64,000 nt of DNA from Sphingopyxis sp. 2PD. Lineage in GTDB: Bacteria > Pseudomonadota > Alphaproteobacteria > Sphingomonadales > Sphingomonadaceae. Shown here one piece after another: positions 1 through 64,000 of the stretch. The notes below the pieces were generated by a model. The model was not told the DNA's origin. It saw nothing but the letters and a program-made list of their open reading frames with translations, and did no database searches. The first letter of the stretch is position 1. Each line of letters opens with the position of its first letter. Made by a program: the position numbers and the translations under genes. The DNA lies in contig NZ_SCMU01000002.1 of assembly GCF_005503695.1 (NCBI RefSeq), positions 186,001 to 250,000 on the forward strand, written 5' to 3'.

Positions 1-776
1 ACCAGCTGGACGATCCCGAGCTGCTCGAACTCGTCGAGCTGGAAATCCGCGAAGAACTGTCGAAGCGCGACTTCGACGGCGACAATATTCCGATCATCCC
101 GGGTTCGGCGCTCGCCGCCCTCGAAGGTCGCGACGACAACATCGGCAAGGACGCGATCCTGAAGCTGATGGCTGCCGTTGACGAATGGATCCCGCAGCCG
201 GAACGTCCGCTCGACAAGCCCTTCCTGATGCCGATCGAAGACGTGTTCTCGATCTCGGGTCGTGGTACGGTTGTCACCGGCCGCGTCGAAACCGGCATCG
301 TCAAGGTTGGTGAAGAAGTCGAAATCGTCGGCATCAAGGACACCAAGAAGACCGTCGTCACCGGCGTCGAAATGTTCCGCAAGCTGCTCGACCAGGGCCA
401 GGCTGGCGACAACATCGGTGCGCTGATCCGTGGCGTTGGCCGTGAAGAAGTCGAGCGTGGCCAGGTTCTGGCGAAGCCCGGCTCGATCACCCCGCACACC
501 GAGTTCACCTCGGAAGTGTACGTCCTGTCGAAGGACGAAGGTGGCCGTCACACGCCGTTCTTTGCGAACTATCGTCCGCAGTTCTACTTCCGCACCACCG
601 ACGTCACCGGCGAGGTCATCCTCCCCGAGGGCACCGAGATGGTCATGCCGGGCGACAACGTCCAGCTGTCGGTCAAGCTGATCGCCCCGATCGCCATGGA
701 CCAGGGTCTGCGCTTCGCGATTCGCGAAGGCGGCCGCACGGTCGGTGCAGGGGTTGTCGCGACCATCACAAAGTAA
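1..776 (+). CDS. tuf: Elongation factor Tu (EF-Tu), 5' end cut off by the window
   Basis: GTP-dependent carrier of aminoacyl-tRNA to the ribosomal A site. The reading frame is open from base 3, and 257 residues are visible, so about 140 residues carrying the P-loop and most of the G domain lie outside. What remains is the end of domain I ([17 protein letters not shown]), all of domain II ([19 protein letters not shown]) and domain III ([20 protein letters not shown]), ending in [15 protein letters not shown]. Its place just before rpsJ fits the str-S10 arrangement of proteobacteria. Confidence 0.97.
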
Positions 777-786
777 TATAGGGCCG

Positions 787-821
787 CGAGCCGCGCGATT
801 CGGACCGATTCGCGCGGCTCG
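787..821 (+). terminator. 12-bp hairpin between tuf and rpsJ
   Basis: CGAGCCGCGCGA pairs perfectly with TCGCGCGGCTCG across an 11-base loop, 11 bases after the tuf stop codon. The next T-rich stretch (GATTTTT) starts only about 10 bases after the stem, so this is not a textbook intrinsic terminator. It may be an attenuator or processing site separating tuf from the S10 operon. Confidence 0.4.
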
Positions 822-923
822 TAGCTTAAAGATTTTTGATGGCCGGACCGGCTTCCTCGAGGGGGCCGGTACAGGCCATTTCGGCTCTTTCGCATCGTCA
901 GACGGGATTCGACTGGAACAGTC

Positions 924-1235
924 ATGGAAACGCAGAATATTCGCATTCGCCTGAAGGCCTTTGATCACCGCGTGCTCGATCAGGCCACCACCGACATCGC
1001 CGACACGGCGCGTCGTACCGGAGCGCTTATTCGCGGCCCGATCCCGCTGCCGACGCGCATTGAAAAATTCACCGTGAACCGCGGCCCGCACATCGACAAG
1101 AAGTCGCGCGAGCAGTTCGAGGTGCGTACCCACAAGCGGCTGCTCGACATCGTGCAGCCCACCCCGCAGACGGTCGACGCGCTGATGAAGCTCGACCTTG
1201 CCGCGGGCGTGAACGTCGAAATCAAGTTGGCCTAA
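924..1235 (+). CDS. rpsJ: 30S ribosomal protein S10
   Basis: Small-subunit protein that also acts as NusE in antitermination. The 103 residues match the family length. It starts [19 protein letters not shown] and carries the loop sequence around [19 protein letters not shown] typical of S10. It opens the S10 operon but is separated from rplC by an unusually long, structured gap. A second possible hairpin (ACCGGC with GCCGGT at 847-870) lies in its own leader. Confidence 0.98.
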
Positions 1236-1245
1236 GCCAACGCAG

Positions 1246-1507
1246 CCCTCGCAATAGCGAGGGTCTCTATCGGCAGCTGCTTCGGTGGCTGCATTTGTCC
1301 GGAGTGATCCGGACCGACGATAGGGTGGATACCGCCGGACCGCTTCTTCGAAGCATCAGGGTCCGGGCTGCGTCCCCCGTCTCGCCGCTTCTCCTTCGGG
1401 AAGGCGGCACCTCAGCCCGGACGGGGCGATGCATAAAAATTTGGGCTGGGAGGGTTCCGTCGGGGCAATGTCCCAATGGGTCCCGCAAGCCGTGCGGAAT
1501 GGTCCGC
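1246..1507 (+). promoter_or_regulatory. Structured mRNA leader of rplC
   Basis: A run of hairpins fills the gap before rplC. They are CCCTCGC/GCGAGGG with loop AATA (1246-1263); an 8-bp stem with a UUCG tetraloop (1273-1292, two G-U pairs); GTCCGGA/TCCGGAC with a GUGA tetraloop (1297-1314); GTCCGGGCTG/CAGCCCGGAC closing a branched domain that holds another UUCG cap (1361-1422); and GCGGA/TCCGC (1494-1507). The strand 1361-1366 (GTCCGG) could instead pair with CCGGAC at 1335-1340, so two exclusive folds exist. None has a U-tract. By position it could serve ribosomal-protein feedback control; that is inference. Confidence 0.5.
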
Positions 1508-1533
1508 CCGGCCTCTGTTGAGGAGTATTGATC

Positions 1534-2310
1534 ATGCGGACTGGCGTGATCGCGAAGAAAATGGGGATGACCCGCCTGTTTCAGGACGACGGCCGCCATG
1601 TGCCCGTCACCGTCCTGAGCCTCGAAGGCTGCCAGGTCATTTCCGTGCGCGAACAAGAACGCGACGGCTATGTTGCCGTCCAGCTCGGTGCCGGCTCGGC
1701 GAAGGCGAAGAATGTTGCGAAGCCGCAGCGTGGCGCTTTCGGCAAGGCCGAAGTCGAACCCAAGGCGAAGGTCGTTGAATTCCGCGTCGCTGACGACGCG
1801 ACGCTCGACGTCGGCGCCGAACTGTCGGCCGACCATTTCGTCGCCGGCCAGATCGTCGACATCCAGGGTGTGACCCAGGGTAAGGGCTTTGCCGGTGCGA
1901 TGAAGCGCTGGGGTTTCGGCGGTATGCGCGCGAGCCACGGTGTTTCGATCAGCCACCGTGCGCATGGTTCGACCGGTAACCGCCAGGATCCGGGCCGCGT
2001 CTTCAAGAACAAGAAGATGGCCGGCCACATGGGCGCGCGCAACCGCACCCAGCAGAATCTCGAAATCGTCCGCACCGACGCCGAGCGCGGCCTTCTCTTC
2101 GTCAAGGGCTCGGTCCCTGGCTCGAAGGGCGGCTGGCTGATGGTCCGCGATGCGGTCAAGCTGCCGCGCCACCCCGAAGCCCCCTATCCGGCGGGCATCA
2201 AGAGCGCCGCGAACGCCAATCACGAAGCCCCGGCTGATGCGCCGGTCGAAACCCCGGTCGAAGAAACCGTGGTCGACACCGCCGCCACCGACGGCGCACA
2301 GGAGTCCTGA
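1534..2310 (+). CDS. rplC: 50S ribosomal protein L3
   Basis: Early-assembly large-subunit protein near the peptidyl transferase centre. I start at the ATG giving [19 protein letters not shown], which lies 8 bases after AGGAG; an in-frame TTG two codons upstream is less likely. The 258 residues exceed the approximately 210 of E. coli because of an acidic Ala/Pro/Glu-rich tail after about residue 225, a common alphaproteobacterial variation. The conserved [19 protein letters not shown] segment is present. First gene of a tightly packed run with rplD. Confidence 0.97.
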
Positions 2311-2312
2311 TC

Positions 2313-2939
2313 ATGAAGGTCAAGGTTCAAACCCTCGACGGTAAAGCCGGCACCGACATCGATCTCAACGACGATGTGTTCGGCGTCGACGCCCGCGCCG
2401 ACATCCTGCACCGCGTTGTCGCATGGCAGCTCGAAAAGCGCCGTGGCCCGGCCCGCGCCGCCCGCGAACGCAGCGATGTGTCGCGCACCGGCAAGAAATT
2501 CGGTCGCCAGAAGGGCGGCGGTACCGCGCGTCACGGCGATCGCAAGGCGCCGATCTTCATCGGCGGTGGCAAGGCGCACGGCCCCCGGGCCCGCACCTTC
2601 GGCCACTCGCTGAACAAGAAGATCCGCGCGCTCGGCCTGAAGATGGCATTGAGCGACAAGGCGAAGGGCGGCAAGATCGTCGTTCTCGACACGCTCGAGC
2701 TCAAGGATGCCAAGACCAAGGCGCTCGCCGGCAAGCTCGGCAAGCTCGAACTCGGCAACCGCGCTCTCTTCATCGACGGCGATGCGGTCCATGAAAGCTT
2801 CGCCATGGCATCGGCCAACCTGATCGGTGTCGACTCGATGCCGGCGGCTGGCGCCAACGTCTATGACATCATCCGTGCCGACACGCTGGTCCTGACCCGC
2901 GCGGCGGTCGAAAAGCTGGAGGCCCGTTTCAATGGCTAA
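2313..2939 (+). CDS. rplD: 50S ribosomal protein L4
   Basis: Binds 23S rRNA and lines the exit tunnel; in gammaproteobacteria it also represses the S10 operon. The 208 residues include the basic tunnel loop ([17 protein letters not shown]) and the conserved AHGPRARTF. It starts 2 bases after rplC and overlaps rplW by 8 bases, which points to translational coupling. It is the natural candidate for binding the leader in front of rplC if feedback control exists here. Confidence 0.97.
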
Positions 2940-3240
2940 GGCAAAAACAGTCGACGCGCGTCACTATGACGTGATCCTCGCTCCGGTGATCACCGAAAAG
3001 TCGACGCTGCTCAGCGAGAACAACGCGGTGGTGTTCAAGGTCGCGAACGACGCGACCAAGCCCGCCATCAAGGCCGCCGTCGAGGCGCTGTTCGATGTCA
3101 AGGTGATCGGCGTGAACACGCTCGTCACCAAGGGCAAGACCAAGCGCTGGAAGGGCAAGCCCTACACCCGCAGCGACGTGAAGAAGGCGATCGTTCGCCT
3201 GGCCGAAGGCCAGTCGATCGACGTCACGACCGGCGTCTGA
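2932..3240 (+). CDS. rplW: 50S ribosomal protein L23
   Basis: Sits at the tunnel exit, where trigger factor and SRP dock. The 102 residues hold the family features [19 protein letters not shown] and the basic [17 protein letters not shown] near the end. The start codon lies inside the rplD 3' end (8-base overlap), giving [19 protein letters not shown]. Confidence 0.97.
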
Positions 3241-3261
3241 TTGTAGGAAGAGGCAGAGAAA

Positions 3262-4098
3262 ATGGCACTTAAATCCTATAATCCGACCAGCCCCGGACAG
3301 CGCGGCCTGATCCTCGTCGACAAGTCGGCGCTGTGGAAGGGCAAGCCCGTCAAGGCGCTGACCGAAGGCAAGCGCAAGACCGGCGGTCGCAACAACAAGG
3401 GTCATGTGACCTCGCGCGGCATCGCCGGCGGCCACAAGCAGAAGTACCGCTTCATCGACTTCAAGCGTCGCAAGTGGGACATGTCGGCCACCGTCGAACG
3501 TCTGGAATATGACCCCAACCGCACCGCTTTCATCGCGCTGGTGAAATATGAGGACGGCGAACTCGCCTATATCCTCGCGCCGCAGCGTCTGGCGGTCGGC
3601 GACACTATCGTCGCGGGCAAGAAGACCGACGTGAAGCCGGGCAATGCGATGGAATTGTCGCAGATGCCGGTCGGCACGATCGTCCACAATATCGAGATGA
3701 AGCCGGGCAAGGGTGGCCAGATCGCCCGTTCGGCAGGCACCTACGCCCAGGTCGTTGGTCGCGACCGCGGCCTGGTGATCGTGCGTCTCGGTTCGGGCGA
3801 GCAGCGCTACATCCGCGGCGAGTGCATGGGTACGGTTGGCGCGGTGTCGAACCCCGACAACCAGAACACCAACATCGGCAAGGCCGGTCGCAGCCGCTGG
3901 CTCGGCAAGCGGCCGCTGACGCGCGGTGTTGCGAAGAACCCGGTCGATCACCCGCATGGTGGTGGTGAAGGCCGCACCTCGGGTGGCCGTCATCCGGTGA
4001 CCCCGTGGGGCAAGCCGACCAAGGGCGCCCGTACCCGCCACAACAAGTCGACCGACAAGATGATCATCCGGTCGCGTCACGCGAAGAAGAAGAGGTAA
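3262..4098 (+). CDS. rplB: 50S ribosomal protein L2
   Basis: Core large-subunit protein needed for subunit association and peptidyl transfer. The 278 residues match the family. Conserved stretches include [20 protein letters not shown] and the C-terminal [20 protein letters not shown] with the functionally important His. A spacer of 21 bases with AGGAAGAGG precedes the ATG. Confidence 0.98.
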
Positions 4099-4101
4099 GC
4101 C

Positions 4102-4377
4102 ATGGCTCGCTCGGTCTGGAAGGGTCCCTTTGTGGACCTCCATCTGCTCAAGAAAGCCGAAACGGCCCAGGACGGCGGCAGCTCTGCCCCGATCAAGACC
4201 TGGTCGCGCCGGTCCACTATCCTGCCGCAGTTCGTGGGGCTGACCTTCAACGTCTATAACGGCCGCAAGTTCGTGCCGGTATCGGTCAACGAAGACATGG
4301 TCGGCATGAAGCTGGGTGAATTTGCGCCGACGCGCTTCTTCCCCGGCCACGCGGCTGACAAGAAGGGCAAACGCTAA
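4102..4377 (+). CDS. rpsS: 30S ribosomal protein S19
   Basis: Binds the 30S head next to S13. The 91-residue product starts [18 protein letters not shown] and contains [20 protein letters not shown] and GEFAPTRFF, all standard for S19. It starts 3 bases after the rplB stop, and its TAA stop overlaps the rplV ATG. Confidence 0.98.
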
Positions 4378-4757
4378 TGGGCAAGGAAAAGTCCCCCCGC
4401 CGCGTTGCGGATAACGAGGCGCTGTCGGTCGGCACGCAGATCCGCGGGTCGGCGCAGAAGCTGAACCTCGTCGCCGCGCTGATCCGCGGTCGCAAGGTCG
4501 AAGACGCGATGAACGTCCTCGCTTTCTCGAAGAAGGCGATGGCGGTTGACGTGCGCAAGGTTCTCGCCAGCGCCGTCGCCAACGCGGAAAACAACCACAA
4601 CCTCGACGTCGACGCGCTCGTCGTCAAGGAAGCGAGCGTCGGCAAGTCGTTGTCGATGAAGCGCTGGCATGCGCGTGGCCGCGGCAAGTCGACCCGGATC
4701 GTCAAGCCGTTCAGCCGCATCCGCATCGTCGTGCGCGAACAGGAAGAAGAGGCGTAA
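4377..4757 (+). CDS. rplV: 50S ribosomal protein L22
   Basis: Extends a beta-hairpin into the exit tunnel and binds all 23S domains. The 126 residues contain [18 protein letters not shown] and the hairpin sequence [20 protein letters not shown]. The ATG overlaps the rpsS stop (TAATG), so re-initiation coupling is likely. Confidence 0.97.
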
Positions 4758-4758
4758 G

Positions 4759-5466
4759 ATGGGCCAGAAGAGCAATCCGATCGGCCTGCGCCTGCAGGTC
4801 AACCGCACCTGGGACAGCCGCTGGTTCGCCGAAGGCCAGGACTATGGCCGCATGCTGGTCGAGGATCTGAAGATCCGCCAATATGTGTTCAAGACCCTGC
4901 CGCAGGCCGCGATCTCGAAGGTCGTGATCGAGCGTCCGGCGAAACTGTGCCGCGTTTCGATCTATGCCGCCCGCCCGGGCGTCATCATCGGCAAGAAGGG
5001 CGCGGACATTGAAAAGCTGCGCAAGAAGCTCGGTGAACTGACGGGCAGCGACGTGTCGCTGAACATCGTCGAAATCCGCAAGCCCGAAGTCGACGCCAAG
5101 CTCGTCGGCCAGGGCATTGCCGACCAGCTCGAACGCCGCGTCGCGTTCCGCCGCGCGATGAAGCGCGCGGTGCAGTCGGCGATGCGTCTGGGCGCCGAAG
5201 GCATCCGCATCAACTGCGCCGGCCGTCTCGGCGGCGCGGAAATCGCGCGCACCGAATGGTACCGCGAAGGCCGGGTGCCGCTGCACACGCTGCGCGCCAA
5301 TGTCGACTATGCCGAATCGACCGCGCACACCGCCTATGGCGTGTGCGGGATCAAGGTGTGGATCTTCAAGGGCGAGATTCTCGGCCACGACCCGATGGCG
5401 ACCGACCGTCTGATGCTCGATGCACAGACGACCGGCGTCCGTCCGGCTCGTGAAGATCGCCGCTAA
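4759..5466 (+). CDS. rpsC: 30S ribosomal protein S3
   Basis: Part of the mRNA entry site and helicase activity of the 30S subunit. I chose the ATG giving [19 protein letters not shown], one base after the rplV stop, although the frame stays open further upstream; 235 residues match the family. The KH domain motif [18 protein letters not shown] is present, as is the C-terminal domain around [20 protein letters not shown]. Confidence 0.97.
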
Positions 5467-5477
5467 GGACAACTGAC

Positions 5478-5909
5478 ATGTTGCAACCGAAAAAAACCAA
5501 GTTCCGCAAGGCTTTCAAGGGCCGCATCCACGGCAATGCCAAGGGTGGCACCAGCCTGAACTTCGGCTCCTACGGCCTGAAGGCGATGGAACCCGAGCGC
5601 ATCACCGCGCGCCAGATCGAAGCGGCTCGCCGTGCGATCAGCCGTGCGATCAAGCGCCAGGGCCGTTTGTGGATCCGCATCTTCCCCGACGTCCCCGTGT
5701 CGTCGAAGCCTGCCGAAGTCCGCATGGGTAAGGGCAAGGGTTCGCCGGAATATTGGGCCGCGCGCGTGAAGCCGGGTCGTATCCTGTTCGAACTCGACGG
5801 CGTTCCCGGCCCGGTGGCCGCGCTGGCGTTCGAACGCGCGGCGATGAAGCTGCCGATCAAGACGAAGGTGATCGCCCGTCTCGGCGACACCTCGCACCTG
5901 GAGGGTTAA
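5478..5909 (+). CDS. rplP: 50S ribosomal protein L16
   Basis: Contacts A-site tRNA on the large subunit. The 143 residues start [19 protein letters not shown] and contain [20 protein letters not shown] and [19 protein letters not shown], as expected for the family. It lies 11 bases after rpsC. Confidence 0.98.
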
Positions 5910-5914
5910 GGGCC

Positions 5915-6118
5915 ATGGCCAAGACCGAAGATTTCAAGGCCAAGACCGACGACCAACTGTCGGAACAGCTTGGCGAACTGAAGCGCGAGGCGTTCAACCT
6001 CCGCTTCCAGGCGGCCACCGGCCAGCTTGAAAAAGCATCGCGCGTCAAGGAAGTCCGGCGTTCGATCGCCCGTATCAAGACGCAGCAGACCGAGCGCGCG
6101 CGCTCGGCCGCGAAGTAA
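5915..6118 (+). CDS. rpmC: 50S ribosomal protein L29
   Basis: Small helical-hairpin protein at the tunnel exit beside L23. The ATG 5 bases after rplP gives a 67-residue protein starting [20 protein letters not shown] with the conserved [17 protein letters not shown]; the frame extends further upstream but only into rplP. Length and sequence fit the family. Confidence 0.96.
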
Positions 6119-6129
6119 GGAGACTATCG

Positions 6130-6411
6130 ATGCCGAAGCGCATTCTGACCGGTACGGTGGTGTCCGACAAGGGCGACAAGACCGTCGTGGTGAAGGTCGA
6201 ACGGAAGGTGAAGCACCCTCTGTACGGCAAGATCATCCGCCGCTCGAAAAAATATCACGCCCATGATGAGGACAATGCCATCAAGGCTGGCGAAACCGTC
6301 CGCATCGAGGAAACGAAGCCGATTTCGAAGCTCAAGACGTGGAAGGTGCTCGACAAGGTCGACACCCACAGCAAGCCCCAGAGCCCGACGGCTCCCGCTG
6401 CTGACGCCTGA
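6130..6411 (+). CDS. rpsQ: 30S ribosomal protein S17
   Basis: OB-fold primary 16S rRNA binder. The 93 residues start [20 protein letters not shown] and carry [21 protein letters not shown] short Ala/Pro-rich tail makes it slightly longer than the E. coli protein. A 60-base gap with a small CCGGG/CCCGG hairpin (about 6432-6445) follows before rplN. Confidence 0.97.
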
Positions 6412-6471
6412 GCTGAGTTTCACGGAACCGCCGGGGTTGCCCGGTAGGCCAAAAGAGAAGGAAGTGCATCG

Positions 6472-6840
6472 ATGATTCAGATGCAGTCACAATTGGAAGT
6501 CGCTGACAACAGCGGTGCCAAGCGCGTCCAGTGCATCAAGGTGCTGGGCGGATCGAAGCGCCGCACCGCCGGCGTCGGCGACGTCATCGTCGTGTCGATC
6601 AAGGAAGCCCAGCCGCGCGGCAAGGTGAAGAAGGGTGACGTGCATCGCGCCGTCATCGTCCGCACCCGCAAGGATGTGCGCCGCGCCGACGGTTCGGTGA
6701 TCCGTTTCGACACCAACGCCGCCGTGCTCGTCAACAAGAATGAAGAGCCGATCGGCACGCGTATCTTTGGCCCCGTCGTCCGCGAACTGCGCGGCCGTGG
6801 CTATATGAAGATCATCAGCCTGGCGCCGGAGGTGCTCTGA
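6472..6840 (+). CDS. rplN: 50S ribosomal protein L14
   Basis: Forms inter-subunit bridges with 16S rRNA. The 122-residue length is exact for the family, and the product begins [28 protein letters not shown] precedes the ATG. Its start corresponds to the beginning of the spc operon in E. coli, but here it simply continues the same run. Confidence 0.98.
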
Positions 6841-6842
6841 CC

Positions 6843-7160
6843 ATGGCCAACAAGATCAAGAAGGGCGACACGGTTGTCATCCTGTCCGGCAAGGACAAGG
6901 GCAAGACCGGCGAAGTGACGCAGAGCCTGCCGAAAGACGGCAAGGTTGTCGTCGCGGGCGTCAACATCATCACGCGGCACCGCAAGCCGAGCCAGACCAA
7001 CCCGCAGGGTGGCCTGGAACGCAAGGAAGCGCCGCTGTTCGCGAGCAAGGTTGCGCTGGCCGATCCCAAGACCGGCAAGCCGACGCGCGTGCGTTTTGAA
7101 ACCAAGGACGGCAAGAAGGTGCGTGTCGCCGTGAAGTCCGGGGAGACCATCAGTGGCTGA
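6843..7160 (+). CDS. rplX: 50S ribosomal protein L24
   Basis: Assembly initiator protein with a KOW motif ([20 protein letters not shown] at residues 6-25). At 105 residues it matches the family. It starts 2 bases after rplN and overlaps rplE by 8 bases. Confidence 0.97.
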
Positions 7161-7731
7161 CAATTACACCCCCCGCATGCGCAAGCGCTATGACGATGTG
7201 ATCGTCAAGGCGATGACCGAAAAATTCGGTTACAAGAATGCGATGGAAGTGCCGAAGATCGAAAAGATCACGCTCAACATGGGCGTCGGCGAAGCCACGC
7301 AGGACAAGAAGAAGGTCGAAGCGGCCGCTGCCGAGATGGAACTCATCGCCGGCCAGAAGCCCGTCGTGACCAAGGCGAAGAAGTCGATCGCCCAGTTCAA
7401 GCTGCGCGAAGGCATGCCGATCGGTTGCAAGGTCACCCTGCGCCGCGAACGCATGTATGAATTCCTCGATCGCCTGATCACGATCGCAATGCCGCGCATC
7501 CGCGACTTCCGCGGCGTGTCGGCGACCAGCTTCGACGGTCGTGGCAACTATGCCATGGGCCTGAAAGAGCAGATCATCTTCCCCGAAATCAACTATGACC
7601 GCATCGACCAGGTGCGCGGCATGGATGTGATCGTGACCACCACGGCGCGTACCGACGACGAAGCCCGCGAACTGCTCAAGCTGTTCGGCTTCCCGTTCCC
7701 GATCGCAGCCGAAGAAAAGGCAGCCGCCTGA
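7153..7731 (+). CDS. rplE: 50S ribosomal protein L5
   Basis: Binds 5S rRNA and contacts P-site tRNA. The GTG start inside rplX gives [20 protein letters not shown]. The 192 residues include [16 protein letters not shown] and the conserved [17 protein letters not shown]. The C-terminus carries a short extra acidic/Ala tail. Overlap with rplX suggests coupling. Confidence 0.97.
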
Positions 7732-7783
7732 GTCCCCGACGGGACCAGGCCGGCTCTTTCAAGAAGGAAAGAGAACTTAAGTC

Positions 7784-8089
7784 ATGGCGAAACTGAGTTC
7801 GACGAACAAAAATGAGCGTCGCAAGCAGCTGGTGAAGAAATATGCCGGCCGTTATGCGAAGCTGAAGGCGATTGCTGCGGACACCTCGCTCGACGATGGC
7901 GAGCGTCTGATCGCGCGCCTCAAGATGGCGGAAATCCCGCGCAATGGTAACCCGACCCGCATCCGTAACCGGTGCGAGATGACCGGGCGCCCGCGCGCTT
8001 ATTATCGCAAATTCCGGCTGTGCCGTATTCAGCTCCGCGATCTGGCCAACAAGGGCCTGATCCCCGGTGTTGTTAAGTCGAGCTGGTAA
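7784..8089 (+). CDS. rpsN: 30S ribosomal protein S14, zinc-free type
   Basis: 30S head protein. The 101-residue length and lack of paired CxxC motifs identify the long zinc-free form; the C-terminal [17 protein letters not shown] and [17 protein letters not shown] are standard. The 52-base gap before it holds GTCCC/GGGAC (7732-7745) and CTCTTTC/GAAAGAG (about 7754-7773). The second of these could mask its own GGAAAGAG ribosome-binding region. Confidence 0.97.
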
Positions 8090-8101
8090 GGGACAGACAA
8101 G

Positions 8102-8506
8102 ATGGCAATGACCGATCCTTTGGGTGATATGCTCACCCGCATCCGCAACGGCCAGACGGCGAAGAAGGACAGCGTCCTGACGCCGGCGTCGACCCTGCGC
8201 GTCCGCGTTCTCGATGTTCTGCAGCGCGAAGGCTATATCCGCGGTTACAGCGAAGAAGCGCTGGGCGCCAAGGGCGAGCACAAGGGCATCCGCATCGAGC
8301 TGAAATATTTCGAAGGGCAGCCGGCGATCCGCCATGTGGCGCGCGTTTCGAAGCCGGGCCGCCGCATCTATTCGGGGTCGAAGGACCTGCCGATCGTGCG
8401 CAACGGCCTGGGCATCACCATCGTGTCGACCCCGCGCGGCGTCCTGTCGGACGCCGAAGCCCGCGAGCAAAATGTCGGCGGCGAAGTGCTGGCGGAGGTG
8501 TTCTGA
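8102..8506 (+). CDS. rpsH: 30S ribosomal protein S8
   Basis: Central-domain 16S rRNA binder. It starts [20 protein letters not shown] and ends in the conserved segment around [20 protein letters not shown]. The 134 residues are typical. The stop codon overlaps the rplF ATG by one base. Confidence 0.98.
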
Positions 8507-9039
8507 TGTCGCGCATTGGTAAAAAGGCAGTAGCGATCCCCGGCGGTGTCACCGCCGCGATCGACGGCGGCCAGCTGTCGGTGAAGGGTCCCAAGGGCAC
8601 CCTCGCGATGCCGCTTTCGGACCTCATCAATTATGAAGTCGGCGAAGGCAGCATCTCGGTGCAGCCCGCGAACGCAACCCGCGAAGCGCGCGCGTTCTGG
8701 GGCATGCAGCGCACCCTGGTGCAGAACCTGGTCACCGGTGTGACCGAGGGCTTCACCAAGGTGCTCGAAATCACCGGTGTCGGCTATCGCGCCAACTCGC
8801 AGGGCAAGACGCTGAAGCTGCAGCTTGGCTACAGCCATGATGTCGATTTTGCGGTGCCCGAAGGCATCGAGATCAAGACGCCGGACAATACGACGATCGA
8901 GATCAGCGGCATCGACAAGCAGAAGGTCGGCCAGGTCGCGGCGGAAATCCGCCGTTGGCGCAAGCCGGAGCCCTATAAGGGCAAGGGCATCAAATATCGC
9001 GGCGAGTACATCTTCCGCAAAGAAGGCAAGAAGAAGTAA
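8506..9039 (+). CDS. rplF: 50S ribosomal protein L6
   Basis: Two-domain 23S rRNA binder near the factor-binding site. The 177 residues start [20 protein letters not shown] and contain [19 protein letters not shown] and the C-terminal [20 protein letters not shown]. It overlaps rpsH by one base and runs into rplR after 3 bases. Confidence 0.98.
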
Positions 9040-9042
9040 GCC

Positions 9043-9396
9043 ATGGCACATCTTACCCCATTCGAAAAACGCCGCCAGCGCGTTCGTACTGCCCTTCGCA
9101 AGCGGGCTGGTGGGCGCGCGCGCCTGTCGGTGCACCGTTCGGGCCGGCATATCTATGCCCAGCTTATCGACGATGCCGCCGGCCAGACGCTGGCTGCCGC
9201 CTCGACGCTGGACAAGGATGTCCGCGGCAAGACCGGCGCGACCACCGCGGCGGCTGCCGACGTTGGCAAGCGCCTCGCCGCTGCCGCGAAAAAGGCCGGC
9301 GTGACCCAGGTCGTGTTCGACCGCGGCGGTTTCCTGTTCCACGGGCGCATCAAGGCGCTGGCCGACGCGGCTCGCGAAGGCGGATTGGAGTTCTAA
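9043..9396 (+). CDS. rplR: 50S ribosomal protein L18
   Basis: 5S rRNA-binding protein. The 117 residues hold the basic N-terminal RNA-binding arm ([20 protein letters not shown]) and the family signature [20 protein letters not shown]. It starts 3 bases after rplF; rpsE starts 1 base after its stop. Confidence 0.98.
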
Positions 9397-9397
9397 T

Positions 9398-10090
9398 ATG
9401 GCTGACGAAGTACAGAACGCCGAAGGCGCTGTCGAAGCGACCGAAAACACCGGCGCGCCGCGCCGTGGCCGTGGCGGCCGCGACGGTGGCCGCGGTGGTC
9501 GTGAAGGTGGCCGTGGTCGCCGCGACGACCGTCGCCCGCGCGACGAGGATGGCGGCGAAGAGCTGATCGAAAAGCTCGTCCACATCAACCGCGTTTCGAA
9601 GACCGTGAAGGGTGGCAAGCGCTTCGGTTTCGCCGCGCTCGTCGTTGTTGGCGACGGCAAGGGCCGCGCCGGTTTCGGTCATGGCAAGGCGCGCGAAGTG
9701 CCCGAAGCCATTTCGAAGGCGACCGCTGCCGCGAAGAAGGCGATGATTCGCGTTCCGCTGCGCGATGGCCGCACGCTGCACCATGATGGCCGCGGTCATT
9801 TCGGCGCCGGTCTGGTGACCGTGCGTTCGGCACCCGCGGGGACCGGCATCATCGCCGGTGGTCCGATGCGCGCCGTGTTCGAATCGCTGGGCGTGGCCGA
9901 CGTTGTGACCAAGTCGAACGGTACCTCGAACCCCTATAACATGATCCGTGCGACCTTTGAGGCGCTCGGCGAACAGACCAGCCCCAAGTCGGTCGCGCAG
10001 CGTCGCGGCAAGAAGGTGTCGGATCTGATCAAGCGCGGCGGTGCATCCGACCGGGCAGCCGAAGCCGAAGCGGCAGCGGTGACGGAGTAA
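9398..10090 (+). CDS. rpsE: 30S ribosomal protein S5 with Arg/Gly-rich N-terminal extension
   Basis: Helps decoding fidelity and mRNA unwinding. At 230 residues it is longer than the 167 of E. coli because of an N-terminal extension. Residues about 18-50 are a run of Arg-Gly repeats ([20 protein letters not shown]) followed by [11 protein letters not shown]. After this the normal S5 dsRNA-binding domain begins ([20 protein letters not shown]) and continues through [15 protein letters not shown] and [18 protein letters not shown]. The extension resembles RGG boxes that bind RNA; its role here is unknown. Confidence 0.97.
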
Positions 10091-10094
10091 GATC

Positions 10095-10280
10095 ATGGCC
10101 GACAAGAAGATCAAGATCCGCCAGATCGGTTCGCCGATCCGTCGTCCCAAGGGCCAGCGCGCCATCCTGACGGGCCTCGGCCTCGGCAAGATGCACCGCG
10201 AGGTCGAACTGGTCGACACCCCCGAAGTGCGCGGCATGATCCGCAAGCTTCCGCACATGGTGGAAGTCGTCGAGGGCTAA
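10095..10280 (+). CDS. rpmD: 50S ribosomal protein L30
   Basis: Small 23S rRNA-binding protein. The 61 residues include [19 protein letters not shown] and [20 protein letters not shown], matching the family in length and order. It starts 4 bases after rpsE. Confidence 0.97.
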
Positions 10281-10287
10281 AGGCGCG

Positions 10288-10494
10288 ATGAAGCTCTACC
10301 GCCTGTTGACCGGTCCCGACGACAGCGCCTTTTGTGCGCGGGTCGAAGGATTGCTCAACCGGGGGTGGCAGCTTCATGGCAGCCCCTCGATCACCCAAGT
10401 CGATGGCCGCGGCTATGTCGCCCAGGCCATCGTGATGGAAAAGGCCGGACCCTATCCCGGTTTTCAGCCATCGAGTGAAATTGAACCGGACTGA
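10288..10494 (+). CDS. Small DUF1737-type protein inside the spc cluster
   Basis: A 68-residue protein starting MKLYRLLTGPDDSAFCARVE, followed by LNRGWQLHGSPSITQVDGRG. This pattern (YRL-TGPDD-FC--V---L--GW-L-GSP) is that of DUF1737 proteins, whose function is unknown. It lies 7 bases after rpmD and 59 bases before rplO, on the same strand, so it should be co-transcribed with ribosomal protein genes. No signal peptide or membrane segment is visible. An insertion between rpmD and rplO is not part of the standard operon. Confidence 0.8.
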   Translation: MKLYRLLTGPDDSAFCARVEGLLNRGWQLHGSPSITQVDGRGYVAQAIVMEKAGPYPGFQPSSEIEPD

Positions 10495-10553
10495 ACGTCT
10501 TTCCTCGGAAAAACGGCAGTCCATAGCGCGACCACAGCGAAAGCGAGTGCAAC

Positions 10554-11078
10554 ATGACGATCAAGCTTAACGAACTTCGTGACAACAACGGCGCCCGCAA
10601 GGGCCGCATGCGCGTCGGACGCGGCATCGGCTCGGGCAAGGGCAAGACCGCCGGCCGCGGCCAAAAGGGTCAGAAGGCCCGCAGCGGCGTCGCGATCAAC
10701 GGCTTCGAAGGCGGCCAGATGCCGCTCCACATGCGCATCCCGAAGCGCGGCTTCAACAACATCTTTGGCAAAGACTTTGCGATCGTCAATCTGGGCATGA
10801 TCCAGAAGCTCGTCGACGCGAAGAAGCTGGATGCCAAGGCTGTTGTCGATCACGCCGCGCTCAAGGCCGCTGGCGTGGCGCGCGGCGGCAAGGACGGCGT
10901 CCGCCTCCTCGCCAAGGGCGAATTTACCGCCAAGCTGAACTTCGCGGTCGCCGGTGCGTCGAAGGGCGCGATCGAAGCGGTCGAAAAGGCCGGTGGCAAG
11001 GTCGAACTTCCCGAAGTCAAGGAAGCGGCGCCCGAAGGCAAGAAGGCCCAGCGTCGGGCCAAAGCCAAGGCTGAATAA
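10554..11078 (+). CDS. rplO: 50S ribosomal protein L15
   Basis: Late-assembly large-subunit protein. It starts [20 protein letters not shown] with the conserved [20 protein letters not shown] and [18 protein letters not shown]. The 174 residues exceed the approximately 145 of E. coli because of a Lys/Ala/Glu-rich tail. It is followed by a hairpin before secY. Confidence 0.97.
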
Positions 11079-11082
11079 TTCA

Positions 11083-11116
11083 GACAAGGGCGGCTCCTCC
11101 GGAACCGCCCTTTGTC
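11083..11116 (+). terminator. Hairpin after rplO
   Basis: GACAAGGGCGG pairs with CCGCCCTTTGTC (one bulged base) and TCC/GGA caps it, just after the rplO stop. The downstream side has only CCCTTTGTCATTT, so termination may be partial, letting some transcription reach secY and adk. Confidence 0.45.
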
Positions 11117-11135
11117 ATTTGAACACACCCTGTCC

Positions 11136-11169
11136 CCGTTCGTGTCCCGACTTAGCTCGACACGAACGG
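11136..11169. repeat. Palindromic repeat of the CCGTTCGTG family
   Basis: CCGTTCGTGTC and GACACGAACGG form an 11-bp perfect inverted repeat around 12 bases. The ends match the arms of the pair at 14149-14236, so it looks like another member of a dispersed intergenic element. It sits between rplO and secY. Confidence 0.55.
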
Positions 11170-11298
11170 ATGAAGCAGCCGGTATCGACCAGCTGCGTTG
11201 CAAAATAGGCCTTTCCCCTTGCGCTTCGTGACCGGCGAACGCACATAGGCGCCGGGTCGCGGGGGGCGCGGTCCGGAATATCCTCGAGGAAACTACCC

Positions 11299-12672
11299 AT
11301 GGCCTCTCGCGCCGACCAGCTTGCTTCCAACCTCAATTTCTCGAAATTCGGTCAGGCGACCGAACTCAAGAACCGCATCTGGTTCACGATCGGCGCGCTG
11401 ATCGTCTTCCGCTTCCTGTCGTTCGTCCCGCTGCCCGGCGTCGATCCGGTCGCGCTGTCGACGCTCTACAGCCAGGCGGCATCGGGCGGCGTCCTCGACA
11501 TCTTCAACACCTTCTCGGGCGGCAGCCTGGAGCGCATGAGCATCATCGCGCTCGGCGTCATGCCCTACATCACCGCGTCGATCGTGGTGCAGCTCGCGGC
11601 AGCCCTGTCGCCCAGCCTCGCCGCGCTCAAGAAAGAGGGCGAAAGCGGGCGCAAGAAGCTCAACCAATATACCCGCTACGGCACGGTGTTCCTGACCGCG
11701 ATCCAGGGCTATTTCATCGCCGTCGGCCTCGAAACCCTCGGCGCCAGCCAGGGCATCGCCGCGGTGGTCGATCCGGGCATGATGTTCCGGATCGGCGCGG
11801 TGATCAGCATTGTCGGCGGTACCTTGTTCCTGATGTGGCTTGGTGAGCAGATCACCGCGCGCGGGATTGGCAATGGCGTGTCGCTGATCATCATGGCGGG
11901 CATCCTCGCCCAGCTGCCGCGCAGCTTTGCCCAGATGTTCACCCAGGTCCGCGAAGGATCGATGGGCGGCGGCACGGTGGTCGCGGTGTTCGCGGGCGCC
12001 ATCCTCGTCATCGCCTTCATCGCCTTCATGGAACGCGCCCAGCGCCGCGTGCTCGTCCAATATCCCAAGCGCGCGACGCAGCGCGGCGGGATGCAGGCCG
12101 ACCGCAGCCATCTGCCGCTCAAGGTCAACACCGCGGGCGTCATCCCGCCGATCTTTGCCTCGTCGCTGTTGCTGATGCCGCTGACGATCACCCAGATGAT
12201 GGGCAATAATGTCCAGGGCGATACCGCGATGGGCGATTTCCTGATCACGCTGAACCAGTATCTGGCGCACGGTCAGCCGCTCTACATGGCGCTCTATGCC
12301 GCGGGTATCATCTTCTTCTGCTTCTTCTATGTCGCGGTCGTCTTCAACCCCGAAGAAACCGCGGACAATCTGAAGCGTCAGAACGGCTTCATCCCCGGCA
12401 TCCGCCCCGGCAAGAATACCGCCGCCTATCTCGACCATGTGCTGACGCGCATCACCGTGCTGGGTGCGGCCTATCTGGCGGCGATCTGTCTGGTCCCCGA
12501 ATATTTCATCGCGCAATCGGGGCTTCCCTTCGCGCTCGGCGGCACCAGCCTGCTGATCATCGTCAACGTGACGATCGACACGATCAGCCAGATCCAGAGC
12601 CACATGCTCGCGCATCAATATGGCGACCTGATCAAAAAGGCGAAATTGAAAGGCGGCGTTGCGCGGCGCTAA
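11299..12672 (+). CDS. secY: Preprotein translocase subunit SecY
   Basis: Channel-forming subunit of the Sec translocon in the inner membrane. The 457 residues contain the expected ten hydrophobic segments. The product starts MASRADQLASNLNFSKFGQA and carries the plug/TM2 region (SGGSLERMSIIALGVMPYIT) and the cytoplasmic loop KRATQRGGMQADRSHLPLK. It follows rplO after 220 bases holding a hairpin and a palindromic repeat, so it may have its own promoter there. Adk follows 48 bases later, as in other bacteria. Confidence 0.98.
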   Translation: MASRADQLASNLNFSKFGQATELKNRIWFTIGALIVFRFLSFVPLPGVDPVALSTLYSQAASGGVLDIFNTFSGGSLERMSIIALGVMPYITASIVVQLAAALSPSLAALKKEGESGRKKLNQYTRYGTVFLTAIQGYFIAVGLETLGASQGIAAVVDPGMMFRIGAVISIVGGTLFLMWLGEQITARGIGNGVSLIIMAGILAQLPRSFAQMFTQVREGSMGGGTVVAVFAGAILVIAFIAFMERAQRRVLVQYPKRATQRGGMQADRSHLPLKVNTAGVIPPIFASSLLLMPLTITQMMGNNVQGDTAMGDFLITLNQYLAHGQPLYMALYAAGIIFFCFFYVAVVFNPEETADNLKRQNGFIPGIRPGKNTAAYLDHVLTRITVLGAAYLAAICLVPEYFIAQSGLPFALGGTSLLIIVNVTIDTISQIQSHMLAHQYGDLIKKAKLKGGVARR

Positions 12673-12720
12673 AGCGCCCGCTACGGCAACTGCGACACGG
12701 CAGAGGCAACAGGGGCTTCC

Positions 12721-13380
12721 ATGACGCTGAATATCATTTTGCTCGGTCCGCCGGGAGCGGGCAAGGGAACGCAGGCGGTGCGGCTCGAGGACGAGCATGG
12801 CATGGTTCAGCTGTCGACCGGCGACATGCTGCGCGCGGCGGTCAAGGCGGGAACCCCGATCGGCGTCCAGGCCAAGGCGGTGATGGACGCGGGCGAGCTG
12901 GTGTCGGACGAAATCGTCTCGGGGCTGATCGGTGAACGGCTCGATGCGCTCGGCAACGAAACCTCGGTGATCTTCGACGGCTACCCGCGCACCGCGGCAC
13001 AGGCCGACGCGCTCGACAAGATCCTGTCGGACCGCGGTCGCAAGCTCGATCATGTCATCGAGCTGCTGGTCGAGGAAGACGCGCTCGTCGACCGCATCAC
13101 CGGACGCTTTTCGTGCGGCAATTGCGGCGCGGGCTATCACGACCGTTACAAGCTCCCCAAGGTGGCCGATGTTTGCGATGTTTGCGGCAGTCACGACTTC
13201 AAGCGCCGCCCCGACGACAATGAAGAAACCGTGCGCACCCGCATGGCCGAATATCGCGCCAAGACCGCACCGATCCTGCCGATTTATGAGGCGCGCGGCA
13301 TCGTGACGCGGGTCGACGGGATGGCGCCGATCGATCAGGTCAACGACGCGATCGAGGCGATCCTCGCCCCTGCTGGCTAG
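12721..13380 (+). CDS. adk: Adenylate kinase, long form with four-cysteine LID
   Basis: Converts ATP + AMP to 2 ADP in the cytosol. The P-loop GPPGAGKGTQ is at residues 9-18, followed by the AMP-binding region (LSTGDMLRAAV). The LID domain contains CGNC and CDVC pairs, four cysteines that in related kinases hold a structural zinc; many Gram-negative enzymes lack them. The 219 residues are normal for the long form. This is the last gene of the ribosomal cluster here. Confidence 0.97.
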   Translation: MTLNIILLGPPGAGKGTQAVRLEDEHGMVQLSTGDMLRAAVKAGTPIGVQAKAVMDAGELVSDEIVSGLIGERLDALGNETSVIFDGYPRTAAQADALDKILSDRGRKLDHVIELLVEEDALVDRITGRFSCGNCGAGYHDRYKLPKVADVCDVCGSHDFKRRPDDNEETVRTRMAEYRAKTAPILPIYEARGIVTRVDGMAPIDQVNDAIEAILAPAG

Positions 13381-13428
13381 TCAGCTCCCTCGGCGCCGGT
13401 TATTGAGGCACCAAGGGGGGACAGGCTG

Positions 13429-14127
13429 ATGGCAATTTCCGGATATTTCGCAGGCGCCACGATGATTGCGGCGCTGACCTTTGCGCCCGCCGCGACTGCC
13501 AAGGTCGTCGACCAGAGCGAGGCCGGCTTCACCGTCGCGCACACCGCCCAGGTCGCCGCGACCCCCGCCGACGTGTGGAAAATGCTGCGTATGCCGCAAA
13601 ACTGGTGGTCGAAAGATCACAGCTGGTCCGGCGACGCCGCGAACTTCTGGCTCGATTCGCAGGCGGGCGGCTGCTTCTGTGAAAAATTGCCCGACACCGG
13701 CGCCGGGGTTGGCAGCGTCCAGCATGCGCGCGTGCTGTTTTCCAAGCCCGGCCAGCTGCTCCGCCTGTCGGGCGCCTTCGGTCCGCTGCAGGGCGAAGCG
13801 CTGAACGGCACGTTGACGATCCAGATCAAGGCCACCCCCACCGGCAGCGCGCTACGCTTCGACTATGTCGTCGGCGGCTATATGCGCTTCAAGGTCGCCG
13901 ACATCGCGCCCGCGGTCGACAAGGTGATCGGCGAGCAATTGATCGGACTGGCGAATGCGCTCGGCGGCGCGCTGCCACCGAGCCGCGAGGAAAAGGCCGC
14001 TGCGGCCGCTGCGACTGCCAAGCCCGCCGCCGAAACCCCGCCCGCTGAGGATGAGCCGGGCCTCGACGCCGCGGTCGCCGATCTGGTCGAGGACGCGCCG
14101 AAGGCTGAACCCGAAGGCGGGCGCTAA
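13429..14127 (+). CDS. Exported SRPBCC-family protein
   Basis: 232 residues. An N-terminal hydrophobic segment (ATMIAALTFAPAATA) ending in small residues looks like a signal peptide cleaved near residue 24. The rest resembles SRPBCC/polyketide-cyclase-like lipid-binding folds (AATPADVWKMLRMPQNWWSK near the start, then LDSQAGGCFCEKLPDTGAGV). The C-terminal 60 residues are low-complexity Ala/Pro/Glu. A purine-rich GGGGGGACAGG precedes the ATG. Ligand and function are unknown. Confidence 0.75.
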   Translation: MAISGYFAGATMIAALTFAPAATAKVVDQSEAGFTVAHTAQVAATPADVWKMLRMPQNWWSKDHSWSGDAANFWLDSQAGGCFCEKLPDTGAGVGSVQHARVLFSKPGQLLRLSGAFGPLQGEALNGTLTIQIKATPTGSALRFDYVVGGYMRFKVADIAPAVDKVIGEQLIGLANALGGALPPSREEKAAAAAATAKPAAETPPAEDEPGLDAAVADLVEDAPKAEPEGGR

Positions 14128-14148
14128 GCGCAGACGACAAAATATGAT

Positions 14149-14236
14149 CCGTTCGCCCTGAGCTTGTCGAAGGGCCGCCCTTTCTTTTGGCGTCGTGAGA
14201 AGAAGGACGGTGCTTCGACAAGCTCAGCACGAACGG
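14149..14236. repeat. Inverted pair of CCGTTCG-CTGAGCTTGTCGAAG elements
   Basis: CCGTTCG-CCTGAGCTTGTCGAAG (14149-14172) faces an inverted copy, CTTCGACAAGCTCAG-CGAACGG, at 14213-14236. The two copies flank about 40 bases between the convergent SRPBCC and YceD-like genes. This is a dispersed repeat common in sphingomonads and related to the pair at 63119-63185. The pair can fold into a long hairpin and may act as a two-way transcript end. Confidence 0.75.
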
Positions 14237-14257
14237 TTTGAGATGAATGGGTCGGCG

Positions 14258-14788
14258 CTAAGCGTCCGGCGTTCCGCGCAGCCTGGCCAGCGCCGCAAAC
14301 GGTCCCGCCGCCTCTTCGCTCAACACGCCCTTCTCCGCCAGAATCCGGTCGGCGTCGGGGTGCCGGGGAAAGGGATCGAGCGCCAGCGACAGCGTCTGCA
14401 CCGCGGCCTCGCCCAGGTCGATCCGATCGCCTTCGAGCGGCAGCAGGTCGCAATCCTCGCTGCTGATCTCAATCTCTTCCTCGGCGTCGACCGGCGCGTC
14501 GACATCGCGCAGGAAACGCAGATCGAACGGTTCGTCCACCGTCGCCGGAACGGGCAGCCCGGTCGCGGCGCACGACTGGACGATGGTCGCGCGCACCGCC
14601 CCCTTGGCGCCGATTCCGCCCGCAACGGACCGGATTTCGGCGGTGAGGAAAAAATGATCGACCGCGATCAACCCCAGTCGCTTTGCGATTCGCGCGCGCG
14701 CCTCGGCATCGGCTTCGACCGCCACGGCGCGCCCCTGCGCCGCATCGGCCAGCGTCAGGATCAGCGAAAATTCGCTCGCCGCGCTCAC
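14258..14788 (-). CDS. DUF177 / YceD-like protein
   Basis: 176 residues. The segment around VQSCAATGLPVPATVDEPF with its conserved cysteine and the C-terminal QTLSLALDPFPRHPDA identify the YceD/DUF177 family. E. coli YceD is coupled to rpmF and is implicated in 23S rRNA accumulation. Here no rpmF follows; instead the gene overlaps the upstream chaperone gene by 4 bases and ends near a repeat pair. Function in this organism is unproven. Confidence 0.85.
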   Translation of the reverse strand: MSAASEFSLILTLADAAQGRAVAVEADAEARARIAKRLGLIAVDHFFLTAEIRSVAGGIGAKGAVRATIVQSCAATGLPVPATVDEPFDLRFLRDVDAPVDAEEEIEISSEDCDLLPLEGDRIDLGEAAVQTLSLALDPFPRHPDADRILAEKGVLSEEAAGPFAALARLRGTPDA

Positions 14789-15321
14789 GCCGTCGTTCCG
14801 CCCAGCCGGTCCGCGACGATCAGCTCGGCCACCGGGGTTGCTGTCAACGCCGCGCGCAGCTTGGCGACTTCGGCCATCACATGCGCCAGCCCCGCCGCAT
14901 CGGGTGCGCTACCGCGCCACAGATTGCGGACCAGCGCGGCGCGGAGCTCCTCCGACCCGTCGGCGGCACGATAAACGCCCAATCGCCCGCCCAGCGCCCC
15001 GACCATCCGGCCGATCTGCTTGCCGACCACCATGTCGCCAAACCCGATCTGGCGCATCTGGCCGTCCATGTCGGTGACGAACAATTCGGTCAGTTCGACT
15101 CCGGCGCGCGCCTGTGCGGGATCTTCGTCGATCCGGTGGAGGACGAGCGCGAGGACCAGGCTGACCATGTCGAAACGCCCGTCGAGCGTGTCTGGGACCA
15201 GGCCCTCAGCATACCAGTGCGGCGCGCGCGCGGCGGCGACGACGGCGCTCCACAGCGGGCGACGCGCCTCGCGCGGGTCGGGCTGCGAACGGAAGAGTTT
15301 GCGGAGCGAGAACATGCCCAC
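14785..15321 (-). CDS. Ubiquinol-cytochrome c chaperone family protein (CBP3-like)
   Basis: 178 residues matching the family related to mitochondrial Cbp3/UQCC1, which helps assemble the cytochrome bc1 complex. Visible features are HWYAEGLVPDTLDGRFDMVS near residue 35 and a middle segment FVTDMDGQMRQIGFGDMVVG with GDMVVGKQIGRMVGALGGR. Two start codons are possible (MGM or the second Met, 2 codons later). It overlaps the DUF177 gene by 4 bases and is divergent from bamE. Confidence 0.85.
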   Translation of the reverse strand: MGMFSLRKLFRSQPDPREARRPLWSAVVAAARAPHWYAEGLVPDTLDGRFDMVSLVLALVLHRIDEDPAQARAGVELTELFVTDMDGQMRQIGFGDMVVGKQIGRMVGALGGRLGVYRAADGSEELRAALVRNLWRGSAPDAAGLAHVMAEVAKLRAALTATPVAELIVADRLGGTTA

Positions 15322-15497
15322 CGCTTAGGCGCAATTCGTGCCGCCGAAAAGGGGCGCCGGTCCGCCGCACGGTCAGCTTCTGGCAAGCTTCGTCGCGCCA
15401 CAAGCAGCTTGTGCGCCGCATCTGCTTGCGGTTAAGAGGCGCGAGAGCGAGCGCCGACCGCTGGCAAAGGCCGCGACAGGCGCAACGGAGATTATAG

Positions 15498-15983
15498 ATG
15501 CCGAATTTCAAGCTTTCGTCTGCCGCTCCGCGCGCGCGCCTGATCGTTCTTGGACTTGCCGTCGCGCTGACTGCTAGCGGCTGCGCGCAGCTCAAGGGCC
15601 GACAGGGCTATGTCGTCGATCCGCTGCTGACCACCGCGATCACCCCCGGCGTCGACAACCGCGAATCGGTCGAAAAGACGCTCGGCCGTCCGACCTTCGT
15701 CGGCCAGTTCAGTGACAATGAATATTATTATGTCTCGCGCGAAACGCGCCAGCTCGCCTTCGCCAAGCCGCGCCCGGTCGACCAGCAGGTGCTGCGCGTC
15801 CGCTTCGACGCCGCGGGCAATGTCGCCGCGGTCGACCGCACCGGACTGGAACTGGTGAGCAAGATCAGCCCCGAAGGCGACAAGACCCCGACGCTGGGCC
15901 GCGAACGCAGCTTCTTCGAAGATATTTTCGGCAATATCGGCGCGGTCGGCGCACCGGGCGCGGGGGCGCCCAGCGGGCAGTAA
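15498..15983 (+). CDS. bamE: Outer membrane assembly lipoprotein BamE (SmpA/OmlA)
   Basis: Accessory lipoprotein of the BAM complex that inserts beta-barrels. The N-terminus is a lipoprotein signal with lipobox LTASGC, the acylated Cys at about residue 29. The SmpA/OmlA domain follows, with TPGVDNRESVEKTLGRPTF and QVLRVRFDAAGNVAAVD. The end is Gly/Ala-rich. It is 161 residues long and transcribed divergently from the bc1 chaperone gene. Confidence 0.9.
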   Translation: MPNFKLSSAAPRARLIVLGLAVALTASGCAQLKGRQGYVVDPLLTTAITPGVDNRESVEKTLGRPTFVGQFSDNEYYYVSRETRQLAFAKPRPVDQQVLRVRFDAAGNVAAVDRTGLELVSKISPEGDKTPTLGRERSFFEDIFGNIGAVGAPGAGAPSGQ

Positions 15984-16004
15984 TATTTGGAAATAGGTTC
16001 GAGC

Positions 16005-16082
16005 CGTCGCCCCCGCGAAGGCGGGGGCCGCTGGCGGCCTCGCGCTACCCCGATAACGGCCCTCGCCTTCGCGGGGGCGACG
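16005..16082. repeat. GC-rich inverted repeat pair (CGTCGCCCCCGCG family)
   Basis: CGTCGCCCCCGCGAAGGCG at 16005-16023 faces its near-perfect inverse, CGCCTTCGCGGGGGCGACG, ending at 16082. It lies between the convergent bamE and maeB genes. The same family recurs at 33383, 42529 and 43523, always outside genes. Confidence 0.75.
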
Positions 16083-16092
16083 CGCCCTTATT

Positions 16093-18360
16093 CTACTGCG
16101 CGATCCCGCCCGCCGCGAGCACCGCGAGCGTGACCAGGTCCGACGCGGTCGATGCCATCGTCGCGACCTGCACCGGATGCTCCATCCCCACCAGCATCGG
16201 CCCGATCACCGCGCCGCCACCGAGCTCGCGCAGCAGCTTTGCCGACAGGTTCGCCGATTGCAGCCCCGGCATGACCAGCACATTCGCGGGGCCCGACAGG
16301 CGGCAGAAGGGGTAGTTTTTCATCACCTTGGCATTGAGCGCGACGTCGGGCGCCATTTCGCCTTCATATTCGAACGCCGGCTGGCGCCGGTCGAGGATCG
16401 CCACCGCCTCACGAATATTCTCGAGCCAGCTCCCCTCAGGGTTGCCGAAGGTCGAATAGGACAGGAAAGCGACGCGCGGTTCGTGGCCCATGCGCCGCGC
16501 GACCTGCGCGGTGCGCTCGGCGATGTCGGCGAGCATTTCGGCCGACGGCCGCTCGTTGACCGTTGTGTCGGCCATGAAGATCGTGTGATGCTGGTCGACG
16601 AGCACATGAATACCGAACGGCGTCTTGCCCTCGGCATGGTCAATCACGCGGCGGATTTCGCGCATCGTCTGCGAATAGGTGCGCGTCGTGCCGGTGATCA
16701 TCGCATCGCCCAGCCCCATCTTGAGCAGCAGCGAGCCAAAGATATTGCGGTCGCGGTTGACCATGCGCTCGACGTCGCGGCGCAAATATCCGCGGCGTTG
16801 CAGCCGCTCGTACAGCATGTCGACCATCGCCGGCACATGCGGCGAATTGACACTGTTGTGGACCTCGAAACTCTCGGCATCGGCGACCCCCATCGCGCGG
16901 AGCTTGTCGTGCAGCCCTTCGCGCCCGACAAGCACCGGCGTGCCATAGCCGCCGTCGCGGAACTGAATCGCCGCGCGCAGCACCGTTTCTTCCTCGCCCT
17001 CGGTAAAGACGACGCGCTTCGGATTGTTGCGCGCGGCTTCATAGGCGAGCGTCAGTACCGAGGTCGTCGGGTTGAGCCGCGCGCGCAAGGATGTACGATA
17101 GGCGTCCAGATCGGCGATCGGCCGCTGCGCGACCCCCGTCTCCATCGCCGCCTTGGCGACCGCCGCAGGCACGATTTCCATCAGCCGCGGATCGAAGGGC
17201 GAGGGGATGATATATTCGGGGCCAAAGCTCGACGCGCGGCCGCCATAGGCCGCGGCGACCTCTTCGGGCACCTGCTGGCGCGCGAGGTCGGCAATGGCGT
17301 ATGCAGCCGCGATCTTCATCTCCTCGTTGATCGCGGTCGCATGGACATCGAGCGCGCCGCGGAAGATGAAGGGGAAGCAGAGCACATTGTTGACCTGGTT
17401 CGGATAGTCCGACCGCCCCGTCGCGATGATCGCGTCGGGTCTTGCTGCACGGGCGTCGGGCGGCGAGATTTCGGGATCGGGGTTCGCCATCGCAAAGATG
17501 ATCGGCGCGGGCGCCATATCCTTGACCATCTCGGGCTTCAGCGCGCCGGCGGCGGAGAGGCCCAGGAACACGTCGGCGCCGACGAGCGCTTCGGTTAGGT
17601 CGCGCGCCTCGGTCGGCACGGCGTGCGCCGATTTCCACTGGTCCATGCCTTCGGTGCGGCCCTGATAGATGGTGCCCTTGCGGTCGCACATGATGACATT
17701 TTCGTGCCGGACGCCCATCGCCTTGATCAGCGCGGTGCACGCGATCGCCGCCGCCCCCGCGCCGTTGACGACGACCTTGACCGTCGAAAGGTCGCGCCCG
17801 GTCAGGTAACAGGCGTTGATCAGCCCCGCCGCGGTGATGATCGCGGTGCCGTGCTGGTCGTCGTGAAACACCGGGATGTTCATGCGCTCTTTCAGCGCGG
17901 CCTCGATGATGAAGCAGTTGGGCGCGGCAATATCTTCGAGGTTGATGCCGCCAAAGCTCGGCGCGAGCAGCTCGACTGCCTCGATAAAGCGCTGCGGATC
18001 TTCGGTATCGACCTCAAGGTCGATCGAATCGACGTCGGCAAAGCGCTTGAACAGCACCGCCTTGCCTTCCATCACCGGCTTCGAGGCGAGCGCGCCGAGA
18101 TTGCCGAGCCCCAGGATCGCGGTTCCGTTGGAAATCACCGCGACCAGATTGCCCTTGATCGTATAGTCATAGGCCTTGGCGGGATCTTCGGCGATCGCCT
18201 TCACCGGCACCGCGACGCCGGGCGAATAGGCAAGGCTCAAATCGCGCTGCGTCGCCATCGGCTTCGACGCGACGATCTCGATTTTCCCGGGGCGTCCATA
18301 TTCATGGTAAAGCAACGCCTCGCGGTCCGAAAACTGCACCTTGCTGCCGCTGTCCATCAT
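16093..18360 (-). CDS. maeB: NADP-dependent malic enzyme with phosphotransacetylase-like domain
   Basis: Oxidatively decarboxylates malate to pyruvate, producing NADPH. The 755 residues contain the malic N-terminal domain (NGTAILGLGNLG at 78-89, metal region ED at 142-143, DDQHGT at 167-172). Next come the nucleotide-binding domain (NGAGAAAIAC near 199) and, from about residue 430, the phosphate acetyltransferase-like domain, which in MaeB enzymes regulates rather than catalyses. Two adjacent Met codons are possible starts. Monocistronic, convergent with bamE. Confidence 0.95.
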   Translation of the reverse strand: MMDSGSKVQFSDREALLYHEYGRPGKIEIVASKPMATQRDLSLAYSPGVAVPVKAIAEDPAKAYDYTIKGNLVAVISNGTAILGLGNLGALASKPVMEGKAVLFKRFADVDSIDLEVDTEDPQRFIEAVELLAPSFGGINLEDIAAPNCFIIEAALKERMNIPVFHDDQHGTAIITAAGLINACYLTGRDLSTVKVVVNGAGAAAIACTALIKAMGVRHENVIMCDRKGTIYQGRTEGMDQWKSAHAVPTEARDLTEALVGADVFLGLSAAGALKPEMVKDMAPAPIIFAMANPDPEISPPDARAARPDAIIATGRSDYPNQVNNVLCFPFIFRGALDVHATAINEEMKIAAAYAIADLARQQVPEEVAAAYGGRASSFGPEYIIPSPFDPRLMEIVPAAVAKAAMETGVAQRPIADLDAYRTSLRARLNPTTSVLTLAYEAARNNPKRVVFTEGEEETVLRAAIQFRDGGYGTPVLVGREGLHDKLRAMGVADAESFEVHNSVNSPHVPAMVDMLYERLQRRGYLRRDVERMVNRDRNIFGSLLLKMGLGDAMITGTTRTYSQTMREIRRVIDHAEGKTPFGIHVLVDQHHTIFMADTTVNERPSAEMLADIAERTAQVARRMGHEPRVAFLSYSTFGNPEGSWLENIREAVAILDRRQPAFEYEGEMAPDVALNAKVMKNYPFCRLSGPANVLVMPGLQSANLSAKLLRELGGGAVIGPMLVGMEHPVQVATMASTASDLVTLAVLAAGGIAQ

Positions 18361-18736
18361 CTATCCCCTATCCAATCGCATCAGACGCGCGCCCGAGCCC
18401 TTCCCTAACGTCGCGGGCGTCGATTGTAACCCCGCCAATGTTATCGAGCGGCGGTCCGCCGAACGGTTCCGGCTTTTGCATCCCGGATAGAGTCCGAGAT
18501 GCTGCGTGTCCGGATGCGACCGATTGCGGACGTGTCTTCTCCCCTCCCTTTCAGGGAGGGGCTGGGGGTGGGTAGCCGCCGAAGGCGGCATTCTGCCTCG
18601 GCTCGCTTCGCTCGCACCCACCCCTAACCCCTCCCTGAAAGGGAGGGGAATGGCTTAAAACCACCCCATATCGGCCATTCGGCCCGCATTCCCGCTCCGA
18701 CCTTGCCTTGCTGCCCCCAATCACTAAGCAGGGCGC
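18361..18736. other. 376-base gap between maeB and mutS
   Basis: A divergent intergenic region that should hold the promoters of maeB and mutS. Apart from the inverted repeat element at 18541-18648, no gene, RNA motif or clear -35/-10 pair is evident to me. Confidence 0.6.
18541..18648. repeat. CCCCTCCCTTTCAGGGAGGGG inverted repeat pair
   Basis: A 32-base arm at 18541-18572 (starting CCCCTCCCTTTCAGGGAGGG) is matched by an inverted arm at 18617-18648. Each arm is itself a hairpin (CCCTCCCTTT with AGGGAGGG). The spacer carries Arg/Ala-like GC-rich sequence. This is a dispersed intergenic element rather than an operator, because nothing ties it to the flanking genes. Confidence 0.7.
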
Positions 18737-21400
18737 ATGCCCGCCACTGCCCGCTCCGCTGCCAATTCCAACAACGCCGCCCCCGCCGCGACGCCGATGA
18801 TGGCGCAATATTGGTCGCTGAAGGACAAGGCGGGCGACTGTCTGCTCTTTTATCGCATGGGCGACTTTTTCGAGCTGTTCTTCGACGATGCCAAGGCGGC
18901 GGCGGCGACGCTCGACATCGCGCTTACCTCGCGCGGCGAACATGGCGGACAGCCGGTGCCGATGTGCGGGGTTCCCGTGCACGCCGCCGAAGCCTATCTC
19001 GCGCGGCTGATCCGCGCGGGACACCGCGTCGCGATCGCCGAACAGGTCGAAACCCCCGCCGAAGCGAAGGCGCGCGGCGGGTCGAAGGCGCTCGTCGGGC
19101 GCGACATCGTGCGGTTCGTCACCGCAGGAACGCTGACCGAGGAAAGCCTGCTCGAAGGGCGTAGCGCCAACCGGCTCGCGGCGCTCGCCGAGGTCGGCAC
19201 CGATGGCGAGGTCGCGATCGCCGCCGCCGATATTTCGACCGGGCGATTCGAGGTCGTCGCGGTCGCGCGGCACGCGGTCGATGCCGAACTCGCGCGGCTC
19301 GCGCCGTCCGAACTACTGCTCAGCGAGAGCGCGGGCGACCTGCCGATTTCGTCGGCACGCCAGATCGTGCGCCGCCCGCCGTCGGACTTTGCCAGCACAA
19401 GCGCACAGAAACGGCTCGAGGCCTTTTTCGGCGTCCAGACGCTCGACGGTTTCGGCGCGTTTTCGCGCGGCGAGGTCGCGGCGATGGGTGCGCTCGTCGC
19501 CTATCTCGACCATGTCGGCACCGGCTCGCCGACCTTCCTCCAGCCGCCGCTGCGCCACCTCGCGTCGGGCCGCATGGCGATCGACGCGGCGACGCGCGAA
19601 AGCCTCGAACTCGTCCGCACGATGACAGGGACGCGCGACGGCAGCCTGCTCGGCACGATCGATCGTACGGTGACCGCGGCTGGCGCGCGGCTGCTCGCCG
19701 ACGATATCGCGAGCCCGCTCACCGACAAGGCGGCGATCCTCGACAGGCTCGACCTCGTCGATGCGCTCGCGCGTGATGCGCTGTGGCGCGGCGAGCTCCG
19801 CGCGGCGCTGCGCGCGCTTCCCGATGCCGGTCGCGCGCTCGGGCGCCTCGTCGCCGGACGCGGCGGACCGCGCGACCTGGCGCAGCTTCGCGATGCGCTC
19901 GGCGGCGCGCGGCTGCTCCGCGAACGCCTCGCGCGCCGCGCCGACCTGCCGCCTTTGCTCGCGCGCCTGCTTCCCGGGCTCGACGGGCATGGCGCGCTCG
20001 TCGACGAACTGACGCGCGCGCTCATCGAAACCCCGCCGGTCGATGCCGCGCAGGGCGGCTATGTCGCCGAAGGCTATGACCATGCGCTCGACGCCTTGCG
20101 CGAGACCGCGCGCGACGGGCGCAAGGCGATTGCCGCGCTCGAGGCCGATTATCGCGACCGCACCGGCATCGCGTCGCTCAAGATCCGCCACAATGGCGTG
20201 CTCGGCTATCATGTCGAGGTGCCCGCGAAACACGCCGACGCGCTGATGGCGCCCGAATCGGGCTTCACCCATCGCCAGACGCTCGCGGGCGTGGTGCGCT
20301 TCAATTCGTCCGATCTCCACGAAGCCGCGAGCCGCGTCACGCAGGCGGGCGTCCACGCCGTCGCCGCCGAGGCCGCGCATCTCGAAGCCCTCACCGACGC
20401 CGCGATCGCGCGGCGTGAGGCGATCGCCGCGTCGTGCGACGTGCTTGCGCGCATCGACGTCGCCGCCGCGCTCGCCGATCATGCGATGAGCCACAACTGG
20501 TGCCGCCCCGACCTTGCCGACACGCCGTGCCTCGACGTCACCGGCGGGCGCCATCCGGTGGTCGAAGCCGCGCTCGTCAAATCGGGCGAGCGCTTTGTTC
20601 CCAACGATGTGTCGCTGTCGGAAGCCGACCGCCTCTGGCTCGTGACGGGTCCGAACATGGGCGGCAAATCGACCTTCCTCCGCCAGAATGCGTTGATCGT
20701 CGTGCTCGCGCAGGCGGGCGGCTTCGTCCCCGCCGCGGCAGCCCGGCTCGGGCTCGTCGACCGCCTGTTCAGCCGCGTCGGGGCGAGCGACAATCTCGCG
20801 CGCGGGCGCTCGACCTTCATGGTTGAAATGGTCGAGACCGCGGCGATCCTCGCACAGGCGACCCCGCAAAGCTTCGTCATTCTTGACGAGGTCGGGCGCG
20901 GCACCTCGACCTACGACGGCCTCGCGCTCGCCTGGTCGGTGGTCGAGGCGGTGCACGAGGTCAACCGGTGCCGCTGCCTCTTCGCTACCCACTATCACGA
21001 ACTCACGCGGCTTGCCGAAACGCTGGGCGCGCTGTCGCTCCACCATGTCCGCGCGCGCGAATGGCAGGGCGATCTGGTGCTGCTCCACGAAGTCGCCGAC
21101 GGCCCCGCCGACCGTAGCTATGGCCTCGCGGTCGCGCGGCTCGCGGGGGTCTCGCCAAAGGTCGTGAAGCGCGCCGAGGCCGTGCTCGCCAAGCTTGAGG
21201 CGGGGCGCGAGGCGACCGGCGGGCTCGCCGCGGGACTCGACGATTTGCCGCTGTTCGCCGCAACCCTCGCCGAAGCTCCCGCCGCGGCAAAGGACGCGCT
21301 TCGCGACGCCCTTGCCGCCATCGACCCCGACGCGCTCGCTCCGCGCGAGGCGCTCGACGCGCTCTACACGCTCAAGCGCCTGATGGCCGACGAGGCATGA
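18737..21400 (+). CDS. mutS: DNA mismatch repair protein MutS
   Basis: Recognises mismatches and recruits MutL. The 887 residues carry the mismatch-reading Phe-X-Glu motif within GDFFELF (42-48), connector and lever domains, and the ATPase with Walker A GPNMGGKST near residue 637. The Walker B/signature region is LDEVGRGTSTYDGLALAW, and ATHYHELTRL follows. The N-terminal 20 residues are a low-complexity Ala/Asn stretch, so a start at the later Met pair (MMAQYWSLKD) is possible. The stop overlaps glnD. Confidence 0.97.
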   Translation: MPATARSAANSNNAAPAATPMMAQYWSLKDKAGDCLLFYRMGDFFELFFDDAKAAAATLDIALTSRGEHGGQPVPMCGVPVHAAEAYLARLIRAGHRVAIAEQVETPAEAKARGGSKALVGRDIVRFVTAGTLTEESLLEGRSANRLAALAEVGTDGEVAIAAADISTGRFEVVAVARHAVDAELARLAPSELLLSESAGDLPISSARQIVRRPPSDFASTSAQKRLEAFFGVQTLDGFGAFSRGEVAAMGALVAYLDHVGTGSPTFLQPPLRHLASGRMAIDAATRESLELVRTMTGTRDGSLLGTIDRTVTAAGARLLADDIASPLTDKAAILDRLDLVDALARDALWRGELRAALRALPDAGRALGRLVAGRGGPRDLAQLRDALGGARLLRERLARRADLPPLLARLLPGLDGHGALVDELTRALIETPPVDAAQGGYVAEGYDHALDALRETARDGRKAIAALEADYRDRTGIASLKIRHNGVLGYHVEVPAKHADALMAPESGFTHRQTLAGVVRFNSSDLHEAASRVTQAGVHAVAAEAAHLEALTDAAIARREAIAASCDVLARIDVAAALADHAMSHNWCRPDLADTPCLDVTGGRHPVVEAALVKSGERFVPNDVSLSEADRLWLVTGPNMGGKSTFLRQNALIVVLAQAGGFVPAAAARLGLVDRLFSRVGASDNLARGRSTFMVEMVETAAILAQATPQSFVILDEVGRGTSTYDGLALAWSVVEAVHEVNRCRCLFATHYHELTRLAETLGALSLHHVRAREWQGDLVLLHEVADGPADRSYGLAVARLAGVSPKVVKRAEAVLAKLEAGREATGGLAAGLDDLPLFAATLAEAPAAAKDALRDALAAIDPDALAPREALDALYTLKRLMADEA

Positions 21401-24156
21401 GCAATTTGTTCGACAATCTCGACCAGCGCCGCGCGATCATCGATCGCCGCACGCTTGCGGGTCGGCTCGACGAGATCGCCGCCAAAACCAGCGATGCGGG
21501 CGCGCGCCGCCGCGCGATGGTCGCACTGCTCAAGGATGCGCTCGAGGCGGGCCGGGCAGAGGTCGAACGCCGCCTGCGCGAACGCCCCTCGGCGGGGCGC
21601 GTCGCGGCGCAGGCGACCGCCTTCCTGATCGACCAGATCGTCCGTCTCGGCCATGATTTCACCGTCGGCCATCTCTATCCCGCGAACAACCGTTCGGCAG
21701 GCGAGCGCATCACCCTGATCGCAGTCGGCGGCTATGGCCGCGGCGAAATGGCGCCGCACAGCGACATCGACATCGGCTTCCTCACCCCGTTCAAGCAGAC
21801 GAGCTGGACCGAACAGGTGATCGAGGCACAGCTTTACACGCTGTGGGATCTGGGCCTGAAGGTCGGCCATTCTTCGCGCTCGCTCGACGAGATGGTGCGC
21901 GCCGCCAAGGACGACCTCACCATCCGCACTGCCTTGCTCGAAGGCCGCTTCATCTGGGGCGACCGCGAGCTTTACGACCAGGCCTCAGCGCGCTTCGATG
22001 CCGAAGTCGTCGCGGGCAATGCGCGCGCCTTCGTTGCCGAAAAGCTCGCCGAGCGCGACGAGCGCCACAAAAGGATGGGTGATTCGCGTTATGTCGTCGA
22101 ACCCAATGTGAAGGAGGGCAAGGGCGGCCTGCGCGACCTTCACACGCTGTTCTGGATCGGCAAGTTCATCCACCGCGTGCGCACCGTCCCCGAGCTCGTT
22201 GACGCGGGGCTGCTCAGCGCGCGCGAGCTGCGCCAGTTCGAGCGCGCCGAAAATTTCCTGCTCGCGGTCCGCTGCCACCTCCACACGCTCGCCGGGCGCG
22301 CCGAGGACCGGTTGACCTTTGATTTCCAGCCCGAAATCGCGCGGCGGATGCATTTCGCCGACCGGCCGGGAAAAAGCGCGGTCGAGCGGTTCATGCAGCT
22401 CTATTTCCTCCACGCCAAAAGCGTCGGCGACGTTACAGGAACCTTTCTCGCGCATCTCGACGAACAGCTCGCGGCGCGCGGGCGGCGCTTCCTGCCGACG
22501 ATCCGGCGGCGGCCGGGCAAGCTCAACGGCTTCGTTCTCGACCGCGGACGACTCGCGCTGCCGTCGGATGATTTTTTTCAGGCCGACCCCGTCCGGCTGG
22601 TAGAGATTTTCGCGCTCGCCGATCGCCACGGCCTTGAAATCCATCCGCAGGCGATGCGGCAGGCGCGCCATGATGCGAAGCTGATCGAGACGCAGGGGGT
22701 GCGCCGGAACGCGCGCGCCAACGCGCTGTTCCTCGACGTGCTGACGTCTCCGCGCGATCCCGAAACGGTGCTGCGCTGGATGAACGAGGCGGGGGTGTTC
22801 GGCCGTTTCGTGCCCGATTTCGGCCGCGTCGTCGCGCAGATGCAGTTCGACATGTATCACCACTACACCGTCGACGAGCACACGATCCGCGCCATCGGCC
22901 TGCTCGCGGACATCGAACAAGGGCGGCTTGAGGACGATCATCCCCTCTCGACCGCGATCATGGGCCAGATCCATTCGCGCCGCACCGTCTATGCCGCGGT
23001 GCTGCTCCACGACATCGCCAAGGGGCGTGGCGGCGATCACAGCGTACTCGGCGCCGAGCTCGCGCTGCGCGTCTGCCCGCGGCTGGGACTGAACGAGGCC
23101 GAGACCGAAACCGTGTCGTGGCTCGTGCGCTACCACCTGCTGATGTCCGCAACCGCATTCAAGCGCGACCTCGCCGATTTCAAGACGATCCTCGACTTCG
23201 CGGGACAGGTGCAAAGCCCCGAACGCCTGCGCCTGCTCCTCGTGCTTACCGTGGTCGATATTCGCGCAGTCGGCCCCGGCGTGTGGAACAGCTGGAAACG
23301 GCAGTTGCTCACCGAACTTTATGACGCGGCGGAGGAGGTGCTGCGCCTCGGCCACAAGCAAAAGGGCCGCGAACAACGCATTGCCAGCAAGAAGGAAGCC
23401 GTCGCGGCGCAGTTCGGTTTCGACCAGAAAAGCTTCGACAAGGTCGCGAAGCGGCTGCCCGAAAGCTACTGGATCGCCGAGCCGATCGAAGTCATCGCCG
23501 CGAACCTTGTTCATATCCGGCAGGCGGGCGATGCGCCGCTGCACATCGCCGCAGTCCCCGACGACGATCGCGGCGCGACCTTGGTGATGGTGCTCGCCGC
23601 CGACCATCCGGGGCTCTTTTACCGTATCGCGGGGGGCATCCATCTGGCGGGCGGCAACATCATCGATGCGCGCATCCACACCACAAGGGACGGCCTCGCG
23701 CTCGACAATTTCCTGGTGCAAGATCCGATCGGCCGCCCGTTCGACGAGCCGGGGCAGATCGGCCGCCTGACGCGGGCGATCGAGGACGCGCTCGCCAACC
23801 GTCAGAAACTGCTCCCCAAACTCGAAGCCCGCGCACTGCCGCGCACCCGCGCCGAGGCGTTCCGTATCGCCCCCAGCGTCTTCGTCGACAACAAGGCGTC
23901 GAACCGCTTCACCGTGATCGAGGTCAATGCGCAGGACCGCCCCGCGCTGCTCAACCAGCTGGCCTATGCGCTGTTCCAGTCGAAGGTCACGGTGCACAGC
24001 GCGCATGTCGCCACCTATGGCGAGCGCGCCGTCGATACCTTCTATGTCACCGACCTGATCGGCGACAAGATCGACAGCGCCGCGCGGGTAAAGTCGCTGG
24101 AAAAACGCCTGCTCGAAGCGGCGACGAGCGCGAGCGAGGAGGCGGTGGCGGCTTAG
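21397..24156 (+). CDS. glnD: [Protein-PII] uridylyltransferase / uridylyl-removing enzyme
   Basis: Nitrogen sensor that uridylylates PII when glutamine is low and reverses this when it is high. The 919 residues contain, in order, the nucleotidyltransferase motif GGYGRGEMAPHSDIDIGF (about 110-128), the GlnD-PII linker, and the HD hydrolase motif LLHDIAKGRGGDHS (about 534). Two C-terminal ACT domains (from about 728 and 836) bind glutamine. The ATG overlaps the mutS stop (ATGA), an arrangement known in other alphaproteobacteria. Two strong hairpins follow the stop. Confidence 0.97.
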   Translation: MSNLFDNLDQRRAIIDRRTLAGRLDEIAAKTSDAGARRRAMVALLKDALEAGRAEVERRLRERPSAGRVAAQATAFLIDQIVRLGHDFTVGHLYPANNRSAGERITLIAVGGYGRGEMAPHSDIDIGFLTPFKQTSWTEQVIEAQLYTLWDLGLKVGHSSRSLDEMVRAAKDDLTIRTALLEGRFIWGDRELYDQASARFDAEVVAGNARAFVAEKLAERDERHKRMGDSRYVVEPNVKEGKGGLRDLHTLFWIGKFIHRVRTVPELVDAGLLSARELRQFERAENFLLAVRCHLHTLAGRAEDRLTFDFQPEIARRMHFADRPGKSAVERFMQLYFLHAKSVGDVTGTFLAHLDEQLAARGRRFLPTIRRRPGKLNGFVLDRGRLALPSDDFFQADPVRLVEIFALADRHGLEIHPQAMRQARHDAKLIETQGVRRNARANALFLDVLTSPRDPETVLRWMNEAGVFGRFVPDFGRVVAQMQFDMYHHYTVDEHTIRAIGLLADIEQGRLEDDHPLSTAIMGQIHSRRTVYAAVLLHDIAKGRGGDHSVLGAELALRVCPRLGLNEAETETVSWLVRYHLLMSATAFKRDLADFKTILDFAGQVQSPERLRLLLVLTVVDIRAVGPGVWNSWKRQLLTELYDAAEEVLRLGHKQKGREQRIASKKEAVAAQFGFDQKSFDKVAKRLPESYWIAEPIEVIAANLVHIRQAGDAPLHIAAVPDDDRGATLVMVLAADHPGLFYRIAGGIHLAGGNIIDARIHTTRDGLALDNFLVQDPIGRPFDEPGQIGRLTRAIEDALANRQKLLPKLEARALPRTRAEAFRIAPSVFVDNKASNRFTVIEVNAQDRPALLNQLAYALFQSKVTVHSAHVATYGERAVDTFYVTDLIGDKIDSAARVKSLEKRLLEAATSASEEAVAA

Positions 24157-24164
24157 GGGGTGGC

Positions 24165-24228
24165 GATGCCCCGGCGGTGGGGCGCCGGGGCATCTATTGG
24201 GTCGCAGGGGACCAACCATGCGACCCAA
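24165..24228. terminator. Tandem hairpins after glnD
   Basis: GATGCCCCGGCG/CGCCGGGGCATC (12 bp, loop GTGGGG, 24165-24194) is followed two bases later by TTGGGTCGCA/TGCGACCCAA (10 bp, 24197-24228). They lie between the convergent glnD and LOV-GGDEF-EAL genes. Neither has a T-run, so they may work as barriers or with Rho rather than as intrinsic terminators. Confidence 0.55.
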
Positions 24229-24293
24229 ATCCCTCAAAGGATGCTCGCGATCGGGCGTTCTGGTCCGCATTCACCCCGATCTGCCGTGCCGAC

Positions 24294-26172
24294 CTATGCG
24301 CCGGAGCCGTCGAGCATGGTCAGCAGGCGCCGCGCGTCCCATCCCTCGCGCAGCGCCAGCCCGTCGTCGAGCAGCCGCTGGAACGCCACATCGTCCATTG
24401 GCGCCGCGAACAGATAGCCCTGGCCCACCGAGCACCCCAGCGCGCGCATGATGGCGCGCTCGGCCTCGGTCTCGATCCCCTCGGCAACAACGCGAATGTC
24501 GAGCGCCGCGCCCAGCTTGACTATGCTTTCGACGATGACGCGCTTGGCCGCGCTATGCGCCAGATCGTGGACAAAGCTGCGATCGACCTTGATTTCGCTG
24601 AGCGGGAAACTTTCCAGATAGCGCAGGTTGGAATAGCCGGTGCCGAAGTCGTCGATCGAGATGCCGACCCCCAGCCGCCGCAGCTTTTCGAAGACGCAGC
24701 GAATCTGCCCCGGTTCGGGGACCATCAGATTTTCGGTCAGCTCCAGCGTCAGCCATTCGGGGCGACAGCCGGTCTGGTCCAGCACCCGCTCGACAAAGGC
24801 CACCATGTCGCGCCGCGTGAACTCGACGACCGAGACATTGAACGAAAAGCGGATCGGGATGCGGCGACCGCGGTTGATCTTGGCGGCCTGCGCGGTGAGC
24901 ATGTGCAAGCCCCAGGCGCCGATATCCAGAATTGTGCCCGTTTCTTCGGCCACCGCGATGAAGCGGTCGGGCGGCTGCAGCCCGAATGCGCCATGATTCC
25001 AGCGCAGCAGGGCTTCGGCGCCAACCACGTCGCCGGAGGCCAGGTCGATCTGCGGCTGATAATGAAACAGCAGTTCCTGGTTCGCCACGGCGGTCTGCAG
25101 GTCGCTCGCCAGCCGGATGCGATTGTGCGCATCGCGTTCGTCCGCCGCGGCATAGGGGATGCGGCGGATGACCGGGCATCGCCTTCGATCGCTGCAACGC
25201 CGCGCCGGCTTGGCGCACCAGCTGGAGCGGATCGAGACCGGCGAAGCCGAGCGCAAAGCCGGCGGCGAACTGGACCGCAATCGACGCGCCGGGCAGGACG
25301 AAACGGGGCCGTAACAGCGCGAGAATGTCATCGACGATGCTCCCCGCATGTTCGACATCGCCGAGTTCGAAGGCGAGCGTGAAACTGTTCGTCCCGACGC
25401 GGGCGATCGCCGCGGCCGTGCGGGTCGAAAGGCGCGTCGCTACCGAACGCAGCAGCGCGTCGCCGACGTCGTAACCGAACCCGTTGTTGACATCGTGAAA
25501 CCGCAGGATGTCGAGCTTGACCAGCAGCACCGGGGAACTTGCCGGGACGTCGATCGCGGCGAGCCGGTCGAGCAGGCCATAGCGATCGAGCAGGCCGGTC
25601 AGGCGATCAATGCCGGGCGCGTGCGTCACATCGCGGATGATCCCGACAAAATGTGTTACCGGTCCGCCGCCATTGCGAAACGGCATCAGGCGAAGTGCGT
25701 TTCGGAACATCGTCCCGTCGCGGCGATAGTTGCGCAGCGTCACCGAACATTCGCGACCTTCGGCCAGCGCGGCCCGCATTTCGGTGATCTCGGGCTGAAG
25801 CCGGTCGTTGCCCTGCAGATAGCGGCAATTCTTGCCGATCGCCTCGGCCGCCGAATAGCCGGTGATCGCCTCGAACGCCGGGTTCACCTGGACGATCGGC
25901 TGTCCCCGCTGCCGCATGTCGGCCACCAGCACCCCGTCGCCGATATGGTCGAGCGCGAGCAAGGAGACGAGAGAAAGTTCCGCCGGCTCGCTCGGGCGCC
26001 ACGCCAACCGGGGCCACCGCGCAGGAGTGAATGCCCCGGCATTGCCGACCGGGCGACGGCCCGGCTCGATTTCAGGCGTCATGGTGTGGCCACGTTCTGC
26101 GCGCGGGCAGAACAAACGCATTTTTCCGATTTTGCACCGCTCGATGTGCGGCAGGATCAAGTCGCATGTCAT
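24294..26172 (-). pseudogene. LOV-GGDEF-EAL photoreceptor-like c-di-GMP protein, split by a frameshift
   Basis: Two overlapping frames make one protein if a single base is removed. The upstream part has a LOV-type PAS domain with the flavin-adduct motif GKNCRYLQG (Cys about 116 from the first ATG) and NYRRDGTMFRNAL. A GGDEF-like domain follows whose signature is changed to GTNSF, so cyclase activity is unlikely. The second frame supplies a full EAL phosphodiesterase domain (AEALLRW, LELTENL, IDDFGTGYSNLRYL, KVDRSFVHDL, AEGIET). The shift maps near the GGG at 25174-25176, inside the GGDEF-EAL linker. The start is uncertain: the ATG at 26172 or, more likely, 26082 (MTPEIEPGRRPVGN). It could be a sequencing error instead of a true break. 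Confidence 0.75.
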
Positions 26173-26254
26173 GGCCTCCGCATATGAGGATGCGGCCCCT
26201 TCCCCGGCGCTTCAACGTCGGTTGGGCAGCATTTCAGGACAAAATGGCGGCACT

Positions 26255-26701
26255 TTAGTCTTTCCCTACTTCTGGCGATCCTGCCGCCTGGAACCGCAGA
26301 CGATAGTCCATTGGGGAGACGCCGATCCGGCGCTGGAACGCGCGCCGGAGCGTCGCGGTCGATCCGAATCCGACCGCATGCGAAATCGCCTTGATCGGCA
26401 ATGAACATTCTTCCAGTAGGCGCCTGGCGATGTCGATCCGCGCGCATTCGACATAGGCGGTCGGACTGATGCCCAGCTCGGCGCGAAACAGGCGCGACAA
26501 ATGGCGGGGGCTGACCCCGACGACACTGGCCAGCGCCGTCAGACAAAGGTCTCCGCACGGATTTTCCAGAATGTGGCGTCTGACCCGATCGATCGGGCTG
26601 GTAGCGTCGATCTGCACTGCCAGCGTCGCGGTAAACGGCGACGGTTCGCCGGGAAGCGTCAAACGAACGACCAACTTACGGTCGCCTACGCAAATCGTCA
26701 T
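26255..26701 (-). CDS. AraC-type DNA-binding domain protein, truncated copy of the neighbouring GlxA regulator
   Basis: 148 residues comprising only a C-terminal AraC double helix-turn-helix domain (GVSPRHLSRLFRAELGISP, then LPIKAISHAVGFGSTATLRR). It aligns throughout with the last part of the GlxA-type regulator encoded next to it, beginning inside that protein's linker (DRKLVVRLTLPG versus ARRLVVFLKRPG). The DJ-1/PfpI sensor domain is missing. Its ATG directly follows the stop of a 40-codon frame. It may be expressed as a stand-alone DNA-binding protein or be a remnant. Confidence 0.7.
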   Translation of the reverse strand: MTICVGDRKLVVRLTLPGEPSPFTATLAVQIDATSPIDRVRRHILENPCGDLCLTALASVVGVSPRHLSRLFRAELGISPTAYVECARIDIARRLLEECSLPIKAISHAVGFGSTATLRRAFQRRIGVSPMDYRLRFQAAGSPEVGKD

Positions 26702-26824
26702 CTAATGCGCGACCTGCCGATATGGATCGGCGGGGGGCGTTCGCGGCGTGATCAGCCCGATCCGATCCGTCAGCCGATGTTCGATATTCACTTCGCCAAG
26801 TACGTCAGGGGTCACTCGCATCAT
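26702..26824 (-). CDS. Possible 40-residue ORF abutting the truncated AraC gene
   Basis: A short frame starting MMRVTPDVLGEVNIEHRLTD and ending with TAG directly before the ATG of the AraC-domain gene. I do not recognise it, and it does not resemble the sensor domain of the neighbouring GlxA regulator. It could be chance, or a coupled leader peptide. Confidence 0.2.
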   Translation of the reverse strand: MMRVTPDVLGEVNIEHRLTDRIGLITPRTPPADPYRQVAH

Positions 26825-26885
26825 CGTCTCCCGGCGCGACGATGCGGCACCGCTGCCAAGGCTTCAACGGCGGCCGTGCGACAGT

Positions 26886-27884
26886 TCAGGACAAAACAGA
26901 GTCACTTTCGTCCGCGCGCGTATCCCCCGACTCGGTGGTCTGAAAGCGCTGGCGATAATCGACCGGGGTGACGCCGATGATGCGCAAAAAGGCCCGCCGG
27001 AGCGTGGTGGTCGATCCAAAACCGGCGGCGTGGGCAATCGCCTTGATCGGCGCACTGCTGTTTTCCAGCAGGTGCCGGGCCATATCGACCCGGGTCAATT
27101 CGACATAGGCGGCCGGGTTCATGCCCAGTTCGGCCCGAAACAGTCGCGAGAGGTGGCGGGGACTGACACTGGCGACGTCGGACAACGCCTCGAGCCCCAG
27201 ATTCGCGCGCGGGCTTTCCAGGATGTGCAGCCTGACCCGATCGATCGGGCCGGTGCCCGCGCCCTGCGAGGTCAAGGCCTCGCTGAATTGCGACTGCCCG
27301 CCGGGTCGCTTCAGAAAGACGACCAACCGGCGTGCCACCCACAACGCCAGCGCGCGGCCATGATCCTCTTCGATCAGCGAAAAGGCGAGGTCGATGGCCG
27401 CCGTCACCCCGGCAGAACTGAACACGGGTCCATCGCGAACGAAGATGCGATCGGGCTCGACCCGGATGTCCGGAAAATCGTTGGCCAGGCGTTCGGCATA
27501 TTGCCAGTGCGTTGTCGCGCGGCGTCCCGACAACAGCCCGGCCTGGGCCAGCAGGAACGCGCCCGTGCAGGTCGAGCCGTAGCGCCGCGAACTCAGCGCC
27601 TGCTTGCGCAGCCACCCTATGACGTCGTCGCTCGGACGGGTGGGAAGGCCATAGGGTCCGACGACGATCAGCGTGTCACAGGCCTGGATCGCATCGGCGA
27701 TCCCCGCGTCGGGGACAAAGGTTACGCCCGAGGCGCTTTCCTCGGCGATGCCCTGCTCGGTCACCAGCAGGACGCGATAGGAGTGGCCCGGCCCCATTTT
27801 GCAGTTTGCCTCGAACAGCGCGTCGCGCACGCCAGCGATCTCCAGCAGATGCACCTTACCGGGAGCAAAGATCGTGATGCGCAT
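26886..27884 (-). CDS. GlxA-family transcriptional regulator (DJ-1/PfpI + AraC)
   Basis: 332 residues. Residues 1-180 form a DJ-1/PfpI-like class I amidotransferase fold with the nucleophile-elbow region STCTGAFLLAQAGLLSGRRA and ATTHW. Residues about 215-315 are an AraC helix-turn-helix pair (SVSPRHLSRLFRAELGMNP and PIKAIAHAAGFGSTTTLRRA). Such regulators often control amine, amino acid or stress genes, but the target here is unknown. The adjacent truncated gene is a diverged duplicate. A palindrome at 27939-27977 lies in its promoter region. Confidence 0.9.
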   Translation of the reverse strand: MRITIFAPGKVHLLEIAGVRDALFEANCKMGPGHSYRVLLVTEQGIAEESASGVTFVPDAGIADAIQACDTLIVVGPYGLPTRPSDDVIGWLRKQALSSRRYGSTCTGAFLLAQAGLLSGRRATTHWQYAERLANDFPDIRVEPDRIFVRDGPVFSSAGVTAAIDLAFSLIEEDHGRALALWVARRLVVFLKRPGGQSQFSEALTSQGAGTGPIDRVRLHILESPRANLGLEALSDVASVSPRHLSRLFRAELGMNPAAYVELTRVDMARHLLENSSAPIKAIAHAAGFGSTTTLRRAFLRIIGVTPVDYRQRFQTTESGDTRADESDSVLS

Positions 27885-27938
27885 AGGCGGAACTCCGCTC
27901 GGCGGCGGCGCCAGGCCGTCAATCGGAATTCAATATAC

Positions 27939-27977
27939 CGCTATCGCCCGATCACCTAGCGCGATCGCTGGATAGCG
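27939..27977. promoter_or_regulatory. CGCTATC-GATAGCG dyad upstream of the GlxA-type regulator
   Basis: CGCTATC (27939-27945) and GATAGCG (27971-27977) form an inverted repeat 55 bases upstream of the start codon. The centre contains a second palindrome (AGCGCGATCGCT). It could be an autoregulatory operator; binding is not shown. Confidence 0.3.
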
Positions 27978-28099
27978 ATGGGTCAGCTTGCGATACGGCG
28001 CAGCGATTGCGCGCCCAGGTCGGTCAAGGCGGGGCCGGTGGGCTGCTCAGAAAGGGTAGGTTGCGTCAAATTGATCGCAGTCCGCGTCCGGACAGTCGG

Positions 28100-28594
28100 T
28101 CAGTTCCAGGGGCGCGCCATGAAACGCGCCTTCGCGCCGTTCAGCACGTTCAGCGCCTGGTCGATATTCCGGGTGCGGGCCGCATCGGACTTCAGCCTTG
28201 CAAAATAACGCAAAATCTCTTTCTGCAAGCTCGGGGCCAGCTGGTCCCATCGCGCCTTGGCGACCGGATTGGCATCAAGGCGCGCCGCAAATTCGGCCGG
28301 TATCGCGTGCGCGGGGCCACCGCGATAACGGTCGTCGAACGCCACCGTGACGTCCACGGTGTCGCCGACCTTGGTACCCGACGCCTTGCGAATGGAACCA
28401 TCGAGATAGAGCAGGAAGCCGCCGTCCCCCGCGGGCATCATGTTGACGCGCGCGGGCGGCTCAGGCTGACCATTGACCTGTACCGTAACCGGGATCGGCC
28501 GTTTCCAGTCGGGCCGGATTTGCTGCGCCCGCGCTTCGCTGACCATCACATAGGGGTTGATACCCCGCAGCTCGATCCGGGCCGTGAACTTCAT
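28100..28594 (-). CDS. DUF1905 / YdeI-like protein
   Basis: 164 residues from the ATG giving MKFTARIELRGINPYVMVSE; a TTG 6 codons earlier is possible. The first about 90 residues match DUF1905 (INPYVMVSEARAQQI, PVTVQVNGQ, GDGGFLLYLDGSIRKASG, VGDTVDVTVAFDDRYR). The rest resembles the YdeI/OmpD-associated helical tail (WDQLAPSLQKEILRYFARLK). Function unknown. It lies just downstream of pheT on the same strand and may be read through from it. Confidence 0.8.
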   Translation of the reverse strand: MKFTARIELRGINPYVMVSEARAQQIRPDWKRPIPVTVQVNGQPEPPARVNMMPAGDGGFLLYLDGSIRKASGTKVGDTVDVTVAFDDRYRGGPAHAIPAEFAARLDANPVAKARWDQLAPSLQKEILRYFARLKSDAARTRNIDQALNVLNGAKARFMARPWN

Positions 28595-28619
28595 CGCAGA
28601 CCCGTTGGCCAAGCGCGCA

Positions 28620-31007
28620 TCACCCGCGCAGCACCGCCCCCACCTTCGCCGCTGCTGCGACCACCTTGTCGGCGATCGCCTTCAGCTCGGCGTCGGTGAA
28701 GCTTTTTTCGACCGGCTGCAATTCGACCTCGACCGCCAGGCTCACCTGACCTTCGGGCACGCCTTGGCCGGTGAAGCGGTCGAACAGGCGAGCATCGACA
28801 ATGCTCGCCTTGTCGGCGCCGCGGATCGCGCGGACCAAGTCGGCGGCGGTCAGGCTGGTCGGCGCCAGGAACGCGAAGTCGCGGCGCACCGATTGCAGTG
28901 CGGGCGGGGTGAAGGCGGCGCGTGCCGGACCGCTCGCGCGCTTGGCGGGATTGGCATCGAGGAAGATCTGCACCGCCATCACCGGGCCGTCGACATCAAA
29001 ATGGCGTGTCAGCAGCGGGTGGAGTGCGCCAAATTCGGCGAGCACCGCCTTGGGGCCGAGCCGCAGCGTCGCCGACTGGCCGGGGTGCCAGATGCTGCCT
29101 TCGCTCACCGCTTCCATGACCTGCAAGCGGTCGGCGGGGGCGCCCGCGGCTTCGAGCAGCGCCAGCGCTACGGCCTTGGCGTCGAACGCGTCGAACGGCG
29201 CCGCCTTGCCCGCCTGCCACCCGCGTGCGCGCTTGTCGCCCGCCATCAGCACGGCGAGCGTCGGATGCTCGGCGCCCGCCAGATAACGCCGCCCGATTTC
29301 GAACAGGCGGATGCTGTCCGCGCCGCGGTTCTGGTTGCGCTGCGCCGCGGCGAGCAGGCCGGGGAGCAGCGACGGGCGCATGACCTTCAAATCTTCGCTG
29401 ATCGGATTGGCGAGCGACCAGTCGCCGCCGCCGAACGGCGCCGCGTCGCTCTCGCTGATGAACGACCAGGTGACGGCTTCATGGAAGCCCGCCGCCGCCG
29501 CGGCGCGGCGCATACGGCGTTCGGTCAGCTGTTCGGGGGTCGCGGTCGGTTTGGCGACGCCATCACTGCGCGGCAGTGGCACCGACGCGATCGCGTCGAA
29601 ACCGGTGATGCGCGTGACCTCCTCGACCAGATCGGGCGCGCCGTCGACGTCGCGGCGCCAGCTTGGCACCGCGACCTGCCAGCGGCTGCCCTGTTCGATC
29701 ACGGTGAAGCCCAGCGCGGTCAGGATGTCCTTTTGCCGGTCCGGGGCGATGGCGATGCCGCCCAGCGTCGCCGACAGCGTGGGATCGTAATCGACCGTCT
29801 TCACCTCGGCGGGCGGGGTTCCGGCGCGGGTCACCGCCGAGGGAGTGCCGCCGCAGATCGCCAGCACATGCGCAGTGACGATCGCGGTCGCATCGTCCAG
29901 AAACGCCGGGTCGACCCCGCGCTCGAAACGGCTGCGCGCGTCGCTGGTCAGCGCCAGCGCCTGTCCGGTCAGCGCGATGCGCTCGGGGGTGAAATAGGCG
30001 ACCTCGATCAGCACGTCGCTCGTCGTCTCGCTGCACCCACTATGCTCGCCGCCCATGATCCCGGCGATGTCGTGGACGCCGATGTCGTCGGCGATCACCG
30101 TCATCGTGTCGGTGAGCGTATAATCCTTGCCGTTGAGCGCGGTGACCGTCTCGCCCGCTTTGGCGCGGCGCGCGACGAGCGGGCCCGTCAGCTTGGCGCG
30201 ATCATAGATGTGGCTGGGGCGGCCCAGGTCGAACATCACATAATTGCTGATGTCGACAAGCGCCGAGATCGAGCGCTGCCCGACCGCTTCGAGGCGGCGG
30301 CGCATCCACTCGGGGGCGATGCCGTTGGCGACGCCACTGATCGTGCGACCGTAAAAGGCGGGGCAGCCTTCGGGATCGTCGGTCCGGATTTCGGTTGCGG
30401 GGGCGCCTTCGCCCGCGATCGTCGGAACGGCGAGCGGCTTGAGCGTGCCGAGCCCCGCGGCGGCCAGGTCGCGCGCGATGCCGCGCACGCCCATGCAATC
30501 CTGCCGGTTCGGGGTGATCGAAATGTCGATGACCGGATCGCCCGCGCCGCTGTAATCGGCAAAGCTGGTGCCCACGGGCGCATCGGCGGGCAGCTCGATG
30601 ATCCCGTCATGGTCGTCGCCCAGCTCCAGCTCGCGCGATGAGCACATCATGCCGTTCGATTCGACCCCGCGCACCGCGGCGACTTTCAGCTCCATCCCGT
30701 TCGCAGGCACCACCGCGCCGGGCAGTCCAAGCACGCCGACCAGCCCCGCGCGCGCATTGGGGGCGCCGCACACCACGGTCAGCGGCGCGCCGCCGTCACC
30801 GCTATCGACGGTGAGCACCTGCAATTTGTCGGCCTGCGGATGCTTCTCGGCGGTCAGCACCTTGGCGACGCGGAAGCCCGCGAACTTGTCGGCCGGATTT
30901 TCGACGCCTTCGACCTCATGGCCGATGCGGTTGAGGGTATCGACAACATCGGCGACGGTGAAATCACCGTCCAGATGCTCGCGGAGCCATTCGAGGGTGA
31001 TCTTCAT
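28620..31007 (-). CDS. pheT: Phenylalanyl-tRNA synthetase beta subunit
   Basis: Forms the (alpha-beta)2 enzyme charging tRNA-Phe and includes the editing site. The 795 residues contain the N-terminal tRNA-binding OB domain ([20 protein letters not shown]), the B3/B4 editing module, B5, the catalytic-like core, and the C-terminal anticodon-binding FDX domain ([20 protein letters not shown]). The ATG overlaps the pheS stop by 4 bases. Confidence 0.97.
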
Positions 31008-32101
31008 GCCGAAATCCCCCCGCTCAGCGTCGGGACACTCAGCGCGCCGAATCCATAGTGGCTGAGCCAGCGCAGGTCGCCGTCGAAGAAGGCGCGCAGG
31101 TCATCCATGCCATATTTAAGCATCGCCAGCCGATCGACCCCCACCCCGAAGGCAAAGCCCTGCCATTCGTCGGGGTCGAGCCCGCAATTGGCGATGACGC
31201 GGCGGTTGACCATCCCGCTACCGAGCAGCTCCATCCACGCATGGCCGTCATCGTCGCCGTGTCCGCCAACGATGCGGCGGCCCTTTTCTTGGCGGTAGCC
31301 GACGTCCACTTCCGCCGAGGGTTCGGTGAAGGGGAAATAGCTCGGGCGCAGCCGCAGCACGATGTCGTCGCGCTCGAAATAGGCCTTCAGGAACGTCTCG
31401 AGCGTCCACTTCAGATGCCCCATATGGATGCCGCGGTCGATGACGAGACCTTCGACCTGATGAAACATCGGCGTATGCGTCGCGTCGCTATCGCTGCGAT
31501 ACACGCGGCCCGGCGCGATAATGCGGATCGGCGGGGCTTCCGACATCATCGTCCTAATTTGCACCGGCGATGTGTGCGTCCGCAGCAACATACGCTGCGT
31601 GGCACCTTCGCCAACTTCCGGGAAATAGAAGGTGTCGTGCATCGCGCGCGCCGGATGCGTCTCCGGAATATTGAGCGCCGTGAAATTGTGCCAGTCGTCC
31701 TCAATCTCGGGACCGGTCGCGACGGCAAAGCCCATGTCGGCAAAGATTTCGGCGAGTTCGTCCATCACCTGGCTGACCGGATGGACGCTCCCGCGCGGGG
31801 TTTCGGCGGCGGGGAGCGTCATGTCGATCGCTTCGGCGGCGAGTTTGACGTCGAGCGCCGCTGCGTCGAGCGCCGCCTTGCGGCTGGCAATCGCGGTGGT
31901 GACACTTTCACGCAGGGCGTGGATCTGCGGCCCCTGCGCCTGTCGCTCTTCGGGGCTCATCCCCCCCAGTGTTTTCAGGAGCGCAGTGATGCTGCCTGCC
32001 TTGCCGAGCGCGGCGACGCGCAGCGCTTCGAGCGTGTCGAGGTCGCTCGCCGCATTTATGTCGTCCACCAGCCGGGCCTGAACGGCCTGAATATCGCTCA
32101 T
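31004..32101 (-). CDS. pheS: Phenylalanyl-tRNA synthetase alpha subunit
   Basis: Catalytic subunit of PheRS. Three consecutive ATGs follow AGGACGA; I take the third ([20 protein letters not shown], 9 bases after AGGA), though the second is also well placed. The 365 residues hold the N-terminal coiled coil and class II motifs (motif 2 [20 protein letters not shown], motif 3 [16 protein letters not shown]). Operon with pheT. Confidence 0.96.
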
Positions 32102-32179
32102 CATCATTCGTCCTGCAGCGGCGACCAAAAGCCGCGCCGCCGCTTGCACCGAACGCAATGCGTGGGTCAAGCCCCGGGG

Positions 32180-33103
32180 CTATCCGCCGGGCTTGTGCAG
32201 CCCCTGGACCGGCGCGCCGATTGCTGCGGCGCGCGCCTTGGCGGCGGCGCCCAGGATCGGTTTGGGGCGCGCGGCATATTCGCGCGGGCTCATTCCCATG
32301 AACTTGGCAAAGTCGCGGGTGAATTGCGCCTGGTCATAATAATGATGATCCATCGTATCGATCCACGCCATCGACGGGTCGAGCATGAAGCGCGCCAGCG
32401 AGCGTAGAAAGCGCTGGCGGCGCAGCAGGAGCTTGGGCGAAAAGCCGAAGGCGCGATGGCTGAGGCGTTCGATCGAGCGTTCGGACAGCCCCAGCTTGGC
32501 CGACAGGTCGGCGACGGTCGACAGGTCGTCGTCAACAAGCGCGCGGTGCGCCGCGAGGATCGCGGGATCGTCGGGCGGGGCGTCACCCAACAAAGCGCAG
32601 AAATGGGCGTCGATCATGGCGGCGGCGGCATCGACATCGTTCACCCCCCGCAACTTTTCGCCCAGCGGCACGAATGCGGCAAAGGCGGGGTGCGCGGCAC
32701 CGTCGCAGAACTGGTCGGCCATTTCGTCGGCCGGCAGCGGGATGAGCTTTGCCCACCCCAGTGGCACGATGCCGATGCCCCAGACGCGCATATTGCCGAC
32801 GGCGAAATAGGTGGCGGTGCTCGTAGGGCCGGTCGCGATAAAGTGCGGCGTCGGGACCGCCGGGGCGCCGCCGACCGACGCCAACGGGACGTCGCCGTCG
32901 ACGAAGCGCAAATTGGCCCATTCGGGGTGAAGATAGTCGTCGACGCGGGTCCCGGCGGGCACCGACACTTCGGTGAGATAGATGGTGCTGAGATAGGAGC
33001 GCAGCGCCGACGACACCGCGAAAAACCGGGTGGCGATTCGGACGTCGGACGGGGTGGCATCGGGCGCGCTGCGTTCGGGCATCGACATCCATCTAACGAG
33101 CAT
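32180..33103 (-). CDS. AraC-family transcriptional regulator
   Basis: 307 residues. The N-terminal half (to about residue 200) resembles the cupin-like domain of AraC regulators of the DUF6597 type (IYLTEVSVPAGTRVDDYLHP, then TGPTSTATYFAVGN). The C-terminal helix-turn-helix pair is GLSERSIERLSHRAFGFSPK and DQAQFTRDFAKFMGMSPREY. Met6 or Met8 are alternative starts. It sits 78 bases upstream of pheS on the same strand, with no obvious functional link. Confidence 0.88.
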   Translation of the reverse strand: MLVRWMSMPERSAPDATPSDVRIATRFFAVSSALRSYLSTIYLTEVSVPAGTRVDDYLHPEWANLRFVDGDVPLASVGGAPAVPTPHFIATGPTSTATYFAVGNMRVWGIGIVPLGWAKLIPLPADEMADQFCDGAAHPAFAAFVPLGEKLRGVNDVDAAAAMIDAHFCALLGDAPPDDPAILAAHRALVDDDLSTVADLSAKLGLSERSIERLSHRAFGFSPKLLLRRQRFLRSLARFMLDPSMAWIDTMDHHYYDQAQFTRDFAKFMGMSPREYAARPKPILGAAAKARAAAIGAPVQGLHKPGG

Positions 33104-33313
33104 TAACGACGAAAAACAACATTTTGACGCTATTCTCTGTCGGGTTTGTACAATTTTCTACGTTCCAACTTCTTCATAGTTGCGCCAATCATCCTTTGGA
33201 GGTGCTCTCCGACGGGCAAAAATTTGCAAACTTCACCCGGCCGGCAGCTTTCTGCGACCCACGGCTTTTCGGAACGGGCGGGGGGGCGATGGTTTCCCAC
33301 TGGAACCATTGTC

Positions 33314-33347
33314 GAAGCGGCGCGAGGCGAAAGCTTCGCGCCGCTTC
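33314..33347 (+). other. 15-bp GNRA-capped hairpin
   Basis: GAAGCGGCGCGAGGC pairs with GCTTCGCGCCGCTTC (one G-U pair) around a GAAA tetraloop. It is preceded by ATGGTT/AACCAT at about 33289-33308 and followed by TTCGTTC. The strength of the stem and the tetraloop suggest a structured RNA end. Confidence 0.4.
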
Positions 33348-33382
33348 TTCGTTCGGGGTGAGAAGCGGACGTTGATGGGAAT

Positions 33383-33472
33383 CGTCGCCGCCGCGCAGGC
33401 GGGGGCCGCTCGTCGTCTACTCTTGCATTGCTGCGTAAACCGACAGCGGCCCCCGCCTGAGCGGCGGCGACG
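33383..33472. repeat. GC-rich inverted repeat pair (CGTCGCC family)
   Basis: Twenty-eight-base arms at 33383-33410 and 33445-33472, complementary except for one position, with core GCAGGCGGGGGCCGCT. Same family as the pairs at 16005, 42529 and 43523. The spacer GCATTGCTGCGTAAACCGAC resembles the spacer of the copy at 43523. Confidence 0.75.
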
Positions 33473-33515
33473 GCCAGTTTTGTCCCCCGCCGACATCCCA
33501 GCCGCCCAAACCCCA

Positions 33516-33548
33516 ACGAAAAAGGGCGGCCCCGCCGGGACCGCCCTT
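33516..33548 (-). terminator. Intrinsic terminator of rpmI-rplT
   Basis: Read on the minus strand, AAGGGCGG pairs with CCGCCCTT, CCC with GGG inside, and the stem is followed by TTTTTCG. It starts about 26 bases beyond the rplT stop codon, so it most likely ends the rpmI-rplT transcript. Confidence 0.8.
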
Positions 33549-33574
33549 GTTTCGTGCCGTTCGGCCGAAAAGCG

Positions 33575-33940
33575 TCAGGCTGCCTTGGGCAGCGCCGCTT
33601 TCGCCTGGGCGATGATGGCGGTGAAGACCGCGCCTTCGTTCATCGCGAGGTCGGCCATGACCTTCCGGTCGAGCTCGATCCCGGCCAGCTTCACGCCGTG
33701 CATGAACTGCGAATAGGTCAGGCCTTCGGCGCGGACCGCCGCGTTGATGCGCTGGATCCACAGGCCGCGGAAGCTCCGCTTCTTAACCTTGCGGTCGCGA
33801 TAAGCATATTGGCCGGCCTTTTCGACCGCCTGCTTGGCGATGCGGATCGTATTCTTGCGACGGCCATAATAGCCCTTCGCCTGTTCCAGAATCCGTTTGT
33901 GCTTGGCGTGCGTCGTCGTACCGCGTTTGATGCGTGACAT
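33575..33940 (-). CDS. rplT: 50S ribosomal protein L20
   Basis: Early-assembly large-subunit protein and, in many bacteria, autoregulator of its operon. The 121 residues start [20 protein letters not shown] and contain [20 protein letters not shown] and [16 protein letters not shown]. It follows rpmI by 13 bases. infC, which usually precedes rpmI, is not present here. Confidence 0.98.
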
Positions 33941-33953
33941 GGTCTAGCGCTCC

Positions 33954-34157
33954 TTACTTCAGGCCGTAGGGCGCCCAGAGGCGCACATGGGCTGCGTCCG
34001 AATCGCTGAGCACGCTGGTGCCGCGGTTGGTACGGATATACTTCGCGTTATGCGAAATCAGGCGGTGGCGCTTGCCGGCGACGCCGTGCTTCACCTTGCC
34101 CGAGGCGGTGAATTTGAAGCGTTTCTTCACACCGCTCTTGGTCTTCATCTTGGGCAT
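33954..34157 (-). CDS. rpmI: 50S ribosomal protein L35
   Basis: Small basic large-subunit protein. The start with AAAGGAGACCAAA in front gives a 67-residue protein [20 protein letters not shown] with [15 protein letters not shown]. The frame is open further upstream, but the ribosome-binding site and family length fix this start. First gene of the rpmI-rplT pair. Confidence 0.97.
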
Positions 34158-34294
34158 TTTGGTCTCCTTTTGAAGTCCGTTTGCGTATCGGCCTGGCAGC
34201 CCTTGTCGCCAGCCGGTACAATCGGAAGCGGCGCGCTTAGGGGGATTCGCGCGGAAATGCAAGCGTTGCAGGTGTCGCAGCGCCGGGCGCGCAT

Positions 34295-35077
34295 TCAATG
34301 ATGGCAGGCGAGCCCTTCGATCACATCCTCGAGCCGCGCCGGATCACCAAGCGCGATGACATGGCCCGCACTGTCGGCGCTCAACGGGTCGCCGTTCCAG
34401 TCGCACATCGTCCCGCCCGCACCCTCGACGATCGGTGCCAGCGCGGCGAAGTCGTGGAGCTTGAGGCCAGCCTCGACCACCAGATCGATGTGACCGCTCG
34501 CCAGCAGGCCATAATTATAACAGTCGCCGCCGAAGACCATGCGCTTGTGCGCGGTCTTCGCCGCGAGCGCCATGAAATGTTCGGCGTCATGATTGTCGAA
34601 ATATTGCGGGCCGGTGGTGGCGAGCACCGCGTCGCCGAGCGAGCGGCAGCTTCGCGCCCGCGCCGGCTGGCCGTTGAACAAGGTCGGTTGTCCAACCGCG
34701 CCGACCCAGCGTTCGCCCGCGATCGGCTGGTCGATGATGCCCAGCACCGGCCAGCCGTCCTGCAGCAGCGCGATCAGGGTGCCGAAGATCGGGCGTCCGG
34801 CCATGAAGCTGACGGTGCCATCGATCGGGTCGAGCACCCATTGGCGCGACGCTTCCGCGCGCTCCGTCCCATATTCCTCGCCGATGATCCCGTCGCGCGG
34901 CGCTTCGGCGTCGAGCAGGCGGCGCATCGCGGCTTCGGCGGCGCGGTCGGCCTCGGTCACCGGTGAGGCGTCGGCCTTGGCTTCGTGCGCCCAGGCCGAA
35001 CGGAACAGCGGGCGGATGGCCGCGCCCGCCACATCGGCGAGGCGATGGGCGATGGCAATGTCGGATTCGAGCGTCAT
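34295..35077 (-). CDS. hisN: Histidinol-phosphatase, inositol-monophosphatase type
   Basis: Dephosphorylates histidinol phosphate in histidine synthesis. The 260 residues show the metal-binding motifs of the inositol phosphatase fold: [17 protein letters not shown] and a C-terminal [18 protein letters not shown], where HisN proteins have this D-x-A-A-L-x-P-I-V-E pattern. [19 protein letters not shown] also fits HisN better than SuhB. It starts 4 bases after prs ends, so the two probably share a transcript. Confidence 0.88.
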
Positions 35078-35081
35078 GCGA

Positions 35082-36017
35082 TCAGTCGAACAGCGACGAG
35101 ACGCTCGATTCGTCGGCGATGCGCTTGATCGCTTCGCCGAGCAGCGGGGCGACGGTCAGCGCGCGAACCTTCTTGCTGTCGTTGACCGCATCGGTCGGCT
35201 GGATCGAATCGGTGATGACGAGTTCGGTGAGCTCGCTCGCTTCGACGCGCGCGACCGCGCCGCCGGACAAGACGCCATGGGTACAATAAGCGACGACGCC
35301 CTCGGCGCCCGCAGCCTTCAGCGCCCCGGCAGCGTTGCACAGCGTGCCCGCCGAATCGACGATGTCGTCGATCAGGATGCAGAAGCGCCCGGACACGTCG
35401 CCGATGATGTTCATCACTTCGGATTCGCCAGCACGTTCACGGCGCTTGTCGACGATCGCCAGCGGCGCATTGTCGAGCCGCTTGGCGAGCGCGCGGGCGC
35501 GGACCACGCCGCCGACGTCGGGCGACACGACCATCAGATTGCGGTCGCCGAAGCGCGCCTGGATGTCGGCGCTCATCACCGGCGCGGCGTAGAGATTGTC
35601 GGTCGGAATGTCGAAGAAGCCCTGGATCTGCCCGGCGTGCAGATCGATCGCGAGGACGCGGTCGGCGCCCGAGGTGGTGATCAGATTGGCGACAAGCTTC
35701 GCCGAAATCGGCGTGCGCGGGCCGGGTTTGCGATCCTGGCGGGCATAGCCGAAATAGGGGATGACCGCCGTGATGCGTTTCGCCGACGCGCGGCGGAGCG
35801 CGTCGGTGATGATCAGCAACTCCATCAGATTGTCGTTGGCCGGAAAATTGGTCGGCTGGACGATGAACACGTCCTGGCCGCGAACATTTTCATGGATCTC
35901 GACGAACACTTCCTCGTCGGCGAAGCGGCGCACGCTGGTGTCGGTCAGCGGCAGTTCCAGATAGTCCGCGATGGCGCGGGCGAGAGGCAGGTTGCTGTTG
36001 CCGGAGATCAGTTTCAT
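35082..36017 (-). CDS. prs: Ribose-phosphate pyrophosphokinase
   Basis: Makes PRPP from ribose 5-phosphate and ATP for nucleotide, histidine and NAD synthesis. The 311 residues start [20 protein letters not shown] and contain [21 protein letters not shown]/Mg-binding [19 protein letters not shown] and the PRPP-binding [17 protein letters not shown]. Adjacent hisN uses the same pathway. Confidence 0.97.
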
Positions 36018-36089
36018 GGGGTGCGCGGCCCTTTCGCGGCGGATAGGATTGCGCGCCCCTTAGCCAGCGGGGGGCGATAGGGGAAGAGC

Positions 36090-36872
36090 TTAAAGCCATC
36101 CAGCGGCGCGAAGCTGCGGCATCATGTCGCGCGATACCGGCACCTCCTGCCCGCCAGCCAGCGTCAGGATCGCGGTCCGTCCGTCGCGGCGCACCGCGGT
36201 CACCCCGCCGCGCGCTACCCACCAGCTGCGATGGACGCGCAGGCCGTCGGCATGGCCGAGCCGCTCGATGGCGTCGCGCAGCCGCATCAGGATCAGCTCT
36301 TCGCGACCGTCGCCGATGACGCGGACATAATGATCCTCGCCTTTCAGAGCGCGCACTGGACCGAAGCCGGGCGGGAGCGGCAATGTCGGCGCCGTCGGTG
36401 CAGCAGCGCCGCCCCCGGCATTCGCGGCGACGGGTTTCGGCGTGGGCGGAGCCACCGGGGCCGTCGTCGGTTCGGGATCGGCGGCGGGGCGGAAAAGCAG
36501 ATACATTGCCGTGTGGATGATCACCCCGATCACCAGCACCTGCAGATAGATCGCGCCGAGCAGCGGCGACTGGAGCGCCTCGCCAACCGATGCGCGCCGC
36601 CAGAGCAGCATGACGAGCATGGTCATCGGCATCGAACCGACGACCAGGCCCAGCGCGATGGTCACCGCATAAGGGATGCGCACCGCCTCGGCGAGCCAGC
36701 GCGCCACGGCACCGAGGCCGCCAAAGATCGGATAACCGCAGAGGACCAGCAGCGGCCACAGGACCAGCCGCTGCACCAGCGGCAATTCGTAGCTGCCGAA
36801 AGGGCCGATCAGCGCGAGGATGATCCCCGCGACGATCATCAGGAAGCTTTCGATCGCAATTTTCCGCGCCAT
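36090..36872 (-). CDS. Membrane-anchored LytTR-domain regulator
   Basis: 260 residues from the ATG giving MARKIAIESFLMIVAGIILA. Four hydrophobic segments occupy about residues 5-125, a Pro/Ala-rich linker follows, and the C-terminal 95 residues form a LytTR DNA-binding domain (ALKGEDHYVRVIGDGREELI, then RVHRSWWVARGGVTAVRRDG). Such membrane LytTR proteins can sense membrane state and regulate transcription directly, but the target is unknown. The open frame runs much further upstream as a non-coding shadow; the hydrophobic start decides the gene. Confidence 0.88.
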   Translation of the reverse strand: MARKIAIESFLMIVAGIILALIGPFGSYELPLVQRLVLWPLLVLCGYPIFGGLGAVARWLAEAVRIPYAVTIALGLVVGSMPMTMLVMLLWRRASVGEALQSPLLGAIYLQVLVIGVIIHTAMYLLFRPAADPEPTTAPVAPPTPKPVAANAGGGAAAPTAPTLPLPPGFGPVRALKGEDHYVRVIGDGREELILMRLRDAIERLGHADGLRVHRSWWVARGGVTAVRRDGRTAILTLAGGQEVPVSRDMMPQLRAAGWL

Positions 36873-37016
36873 GACGCCGGTCTGGCTGCCACTTGGCGCT
36901 TCGTCAATTGGCAGCTGCGCCGGATTCGCGAAGTTTTCGGCCGGACCGGCGAAGTCGCGATTGCCCGCCAATTGCCGTGCGGCATCTGCGGTGCATCGAC
37001 CAGCAAGGACTATCCG

Positions 37017-37517
37017 ATGACCACCCAAGCCGCAGCCGCCTCGCCCATCCGCCGTTACGCCCCCTTTATCCGCGCGGTTGCCCAGACTGCCGCGGTCACC
37101 GCCGCGGTCCTGGCGCTGGGCTATCTGATGCGCGGACAGGGCGAATATCGCACCCCGGCCTGGGCGCTGTGGATCCATCTCGGCACCGTGATCCCCGCGG
37201 TGCCGCTCGGCGCTTTCGTGCTGTGGGCGCCCAAGGGAACGCGCGGGCACAAGGCGGCGGGGCGCGTCTGGGCGCTGCTGATGCTGGTGACCGCGATCGA
37301 CAGCTTCTGGCTGCGCGGGCTGACGGGCGGCATCGGGCCGATCCACATCTTTTCGGTGATCACCCTTTATTCGATCCCCATGGGCATCTGGCATGCGCGG
37401 CGCGGCAATATCATTGCCCACCAGCGCGCGATGCGCGGGGTTTATATCGGACTGATCGTTGCGGGCGCCTTTGCCATGATGCCGGGACGGTTTCTTCCCG
37501 ATCTTCTGTTCGGCTGA
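37017..37517 (+). CDS. DUF2306 membrane protein
   Basis: 166 residues with four predicted membrane spans. It starts MTTQAAAASPIRRYAPFIRA and contains KGTRGHKAAGRVWALLMLVT and GPIHIFSVITLYSIPMGIWH, with IAHQRAMRGVYIGLIVAGAF near the end. The conserved His residues in the spans fit DUF2306, a family of unknown function. Divergent from the LytTR regulator, with about 144 bases between the starts, so the regulator might act on it. Confidence 0.82.
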   Translation: MTTQAAAASPIRRYAPFIRAVAQTAAVTAAVLALGYLMRGQGEYRTPAWALWIHLGTVIPAVPLGAFVLWAPKGTRGHKAAGRVWALLMLVTAIDSFWLRGLTGGIGPIHIFSVITLYSIPMGIWHARRGNIIAHQRAMRGVYIGLIVAGAFAMMPGRFLPDLLFG

Positions 37518-37556
37518 GCATTGCAATCGCCGCCGCCGGGCGTATGGCTCGGCGGC

Positions 37557-39224
37557 ATGACCGACGCCGTCCAAACGCTCACCATCGTGATGGCCCAGAT
37601 GACGCAGGCGGTCGGCGACCTTGCCGCCAATGCCGACGCCATGCGCAGCGTTCGGGCGCGCCACCCCGAGGCCGACCTGATCCTCTACCCCGAATTCCAG
37701 TTGATCGGTTATCCGCCCGAGGATCTGGTGCTGAAACCTGCGCTGGCGGAACGCGCCGCGATCATGCTGGCCGAATTGGCGCTGGAAACCGGGGATGGCG
37801 GCCCGGCGATGCTGGTCGGGTCGGTCGAACGCGATGGGGCGGACCTTTATAACATCGTCGCGCTGCTCGATGGCGGCAAGATCGTCGCCACGCGGCGCAA
37901 GCACGAATTGCCCAATTACGGTACTTTCGACGAAAAGCGCATCTTTGTCCCCGGGCCGCTCCCTGATGTCGTCGATTGGCGCGGGATCAAGCTCGGGTTG
38001 CCGATCTGCGAGGACGGGTGGCTGCCGAAAGTTTGCCGGCATCTGGCCGACCAGGGCGCCGAACTGCTGATCTCGGTCAATGGCAGCCCTTACGAAATCG
38101 ACAAGGACGAGCGGCGGCTGACGCAGGTCTTCGCCAGCCGCGTGGCCGAAACCGGGCTGCCGCTGATCTTCCTCAACCGCATTGGCGGGCAGGACGAAAT
38201 TGTGTTCGACGGCTGCTCGTTCGTACTCAACGCCGATGGCACGACGGCACACCGGCTGACCGATTGGGAAGAGGAAGAACGGGAAACGCGTTGGACAAAG
38301 GATGGCGCCGGTTGGACCTGCGCCCCCGGTGCGATTGCCGAATGGGAGGCGCACCCCGCCGACATTTACAGCGCGATGATCGTGTCGCTGCGCGACTATG
38401 TGACACGCAACCGCTTTCCCGGCGTCGTGCTCGGGCTTTCGGGCGGGATCGATTCGGCGATCTGCGCCGCGATCGCCGCCGACGCGCTGGGCCCCGACAA
38501 AGTGTGGTGCGTAATGCTGCCGAGCCGCTTTACCAGCCAGGCGAGCCTCGACGATGCTGCGGGCTGCGCCGAATTGGTCGGGTGCAAGCTCGACACCATC
38601 CCGATCGTCCCGGCGGTCGAAGCGTTCGACACGATGCTGGCGGGTAGCTTTGCCGATGTCGATGTCGACATCACCGAGGAGAATGTCCAGTCGCGTATCC
38701 GCGGCGTGACCCTGATGGCGCTGTCGAACAAATTTGGTCCGATGCTGCTGACCACGGGCAACAAGAGCGAGATGAGCGTCGGCTATGCGACGATCTATGG
38801 CGACATGGCGGGCGGCTATAATCCGCTCAAGGACGCCTATAAGATGACGGTGTTTGCGGTCGCCAAGTGGCGCAACGAAAATGTTCCTCGCCTGTCGCGC
38901 AATCCGGTCGCGCCGGTGATGCCGGAAACGATCATCACCAAGCCGCCAAGCGCCGAGCTGCGTCCCGACCAGAAGGACGAAGACAGCCTGCCGCCCTATC
39001 CCGATCTCGACCGCATGCTGCACATGCTGGTCGAAGAGGAAGCCAGCGTCGATGATGTCGTCGCGAAATATGGGTTCGACCGCGATGCGGTGGTACGGAT
39101 CGAACGCTTGCTGATGCTCGCCGAATATAAGCGGCGTCAGGCGCCGCCGGGGGTCAAGCTGTCGACGCGCAATTTCGGGCGCGACCGGCGTTATCCGATC
39201 ACCCACGGTTTCCGCACCGGCTGA
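37557..39224 (+). CDS. nadE: Glutamine-dependent NAD+ synthase
   Basis: Last step of NAD synthesis, amidating nicotinate adenine dinucleotide with glutamine nitrogen. The 555 residues carry an N-terminal carbon-nitrogen hydrolase domain with catalytic Glu (LILYPEFQLIGYPPEDL), Lys (RRKHELPNYGTF) and Cys (LPICEDGWL). A C-terminal synthetase follows with P-loop LSGGIDSAICA and LTTGNKSEMSVGYATIYGD. I start at the ATG giving MTDAVQTLTIVMAQMTQAVG rather than a TTG upstream. Confidence 0.96.
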   Translation: MTDAVQTLTIVMAQMTQAVGDLAANADAMRSVRARHPEADLILYPEFQLIGYPPEDLVLKPALAERAAIMLAELALETGDGGPAMLVGSVERDGADLYNIVALLDGGKIVATRRKHELPNYGTFDEKRIFVPGPLPDVVDWRGIKLGLPICEDGWLPKVCRHLADQGAELLISVNGSPYEIDKDERRLTQVFASRVAETGLPLIFLNRIGGQDEIVFDGCSFVLNADGTTAHRLTDWEEEERETRWTKDGAGWTCAPGAIAEWEAHPADIYSAMIVSLRDYVTRNRFPGVVLGLSGGIDSAICAAIAADALGPDKVWCVMLPSRFTSQASLDDAAGCAELVGCKLDTIPIVPAVEAFDTMLAGSFADVDVDITEENVQSRIRGVTLMALSNKFGPMLLTTGNKSEMSVGYATIYGDMAGGYNPLKDAYKMTVFAVAKWRNENVPRLSRNPVAPVMPETIITKPPSAELRPDQKDEDSLPPYPDLDRMLHMLVEEEASVDDVVAKYGFDRDAVVRIERLLMLAEYKRRQAPPGVKLSTRNFGRDRRYPITHGFRTG

Positions 39225-39331
39225 CCCCCCATCGCCGATTACGGGCGGGTACCGGTACGCCTCCCCTCTTCGTTCCCTTGCCGCTCGCCGCTAAGCTCGC
39301 GGATCGGGAAATAATAATGGGGGAGCAAGAT

Positions 39332-39751
39332 ATGGCGTTATTTGGTGAAAAGGCGTCACCGCAAAAGGCCGAGCGGGCGCTCGACGTGCTGCGGATCACC
39401 GTCGCGTTACTGATTCTGATTCATGGCGCTTTCCGCTTGATCGCGGGTGGCGTGGCGCCATTTGGCGTCTGGCTGGAAAGCCAGGGCTTTCCGATGGGAT
39501 TCGCCTGGGCGCTGGCGGTGACCCTGTTCGAACTCGTCGGCCCAGTACTGATGCTCGCTCGGCGCTGGACGAGTTTTGCCGCGCTTGGTCATGCGGCGAT
39601 CCTGACGCTCGGCATGATCATGGTCCATTTGCCCTTTGGCTGGTTCGTGGTCGGCGCGGGGCGCAATGGAATGGAATATAGCGTCATCCTGATCGTCTCT
39701 TTGCTCACCATCGCCTGGGCTTATTGGCCGGAGCGCCGCCGCGGCGCCTGA
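39332..39751 (+). CDS. DoxX-like membrane protein
   Basis: 139 residues from the ATG placed 7 bases after GGGGAG (MALFGEKASPQKAERALDVL). Four hydrophobic spans are visible, with the DoxX-like features LLILIHGAFRLIAGGVAPFG in the first and ALAVTLFELVGPVLMLARRW in the second. DoxX relatives are linked to redox or detoxification roles, but this member is unassigned. Confidence 0.75.
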   Translation: MALFGEKASPQKAERALDVLRITVALLILIHGAFRLIAGGVAPFGVWLESQGFPMGFAWALAVTLFELVGPVLMLARRWTSFAALGHAAILTLGMIMVHLPFGWFVVGAGRNGMEYSVILIVSLLTIAWAYWPERRRGA

Positions 39752-39804
39752 CGCGGCACGGTTGGGGTCGCGCGCGGCGGGCGAAGTGGTTATAGGCGCG
39801 CGGC

Positions 39805-41115
39805 ATGACCGTCGTGACCCGCTTCGCCCCCTCGCCGACCGGCACCCTGCATGTCGGCAACGTCCGCACCGCGCTCCACAACTGGCTATGGGCGCGGAGG
39901 CATGGCGGGCGTTTTCTGCTCCGCATCGACGATACCGACCTTGAACGGTCGAAGGACGAATATGTCGATGCGATTCGCGCCGACCTGGCGTGGCTTGGTC
40001 TCGACATCGACGGAGAGGCGCGTCAGTCGGCGCGTTTTGCGCTGTACGAAGCCGAATTCGACAAGCTCAAGGCGGCGGGGCGGGTCTATGCCTGTTACGA
40101 AACCCCCGAAGAACTCGACATCCGGCGCAAGATCCTGCTCTCACGGGGATTGCCGCCGGTCTATGAACGCAAGGCGGCGGATGCCCCCGTACCCGACGGC
40201 GTGGCGCCGCATTGGCGTTTCCGCCTCGACCATGACGCGCCGATCGAGTGGGCCGATCTGGTTCGTGGAGAACAGCATTTCGAGCCAAAAACCATGTCCG
40301 ATCCCGTGGTGCGCCGCGCCGACGGCAGCTGGCTGTACCTGCTGCCCAGCGTGATCGACGATATTGAAATGGGCATTACCCATGTCGTGCGCGGCGAGGA
40401 TCATGTGTCGAACACCGCGACCCAGATCCAGATGTTTGCCGCGCTGGGCGCCGCGCCACCGCATTTCGCGCACGAGGCGCTGCTGGTGGGTACCGAGGGC
40501 AAATTGTCAAAACGGCTCGGTTCGCTCGGCATGGCCAGTTTGCGCGACGAAGGGATCGAGCCGATCGCGCTCGCGGCGCTGCTCGCGCGGCTGGGTACCA
40601 GCGATCCGGTCGAGCCGGTGACCAGCCTGACGCCGCTGATCGAGCATATCGACTTTGCGCGCTTTGGCCGCGCCCCGGCGCGCTTCGACGAGGCCGAACT
40701 GGCGCTGCTCAACCAGAAGATCCTGCACCAGACCGACTATGAAACGGTCGCCGACCGTTTGCCCGCCGCGATCACCGCGGCACGCTGGCATGCAATCCGC
40801 CCCAATCTGATGACCGTGGCAGAGGCCGCCGATTGGGTGGGGGTGTTCGACGGACCGCTTTCGCCGCCGCTCGCCGACCCGGCCGATCGCGCGGTGCTGA
40901 CTGCCGCCGCTGCCGCTGCGCCCACGATCGACTGGAGCGCCGACCCCTGGCATGTGCTGACCGCGGCGGTGAAGGAAGCGACCGGGGCAAAGGGCCGCCG
41001 CCTGTTCCTGCCGCTCCGCCGTGCCCTGACCGCGCGCGACCATGGTCCTGACATGGCGGAACTGCTGCCGTTGATCGCGAAAGATCAGGCGATCGCGCGG
41101 CTGGCCGCGAGCTAG
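39805..41115 (+). CDS. gltX: Glutamyl-tRNA synthetase
   Basis: Charges tRNA-Glu (and possibly tRNA-Gln in organisms lacking GlnRS). The 436 residues contain the class I HIGH-type motif in FAPSPTGTLHVGNVRTALHN and the KMSKS-type motif EGKLSKRLGSLG. At 436 residues it is of the shorter alphaproteobacterial GltX type; many relatives carry two copies, so a second gltX elsewhere is likely. Confidence 0.95.
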   Translation: MTVVTRFAPSPTGTLHVGNVRTALHNWLWARRHGGRFLLRIDDTDLERSKDEYVDAIRADLAWLGLDIDGEARQSARFALYEAEFDKLKAAGRVYACYETPEELDIRRKILLSRGLPPVYERKAADAPVPDGVAPHWRFRLDHDAPIEWADLVRGEQHFEPKTMSDPVVRRADGSWLYLLPSVIDDIEMGITHVVRGEDHVSNTATQIQMFAALGAAPPHFAHEALLVGTEGKLSKRLGSLGMASLRDEGIEPIALAALLARLGTSDPVEPVTSLTPLIEHIDFARFGRAPARFDEAELALLNQKILHQTDYETVADRLPAAITAARWHAIRPNLMTVAEAADWVGVFDGPLSPPLADPADRAVLTAAAAAAPTIDWSADPWHVLTAAVKEATGAKGRRLFLPLRRALTARDHGPDMAELLPLIAKDQAIARLAAS

Positions 41116-41161
41116 CCAAGCAACAACGGCAAGCCCGCGACCTGCTTCCCTACCCTTAAGC

Positions 41162-41191
41162 TTGACATAGATAGTTATGATATACTATCAC
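41162..41191 (+). promoter_or_regulatory. Promoter with GATAGT-ACTATC dyad before the TonB-like gene
   Basis: TTGACA (41162-41167) is followed after 18 bases by TATCAC (41186-41191). A perfect 6-bp inverted repeat, GATAGT N8 ACTATC (41170-41189), fills the spacer. The AT-rich patch stands out in GC-rich surroundings. A repressor bound here would block RNA polymerase. The gene starts about 75 bases downstream after AAGGAGAG. Confidence 0.55.
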
Positions 41192-41263
41192 TAGTACCGG
41201 ACTTGGCCGATAGCAGTGGTCAAAGCACGGCGGGGCCGGGTCTGACAGGCAAGGAGAGATGCC

Positions 41264-42001
41264 ATGACCCTGATACCCTTGATTTCGACCATCATGACCG
41301 CGCCCGAGGCGACGACGGCGCCAGCGGCGGGACCGACCTTGCTGCCGCGCAACAGCTATGGCAGCGACCATGGCCGCCATCCGGTGGCGGCGCTCTTTGC
41401 CATCGGCCTGCCCGCCGCGCTCGTCGTCGCGGTCGCACTGTCACCGATGGTCATGGTGGCACCGCCGAAGACCGAACCGCTGCTGGGCACGCTCATCGAC
41501 CTTGCCAAGCCGATCGAACCGCTGCCGCCGCAACCGGCCAAAAAGGTGGAGCCGATCGAACGATCGTCCTCCGCAATCGATACCGTAAATTCGCCGATCG
41601 ATGCCGATCCGACCACCGACAATCGGGTCACCGAGGGGCCGGTCGTCATTGACTCGGGCCCGATCGATCCCGGACCTCCGGCCCGGCCCGCCGATCCGCC
41701 GCCGCTTCCGAAGCTGGTTCTCGCCGAGCTCGACCCCCGTTACGCGGGCGCCTTCCAGCCCGACTATCCAGCGAGCGAACAGCGGCGCGAGATCACGGGC
41801 GTGGCAAAGGTCCGCGTCCTCATCGGCACCGACGGGCGGGTAAAGGCCGTCGAGCTCATCAGCACCGACAGCCCCGGCTTCTTTGTCGAAACCAGGCGGC
41901 GCGCGCTGGCAAAATGGCGCTTCAAGCCGGCGACGCGCGGCGGTGTGGCCGAAGAAAGCTGGAAGGTGATGACGGTTCGTTTCGAGATCAAGGTGGCCTG
42001 A
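41264..42001 (+). CDS. TonB-family energy transducer protein
   Basis: 245 residues. One hydrophobic span at about 42-66 anchors it in the inner membrane; a Pro-rich periplasmic stretch follows (PPQPAKKVEPIERSS, PGPPARPADPPPLPK). The C-terminal TonB domain comes last (PDYPASEQRREITGVAKVRV and FFVETRRRALAKWRFKPATR). It has no exbB or exbD beside it. The clean dyad-bearing promoter suggests regulated expression. Met11 is an alternative start. Confidence 0.88.
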   Translation: MTLIPLISTIMTAPEATTAPAAGPTLLPRNSYGSDHGRHPVAALFAIGLPAALVVAVALSPMVMVAPPKTEPLLGTLIDLAKPIEPLPPQPAKKVEPIERSSSAIDTVNSPIDADPTTDNRVTEGPVVIDSGPIDPGPPARPADPPPLPKLVLAELDPRYAGAFQPDYPASEQRREITGVAKVRVLIGTDGRVKAVELISTDSPGFFVETRRRALAKWRFKPATRGGVAEESWKVMTVRFEIKVA

Positions 42002-42218
42002 TCGCTCGGCAAGACCCCTCCTGGGCGGACGGCTCGCTGCCGTCCGCCCGCTCTTTTGCTTGACAGAAGCGTCGAATCCGGTCAGAGGCGCGCGAAGTTT
42101 TGGGGGCGGCGCGGCGTCGCGCAGCCCCTGAGTTTTTTCACACCAACGCCGGGGCCCTTAGTCCCGCCGCGTCCTCCGGAGCTCCGGCGGATGTGCAGTT
42201 ATTTCGAGGAACAGGGCC

Positions 42219-42386
42219 ATGGCCAAGCCGACGACCGTCAAGATCAAGCTGGTTAGCACCGCCGACACGGGCTTTTTCTATGTCACGAAAAAGAACCCGC
42301 GCACGATGACCGAAAAGATGTCGGTGCGGAAGTACGACCCGCGCGTGCGCAAGCATGTCGAGTTCAAGGAATCGAAGATCAAGTGA
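42219..42386 (+). CDS. rpmG: 50S ribosomal protein L33, zinc-free
   Basis: 55-residue large-subunit protein ([20 protein letters not shown] ... VEFKESKIK). No Cys residues are present, so it is the zinc-independent form. GAGGAA lies about 9 bases before the ATG. It stands alone and is followed by strong hairpins. Confidence 0.97.
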
Positions 42387-42479
42387 TGCATCGACCCGTT
42401 CGGCAGTGCTGGACGGGCTGACGATGCATCATCCCGGCGAAGGCCGGGATCAAGGGGCGGCCTTTTGCGCCGCCCTTTT
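42384..42479 (+). terminator. Hairpin array ending rpmG transcription
   Basis: Three stems in a row: TGATGCATCG/CGATGCATCA (42384-42431, enclosing CCCGT/ACGGG), ATCCCGGC/GCCGGGAT with a GAAG loop (42431-42450), and GGGCGGC/GCCGCCC (42455-42475) followed by TTTT. The last is a proper intrinsic terminator. Confidence 0.8.
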
Positions 42480-42528
42480 CCGTGTGCGTATGCAGGCTTC
42501 GGGGCTGTCGGGCGACGTTACCTCTGAG

Positions 42529-42617
42529 CGTCGCCCCCGCGCAGGCGGGGGCGCAAGCGGCCTATTCCTGCATCGTCGCGTAAGCCGGCGGCGGGCCCCG
42601 CCTGCGCGAGGGCGACG
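42529..42617. repeat. GC-rich inverted repeat pair (CGTCGCCCCCGCG family)
   Basis: Arms CGTCGCCCCCGCGCAGGCGG and CCGCCTGCGCGAGGGCGACG flank a spacer with TGCATCGTCGCGTAAGCCGG. It lies between rpmG and the Lrp-type gene, in the 284 bases that otherwise hold only the rpmG terminators. Confidence 0.7.
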
Positions 42618-42670
42618 GCCAGTTTCGGCCCCTTACAAAAATCCCGCGCTATCCGTTCGACCCGCCGTTC

Positions 42671-43156
42671 TCACCCGTCGCGCAGCGGGCGCCGCGCGAC
42701 GTCGTTTTCGATGATGTTGCGGATCGCGATCAAGGTCGTGAACGAATGAACGCCCTTGTCCTCGCCCAGCGCGCGGCGGGTGAAGGCATCATATTCCTCC
42801 ATCGAGCCGACCTGCACCTTGAGCAGGAAATCATCCTCGCCAGTGATGTCCCACGCCCCGGTAATTTCGGGATGATGCACGATCGCGCGGGCAAAATTGT
42901 CCATCGTCTGCGGCCCCGCCTGCTGCATCTGGACCAGCACATGCATGGTCAGCGCCGAACCGGTGAGCGCCGGATTGACCACCGCTATGTCCGCAACAAT
43001 CACCTTTTCATCGCGCAGGCGCCGCAGGCGGCGCAGCACCGCCGATAGCGACAGGCCGACCTTGTCGGCGAGCACGCGCGCGGGCTCGAGGTTGTTCTGG
43101 CGGACCAGCGCCAAGAGCTGCCGGTCGAACCGGTCAATGTCGGCGATTTTTCGCAT
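42671..43156 (-). CDS. Lrp/AsnC-family transcriptional regulator
   Basis: 161 residues: an N-terminal winged helix-turn-helix (DIDRFDRQLLALVRQNN, then VLADKVGLSLSAVLRRLRRL) and a C-terminal RAM ligand-binding domain (TGEDDFLLKVQVGSMEEYDA). Family members respond to amino acids and usually control a neighbouring gene and themselves. An AAAATTG-CAATTTT dyad lies just upstream. Confidence 0.93.
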   Translation of the reverse strand: MRKIADIDRFDRQLLALVRQNNLEPARVLADKVGLSLSAVLRRLRRLRDEKVIVADIAVVNPALTGSALTMHVLVQMQQAGPQTMDNFARAIVHHPEITGAWDITGEDDFLLKVQVGSMEEYDAFTRRALGEDKGVHSFTTLIAIRNIIENDVARRPLRDG

Positions 43157-43174
43157 GATTGATCAAATAGCACA

Positions 43175-43202
43175 AAAATTGGTCGCCCACACGGTCAATT
43201 TT
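43175..43202. promoter_or_regulatory. AAAATTG-N14-CAATTTT dyad, probable Lrp-type operator
   Basis: A 7-bp perfect inverted repeat 18 bases upstream of the Lrp/AsnC start codon, in the divergent region. A-T-rich palindromes of this size and position are typical Lrp/AsnC targets, so autoregulation is likely. Confidence 0.5.
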
Positions 43203-43292
43203 GGCGCCAATCGCCATTCCCCTGGGCCTAAAAATCGCCCGTCGGGCCCGCCCTCTCTCCCTTGCTGCGGCGCCCGACGCAGGAGATGAACA

Positions 43293-43445
43293 ATGACGAT
43301 AATCCCCGATTCGAACCGGTTCCATCGCGTGTGGAGTGCGGTGATCGAAGCATCCTCAGCCATGGTGGCGATCCATTATGCTGCCCCGTGGAGCGAACGC
43401 AGCCCTTCGCGTGGGACGGAGAAGGTACGACGTTATAACGGCTGA
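43293..43445 (+). CDS. Small ORF divergent from the Lrp-type regulator
   Basis: 50 residues (MTIIPDSNRFHRVWSAVIEA ... YNG), with GCAGGAGATGAACA giving a good ribosome-binding site. Not recognised; no membrane span or motif is evident. Its position beyond the Lrp-type operator makes it a possible regulatory target. It could also be chance or the remnant of a larger gene. The rest of 43157-43645 holds only the operator and a repeat pair. Confidence 0.35.
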   Translation: MTIIPDSNRFHRVWSAVIEASSAMVAIHYAAPWSERSPSRGTEKVRRYNG

Positions 43446-43522
43446 CGTCGCGGACTGGCCGGGCCTCGCTTTGGCGTGCGTGCAGGCGTTAGGGTTGGGG
43501 TAGGCAGCGGACATGCTAACAA

Positions 43523-43611
43523 CGTCGCCCCCGCGAAGGCGCGGGCCGCTAGCCGCCTATTTCTGCGCTGCCGTGTAAATCGACAGCGGCCCCCGCCTGC
43601 GCGGGGGCGAC
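43523..43611. repeat. GC-rich inverted repeat pair (CGTCGCCCCCGCG family)
   Basis: Arms CGTCGCCCCCGCGAAGGCG (43523-43541) and CGCCTGCGCGGGGGCGAC (ending 43611), with AGCGGCCC-type inner ends and the spacer CGCTGCCGTGTAAATCGACA. It lies 34 bases beyond the stop of divK. Confidence 0.75.
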
Positions 43612-43645
43612 CTGTTGCTTCGGCCGCGCGCCCACGCCTGCCCGC

Positions 43646-44008
43646 TCAGGCAAACGCCCCGACGCTTTCGATGAACTTGATCACCGAAATCGGTTTCGAC
43701 ACATAGGCTTCGGCGCCGGCGGCGCGGATCTGTTCCTCGTCGCCCTTCCCGGCATAGGCGGTTACCGCCATGATCGGCACCGCGCGCAGCGTCAGGTCGG
43801 CCTTCATCTGCCCGATCAGCTCGAGCCCGCTGACATGCGGCAGCTGGATGTCCATGATGATCAGGTCGGGGGCAATCTCGCGCGCTTTGTTAAGCGCATC
43901 GCGCCCGTCGCGGACCGGGTGCGCGGTATAGCCATGGGCGTTGAGCAGGTCGCAGAAGAGGCGCAGGTTCAGCTCATTATCCTCGACGACCAATATGGTC
44001 TTGCCCAT
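43646..44008 (-). CDS. divK: Cell-cycle response regulator DivK
   Basis: Single-domain CheY-like receiver that controls polarity and the CckA-CtrA pathway in alphaproteobacteria. From the ATG giving MGKTILVVEDNELNLRLFCD it has 120 residues. The phosphoacceptor is Asp53 (IIMDIQLPHVSG), the same position as in Caulobacter; acidic residues (VVED) and Lys in YVSKPI complete the site. A GTG 6 codons upstream is less likely. The divergent DUF3572 gene is a common neighbour. Confidence 0.9.
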   Translation of the reverse strand: MGKTILVVEDNELNLRLFCDLLNAHGYTAHPVRDGRDALNKAREIAPDLIIMDIQLPHVSGLELIGQMKADLTLRAVPIMAVTAYAGKGDEEQIRAAGAEAYVSKPISVIKFIESVGAFA

Positions 44009-44097
44009 GATACTCCGCTTCCCCACCTTGCGTTCGCGGCCCGTTTAGGCGAATCGGCCGCACGACACAATTGCCTCCCGTTGAAGGGAAAAATGCC

Positions 44098-44361
44098 TTG
44101 CACGACGATGACGCGGCTCTGGCGCTTCAGGCGCTCGGCTGGATATTGACCGACGAACCGCGCGCCGAGCGGCTGCTCGGGCTCACCGGCCTGGCGCCGA
44201 GCGACCTCCGATCCTCACTGGGCGAGCAGGCGACACTCGCGGCGATCCTGTCGTTTCTGACGAGCCATGAAAACGACCTTGTCGCCTGCGCCGATGCGCT
44301 GCAGGTGCCGCCCGCCGCCATCGCGGCGGCGTCGCTGCGCCTGGAAGGATTGCACCGATGA
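44098..44361 (+). CDS. DUF3572 protein
   Basis: 87 residues from a TTG 8 bases after AAGGGA; a TTG 9 codons earlier is also in frame and no ATG is available. The core (ALQALGWILTDEPRAERLLG, LTGLAPSDLRSS, AAILSFLTSHENDLVACADA) fits DUF3572, a small alphaproteobacterial family of unknown function usually found beside divK. The stop overlaps the next ATG by 4 bases. Confidence 0.8.
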   Translation: MHDDDAALALQALGWILTDEPRAERLLGLTGLAPSDLRSSLGEQATLAAILSFLTSHENDLVACADALQVPPAAIAAASLRLEGLHR

Positions 44362-44999
44362 ACCGCCCGCTCGTCATCACCGATTGCGACGAGGTGCTGA
44401 TGCACATGGTCGTTCCATTTGCCGAATGGGTCGATGCCGAACATGGCGTGCTATTTCGCATCGAGGATGCGAGTTTCGCCGGGGCGCTGAAGCGGAAGGA
44501 ATGCGGCACACCGCTGGAGGCGGCCGAAGTCTGGCCGCTGCTCGACAGCTTTTTCCGCACCGAAATGCCGCGGCAATATCCGATTCCCGGCGCGCTCGCC
44601 GCGATGGCGACGATCGCCGAACAGGCCGATATCGTCGTCCTGACCAATGTCGGCCCCGACCATCAGCAGGCGCGGATCGACCAGCTGGCGAGTCATGATT
44701 TCCACGCGCCGGTGATCGGCAGCCGCGGCGGCAAGGGCGAACCGGTGCGCCGCCTGCTCGAACAATATCGACCCTCGGTGGCAATCTTCATCGACGACCT
44801 CGCGAACCACCACAGCTCGGTGGCGCACGAAGCGCCCGAAGTGTGGCGGCTTCATCTGGTTGGCGAACCCGCGATCGCCGACAAGATCGTCCCGGCCCGG
44901 CATGCCCATGCGCGCATCGACGATTGGAATGTCGCGCGCGACTGGATATTGGCGCGGCTGACCGAAAACATCCCCGCCCCCACCCCCGAACTCGCATAA
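44358..44999 (+). CDS. HAD-superfamily hydrolase-like protein
   Basis: 213 residues with motif I TDCDEVLMH (DxDxV type), motif II VLTNVGPDH and motif IV FIDDLANHHSSV, so a phosphatase-like HAD fold is likely. Substrate unknown. The ATG overlaps the DUF3572 stop and ridA starts 10 bases downstream, giving a four-gene run that ends with the GNAT gene. Confidence 0.82.
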   Translation: MNRPLVITDCDEVLMHMVVPFAEWVDAEHGVLFRIEDASFAGALKRKECGTPLEAAEVWPLLDSFFRTEMPRQYPIPGALAAMATIAEQADIVVLTNVGPDHQQARIDQLASHDFHAPVIGSRGGKGEPVRRLLEQYRPSVAIFIDDLANHHSSVAHEAPEVWRLHLVGEPAIADKIVPARHAHARIDDWNVARDWILARLTENIPAPTPELA

Positions 45000-45009
45000 A
45001 GGACGCATC

Positions 45010-45474
45010 ATGGACATCGCCGCCAAACTCGCCGAACTCGGCCTCGAACTTCCCAAGGCTGCGGCCCCGGTTGCCGCCTATGTCCCCGTCGTCGAGCAGA
45101 ATGGTCTGCTCTATGTCAGCGGCCAGCTGCCCTTTCGCGATGGGCAGGTTGTCACCGGGCGCCTCGGCGACGACATGGATGTGGCGGGCGGTCAGGACGC
45201 GGCGCAGCGCGTCGCGCTGATGCTCGTCGCGCAGATCGGACAGGCGATCGGCGGCGACTGGTCGCGTATCGAGCGCGTCGTCAAGCTCGGCGTCTTCGTC
45301 AACAGCGCGCCGAGCTTCACCGATCAGGCGAAAGTCGCCAATGGTGCGTCGGAACTGTTCGAGACGCTGTTCGGCGAAGCGGGCCGCCATGCGCGCGCCG
45401 CCGTGGGCGTTGCGGTGCTGCCGCTCGGGGCTGCGGTCGAGGCCGATGCAATCGTCGCGGTGAAGCCCGCCTAA
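45010..45474 (+). CDS. ridA: RidA-family (YjgF/YER057c/UK114) enamine/imine deaminase
   Basis: Clears reactive enamine intermediates made by PLP enzymes. The 154 residues match the longer RidA subgroup (LYVSGQLPFRDGQVVTGRLG, VVKLGVFVNSAPSFTDQAKV, RAAVGVAVLPLGAAVEADAI), with the conserved Arg in HARAAVGV. The E(A/I)DAI-like end is typical. Confidence 0.88.
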   Translation: MDIAAKLAELGLELPKAAAPVAAYVPVVEQNGLLYVSGQLPFRDGQVVTGRLGDDMDVAGGQDAAQRVALMLVAQIGQAIGGDWSRIERVVKLGVFVNSAPSFTDQAKVANGASELFETLFGEAGRHARAAVGVAVLPLGAAVEADAIVAVKPA

Positions 45475-45482
45475 GGCTGGCG

Positions 45483-46631
45483 ATGGCCGAAGCCGACCCG
45501 CCCGCACGGACGATCTCGCTCGGCACCGGTGTCGCTGCAATCGATGCCGCGGCATGGGACGCGTTGCATGACGGCGGTAATCCGTTTGTCAGCCATGCGT
45601 TCCTGTCGTTGCTTGAGGAATCGGGCAGCGTTGGGCCGGGCACCGGCTGGCAGGCCGCGCCGCTGCTAATTGAGGATGCGGCGGGCGTGCTGCTTGCCGC
45701 CGCGCCTGCTTACCTCAAATCGCACAGCCAGGGCGAATATGTGTTCGACCAGGGCTGGGCCGACGCCTGGGCGCGTGCCGGCGGGAGTTATTATCCCAAG
45801 CTTCAGATCGCAGCGCCTTTCACCCCCGTGCCGGGGCCGCGGCTGCTGGTGCAAAGCGAGGAGGATGCGGCGCTGCTGATCCGCGCCGCAGAAGCGTTGG
45901 TGCGCCAGAATGGTCTGTCGTCGGCGCATGCGACCTTTGTCGCGCCCGACCAGATGCCGCTGTTCGAAAACGCGGGCTGGCTGGTGCGCCGCGACATCCA
46001 GTTCCACTTTGCCAATGCGAACTACGCCCGCTTCGACGAATTCCTCGCGACGCTGACCTCGGCAAAGGGCAAGCAGCTGCGCAAGGAGCGCGCGCGGGCG
46101 GTCGAAGGGTTGCGGATCGAGGAGTTGACCGGCGCGGCGATCCGCCCCGAACATTGGGATGCCATGTGGCTCTTCTATCAGGACACTGGCGCGCGCAAAT
46201 GGGGGCGTCCCTATCTGACGCGCGCGGCGTTCGACCTGATTGGGACGCGGATGGCGGAGCAGGTCATCCTGCTCATCGCTTATGATGATGACCGGCCGGT
46301 GGCGGGCGCGCTGCACTTTCTTGGCGCCGACACGCTCTACGGCCGCTATTGGGGGTGCCTGACCGACATCCCCTATCTGCATTTCGAGCTATGCTATTAC
46401 CGCGCGATCGACATCGCGATCGCGCGCGGGCTGCGCCGGGTCGAGGCGGGCGCGCAAGGCGGGCATAAGCTCGCGCGTGGCTATGGCCCGGTCGCGACAT
46501 GGTCGGCGCATTTCATCGCCGATCCGGGATTCCGCCGTGCGGTCGCCGATTTTCTGGAGCAGGAGCGCCGCGCCGAAGAAGCCGAAATGCAATGGTTGGA
46601 AGGGCATATGCCCTTTCGGCGGGCGGATTAG
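45483..46631 (+). CDS. GNAT/FemAB-like protein (DUF482)
   Basis: 382 residues. N-terminal ISLGTGVAAIDAAAWDALHD, a middle block (APTKSH-like YLKSHSQGEYVFDQGWADAW) and the C-terminal HFLGADTLYGRYWGCLTDIP and VEAGAQGGHKLARGYGPVAT match the DUF482 family, annotated as peptidoglycan-related acyltransferases of the GNAT fold. No experimental function is known. It follows ridA by 8 bases. Confidence 0.85.
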   Translation: MAEADPPARTISLGTGVAAIDAAAWDALHDGGNPFVSHAFLSLLEESGSVGPGTGWQAAPLLIEDAAGVLLAAAPAYLKSHSQGEYVFDQGWADAWARAGGSYYPKLQIAAPFTPVPGPRLLVQSEEDAALLIRAAEALVRQNGLSSAHATFVAPDQMPLFENAGWLVRRDIQFHFANANYARFDEFLATLTSAKGKQLRKERARAVEGLRIEELTGAAIRPEHWDAMWLFYQDTGARKWGRPYLTRAAFDLIGTRMAEQVILLIAYDDDRPVAGALHFLGADTLYGRYWGCLTDIPYLHFELCYYRAIDIAIARGLRRVEAGAQGGHKLARGYGPVATWSAHFIADPGFRRAVADFLEQERRAEEAEMQWLEGHMPFRRAD

Positions 46632-46652
46632 GGCGACCGCCGGGATATTTGG

Positions 46653-46786
46653 TTCGCACGAAGACACAAAGACGCGAAGATGTCGCGTGGACCGCGAAGT
46701 GGCTCTGTCATATAACCTAACCGGGAAAAAGTGGGAGGCCTGCTGGCCCGAGCCAACCTCTTCGTGTCTTTGTGTCTTTGTGCGAA
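46653..46786. repeat. CACAAAGACGCGAAG-type inverted repeat pair
   Basis: TTCGCACGAAGACACAAAGA at 46653 faces TCTTTGTGTCTTTGTGCGAA ending at 46786, an imperfect 27-base pair between the convergent GNAT and SEL1-like genes. The same AAAG-rich family appears at 62352-62578. Confidence 0.7.
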
Positions 46787-46790
46787 AAAT

Positions 46791-47105
46791 TCAGGCAGCA
46801 AACCGCCGCGCAGCCGGACGACGCGCCGTCTCGTCGAGCCAAGCGCGCGCTTGGCGCTGCGCTTCGGCGATTTCGTCGCGGCTCATTTCGTCGGACAGGT
46901 CGGCGCGGCATTGCTGGCCTTCCTTGTTGCCGCCCAGCGCCGCGAGATTGAACCATTTATGCGCCTGGATCAGATCGACATCGACCCCGCCGGTCCCGGT
47001 GGAAAATGCGATCCCCAGATCGAAATAGGCATTGGCGTCGCCGCGCGCCGCGTCGAGCAGGCGGCTTTCGATCAGAAATTGCGCGGACTTCAGACTGTTG
47101 GCCAT
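46791..47105 (-). CDS. SEL1-like repeat protein
   Basis: 104 residues with one SEL1/TPR-like repeat (DANAYFDLGIAFSTGTGGVD, then LIQAHKWFNLAALGGNKEG) and a basic helical C-terminus (MSRDEIAEAQRQARAWLDET). Probably a small cytosolic protein-protein interaction module; no partner is indicated by context. Confidence 0.8.
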   Translation of the reverse strand: MANSLKSAQFLIESRLLDAARGDANAYFDLGIAFSTGTGGVDVDLIQAHKWFNLAALGGNKEGQQCRADLSDEMSRDEIAEAQRQARAWLDETARRPAARRFAA

Positions 47106-47245
47106 AAAAACCCCCTGTCGCCTCCCCCCACAGGAGGCTTCGGGGTCTAACCTTGCGACTTATGGTCAACAAAGCGTTAACGCGGGGCGCGATTTCTTGT
47201 GGATAGTGCGCCAAAGTGGCGCAATTCTGCCGATTTTCGTCGTAA

Positions 47246-48085
47246 TCAACTCACCGGATAATTGTCGATCAGCCGCGTTTTGCCCATCCGCGCGGCGGCG
47301 AGCAGGCGCGCCGGGTTCCGAAAAACGGTCAATCTTTCAAGGCTGTCGGCATCGGCGAGCGCGACATAATCGACGCTGTCAAAGCCGCCTGCGACGATCG
47401 CCGCCGCCGCTTCGGTCAACGCCGCATCGACATCGCCGCCCTGGGCAATCGCTCTTGCAGCGGCTTTCAAGGCATCGGGAAAGGCGGTTGCTGCAGCGCG
47501 CTGCTCGGCCGACAGATAAGCGTTGCGCGACGACAGCGCGAGGCCGTCGGGATCGCGCGCGATCGGGGCACCCAAAATGTCGAGGTGGAAATCGAGGTCG
47601 CGCGCCATGCGGCGGATGATCGCGAGCTGCTGCCAATCCTTTTCGCCGAAGATCGCGATGTCGGGACGGACCTGGTTGAACAATTTGGCGACGACGGTGG
47701 CGACGCCGTCGAAATGACCGGGGCGGGCGGCGCCGCAATAATCGGCGCCAAGTTCGGCAACCTCGATATGCGTGCTATGGCCGCCGGGATACATGACCGC
47801 GACGTCGGGCGCCCAGAGCAGCGCGACGCCTTGCTCGACCAGCAAGGCCGCATCGCGCGCTTCGTCGCGCGGATAGGCGGCGAAATCCTCGTTGGGGCCG
47901 AATTGGGTCGGGTTGACGAAGATCGAGACGACGACATGGTCAGCGACGCGCCGCCCCATGTGGACGAGCGAGAGGTGGCCGTCGTGCAGCGCCCCCATCG
48001 TCGGCACCAGCGCGACACTTTTGCCGCCCTGCTTCAGCGCCGCGATGCCGCGGTGCAGCGTCGCGATGTCACGGATGATTTGCAC
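47246..48085 (-). CDS. panC: Pantothenate synthetase
   Basis: Joins pantoate and beta-alanine with ATP. I use the GTG preceded at 10 bases by GGAGG (VQIIRDIATLHRGIAALKQG); upstream in-frame ATGs would collide with mipZ. The 279 residues carry LVPTMGALHDGHLSLVH, FVNPTQFGPNEDFAAYPR, IFGEKDWQQLAIIRRM and LALSSRNAYLS, the expected active-site segments. Divergent from mipZ. Confidence 0.95.
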   Translation of the reverse strand: MQIIRDIATLHRGIAALKQGGKSVALVPTMGALHDGHLSLVHMGRRVADHVVVSIFVNPTQFGPNEDFAAYPRDEARDAALLVEQGVALLWAPDVAVMYPGGHSTHIEVAELGADYCGAARPGHFDGVATVVAKLFNQVRPDIAIFGEKDWQQLAIIRRMARDLDFHLDILGAPIARDPDGLALSSRNAYLSAEQRAAATAFPDALKAAARAIAQGGDVDAALTEAAAAIVAGGFDSVDYVALADADSLERLTVFRNPARLLAAARMGKTRLIDNYPVS

Positions 48086-48167
48086 GCTTGCCCGCCCTCC
48101 GATAATGGCGACGCAACGGCCACCCGAGCGGCTCCCATGCGCCGCCAACAGGAAAATCGCAACGCTC

Positions 48168-48977
48168 ATGACGAACCCCGCCCCGCACCGCATCATCTTT
48201 GCCAATGAAAAGGGCGGGACCGGAAAATCTACCTGCGCCGTCCATTTCGCGGTCGCGCTGGCGAGTCAGGGGTGGAAGGTCGCGGGGCTCGATCTCGACC
48301 CGCGCCAGCGTACCTTTCACCGCTATCTCGAGAATCGGACCAACACCGCCAAACGCCGCGATATCGTTTTGCCGACGCCGCATTTCGAAGTGTTCGATGG
48401 TTCGACGATCGAGGAACTCGACGCGCAGGTCGCGCGGCTGTCGCACGATGTCGATTATTTCATCGCCGACACGCCCGGCCGCGACGATGTGTTTGCGCGC
48501 CATCTGGCGACGTCCGCCGACACGCTGGTCACCCCGATCAACGACAGTTTCATCGATTTCGACCTGATCGGTCAGGTCGATCCCGAGAGTTTTCAGGTCA
48601 CTCGCCCCAGCTTTTATTCGGAACTGATCTGGGACACGCGCAAGGCGCGCGCCAAGAGCGACGGGCGGACGATCGACTGGATCATCCTGCGCAACCGCCT
48701 CCAGCATGTCGACGCGCATAATATGCGCCGCGTCGGCGAGGCGCTGAACCAGCTATCGCGCCGCGTCGGCTTCCGTGTCATCCCCGGGCTTGGCGAACGT
48801 GTGATCTATCGCGAGCTGTTTCCTGCGGGTCTGACCCTGCTCGACAAGCCGCATCTCGGCGGCATGGGGATCGGCCATGTCGTCGCGCGGCAGGAATTGC
48901 GCGAAGCGATGGGCGGGCTGAACCTGCCCGCGCGCGAGCGGCTGCACCCCGACGGCGATCTGTTCGCCGCCGCCTGA
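48168..48977 (+). CDS. mipZ: Division-plane positioning ATPase MipZ
   Basis: ParA/MinD-like ATPase that forms a gradient from the poles and inhibits FtsZ away from midcell in alphaproteobacteria. The 269 residues start [20 protein letters not shown] with deviant Walker A KGGTGKST (15-22). They continue with [44 protein letters not shown] and a C-terminal [20 protein letters not shown], closely following Caulobacter MipZ. Confidence 0.93.
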
Positions 48978-49009
48978 CACCTCCCCCACCGCACAAGACT
49001 GAGAGCATT

Positions 49010-50392
49010 ATGACGCACAATTTCCATCCCACGATGCTGCGCGAATATGACATCCGCGGCGTGGTCGGCGACACGCTGTCGGACAAGGACGCCTATGCCA
49101 TCGGGCGCAGTTTCGCGACGCTCGTCGCGCGCGGAGGGGGCAAGCGGATCGCGGTCGGTTATGACGGACGGCTGTCGTCGCCGATGCTCGCCGACGCGCT
49201 GATCGCCGGGATCAACGCGGCGGGTATCGACGCGCTGAACGTCGGGCTCGGGCCGACGCCGATGCTCTATTATGCGGCGTCAACCGAAGAGGTGGATGGC
49301 GGCATCCAGATAACCGGCAGCCACAATCCCCCCGACTATAACGGCTTCAAATTTGTGATGCAGGGGCGTCCTTTCTATGGCGCCGACATTCAGCGGATCG
49401 GGGAAATGGCCGCCGCGGGCGATTGGGAAACTGGCGAAGGTGCCACGCAGAGCATCGACATCATCGACGCCTATGTCGACCGGCTGGTCGAGGGTTTCGC
49501 CGGTAGCGCCTTCCGCATCGGCTGGGATGCGGGCAATGGCGCGGCGGGGACGGTGATCGAAAAACTCACCGCGAAGTTGCCGGGCGAGCATTTCCTGTTG
49601 TTCACCGACATCGACGGCCATTTCCCGAACCACCATCCCGATCCCACCGAAGAGAAGAATCTGGCCGATTTGCGCAAGCTCGTCGCCGAGAGGAATCTCG
49701 ATTTCGGCGTCGCTTTCGATGGAGATGGCGACAGGATCGGCGCGATCGACGGCGAGGGACGGGTGATCTGGGGCGACCAGTTGCTGCAAATCTACGCCGC
49801 GGCGTTGCTGCAGGACATGCCCGGCGCGACGATCATTGCCGATGTTAAGGCGAGTCAGGCGCTATTCGACCGCGTTGCGGAGCTCGGCGGAACGCCCTTG
49901 ATGTGGAAGACCGGCCACAGCCTGATCAAGGCAAAGATGAAGGAAACCGGCAGCCCGCTGGCGGGCGAGATGAGCGGGCATGTCTTCTTCGCCGACCGCT
50001 ATTATGGCTATGACGACGCGCCTTACGCCGCGGTGCGGCTGATCGAGGCGGCGACGAAGCTCGGGCAAAGCGTTACCGAATTGCGCGGCAATATGGCGCC
50101 GATGGTCAACACGCCTGAACTCCGCTTCCAGGTCGACGAGGTGCGCAAATTCGCCATTGTGGATGAAGTATTGGCGCGGCTGGCCGCATCGGGGGCAAAG
50201 GTCGATCGCACCGACGGCGCGCGGGTGCTGACCGACGACGGCTGGTGGCTGCTCCGCGCCTCGAACACGCAGGATGTGCTGGTCGCGCGCGCCGAAGCGA
50301 AGGATGAGGTCGCCTTGGCACGGTTGCTCGCCGCGATCGACGAACAGCTTGCGCAGTCGGGGGTGGTACGCGGCCCACAGACCGGGCACTAG
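49010..50392 (+). CDS. Phosphomannomutase/phosphoglucomutase
   Basis: Interconverts hexose 6- and 1-phosphates for polysaccharide and LPS precursors. The 460 residues show the four-domain fold: catalytic Ser104 in [12 protein letters not shown], the metal loop [13 protein letters not shown], sugar-binding GEMSGHVFF and the phosphate-binding [15 protein letters not shown]. It fits AlgC/ManB-type enzymes with dual sugar use. It is located between mipZ and lptB, all on the same strand. Confidence 0.93.
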
Positions 50393-50489
50393 GCCCCCTT
50401 CGCGCCGCCTTGCAATAATCTTGCCAGATTGACCTTGGCCGCGCTCCTCGGGTAACGCCCGTGCATATGTCTTCAGGAAGCGATCCAGC

Positions 50490-51308
50490 ATGACCCACGA
50501 CGAAGCGACCCCGGCCTCGCTGACCGCCGACGCCGATCACGGCGTTGCAGAGCATAAGGCGCATGTTCGCGATGACGCGGCAGCGGGCAACGGCCTTGCG
50601 GTCATTTCGATCGCCAAAAGCTATGACAAGCGTACCGTGCTGTCCGATGTGTCGCTGTCGGTCGGCAAGGGCGAAGTTGTCGGCCTGCTCGGCCCGAACG
50701 GCGCCGGCAAGACGACCTGCTTCTATTCGATCATGGGGCTGGTGAAGCCCGACGCCGGCCGCATCATGCTCGACGGCGCCGACATCACCGCGTTGCCGAT
50801 GTACCGCCGCGCGATCCTGGGTCTCGGTTATCTGCCGCAGGAAACCTCGATCTTTCGCGGCATGACGGTGGCGCAGAATATCGGCGCGGTGCTCGAACTC
50901 GCCGAACCCGACAAGGTGTCGCGCGAGAGACGGCTGGAGGAATTGCTCGACGAATTCGGGCTGACCCGGCTGCGCGATTCGGCGGCGATGGCGCTGTCGG
51001 GCGGCGAACGGCGCCGCGCCGAAATCGCCCGCGCGCTCGCAGCCAACCCGTCGATCATGCTGCTCGACGAACCCTTCGCCGGGATCGACCCGCTGTCGAT
51101 CAGCGATATCCGAGATCTGGTTGCCGACCTCAAGACGCGCGGTATCGGGGTGCTGATCACCGACCATAATGTCCGCGAAACGCTCGACCTCGTCGACCGC
51201 GCGTGCATCATCTATGACGGCAAGGTGCTGCTCGCGGGTTCGCCCGAAGAGCTGGTCGCCGACCCTGAGGTGCGGCGGCTGTATCTGGGCGAGGGTTTCT
51301 CGTTGTGA
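50490..51308 (+). CDS. lptB: LPS export ABC transporter ATP-binding protein LptB
   Basis: ATPase powering LPS extraction with LptFG. The 272 residues include an N-terminal extension of about 35 residues (acidic/Ala-rich) absent from E. coli LptB. The core carries Walker A GPNGAGKTT, Q-loop YLPQETSIFRGMTV, signature LSGGERRRAEIARAL, Walker B IMLLDEPFAGIDPLS and switch TDHNV. lptC and lptA, often upstream, are not here. rpoN follows, as in many proteobacteria. Confidence 0.95.
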   Translation: MTHDEATPASLTADADHGVAEHKAHVRDDAAAGNGLAVISIAKSYDKRTVLSDVSLSVGKGEVVGLLGPNGAGKTTCFYSIMGLVKPDAGRIMLDGADITALPMYRRAILGLGYLPQETSIFRGMTVAQNIGAVLELAEPDKVSRERRLEELLDEFGLTRLRDSAAMALSGGERRRAEIARALAANPSIMLLDEPFAGIDPLSISDIRDLVADLKTRGIGVLITDHNVRETLDLVDRACIIYDGKVLLAGSPEELVADPEVRRLYLGEGFSL

Positions 51309-51343
51309 TGTTAGCGGGCCGCCGCCAGAAAAATTTCCATGTG

Positions 51344-51423
51344 TCCCCGCGAAGGCGGGGACCCATCTCCGGTGGGTTCGAAATGGCACCGACCGGCGAT
51401 GGGCTCCCGCCTCCGCGGGAGCA
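51344..51423. repeat. TCCCCGCGAAGGCGGGGACCCATC inverted repeat pair
   Basis: TCCCCGCGAAGGCGGGGACC at 51344 faces GGGCTCCCGCCTCCGCGGGA ending near 51420, each arm also forming its own hairpin. It fills the 139-base gap between lptB and rpoN and could lower read-through. Confidence 0.7.
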
Positions 51424-51447
51424 CGGCGGGGAATAATTTAGCCCGCC

Positions 51448-52917
51448 ATGGCGTTGGGTCCGCGCCTCGATCTCCGCCAGTCGCAATCGCTGGTGATGAC
51501 GCCGCAGCTGCAGCAAGCGATCAAGCTGCTGGCGCTGTCGAACCTCGAACTCGAAACCTATCTCGCCGAGGCGCTCGAGGGTAACCCGCTGCTCGATGCG
51601 ACCTCGGGCGATAGCGACGGTAGCGCGGGCGATGCGAATGACAATCCCGGTGACGATGCGCCGATAACCGAGGCAGCATCGCTCGATGCCGACCATGCCT
51701 TGTCGTCGGATAGCGGCACCGCGAACGACCTTGATGTCGATATGACCGCCGAAAGCTTTCACCACGACAGCGTCAGCGACAATGTCGGCTTGTCGGGCAG
51801 CGACAGCGAAGGCATCGATTTCGACAGTTTTGCGGGCGAGGACGAAACGCTGCACGGTCATCTGCTTGCGCAGGTCGGCGAGCGCTTTAGCGGGCTGGAG
51901 GCAATGATCGCCGAGCAGCTGGTCGCGCTGATTGACGAGACCGGCTATCTGCGCGCCGATCTCGCCGAGGTGGCGCAGCGACTGGGCGTGCCGCTGGCGC
52001 TGGTCGAGAATGTGCTGGCCGGCGTGCAATGTTTCGATCCCTCGGGGGTCGGCGGGCGCGATCTTGCTGAATGTATCGCGATCCAGGCGCGCGAGGCCGA
52101 TCGGTACGACCCGGCGATGGCCTGCATGATCGCCCACCTCGACCTCGTCGCCAAGGGCGCGTTCCCGCAATTGAAGCGCATCTGCGGCGTCGACGACGAA
52201 GATCTGGCCGACATGATTCGCGAATTGCGGGGTTATGATCCCAAGCCCGGGCTGAAATTTGGTGGTGACGCGGCGCAGGCAGTCGTCCCCGACCTGTTCA
52301 TCCGCCAAACCGCGAAGGGCTGGGCGGTCGAGATCAACAGTGGCACCCTGCCGCGCCTGCTCGTCAATCGCCGCTATTATAGCGAACTGGCCACCGGCGC
52401 CGCCGCCAAGAGCAAGGCGTGGCTGTCCGAACAGCTGGCGAGCGCGAACTGGCTGGTCCGCGCGCTCGACCAGCGGCAGCGCACGATCATCAAGGTGGCA
52501 AGCGCGATCGTCAAACAGCAGGAGGGGTTTTTCCTGCACGGCGTCGCGCATATGCGCCCACTGACCTTGCGCCAGGTCGCCGAAGAAATCGGCATGCACG
52601 AATCGACCGTCAGCCGCGTCACCAGCAACAAATATCTCAGCTGCCCGCGGGGGCTGTTCGAGCTCAAATATTTCTTCTCGAGCGGCATTTCGGCGACCGA
52701 GGGTGACGGCGCGGTGTCGGCCGAGGCGGTGAAGAGCCGGATCAAGGCGATGATCGAGGCCGAAGATGCCAAGGCAATCCTGTCCGACGAGACGATCGCG
52801 CAGAAACTCTCGGCCGAGGGGCACGACATCGCGCGGCGCACCGTGGTGAAATATCGCGAGGCGATGGGCTATGGCTCGTCGGTGCAGCGGCGGCGGCAGA
52901 AAGCTTTGGCGGGTTAA
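51448..52917 (+). CDS. rpoN: RNA polymerase sigma-54 factor
   Basis: Directs transcription from -24/-12 promoters with enhancer-binding activators, classically nitrogen genes. The 489 residues have the N-terminal activator-contact region (QSQSLVMTPQLQQAIKLLAL), an acidic Asp/Ser-rich region II (about 55-130), the core-binding domain, the helix-turn-helix (HESTVSRVTSNKYLSCPRGL) and the RpoN box ARRTVVKYRE. The usual downstream hpf and ptsN are absent. Confidence 0.96.
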   Translation: MALGPRLDLRQSQSLVMTPQLQQAIKLLALSNLELETYLAEALEGNPLLDATSGDSDGSAGDANDNPGDDAPITEAASLDADHALSSDSGTANDLDVDMTAESFHHDSVSDNVGLSGSDSEGIDFDSFAGEDETLHGHLLAQVGERFSGLEAMIAEQLVALIDETGYLRADLAEVAQRLGVPLALVENVLAGVQCFDPSGVGGRDLAECIAIQAREADRYDPAMACMIAHLDLVAKGAFPQLKRICGVDDEDLADMIRELRGYDPKPGLKFGGDAAQAVVPDLFIRQTAKGWAVEINSGTLPRLLVNRRYYSELATGAAAKSKAWLSEQLASANWLVRALDQRQRTIIKVASAIVKQQEGFFLHGVAHMRPLTLRQVAEEIGMHESTVSRVTSNKYLSCPRGLFELKYFFSSGISATEGDGAVSAEAVKSRIKAMIEAEDAKAILSDETIAQKLSAEGHDIARRTVVKYREAMGYGSSVQRRRQKALAG

Positions 52918-52923
52918 GAACCT

Positions 52924-52996
52924 CGTCACCCCGGACTTGATCCGGGGTCTATGACCTCGCCGCAGCTATGGATGCCGGATCAAGTCCGGCCTGACG
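52924..52996. repeat. CCGGACTTGATCCGG inverted repeat pair
   Basis: CGTCACCCCGGACTTGATCC at 52924 and ATGCCGGATCAAGTCCGG at 52972 with CCTGACG form a pair of opposed copies. The element is widespread in intergenic DNA of alphaproteobacteria. It lies directly after rpoN. Confidence 0.75.
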
Positions 52997-53087
52997 AAAT
53001 TAGGGGCGTGAACCGGTTGACTTTTCGCCTGCATCCCCATAGTTGCGCCGCTTCGCGTCAACACGCCAAGATTTACGGAACAGAACG

Positions 53088-53213
53088 ATGAAGATTCGCA
53101 ACAGCCTGAAGTCGCTGAAGGACCGCCACCGGGATAACCGCGTTATCCGCCGCCGTGGCCGCACCTATGTGATCAACAAGACCAACCGCCGCTTCAAGGC
53201 GCGCCAGGGCTGA
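53088..53213 (+). CDS. rpmJ: 50S ribosomal protein L36, type B (zinc-free)
   Basis: 41 residues: [20 protein letters not shown], then [20 protein letters not shown] and G. It has none of the Cys/His zinc ligands of classical L36, so it is the YkgO-like form that is standard in alphaproteobacteria. It is away from the ribosomal operon, where L36 is often encoded after secY in other bacteria. Confidence 0.95.
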
Positions 53214-53310
53214 TTGTCCTGTCGGGGCGTTTTCCGCCCCGCGCGTATAACGAAGTCAGCGTGACGCCGTCGGATGCTTCCGGCGGCGCTTTCGCGTGTC
53301 CGGAGTGCCC

Positions 53311-53922
53311 ATGATTCGCCAATCGGTGATTTTTGATGTCGGCCGCGTCCTGTTCGACTGGGACCTCCGCCACCTGTTCGCGAAATTGATCGACGACCGG
53401 GACGAGCTCGAATGGTTCGTGACCAACGTCGTTACGCCCCAATGGCATTTCCAGCATGATGCCGGGCGCCCGCTCGCCGAGATGCTGCCCGAGCTCAAGG
53501 GCGAATTTCCGGGACATGACGATCTGATCGACGCTTATGCGGCGCGCTTCAACGAAACGATTCCCGGGCCGATGCCGGGCAGTCTAGAGCTCGTGGCGCG
53601 ATTGGACGCCGCGGGGGTGCCGCTGTTCGCGATCACCAATTTCGGCCATGAATTCTGGGAAGGCTTCCGTCCGACCCAGCCGGTGTTCGACCGTTTTCAG
53701 GGTATCATCGTGTCGGGCACCGAGAAATTGATGAAGCCCGATCCCGCGATCTACCGCCTCGCGATCGAGCGCTTCGGCATCGATCCCGCGGGCGCGCTGT
53801 TCATCGACGATGTCGCGGCGAATATCGCTGGGGCCGAATCGGTCGGCATCGCCGGCCATCTGTTCGGCGGCGCGGCGATGCTCGAACGCGATCTGGTCGC
53901 GCGCGGCTATCTGCCAGGCTAA
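53311..53922 (+). CDS. HAD-family hydrolase (haloacid dehalogenase-like)
   Basis: 203 residues from the ATG 5 bases after GGAG; a GTG 5 codons earlier is possible. Motif I VIFDVGRVLFDWD, motif II FAITNFGHEFW, motif III KPDPAIYRLAIERFG and motif IV FIDDVAANIAGAESVG are intact, as in YihX-type phosphatases. The stop overlaps the convergent beta-lactamase-like gene by 4 bases. Confidence 0.9.
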   Translation: MIRQSVIFDVGRVLFDWDLRHLFAKLIDDRDELEWFVTNVVTPQWHFQHDAGRPLAEMLPELKGEFPGHDDLIDAYAARFNETIPGPMPGSLELVARLDAAGVPLFAITNFGHEFWEGFRPTQPVFDRFQGIIVSGTEKLMKPDPAIYRLAIERFGIDPAGALFIDDVAANIAGAESVGIAGHLFGGAAMLERDLVARGYLPG

Positions 53923-55352
53923 TCGAAACGCAGCACCAGGCGGCGCGTCGTGGTGATTGGCGCGGCAAAGCTGCCGTCGGCCTGCGCGCGCAAATCGGCG
54001 ATGCCGAACGGATTGACGATCCCCGCGCGGCTCAGTCCGCCTTTGGGGTCGAGCCCGACGATCGTCAGCGGCGCGTCGCTTCGCTGCATCGCGGTGCCGA
54101 AATAGGCCAGCATCGCGGGGTGCTGGTCGGCGGTGCCGACGCACAGCCCCGCCTCGATCCGGAAGCGCACCGCGCCTTCGACCGCGACGTCGCCAAAGGT
54201 GCCGCGATAGCGCTGCGCCGCGAGCGGGCATTCGGCGGCGACCAGCCCGGCGGGTGCGGCACGGAAGGGCGCGGCGATCATCTGCGCGGTGGGTTCCATG
54301 CGCGACACCCACGACGCATTGGACAGCAGGCTGACGGCCGTGCGTTCGCCGCGCCACAGACCGAGCGTGCTGCGCGCGCCAAGCGCTACGCCATTGTGAT
54401 GGACGATGGGCGCGCCGTCGGCGTCGCTCCCGATGCGCCAGCCGAAACCGACCTCATAATCCTCCGCTCCTGCCGCTTTGCCATCGGCGAGCTTCACCGG
54501 CACGAGCATCGCATCAAAGGTATCGGAGCGCACGACGCGGCCGTCGATCATCCGTCCGCCGAAACTTGCGACCGCACTCGCGGTGCCACTGAGCCCGCCG
54601 CCGCCCCAGGTGTAGCTGAAATCGTGGCGCGGCAGATCGACCACGCGCCGCTGGTCGAAGCCATAGGCGCGCGAGGCGTTGGGGTCGCCGCTGTCGGTCG
54701 CGTCGGCGCGAATCGCGAGCCCCGGTGCGACCTTTTTTGCGACATAGTCGGTGAAGGGGCGTCCGGCCTTGTCCTCGACCAGCGCGCCGAGCAGGCTATA
54801 GCCCCATGACGAATAGCTGTAGGTGGTTCCCGGCGGGCTCAGCAGGTCGCGCCCCGCGAAAATCGCGACGGCATCGCGCCCCGTGGCGTAGTGACGCGAT
54901 CCGCGATCCGCATCGATCGCCTGATAATGCGGCAGGCCCGAGACATGCGCCGCGATCTGGCGTGGGGTGATCGCCGGCCAGCGCGTATCCAGCCATGGCA
55001 ATTGGCGCTGTACCGGCGCGTCGGGATCGATCCGGCCTTGTTCGGCAAGCTGCATGACGGCGGCGACGGTGAGCAGCTTTGAGACGCTCGCGAGCCGGAA
55101 CAGTGTGTCGCGCGTGACTGGCGCCCCGCTAGTGCGATCGCGCTGCCCGCTCGCGCCGTCCCAGACGATGCGGCCGTCCTGCCACACCGCGGCGGCCATG
55201 CCGGGGACGCCGTTGGTTTCGCGGAGCGTGTCGAGCAGGCGCTGCGCGACGGCAGCCCGGTCGGCGTTAGCGCCGGTTTGCGCGCACGCGGGCGCTGCGC
55301 TCGCGAGCAAGGCGGTGGCGCCCAGAATATATGCGATCGGTCGTAACATCAT
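53919..55352 (-). CDS. Secreted serine hydrolase (beta-lactamase / penicillin-binding fold)
   Basis: 477 residues. The N-terminal signal peptide (AYILGATALLASAAPACA) directs export. The serine-hydrolase motif SVSK (Ser89-Lys92) and the second motif YSYSSWGYS are present, placing it in the class C beta-lactamase-like family, most members of which are esterases or peptidases rather than antibiotic resistance enzymes. The last about 120 residues form a separate beta domain. Substrate unknown. Confidence 0.88.
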   Translation of the reverse strand: MMLRPIAYILGATALLASAAPACAQTGANADRAAVAQRLLDTLRETNGVPGMAAAVWQDGRIVWDGASGQRDRTSGAPVTRDTLFRLASVSKLLTVAAVMQLAEQGRIDPDAPVQRQLPWLDTRWPAITPRQIAAHVSGLPHYQAIDADRGSRHYATGRDAVAIFAGRDLLSPPGTTYSYSSWGYSLLGALVEDKAGRPFTDYVAKKVAPGLAIRADATDSGDPNASRAYGFDQRRVVDLPRHDFSYTWGGGGLSGTASAVASFGGRMIDGRVVRSDTFDAMLVPVKLADGKAAGAEDYEVGFGWRIGSDADGAPIVHHNGVALGARSTLGLWRGERTAVSLLSNASWVSRMEPTAQMIAAPFRAAPAGLVAAECPLAAQRYRGTFGDVAVEGAVRFRIEAGLCVGTADQHPAMLAYFGTAMQRSDAPLTIVGLDPKGGLSRAGIVNPFGIADLRAQADGSFAAPITTTRRLVLRFD

Positions 55353-55460
55353 CGGATCCCCTCCCTTTGGTGGAAGGGCGGAATGAGTCCGATCTGTCGC
55401 GCCGATGTGCCGAAATGTCGCGCGCCTGTCGCACGCCTTGGGGCTATTGGTACCGGTACC

Positions 55461-57623
55461 TTATTTCTCGACCCCCAGCTGCGTCAGCACGAAGGCGAAC
55501 TCCTCGGCGTCCTCGCGCAGCGCGCCCCAGCGGCCCGACTTGCCTGCATGGCCCGCGCCCATGTTGGTGCGTAGCAGCAGGGTCGCGTCGTTGGTGCGCG
55601 TCGCGCGGAGTTTGGCGACCCATTTGGCGGGCTCCCAATAGGTGACGCGCGGATCGTTGAGCCCTGCCGATACGAGCATGGGCGGATAGGCCTTGGCGGT
55701 CACATTGTCATAGGGGCTGTAGCTCAGCATATAGTCGAACGCGGCCTTGTCGGTGATCGGATTGCCCCATTCGGGCCATTCGCCGGGGGTCAGTGGCAGC
55801 GTCTCGTCGACCATCGTGTTGATCACATCGACGAAGGGCACGCCCGCGAGCACCGCGCCCCACAGTTCCGGCGCCTCGTTATAGACGACCCCCATCACCT
55901 GCCCGCCCGCCGAGCGGCCTTCGATCGAAATCTTGCCCGCGCTTGTATATTTGGCGGCGATCAGCCCTTTGGCGACGTCGATGAAGTCGTTGAACGTGTT
56001 CTTGCGCGCGGTGGTCTTGCCCGCGAGATACCAGGCGCGGCCGAGGTCGTCGCCGCCACGGACATGCGCGATCGCATAGATCATGCCGCGATCGACGAGG
56101 CTGAGGCGCGTGGTCGAAAAGCCCGGCGGCACGCGGTAGCCGTAGGAGCCATAGACATAGAGGTGCAGCGGCGCGCTGCCGTCCCGCGGCGTGCCCTTCT
56201 TATACACCAGCGACACCGGCACCGGGGTGCCGTCGCGCGCGGGCATGTTCACCAATTCGGTTACATATTCATCACGATTGTAACCAGACGGAATCTCCTG
56301 CACCTTGAGCGTTTCGAGTTTGCCGCTGGCGATGTCGTAATCATAAACGGTGTCGGGGGTGACCATCGATTCATAGTCGAGCCGCAGCTTGTCCTGATGA
56401 TATTCGGGATTGTCGCCCAATCCCGCGACATAGGTCGTCTCGGGAAATTTGATGCGGCCCGGGGTCAGCGGCGCGTCGTAGCGGCGGACATCGACCTGAT
56501 CGACGCCCTTTTCGCGCGATTCGAGGACGAAATAGTCTCGGAAGATCGACAGGCCGGTGATGTAATTATCGTCAGAACCGGGGATCAGCGTTTGCCATTC
56601 GCCCGGGTTGTCGAGGCTGGCGGTCGCGACGCGGAAATTGGCATGATCGTCGTTGGTGTGGATGTAGAGCGTCTTTTCGCGGACATCGACGCTGTATTCG
56701 CGGCCCTTCTTGCGCGCCGATACCAGCATCGGCTGGGCGCCCGGATCGTCGGCAGGAAGCAGATAGACTTCGCTCGTTTCATTGTCGCCGGTCGCGATCA
56801 CGATATAGGCGTCGTCGGCGGTCTTGCCGATGCCGACCCCGAAACCAATGTCGGCTTCCTTGTAGATGCGGACATCTTCGCTGACCGGGGTGCCCAGATA
56901 ATGGACATGGACATTGTCGGTGCGCCAGTTTTCATTGGCGAGGCCATAGAGCAGCGCGTCGCTGTTCTCGGTCCACACCAGCGACGACAGGGTGCCGGGG
57001 ATGACGTCGGGCAGCGCCTTTCCGGTCGTCAGGTCGGTGAAGCGTACCTCGAAGCGTTCCGAGCCATTGTCATCGACGGCATAGGCCATCAGCTTGCCAT
57101 TGGGGCTGATCGCGACGTCGGACAGGCGGAAATATTCCTTGTCCTTCGCCATCGCGACCTCGTCGAGGATCAGCGCGGCATCACCGCCCGCCGCGGGCCG
57201 CCGGTACCATTTCTTATATTCGGCGCCTTCCTCAAATTCGACCCAATAGACCCAGTCGCCGTCCTTTTGCGGCACGCTCGAATCCGCTTCCTTGATCCGG
57301 CCCTTCATTTCCTGGAACAGCGTCTCGACCAATGCGGCGTGCGGCTTCATCGCCGCGTCGAAATAGGCGTTCTCGGCTTTCACATAGTCGAGCACATCCT
57401 TGTCATCGATCACCGGATAGCTCTCGTCCTTCAGCCAGTGATACGGATCGGAGAGCTTCTTGCCGTGCAGCTTCATTTCATGCGAGCGCTTTTCCGCGAC
57501 GGGGGCGGCGGGCAGGGCAGGGGCGGGGCTGGTCAAGGCGGCGTCTTTCTGTTGGGCAAGCAGGGGCGATGATGCGAGAAGCGGGGTGGCAATTGCCGCC
57601 AGAAACATCCAAATAGCGCGCAT
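55461..57623 (-). CDS. ptrB: S9 family peptidase (oligopeptidase B type)
   Basis: 720 residues with an N-terminal signal peptide (MRAIWMFLAAIATPLLASSP), so probably periplasmic. A beta-propeller (about 60-440) precedes the alpha/beta-hydrolase with catalytic Ser in GRSAGGQ (about 570), Asp in GLNDPRV (about 653) and His in GAGHAGKSGR (about 691). Prolyl oligopeptidase-family enzymes cleave short peptides, and oligopeptidase B cuts after basic residues. The frame is open far upstream but only as a shadow of pepP. Divergent from pepP with 69 bases between. Confidence 0.92.
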   Translation of the reverse strand: MRAIWMFLAAIATPLLASSPLLAQQKDAALTSPAPALPAAPVAEKRSHEMKLHGKKLSDPYHWLKDESYPVIDDKDVLDYVKAENAYFDAAMKPHAALVETLFQEMKGRIKEADSSVPQKDGDWVYWVEFEEGAEYKKWYRRPAAGGDAALILDEVAMAKDKEYFRLSDVAISPNGKLMAYAVDDNGSERFEVRFTDLTTGKALPDVIPGTLSSLVWTENSDALLYGLANENWRTDNVHVHYLGTPVSEDVRIYKEADIGFGVGIGKTADDAYIVIATGDNETSEVYLLPADDPGAQPMLVSARKKGREYSVDVREKTLYIHTNDDHANFRVATASLDNPGEWQTLIPGSDDNYITGLSIFRDYFVLESREKGVDQVDVRRYDAPLTPGRIKFPETTYVAGLGDNPEYHQDKLRLDYESMVTPDTVYDYDIASGKLETLKVQEIPSGYNRDEYVTELVNMPARDGTPVPVSLVYKKGTPRDGSAPLHLYVYGSYGYRVPPGFSTTRLSLVDRGMIYAIAHVRGGDDLGRAWYLAGKTTARKNTFNDFIDVAKGLIAAKYTSAGKISIEGRSAGGQVMGVVYNEAPELWGAVLAGVPFVDVINTMVDETLPLTPGEWPEWGNPITDKAAFDYMLSYSPYDNVTAKAYPPMLVSAGLNDPRVTYWEPAKWVAKLRATRTNDATLLLRTNMGAGHAGKSGRWGALREDAEEFAFVLTQLGVEK

Positions 57624-57692
57624 CGAAAAATCCCCCGCGGTGTCGCCCGGATCGGGCGGGATCGCCCGCGATGTAGGAATAAGGAACGTCTG

Positions 57693-59519
57693 ATGTCCAG
57701 CACCATCCACGCCAATCGTCTTGCCCGCGTCCGCGCCGAACTGAAAGCGCAGGGTCTGGATGGCTTTGTCGTGCCAATCAGCGACGAGCATATGAGCGAA
57801 TATGTCGGTGATTATGCGCAGCGCATGGCGTGGCTGACGGGCTTCGGTGGATCGGCGGGAACGGCGGCGGTGTTGCCCGAAAAGGCCGCGGTCTTCGTCG
57901 ACGGACGCTATACGGTGCAGGTGCGCGATCAGGTCGACGGCGCGCTGTTCGACTATGTCGGCGTGCCGCAGTCGAGCGTCGCCGAATGGCTGGGTGCCAA
58001 TATCAGCGCGGGGCAGAAGGTCGGCTATGATCCGTGGCTCCACAGCATCGACTGGGCGCGCGGCCTCGAAAAGGCGCTGGCGGCGAAGGGGGCGAGCCTC
58101 GTTGCGGTCGACGCGAACCCGCTCGACGCGGCGTGGGACGACCAGCCGGTGCCGAGCGCGGCGGTGGTCACCGTCCACGACGCGGCGCTCGCCGGGCAGG
58201 CCGCGACCCAAAAGCGCGAAATCATCGCCGACTGGCTGAAGGCGAACGGCCTCGACACGACGGTGATGACCGCGCTCGATTCGATCGCGTGGACGTTCAA
58301 CATCCGCGGTACCGACGTTAGCCACACGCCGGTCGGGCTGGCCTTCGCGCTGCTCCATGCCGACGCCACGGCCGACCTGTTCATCGCGCCCGAAAAAATG
58401 ACCGACGCGGTGCGCGCGCACCTTGGCAACAGCGTCCGCATCCACGATCGCGACGCGTTCGAGGCGGCGCTCGCCGACCTTAAGGACAGACGGGTAGCGG
58501 TCGATCCCGACCGCGCGGTCGCGGCGATCTTTACCGCGCTCGAGGGTGCGGGGGCGAAGATCGCGCGCCATCGCGATCCGGCGGTGCTGCCCAAGGCGAT
58601 CAAGAATGACGCCGAACTCAGCGGCACGCGCGCGGCGCATGTCCGCGACGGCGTCGCGGTGTCGCGCTTCCTTAAATGGATGGAGGAGGTGGCGCCGCAG
58701 GGAGGGCTCGACGAACTCGGCGCCGCGGCGAAGCTCCGCGAATTTCGCGACGCCAATGGCGCGCTGCGCGACCTGTCGTTCGACACCATCTCGGCGGCCG
58801 GTCCCAACGGCGCGCTGCCGCACTATAAGGTCGATGAGACGACCAACCGCGCGATCGAGACCGGCACGCTCTATCTCGTCGATTCGGGCGGTCAGTATGA
58901 CGACGGTACCACCGACATCACGCGCACGATCGCGATCGGCGCGCCGAGCGCCGAAATGCGCCGCCGCTTCACCCAGGTCCTGAAAGGCCATATCGCGCTC
59001 GCGACAGCGCGCTTTCCCAAGGGCACGCGCGGCAGCCAGCTCGACATCCTCGCGCGGCAATATCTTTGGGCCGACGGGGTCGATTATGCGCATGGTACCG
59101 GGCACGGCGTCGGCAGCTATCTGGCGGTGCACGAAGGGCCGCAGCGCATCGCCAAGCCCGCGGGCGGACAGGCGGGGACCGAGGAGCCGCTGCATGCGGG
59201 CATGATCCTGTCGAACGAGCCCGGCTATTACAAGGCGGGCCATTTCGGCATTCGCATCGAAAATCTGGTGGTGGTGGTTCCGGTCCGCATCGATGGCGCC
59301 GAGGAGGATATGCTGGGGTTCGAGACGATCACCTTTGCCCCGATCGCGAGAGATCTGGTCGAAACCGCGCTGCTGTCGCCCGCCGAGGCCGACTGGCTCG
59401 ATGCCTATCATGCCGAGGTGTTCGCCAAGCTGGCGCCGGGACTGAGCGCGGACGATCGCGCCTGGCTCGAAGCGGCCTGCGCGCCGCTCGACCGCACCCC
59501 CGCCGCACTCGCGGCCTGA
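57693..59519 (+). CDS. Aminopeptidase P family protein (M24)
   Basis: Removes N-terminal residues before proline. The 608 residues have two N-terminal creatinase-like domains (IDWARGLEKALAAKG, SIAWTFNIRGTDVSHTPV) and the pita-bread catalytic domain. The metal ligands are visible: Asp in LVDSGGQYDDGTTDITRTI, His in HGTGHGVGSYLAVHEGPQ, Glu in NEPGYYKAGHFGIRIEN and in GFETITFAPI. The 3' neighbour encodes a thioesterase. Confidence 0.93.
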   Translation: MSSTIHANRLARVRAELKAQGLDGFVVPISDEHMSEYVGDYAQRMAWLTGFGGSAGTAAVLPEKAAVFVDGRYTVQVRDQVDGALFDYVGVPQSSVAEWLGANISAGQKVGYDPWLHSIDWARGLEKALAAKGASLVAVDANPLDAAWDDQPVPSAAVVTVHDAALAGQAATQKREIIADWLKANGLDTTVMTALDSIAWTFNIRGTDVSHTPVGLAFALLHADATADLFIAPEKMTDAVRAHLGNSVRIHDRDAFEAALADLKDRRVAVDPDRAVAAIFTALEGAGAKIARHRDPAVLPKAIKNDAELSGTRAAHVRDGVAVSRFLKWMEEVAPQGGLDELGAAAKLREFRDANGALRDLSFDTISAAGPNGALPHYKVDETTNRAIETGTLYLVDSGGQYDDGTTDITRTIAIGAPSAEMRRRFTQVLKGHIALATARFPKGTRGSQLDILARQYLWADGVDYAHGTGHGVGSYLAVHEGPQRIAKPAGGQAGTEEPLHAGMILSNEPGYYKAGHFGIRIENLVVVVPVRIDGAEEDMLGFETITFAPIARDLVETALLSPAEADWLDAYHAEVFAKLAPGLSADDRAWLEAACAPLDRTPAALAA

Positions 59520-59526
59520 GGCGGCG

Positions 59527-59988
59527 ATGGACAGCAGCAACGGCGAGGTGCCGCGCGAGGATTTTCGGGTCCACGAAACAGTGCGCGTGCGCTTCAACGA
59601 GATCGACGGTCAGAACATCGTCTTCAACGGCAATTATCTGGTCTATGCCGATATCGGCGTGACCGAATATTTCCGCGCCTTGGGAGAGGGGCAGCCCGGC
59701 CCCTATTTTCACCAATATGGTACAGATATTCGCGAGACACGGTGCGAAATCGAATATCACGCCCCCGCCCGGCTCGACGAGCAGATTACCATTGCGGCGC
59801 GAGTCAGCCGGTTCGAGCGGACGAGTTTCACCGTCCATTGCGCGATTTTTCGCGGCGCCGAGCGGTTGACCGATATCGCGATCAGCTATGCGCATGTCGA
59901 TCTCGACAGCGGCGGCGCAACGCCCTTACCCGGCAGTTTTATCGCCGAAGTGCGCCGATTCGAAAAGCGGATGCCGTTGCAGGCGTGA
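59527..59988 (+). CDS. Acyl-CoA thioesterase (4-hydroxybenzoyl-CoA thioesterase family)
   Basis: 153 residues of the hot-dog fold. VHETVRVRFNEIDGQNIVFN contains the Asp-x-x-x-hydrophobic pattern of the YbgC/4HBT active site, followed by YLVYADIGVTEYFRALG. Probably hydrolyses acyl-CoA in the cytosol; the substrate is not known. It starts 7 bases after the aminopeptidase gene. Confidence 0.82.
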   Translation: MDSSNGEVPREDFRVHETVRVRFNEIDGQNIVFNGNYLVYADIGVTEYFRALGEGQPGPYFHQYGTDIRETRCEIEYHAPARLDEQITIAARVSRFERTSFTVHCAIFRGAERLTDIAISYAHVDLDSGGATPLPGSFIAEVRRFEKRMPLQA

Positions 59989-60041
59989 TTCGCGAATCAT
60001 CAGGAAAGCCGACTAGCGGCATCTCTCAACCAAAAAGGTCG

Positions 60042-60069
60042 AAAAAAAGGGCCGCCCGAGGGGCGGCCC
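60042..60069 (-). terminator. Intrinsic terminator of the candidate sRNA
   Basis: Stem GGGCCGCCC/GGGCGGCCC with loop CTC, followed on the minus strand by TTTTTTTC. The U-tract is on the minus side only, so it cannot be the terminator of the preceding + strand thioesterase gene. Confidence 0.75.
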
Positions 60070-60155
60070 ATGAAAGTTTTGGGAGAGGATGCCTAAAAGG
60101 CATGCTCATATTGCAGCGCACAAAAAATTGTGCAACTGCGAAATGAGCATCTGCA
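60042..60155 (-). ncRNA. Candidate small regulatory RNA with intrinsic terminator
   Basis: On the minus strand a long stem-loop comes first: ATGCTCAT/ATGAGCAT, then GCAG/CTGC, then GCACAA/TTGTGC with a TTTT loop (60102-60150). It is followed by ATGCCT/AGGCAT (60089-60103), whose arm overlaps the outer stem by two bases. A C-rich single strand with CCTCTCCC that could pair with ribosome-binding sites comes next, then a 9-bp terminator GGGCCGCCC/GGGCGGCCC and seven T. A promoter-like TTGCAG, 18 bases, AAAAAT lies at 60190-60161. No minus-strand gene ends here. This is the classic layout of a trans-acting sRNA. Confidence 0.55.
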
Positions 60156-60249
60156 ATTGCATTTTTTGCAATCTATGGCCGGCGCTGCAATCGTTCGGTG
60201 CAATCGCCGCCCTCTCGCCAATCGCCGCGAGATCGCCTAAATTGCCGCC

Positions 60250-60717
60250 ATGGGAATGTTCAACAACGTCGATATCGGCGGCGGCCTGTCCGATTTCTGG
60301 GCCTATGTCCGCGAACCGCGTCCGCACCGCTGGGCCAGCTGGGGCGTTGCGATCGTGCTGCCGATCGTCGTTTTCTATGGTTTTTCCGAGCATCTGATCC
60401 GCACCGAGGAGCCGAAGGTGCAGATCATCTATTTCGAAAACTGGTCGGCCGACCGCAGCGCCGCCGAAATCCGCGCCGATTGGGTCGCGCGCGCGAAAGA
60501 AACGACGCGCGCCAATGCCGAAAAGCGCGCCGAATATCAGCGACTCGCCGATATGATGGGGGTCGAATATGATTCGGCCGAGGCCGACAAGGTGACCCGC
60601 GAAACGCTGGGCGAAGCGGAAGCGGCGGCGGCGAAGCAGAAAAAGCCCGTCGCTGCGGTGCGTTCGACGCTCGCCGAACGCGCCGCGCGCGGGCCGCAAG
60701 CGCAGGCAGCCGACTGA
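60250..60717 (+). CDS. Conserved membrane-anchored protein of unknown function
   Basis: 155 residues with a start at MGMFNNVDIGGGLSDFWAYV or at the internal Met. One hydrophobic span (WGVAIVLPIVVFYGFSEHLI, about residues 31-50) is followed by an Ala/Glu/Lys-rich helical region with coiled-coil-like heptads (about 70-140). Function unknown. It lies 4 bases before ribD and may share its transcript. Confidence 0.72.
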   Translation: MGMFNNVDIGGGLSDFWAYVREPRPHRWASWGVAIVLPIVVFYGFSEHLIRTEEPKVQIIYFENWSADRSAAEIRADWVARAKETTRANAEKRAEYQRLADMMGVEYDSAEADKVTRETLGEAEAAAAKQKKPVAAVRSTLAERAARGPQAQAAD

Positions 60718-60721
60718 GCGC

Positions 60722-61696
60722 ATGCAACGACGGCCCGCCGATGCCGACTGGATGGCGGTCGCCATCGCGCTGTCGCGGCGGGGCCGCCCGGCGGCGGCGC
60801 CCAATCCCAATGTCGGCTGTCTGATCGTCAAGGACGAGAAGGTCATCGCACGCGGCTGGACGCAAGCGGGCGGGCGCCCGCATGCCGAGGCGATGGCGAT
60901 CGCCGCGGCGGGAGACGCGGCGCGCGGCGCCACCGCTTATGTCACCCTCGAGCCGTGCGCCCACGCCAGTCCGCGCGGACCGTGCTGCACCGATGCGCTG
61001 ATCGCCGCGGGGGTCGCGCGCGTGGTCGTTGCGGCGCAGGATCCCGACCCGCGTACGAATGGCAAAGGCATGGCGCGGTTGCGCGATGCGGGGATTGCGG
61101 TCGTCGAGGGCGTCCTGGCCGCCGAAGCGCGCGCCGCGATGGTGCCCTGGTGGACGCGGCAGCTTGCCGGACGTCCGTTCGTCACCCTCAAGCTTGCGAC
61201 CTCGCTCGACGGCTGCATCGCGATGGGTGACGGGTCGAGCCGCTGGATCACAGGGGACCGCGCGCGCGCGCATGGTCATCTCGAACGCGCGCAGCATCAG
61301 GCGATCCTTGTCGGGCGCGGGACGCTCGACGCCGATGCTCCGCGGCTCGATGTGCGGCTGGCCGGATTGGCGGACCGCAGCCCGCAGAAGCTGCTGCTGA
61401 CCTCGGGCAACGCGCCCGCAGGCTGGACCGCCGTTGCCTCGCCCGATGCGATCAACGATGTCAATTCGGTGCTGGTCGAGGGCGGCGCCGGGGCCGCGTC
61501 AGCCTTTCTCGCCGCCGATCGCGTCGACCGCCTGCTGCTCTACCGCGCCCCGATCCTGATCGGCGGCGGCAAGCCCGCGCTGGGCGACATCGGGCTGACC
61601 GATCTGGCCGACGCCCATCGCTGCTGGCGACTGACCGACAGCCGCCTGCTTGGCAGCGACCGACTCGACGTTTACGAGCGGGTCAGAGAAGGATAA
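60722..61696 (+). CDS. ribD: Bifunctional riboflavin deaminase/reductase
   Basis: Converts the first pyrimidine intermediate through deamination and reduction in riboflavin synthesis. The 324 residues have an N-terminal deaminase with zinc ligands in HAEAMAI and LEPCAHASPRGPCCTDALI, and a C-terminal reductase (VTLKLATSLDGCIAMGDGSS, AILVGRGTLDADAPRL). The length is somewhat short for RibD. No FMN riboswitch is visible upstream. Confidence 0.95.
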   Translation: MQRRPADADWMAVAIALSRRGRPAAAPNPNVGCLIVKDEKVIARGWTQAGGRPHAEAMAIAAAGDAARGATAYVTLEPCAHASPRGPCCTDALIAAGVARVVVAAQDPDPRTNGKGMARLRDAGIAVVEGVLAAEARAAMVPWWTRQLAGRPFVTLKLATSLDGCIAMGDGSSRWITGDRARAHGHLERAQHQAILVGRGTLDADAPRLDVRLAGLADRSPQKLLLTSGNAPAGWTAVASPDAINDVNSVLVEGGAGAASAFLAADRVDRLLLYRAPILIGGGKPALGDIGLTDLADAHRCWRLTDSRLLGSDRLDVYERVREG

Positions 61697-61704
61697 CGAG
61701 CCCC

Positions 61705-62319
61705 ATGTTCACCGGCATCATCACCGACATCGGCACCGTTCGTTCGCGCGAGGATCGCGGCGACACGCGGCTGGTCATCGCCACCCGCTACGACACGGGC
61801 ACCATTGATCTGGGGGCATCGATCGCCTGTTCGGGGGCGTGCCTGACCGTCGTCGACAAGGGCGCCGATGCGGACGGGCATTGGTTCGCGATCGATGCGT
61901 GCGCCGAAACGCTCGCCTGTACCGCGCCCGGAATGTGGGACGCGGGTCGCCGCCTGAACCTCGAACGCGCGCTGAAGGTCGGCGACGAGCTGGGCGGGCA
62001 TATCGTCACCGGGCATGTCGATGCGGTGGGATCGATCGTGTCGGTCGTGCCCGTCGGCGACAGCGTGACGGTCACCGTCGCGGCACCCGCCGCGCTGGCG
62101 CCGCATATCGCGCCGAAAGGATCGATCACCGTCGATGGCGTATCGCTGACGGTCAACGACGTGACCGACCAGCCCGATGGCAGCGCGCATTTCACGCTCA
62201 ACATCATTCCGCACACGCAGGAAATGACGACGCTTGACGAAGCCGCGGCGGGGCGTCCGGTCAACCTCGAGATCGACATCCTCGCGCGCTATCTGGCGCG
62301 AATGCAGGCGCGGGGATAG
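61705..62319 (+). CDS. ribE: Riboflavin synthase, alpha subunit
   Basis: Dismutates two lumazines into riboflavin. The 204 residues contain two similar lumazine-binding beta-barrels, starting MFTGIITDIGTVRSREDRGD, with GGHIVTGHVDAVGSIVSV opening the second. It follows ribD by 8 bases as part of a short riboflavin operon. ribB and ribH are not in the window. Confidence 0.95.
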   Translation: MFTGIITDIGTVRSREDRGDTRLVIATRYDTGTIDLGASIACSGACLTVVDKGADADGHWFAIDACAETLACTAPGMWDAGRRLNLERALKVGDELGGHIVTGHVDAVGSIVSVVPVGDSVTVTVAAPAALAPHIAPKGSITVDGVSLTVNDVTDQPDGSAHFTLNIIPHTQEMTTLDEAAAGRPVNLEIDILARYLARMQARG

Positions 62320-62351
62320 TTGGCCTGCAAGGCCGGTTACGCGAGTATCTC

Positions 62352-62578
62352 ACGCAAAGGCGCAAAGGCGCGAAGAGGAAAACCAGCGCGGCGGGCCTTT
62401 CGATAATCTCACACAAAGGCACAAAGATGGCCGCCTTCCCAAACACCGCAGTGCGAGAGCCGCGCGAGGCGCCTTTTTGATGCTCGCCTGCGGCGACAAG
62501 CGACGGCTGCGCAAAAGCGCGCCATCTTTGTGTCTTTGTGTGAGATTCCTTTTTCTTTGCGCCTTCGCGCCATTGCGT
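62352..62578. repeat. Nested CAAAGGCGCAAAGGCGCGAAG inverted repeats
   Basis: The outer arms are ACGCAAAGGCGCAAAGGCGC (62352) and GCGCCTTCGCGCCATTGCG (ending about 62577). The inner arms TCTCACACAAAGGCACAAAG (62407) and CTTTGTGTCTTTGTGTGAGA (ending 62545) are nearly perfect. It fills most of the 290-base gap between ribE and mmcB and belongs to the same AAAG-rich family as 46653-46786. Confidence 0.7.
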
Positions 62579-62609
62579 AGGAAAATTTTCCTGCACGACG
62601 CTGGCGGCC

Positions 62610-63080
62610 TCAGCCTTCCCCCCACGGCCCCGCAATTTCCGGGTCCATCGCGATCATCGACCGCCGCATTGCGATCCGTCCGATCCGCAGCAGTTCGGCC
62701 TTGCGACGCGCCGGGGCGAGGTTGCAGCTCGCCGCTTCGCGCGCCACCGCGGCGCCATAGCGGTCGGCGATGATCAGGCCGGAGGTTTCGGGGCGATAAT
62801 CGGGGGTGTCGAGGATCGCGGGGTTGAGCCCCGCCGCCAGCGCCCAATAGAAACGATCGCACCAGTCGCAATAGTCGGGCCATTTGCCGTCGCCGTGCAG
62901 GTCGGCGCGGCTGACCTTGATCTCGACGATTGTGATGTTGCCCTTGGCGTCGATCGCGGTCAGGTCGGTGCGCCGCCCGTTGGGCAGCGGCACTTCGGGG
63001 ATGGCGACCAGCCCCTGCTGCGCGAACAGGCGGCACACGCCGCGCGCGACATCGGCGGCGGTAAGGACATCAATCGACAT
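62610..63080 (-). CDS. mmcB: MmcB-family DNA repair protein
   Basis: 156 residues with a nuclease-like fold: RLFAQQGLVAIPEVPLPNGR, then TDLTAIDAKGNITIVEIKVS with the acidic/Lys pattern of PD-(D/E)XK-related domains, and WPDYCDWCDRFYWAL. Caulobacter MmcB is SOS-linked and acts with ImuB-type translesion systems. Genes on either side (ssb) are also DNA-related. Confidence 0.88.
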   Translation of the reverse strand: MSIDVLTAADVARGVCRLFAQQGLVAIPEVPLPNGRRTDLTAIDAKGNITIVEIKVSRADLHGDGKWPDYCDWCDRFYWALAAGLNPAILDTPDYRPETSGLIIADRYGAAVAREAASCNLAPARRKAELLRIGRIAMRRSMIAMDPEIAGPWGEG

Positions 63081-63118
63081 GGCCGGACATCTGCATGATG
63101 CTGGACGCGATCCAAAAG

Positions 63119-63185
63119 CCGTAGCCCTGAGCCTGTCGAAGGGCGCCTATCCGATAAGCGCCCTTCGACAGGCTCAGGGCTACGG
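63119..63185. repeat. 28-bp perfect hairpin, CCCTGAGCCTGTCGAAGGGC element pair
   Basis: CCGTAGCCCTGAGCCTGTCG... (63119-63146) is exactly complementary to the arm at 63158-63185, around an 11-base spacer. It lies between the co-directional ssb and mmcB and would end or process an ssb transcript. Same element family as the pair at 14149-14236. Confidence 0.8.
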
Positions 63186-63210
63186 TTTCAATCCAGTCGT
63201 CGGCAGACGA

Positions 63211-63765
63211 TCAGAACGGAACGTCGTCGTCCAGATCGTCGTCGAAGGGCGGACGTCCGCCGCCTCCGCTCGAACCGCCGCCAAAGCCGCCGCCGGACGA
63301 TCCGCCCGAGCCGCCGCCCTGGTTCCAGCCGCCACCCGAGCCACCGCCCGAACCGCCACCGCTGCCCCAGCTATCCTCGCCGCCACCGCCGCGCGATCCG
63401 CCGCCGCCACCCGGCGCGCCGTCGAGCATGGTCAGCGTGCCGCCCATCCCCGCGATCACCACTTCGGTGGTATATTTGTCGTTGCCGTCGCGGTCCTGCC
63501 ATTTGCGGGTGCGCAGGCTGCCCTCGATATAGACTTTCGAGCCTTTTTTGAGGAAGCGTTCGACGACCCCGACCAGCCCTTCGCCGTTGATCACGACATT
63601 ATGCCATTCGGTGCGCTCCTTGCGCTCGCCGGTCATCCGGTCCTTCCACTGTTCGGAGGTCGCGATGCGGATGTTGGCGATCTTGCCGCCATTCTGGAAC
63701 GACTTGATTTCGGGATCGGCGCCGAGGTTGCCGATCAAAATTACCTTGTTGACGCTGCCAGCCAT
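63211..63765 (-). CDS. ssb: Single-stranded DNA-binding protein
   Basis: Coats ssDNA in replication and repair. The OB domain is at residues 1-110 ([39 protein letters not shown]). A long Gly/Ser-rich linker follows (about 120-170), and the acidic tip [10 protein letters not shown] binds partner proteins. It starts [20 protein letters not shown]. The 184 residues are typical for alphaproteobacteria. Confidence 0.97.
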
Positions 63766-63796
63766 GCCGCTCCGCTCCGCTTGAATGTTGGAAGGA

Positions 63797-64000
63797 TCAG
63801 CCTAGTCCAAAGGCAACGGCTGTCCAGTATGTGATGCCAGCAGCGGCATAGGCGAGCGCGAACAAATAGCCAACCATGAACAGCGGCCATTTCCACCCAT
63901 TGGTCTCGCGCCGGGTGATCGCGATCGTCGATATGCACTGCGGCGCGAACACGAACCAGGCAAGGAACGCGAGCGCCGTGGCGATGCTCCAGCGGCCCTG
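63797..64000 (-). CDS. feoB: Ferrous iron transport protein B, C-terminal end only
   Basis: The last 67 residues of a membrane protein that continues past the window edge. They contain [30 protein letters not shown] and two closing hydrophobic spans ([18 protein letters not shown]). The P-Q-C-x-x-T-I-A-x-x-R-R-E pattern and following W-K-W match the end of FeoB, the GTPase-coupled Fe2+ importer. The GTPase domain is outside. It ends 32 bases before ssb. Confidence 0.88.

Follow-up and report, generated by a model that had tools for sequence, protein, structure and literature searches.

Minus-strand DNA at positions 60,042 to 60,155 of a 64,000-nucleotide stretch of the Sphingopyxis sp. 2PD genome, hereafter the window, combines an elaborate stem-loop, a CU-rich motif and a terminator. 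The question that it raises is whether an independent regulatory RNA is made here and, if so, where that RNA would begin and what would control it.

Identity and structure of the minus-strand RNA

Scanning the whole window with cmscan gave a match to the Rfam family RF00519 (suhB/MmgR, alphaR8) at 60108-60034 on the minus strand, with 58.1 bits against a cut-off of 41 and with model positions 1-77 of 77 matched, the full length of the model. RF00519 is the sole Rfam family to exceed its cut-off within the 64 kb; 12 further families, BjrC1505, SorY and rli32 among them, appeared in a low-threshold scan, each below its own cut-off. In the genome to which the window belongs (3.58 Mb in 53 contigs) 18 places matched RF00519 at E ≤ 10, with the window locus alone over the cut-off. 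A place at 146-226 of contig C1 (32.9 bits) was considered as a second suhB copy and rejected; by eye it is a gene-end terminator beside a tRNA-like gene and is without the core. Among 60 relatives 59 match the family at E ≤ 0.01 and 57 are over the cut-off. The architecture of the family, a short 5′ hairpin, an unpaired CU-rich core and a Rho-independent terminator, is present at the locus. We put the probability at about 0.9 that this is a suhB (MmgR/alphaR8) small RNA gene, with a short transcript from about 60101 to 60042 on the minus strand (Table 1).

The initial annotation, made from the letters, had proposed an independent small RNA with an anti-Shine-Dalgarno CU-rich loop and its own terminator, and this is backed by the RF00519 match, by conservation and by the SuhB already published from Sphingopyxis (PMC6563040). 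It had also called the RNA uncharacterised, which is wrong given the outcome of the Rfam comparison that it had itself proposed and the publication of SuhB from Sphingopyxis granuli, where the RNA of strain TFA is 61 nt long by dRNA-seq and Northern and is reported to be conserved in the genus (PMC6563040). The RNA is thus already known as a family, including in Sphingopyxis; what we newly infer are the PhaR link and the upstream palindrome described below.

In order of transcription the RNA would consist of the GCCUUUUAGGC hairpin of 4 bp, an unpaired AUCCUCUCCCAAAACUUUCAU stretch, the terminator of nine GC pairs and then seven U. The terminator scan recovers the described 9-bp GC stem with seven T at 60069-60042, the chance expectation being 0.5 such sites in the 114-nt stretch, and the motif described as exposed, CCTCTCCC (60088-60081), is unpaired in the predicted fold. 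The flanking genes, a thioesterase, an open reading frame with no Pfam match and ribD, all lie on the plus strand, as had been noted.

Table 1. Features of the suhB locus and its neighbours; positions are those of the window.
Feature	Position	Strand	Basis or remark
4HBT thioesterase	59527-59988	+	neighbour
SuhB/MmgR-family sRNA, predicted	60042-60101	-	60 nt; RF00519 match, -10 block and GCC after the -10; S. granuli 61 nt
Terminator tail, seven T	60042-60048	-	sequence and terminator scan
Terminator stem-loop, 9 GC pairs	60049-60069	-	terminator scan; 100% of cells paired
Unpaired core AUCCUCUCCC, candidate RBS-pairing region	60081-60090	-	invariant in 33/33 genus rows; unpaired in fold
5′ hairpin GCCUUUUAGGC	60091-60101	-	invariant in 33/33 genus rows; predicted fold
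Three-segment stem-loop of the initial annotation, most likely promoter DNA outside the predicted RNA	60102-60150	-	fold, covariation, wider loci
-10 element CAATAT, weak TATAAT match	60108-60113	-	CAATA in 33/33 genus rows
PhaR-type box TGCGCTGCA (YGCRNYGCR), overlaps -10	60112-60120	-	33/33 aligned genus rows
-35 element TTGCAC, 16 nt from -10	60130-60135	-	TTTCGCAGTTGC in 33/33 genus rows
Palindrome TTGCAAAAAATGCAA, putative regulator site	60157-60171		centre 63 bases before predicted start
155-aa ORF between suhB promoter and ribD	60250-60717	+	no Pfam match
ribD	60722-61696	+	neighbour

Conservation was followed in two samples. The genus alignment has 33 rows, the window and 32 loci from 35 same-genus relatives; left out were two divergent loci (G015 and G017), which were read by eye, and G030, which has no match over the cut-off. 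The wider set comprises at least 120 stretches found by searching for the core pattern in contigs of named genomes, so that invariance of the core there is by construction; upstream blocks were counted over 121 places among the matches listed, with two stretches (L094 and L119) too close to a contig end, and one more was dropped from the fold test for its 3′ end. Fold z-scores in both samples are against single-base shuffles.

One terminator pair is exchanged between AU and GC in 11 of the 33 genus rows, with all terminator cells paired. None of 500 shuffles reached the observed paired percentage, two-sided cells or covariation; the counts of pairs changed on both sides (1) and of further types (3) were reached in all 500. 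Among the matches listed for the wider set the terminator is found in 119 of 120 loci, as 93 distinct stems. The fold z of the RNA part averages -5.13 in the genus (33/33 below -2) and -3.69 in the wider set (110 of the 120 listed below -2). By its pairing and its exchanges the terminator behaves as RNA would.

The promoter and the stem-loop upstream

The initial annotation had placed the 5′ end near 60150, behind a TTGCAG-18-AAAAAT promoter. The letters are there, TTGCAG at 60190-60185 and AAAAAT at 60166-60161 on the minus strand, but as a promoter the pair was rejected: relatives do not conserve TTGCAG (the genus alignment takes in its last four letters, GCAG), AAAAAT falls inside a conserved palindrome, and a sigma-70 scan at 9 or more of 12 matches found no site, neither this pair nor TTGCAC/CAATAT. 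The blocks that are conserved are TTTCGCAGTTGC, CAATA and GCCTTTTAGGCATCCTCTCCC, all present in 33/33 genus rows. Over the 121 wider places among the matches listed the most conserved upstream block is TTCGCANTTGC, with a 17-nt spacer to the -10; with positions numbered from CTTT, the conserved columns are TTCGCA-N-TTGC (-44 to -34) and CA-A (-14 to -11). Since this -35 and -10 lie further down than the pair first proposed, the start would fall near 60101 and the three-segment stem would be left out of the RNA. Neither hexamer is a good match to sigma-70 and the scan gave no site, so the start is placed by conservation together with the published length: TTGCAC-16-CAATAT points to a start near GCC at about 60101 and a transcript of about 60 nt, which fits the published 61 nt and leaves a 5′ end near 60150 unsupported (PMC6563040). 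The 75 bases upstream of the Sphingopyxis panaciterrae locus (L120) are almost identical to those of the genus rows, and those of Sphingopyxis sp. H050 (L110) differ.

The 114-nt minus-strand stretch does fold as had been described, at -52.8 kcal/mol and with a z of -7.3 against dinucleotide shuffles. That the three-segment stem is part of the RNA finds no support, as it lies upstream of the start near 60101 and is without covariation above shuffles. Over the 33 genus rows 82.1% of the cells of the 5′ structure are paired compared with 81.8% in column shuffles, the covariation is 0.075 compared with 0.073, and two-sided changes occupy 10 cells compared with 8.8, no excess. Slid versions of the structure pair in 16 to 61.2% of cells, below the observed value, as is usual for a structure derived from one of the rows. 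The outer helix is paired in 73.1% of cells, and one of its pairs is broken in 19 of the 33 rows, which carry a CACACTT flank (17) or another flank (2), with TGAGCAT in the remaining 14. The upstream fold z averages -3.03 in the genus, 18 of the 33 rows being below -2 and 11 below -4, all of the latter from the TGAGCAT group, the window included; in the 120 wider loci listed it averages -0.27, with seven below -2, about as in shuffles. As an RNA domain the stem was rejected, covariation giving it no support in the 33 rows and the fold z none in the 120 wider loci listed. The compensatory changes by which the initial annotation proposed to judge its stems are found in the terminator, in the AU/GC exchanges and the 93 stems of the 119 listed terminators, and not in the 5′ stem. 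The large dyad before the RNA is most likely a DNA switch, operator and promoter, rather than RNA, and it serves as a caution that a strong predicted stem-loop beside a small RNA can be an operator.

Two other readings of the locus have to be set against a short suhB transcript. Because 11 of the 33 genus rows fold strongly, the stem was retained as the 5′ domain of a longer RNA of about 114 nt that would start near 60155 in this sub-lineage, where it might hold or hide the short hairpin; the z of -7.3 agrees with such a domain, the AUGAGCAU arm would compete with the short hairpin, and the 3′ arm of the stem touches the first hairpin. A longer RNA is nevertheless improbable in view of the length of 61 nt published for S. 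granuli (PMC6563040), the covariation no higher than in shuffles, the mean z of the wider loci listed and the lack of conservation of the promoter that it would need. The outer pair broken in 19 rows also speaks against it, although a 5′ arm like ATGCTCAT persists in some (L044, L057). That there is no regulatory RNA here at all, only a stand-alone terminator or a 3′ remnant whose structure arose by chance, is hardly credible: the neighbouring genes lie on the opposite strand and the view is from sequence, both of which would suit a remnant, but the hairpin and core are invariant in the 33 genus rows, the Rfam match covers the locus, and the terminator stems vary in sequence yet stay paired in 119 of the 120 wider loci among the matches listed.

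Above the suhB promoter lies a second palindrome. TTGCR-N5-YGCAA is present in 33/33 genus rows and, among the matches listed, in 68 of the 121 wider places, or in 114 if up to two mismatches are allowed; 50 single-base shuffles gave 3.8 on average and 10 at most. Of these 114 listed palindromes 103 stand at -72 to -74 from CTTT, and in most of the sphingomonad loci examined TTGCA-N5-TGCAA precedes the start by 63-64 bases. The exact pattern has one place in the genome, the suhB locus; with one mismatch it has three matches in the window, 1.2 being expected. Its nearly fixed distance to the start suggests an activator, which probably binds at the palindrome. We know of no regulator with a TTGCA-N5-TGCAA site.

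A PhaR-type box at the -10

The box that overlaps the -10, TGCGCTGCA, fits the YGCRNYGCR core of the PhaR motif of S. meliloti and, within the PhaR consensus of Bradyrhizobium, the segment TGCRNYGCA (PMC6201568). YGCRNYGCR turns up often in GC-rich DNA, 122 times in the window where 154 would be expected, so only the position of the box and its extended form carry weight. With regard to position, the box is absent by eye in G015 and G017, two of the 35 genus loci; among the wider places listed it is found in 35 of 121 (33 at -21 and two at -22 from CTTT) and missing in 86, with the stricter TGCRNYGCA in 24. Loci from other families of the order (18 listed, from 24 such genomes searched) comprise six with upstream sequence and 12 without, and no box was seen by eye near the -10 in those six.

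The extended form, TTGTGCRNYGCA, has 24 matches in the genome on both strands, compared with one for the reversed control. They include the promoters of suhB, phaR and phasin, the three matches at the last being two boxes, one of which is counted on both strands, and they are also found upstream of malate synthase G and of an ANTAR protein; for several of the 24 the surroundings do not clearly suggest a promoter. The phaR gene and the phasin gene are each present once in the genome. A run of 16 bases in the phasin promoter, TTTTTTGTGCGCTGCA, is identical to the suhB promoter and is accompanied by a second box, TTGTGCACTGCA, and the region upstream of phaR has TGCAATGCACAA and TGCGATGCA. The suhB promoter hence shares YGCRNYGCR, the motif of the PhaR regulon, with the phasin and phaR promoters. 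Another of the extended matches, a PhaR-type box (L233, near 1500), lies between two divergent genes, one for a pyruvate/2-oxoacid:ferredoxin oxidoreductase subunit and the other for an alpha/beta hydrolase.

On these matches the binding of PhaR to the suhB promoter box appears somewhat the better bet. It is doubtful, though conceivable, that the dyad around the -10 instead binds another regulator with the same TGC/GCA spacing. Binding of PhaR here is a prediction, and the box is absent from 86 of the 121 wider places listed although phaR is present in every one of 64 genomes drawn from the window's family, as would suit a different regulator; this universal presence also makes the occurrence of phaR uninformative as a test of the box. 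The 16-base identity with the phasin promoter and the boxes before phaR itself argue for PhaR, as do the S. meliloti precedent, where gel shifts were made with the mmgR promoter (PMC8401924, PMC12542648), and the report that PHB granules favour suhB transcription (PMC6563040). No published link between PhaR and SuhB in Sphingopyxis was found among the papers listed from the literature searched, most subscription journals lying outside its scope, and the available text of the 2019 review that links PHB granules to suhB transcription has no mention of PhaR (PMC6563040).

The core, its predicted targets and related RNAs

The core AUCCUCUCCC is identical in 33/33 genus rows, and the 18 loci from other families of the order have, by eye, TTTCCTCCCT. 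A search for TTGC-N24-34-CTTTYAGGCATCCTCTCC in 147 genomes of the order gave 45 of the 64 genomes in the window's family and none of the 83 others. The literal 10-mer UUUCCUCCCU that alphaR8 RNAs are described as sharing (PMC12559287) is not found and AUCCUCUCCC stands in its place, so the RNA is assigned to the Rfam model and to SuhB, its core having diverged, and not to alphaR8 in the narrow sense. Three Novosphingobium stretches of 8 kb (L096, L115 and L136) have two suhB cores each, and five places in a single genome (G176) fit the promoter-plus-core pattern.

Since many of the 23 genome matches of GGGAGAGGAT alone lie in an interspersed hairpin repeat, sites with an ATG behind were used in the target search. 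GGGAGAGG stands 3-10 bases before an ATG 16 times in the genome, compared with once for the reversed control. Eleven of these sites open frames of at least 80 codons, two of which, at 83-84 codons, are doubtful as genes, and five lead into frames of fewer than 50 codons, one of them truncated where its contig ends; at least two of the 16 are within the interspersed repeat. Five of the eleven longer frames, compared with Pfam, give as predicted targets a dctA-type dicarboxylate symporter, two MFS transporters, a TonB-receptor plug protein and an alpha/beta hydrolase. Pairing of the core with the start regions of phasin (-11.2 kcal/mol) and phaR (-17.0 kcal/mol) is weak compared with the 16 sites (-20.8 to -32.4 kcal/mol), so the direct repression of phasin proposed for MmgR is unsupported here. 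Homologues of dctA were found 18 times in 17 genomes of the 36 searched, and GGGAGAGG was seen by eye upstream of the presumed start in nine of the 17 loci besides the window's own genome, with variants or nothing in the other eight; dctA as a conserved predicted target is thus only partly supported. Within the interspersed repeat, CTCCTCTCCC-loop-GGGAGAGGATA (near 1500 in L202, L206, L212, L213, L217 and L224), stands a sequence exactly complementary to the SuhB core, and if transcribed the repeat could act as a SuhB sponge. The genome has one hfq gene (C1, about 16.9-17.4 kb; L200, 1486-1986), in which two tandem Hfq domains lie in one frame of 167 aa.

A mechanism may be proposed in which the exact start, the binding of PhaR, the activator and the targets in this genome are all taken as predicted. 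Polymerase would start near 60101 on the minus strand and stop near 60042 to give an RNA of about 60 nt, the U tail of its terminator serving Hfq; with Hfq, the AUCCUCUCCC core would pair with G/A-rich ribosome-binding sites and block translation of genes for carbon uptake and catabolism. In cells without stored PHB, PhaR would sit on the -10 box and keep suhB off; as PHB accumulates the granules would titrate PhaR away and suhB would be transcribed, with an activator on the second palindrome, 63-64 bases upstream. The full scheme, in which the carbon store sets the level of SuhB via PhaR, SuhB turns off dctA, MFS, TonB-receptor and catabolic genes, a dedicated activator acts and the core has switched from UUUCCUCCCU to AUCCUCUCC, is given an even chance of being right. 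If true, it would connect PHB mechanistically to catabolite repression in S. granuli, where the figure of the review has unknown links (PMC6563040), and a palindrome found once per genome would have been retained among sphingomonads along with a core switch specific to the lineage. The reading of the promoter could also bear on the way in which stored PHB affects how sphingomonads degrade tetralin and other pollutants.

Among the closest known systems is SuhB of S. granuli, which with Hfq binds the 5′ UTR of thnR and represses it; expression of suhB rises at high growth rate and is tied to PHB granules, and Sphingopyxis strains that lack thn genes have also conserved the RNA (PMC6563040). The present RNA is alike in genus, family name, predicted length (about 60 nt compared with 61), the presence of Hfq and the PHB and growth-rate setting. 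In Caulobacter crescentus the unpaired core of SisA-D pairs upstream of the start codon, as shown by compensatory mutation, TonB receptors and transporters abound among the targets, and the sponge CrfA neutralises the four RNAs (PMC12559287). Family, unpaired core and Hfq are common to both, and the targets predicted here include transporter and TonB-receptor types, but SisA-D are four copies with the core UUUCCUCCCU whereas here there is one locus with AUCCUCUCCC. MmgR of S. meliloti (alphaR8) is 77 nt long and under positive control by NtrC (PMC8401924, PMC12542648, PMC7143759), and mmgR is repressed by AniA/PhaR, with a dyad between the -35 and -10 and gel shifts of the promoter (PMC8401924, PMC12542648). 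It shares with the present locus the Rfam family, a promoter dyad and a link to PHB, the binding of PhaR being predicted here, and differs in the place of the box, here on the -10, in the core, here AUCCUCUCCC, and in the second palindrome upstream, which is a feature of the present locus. The AbcR RNAs (alphaR15) expose CU-rich anti-Shine-Dalgarno motifs in unpaired regions and show partial homology to the SuhB model (PMC7143759); they are 120 and 114 nt long with two CU-rich motifs, whereas the present RNA has one and only RF00519 is over its cut-off.
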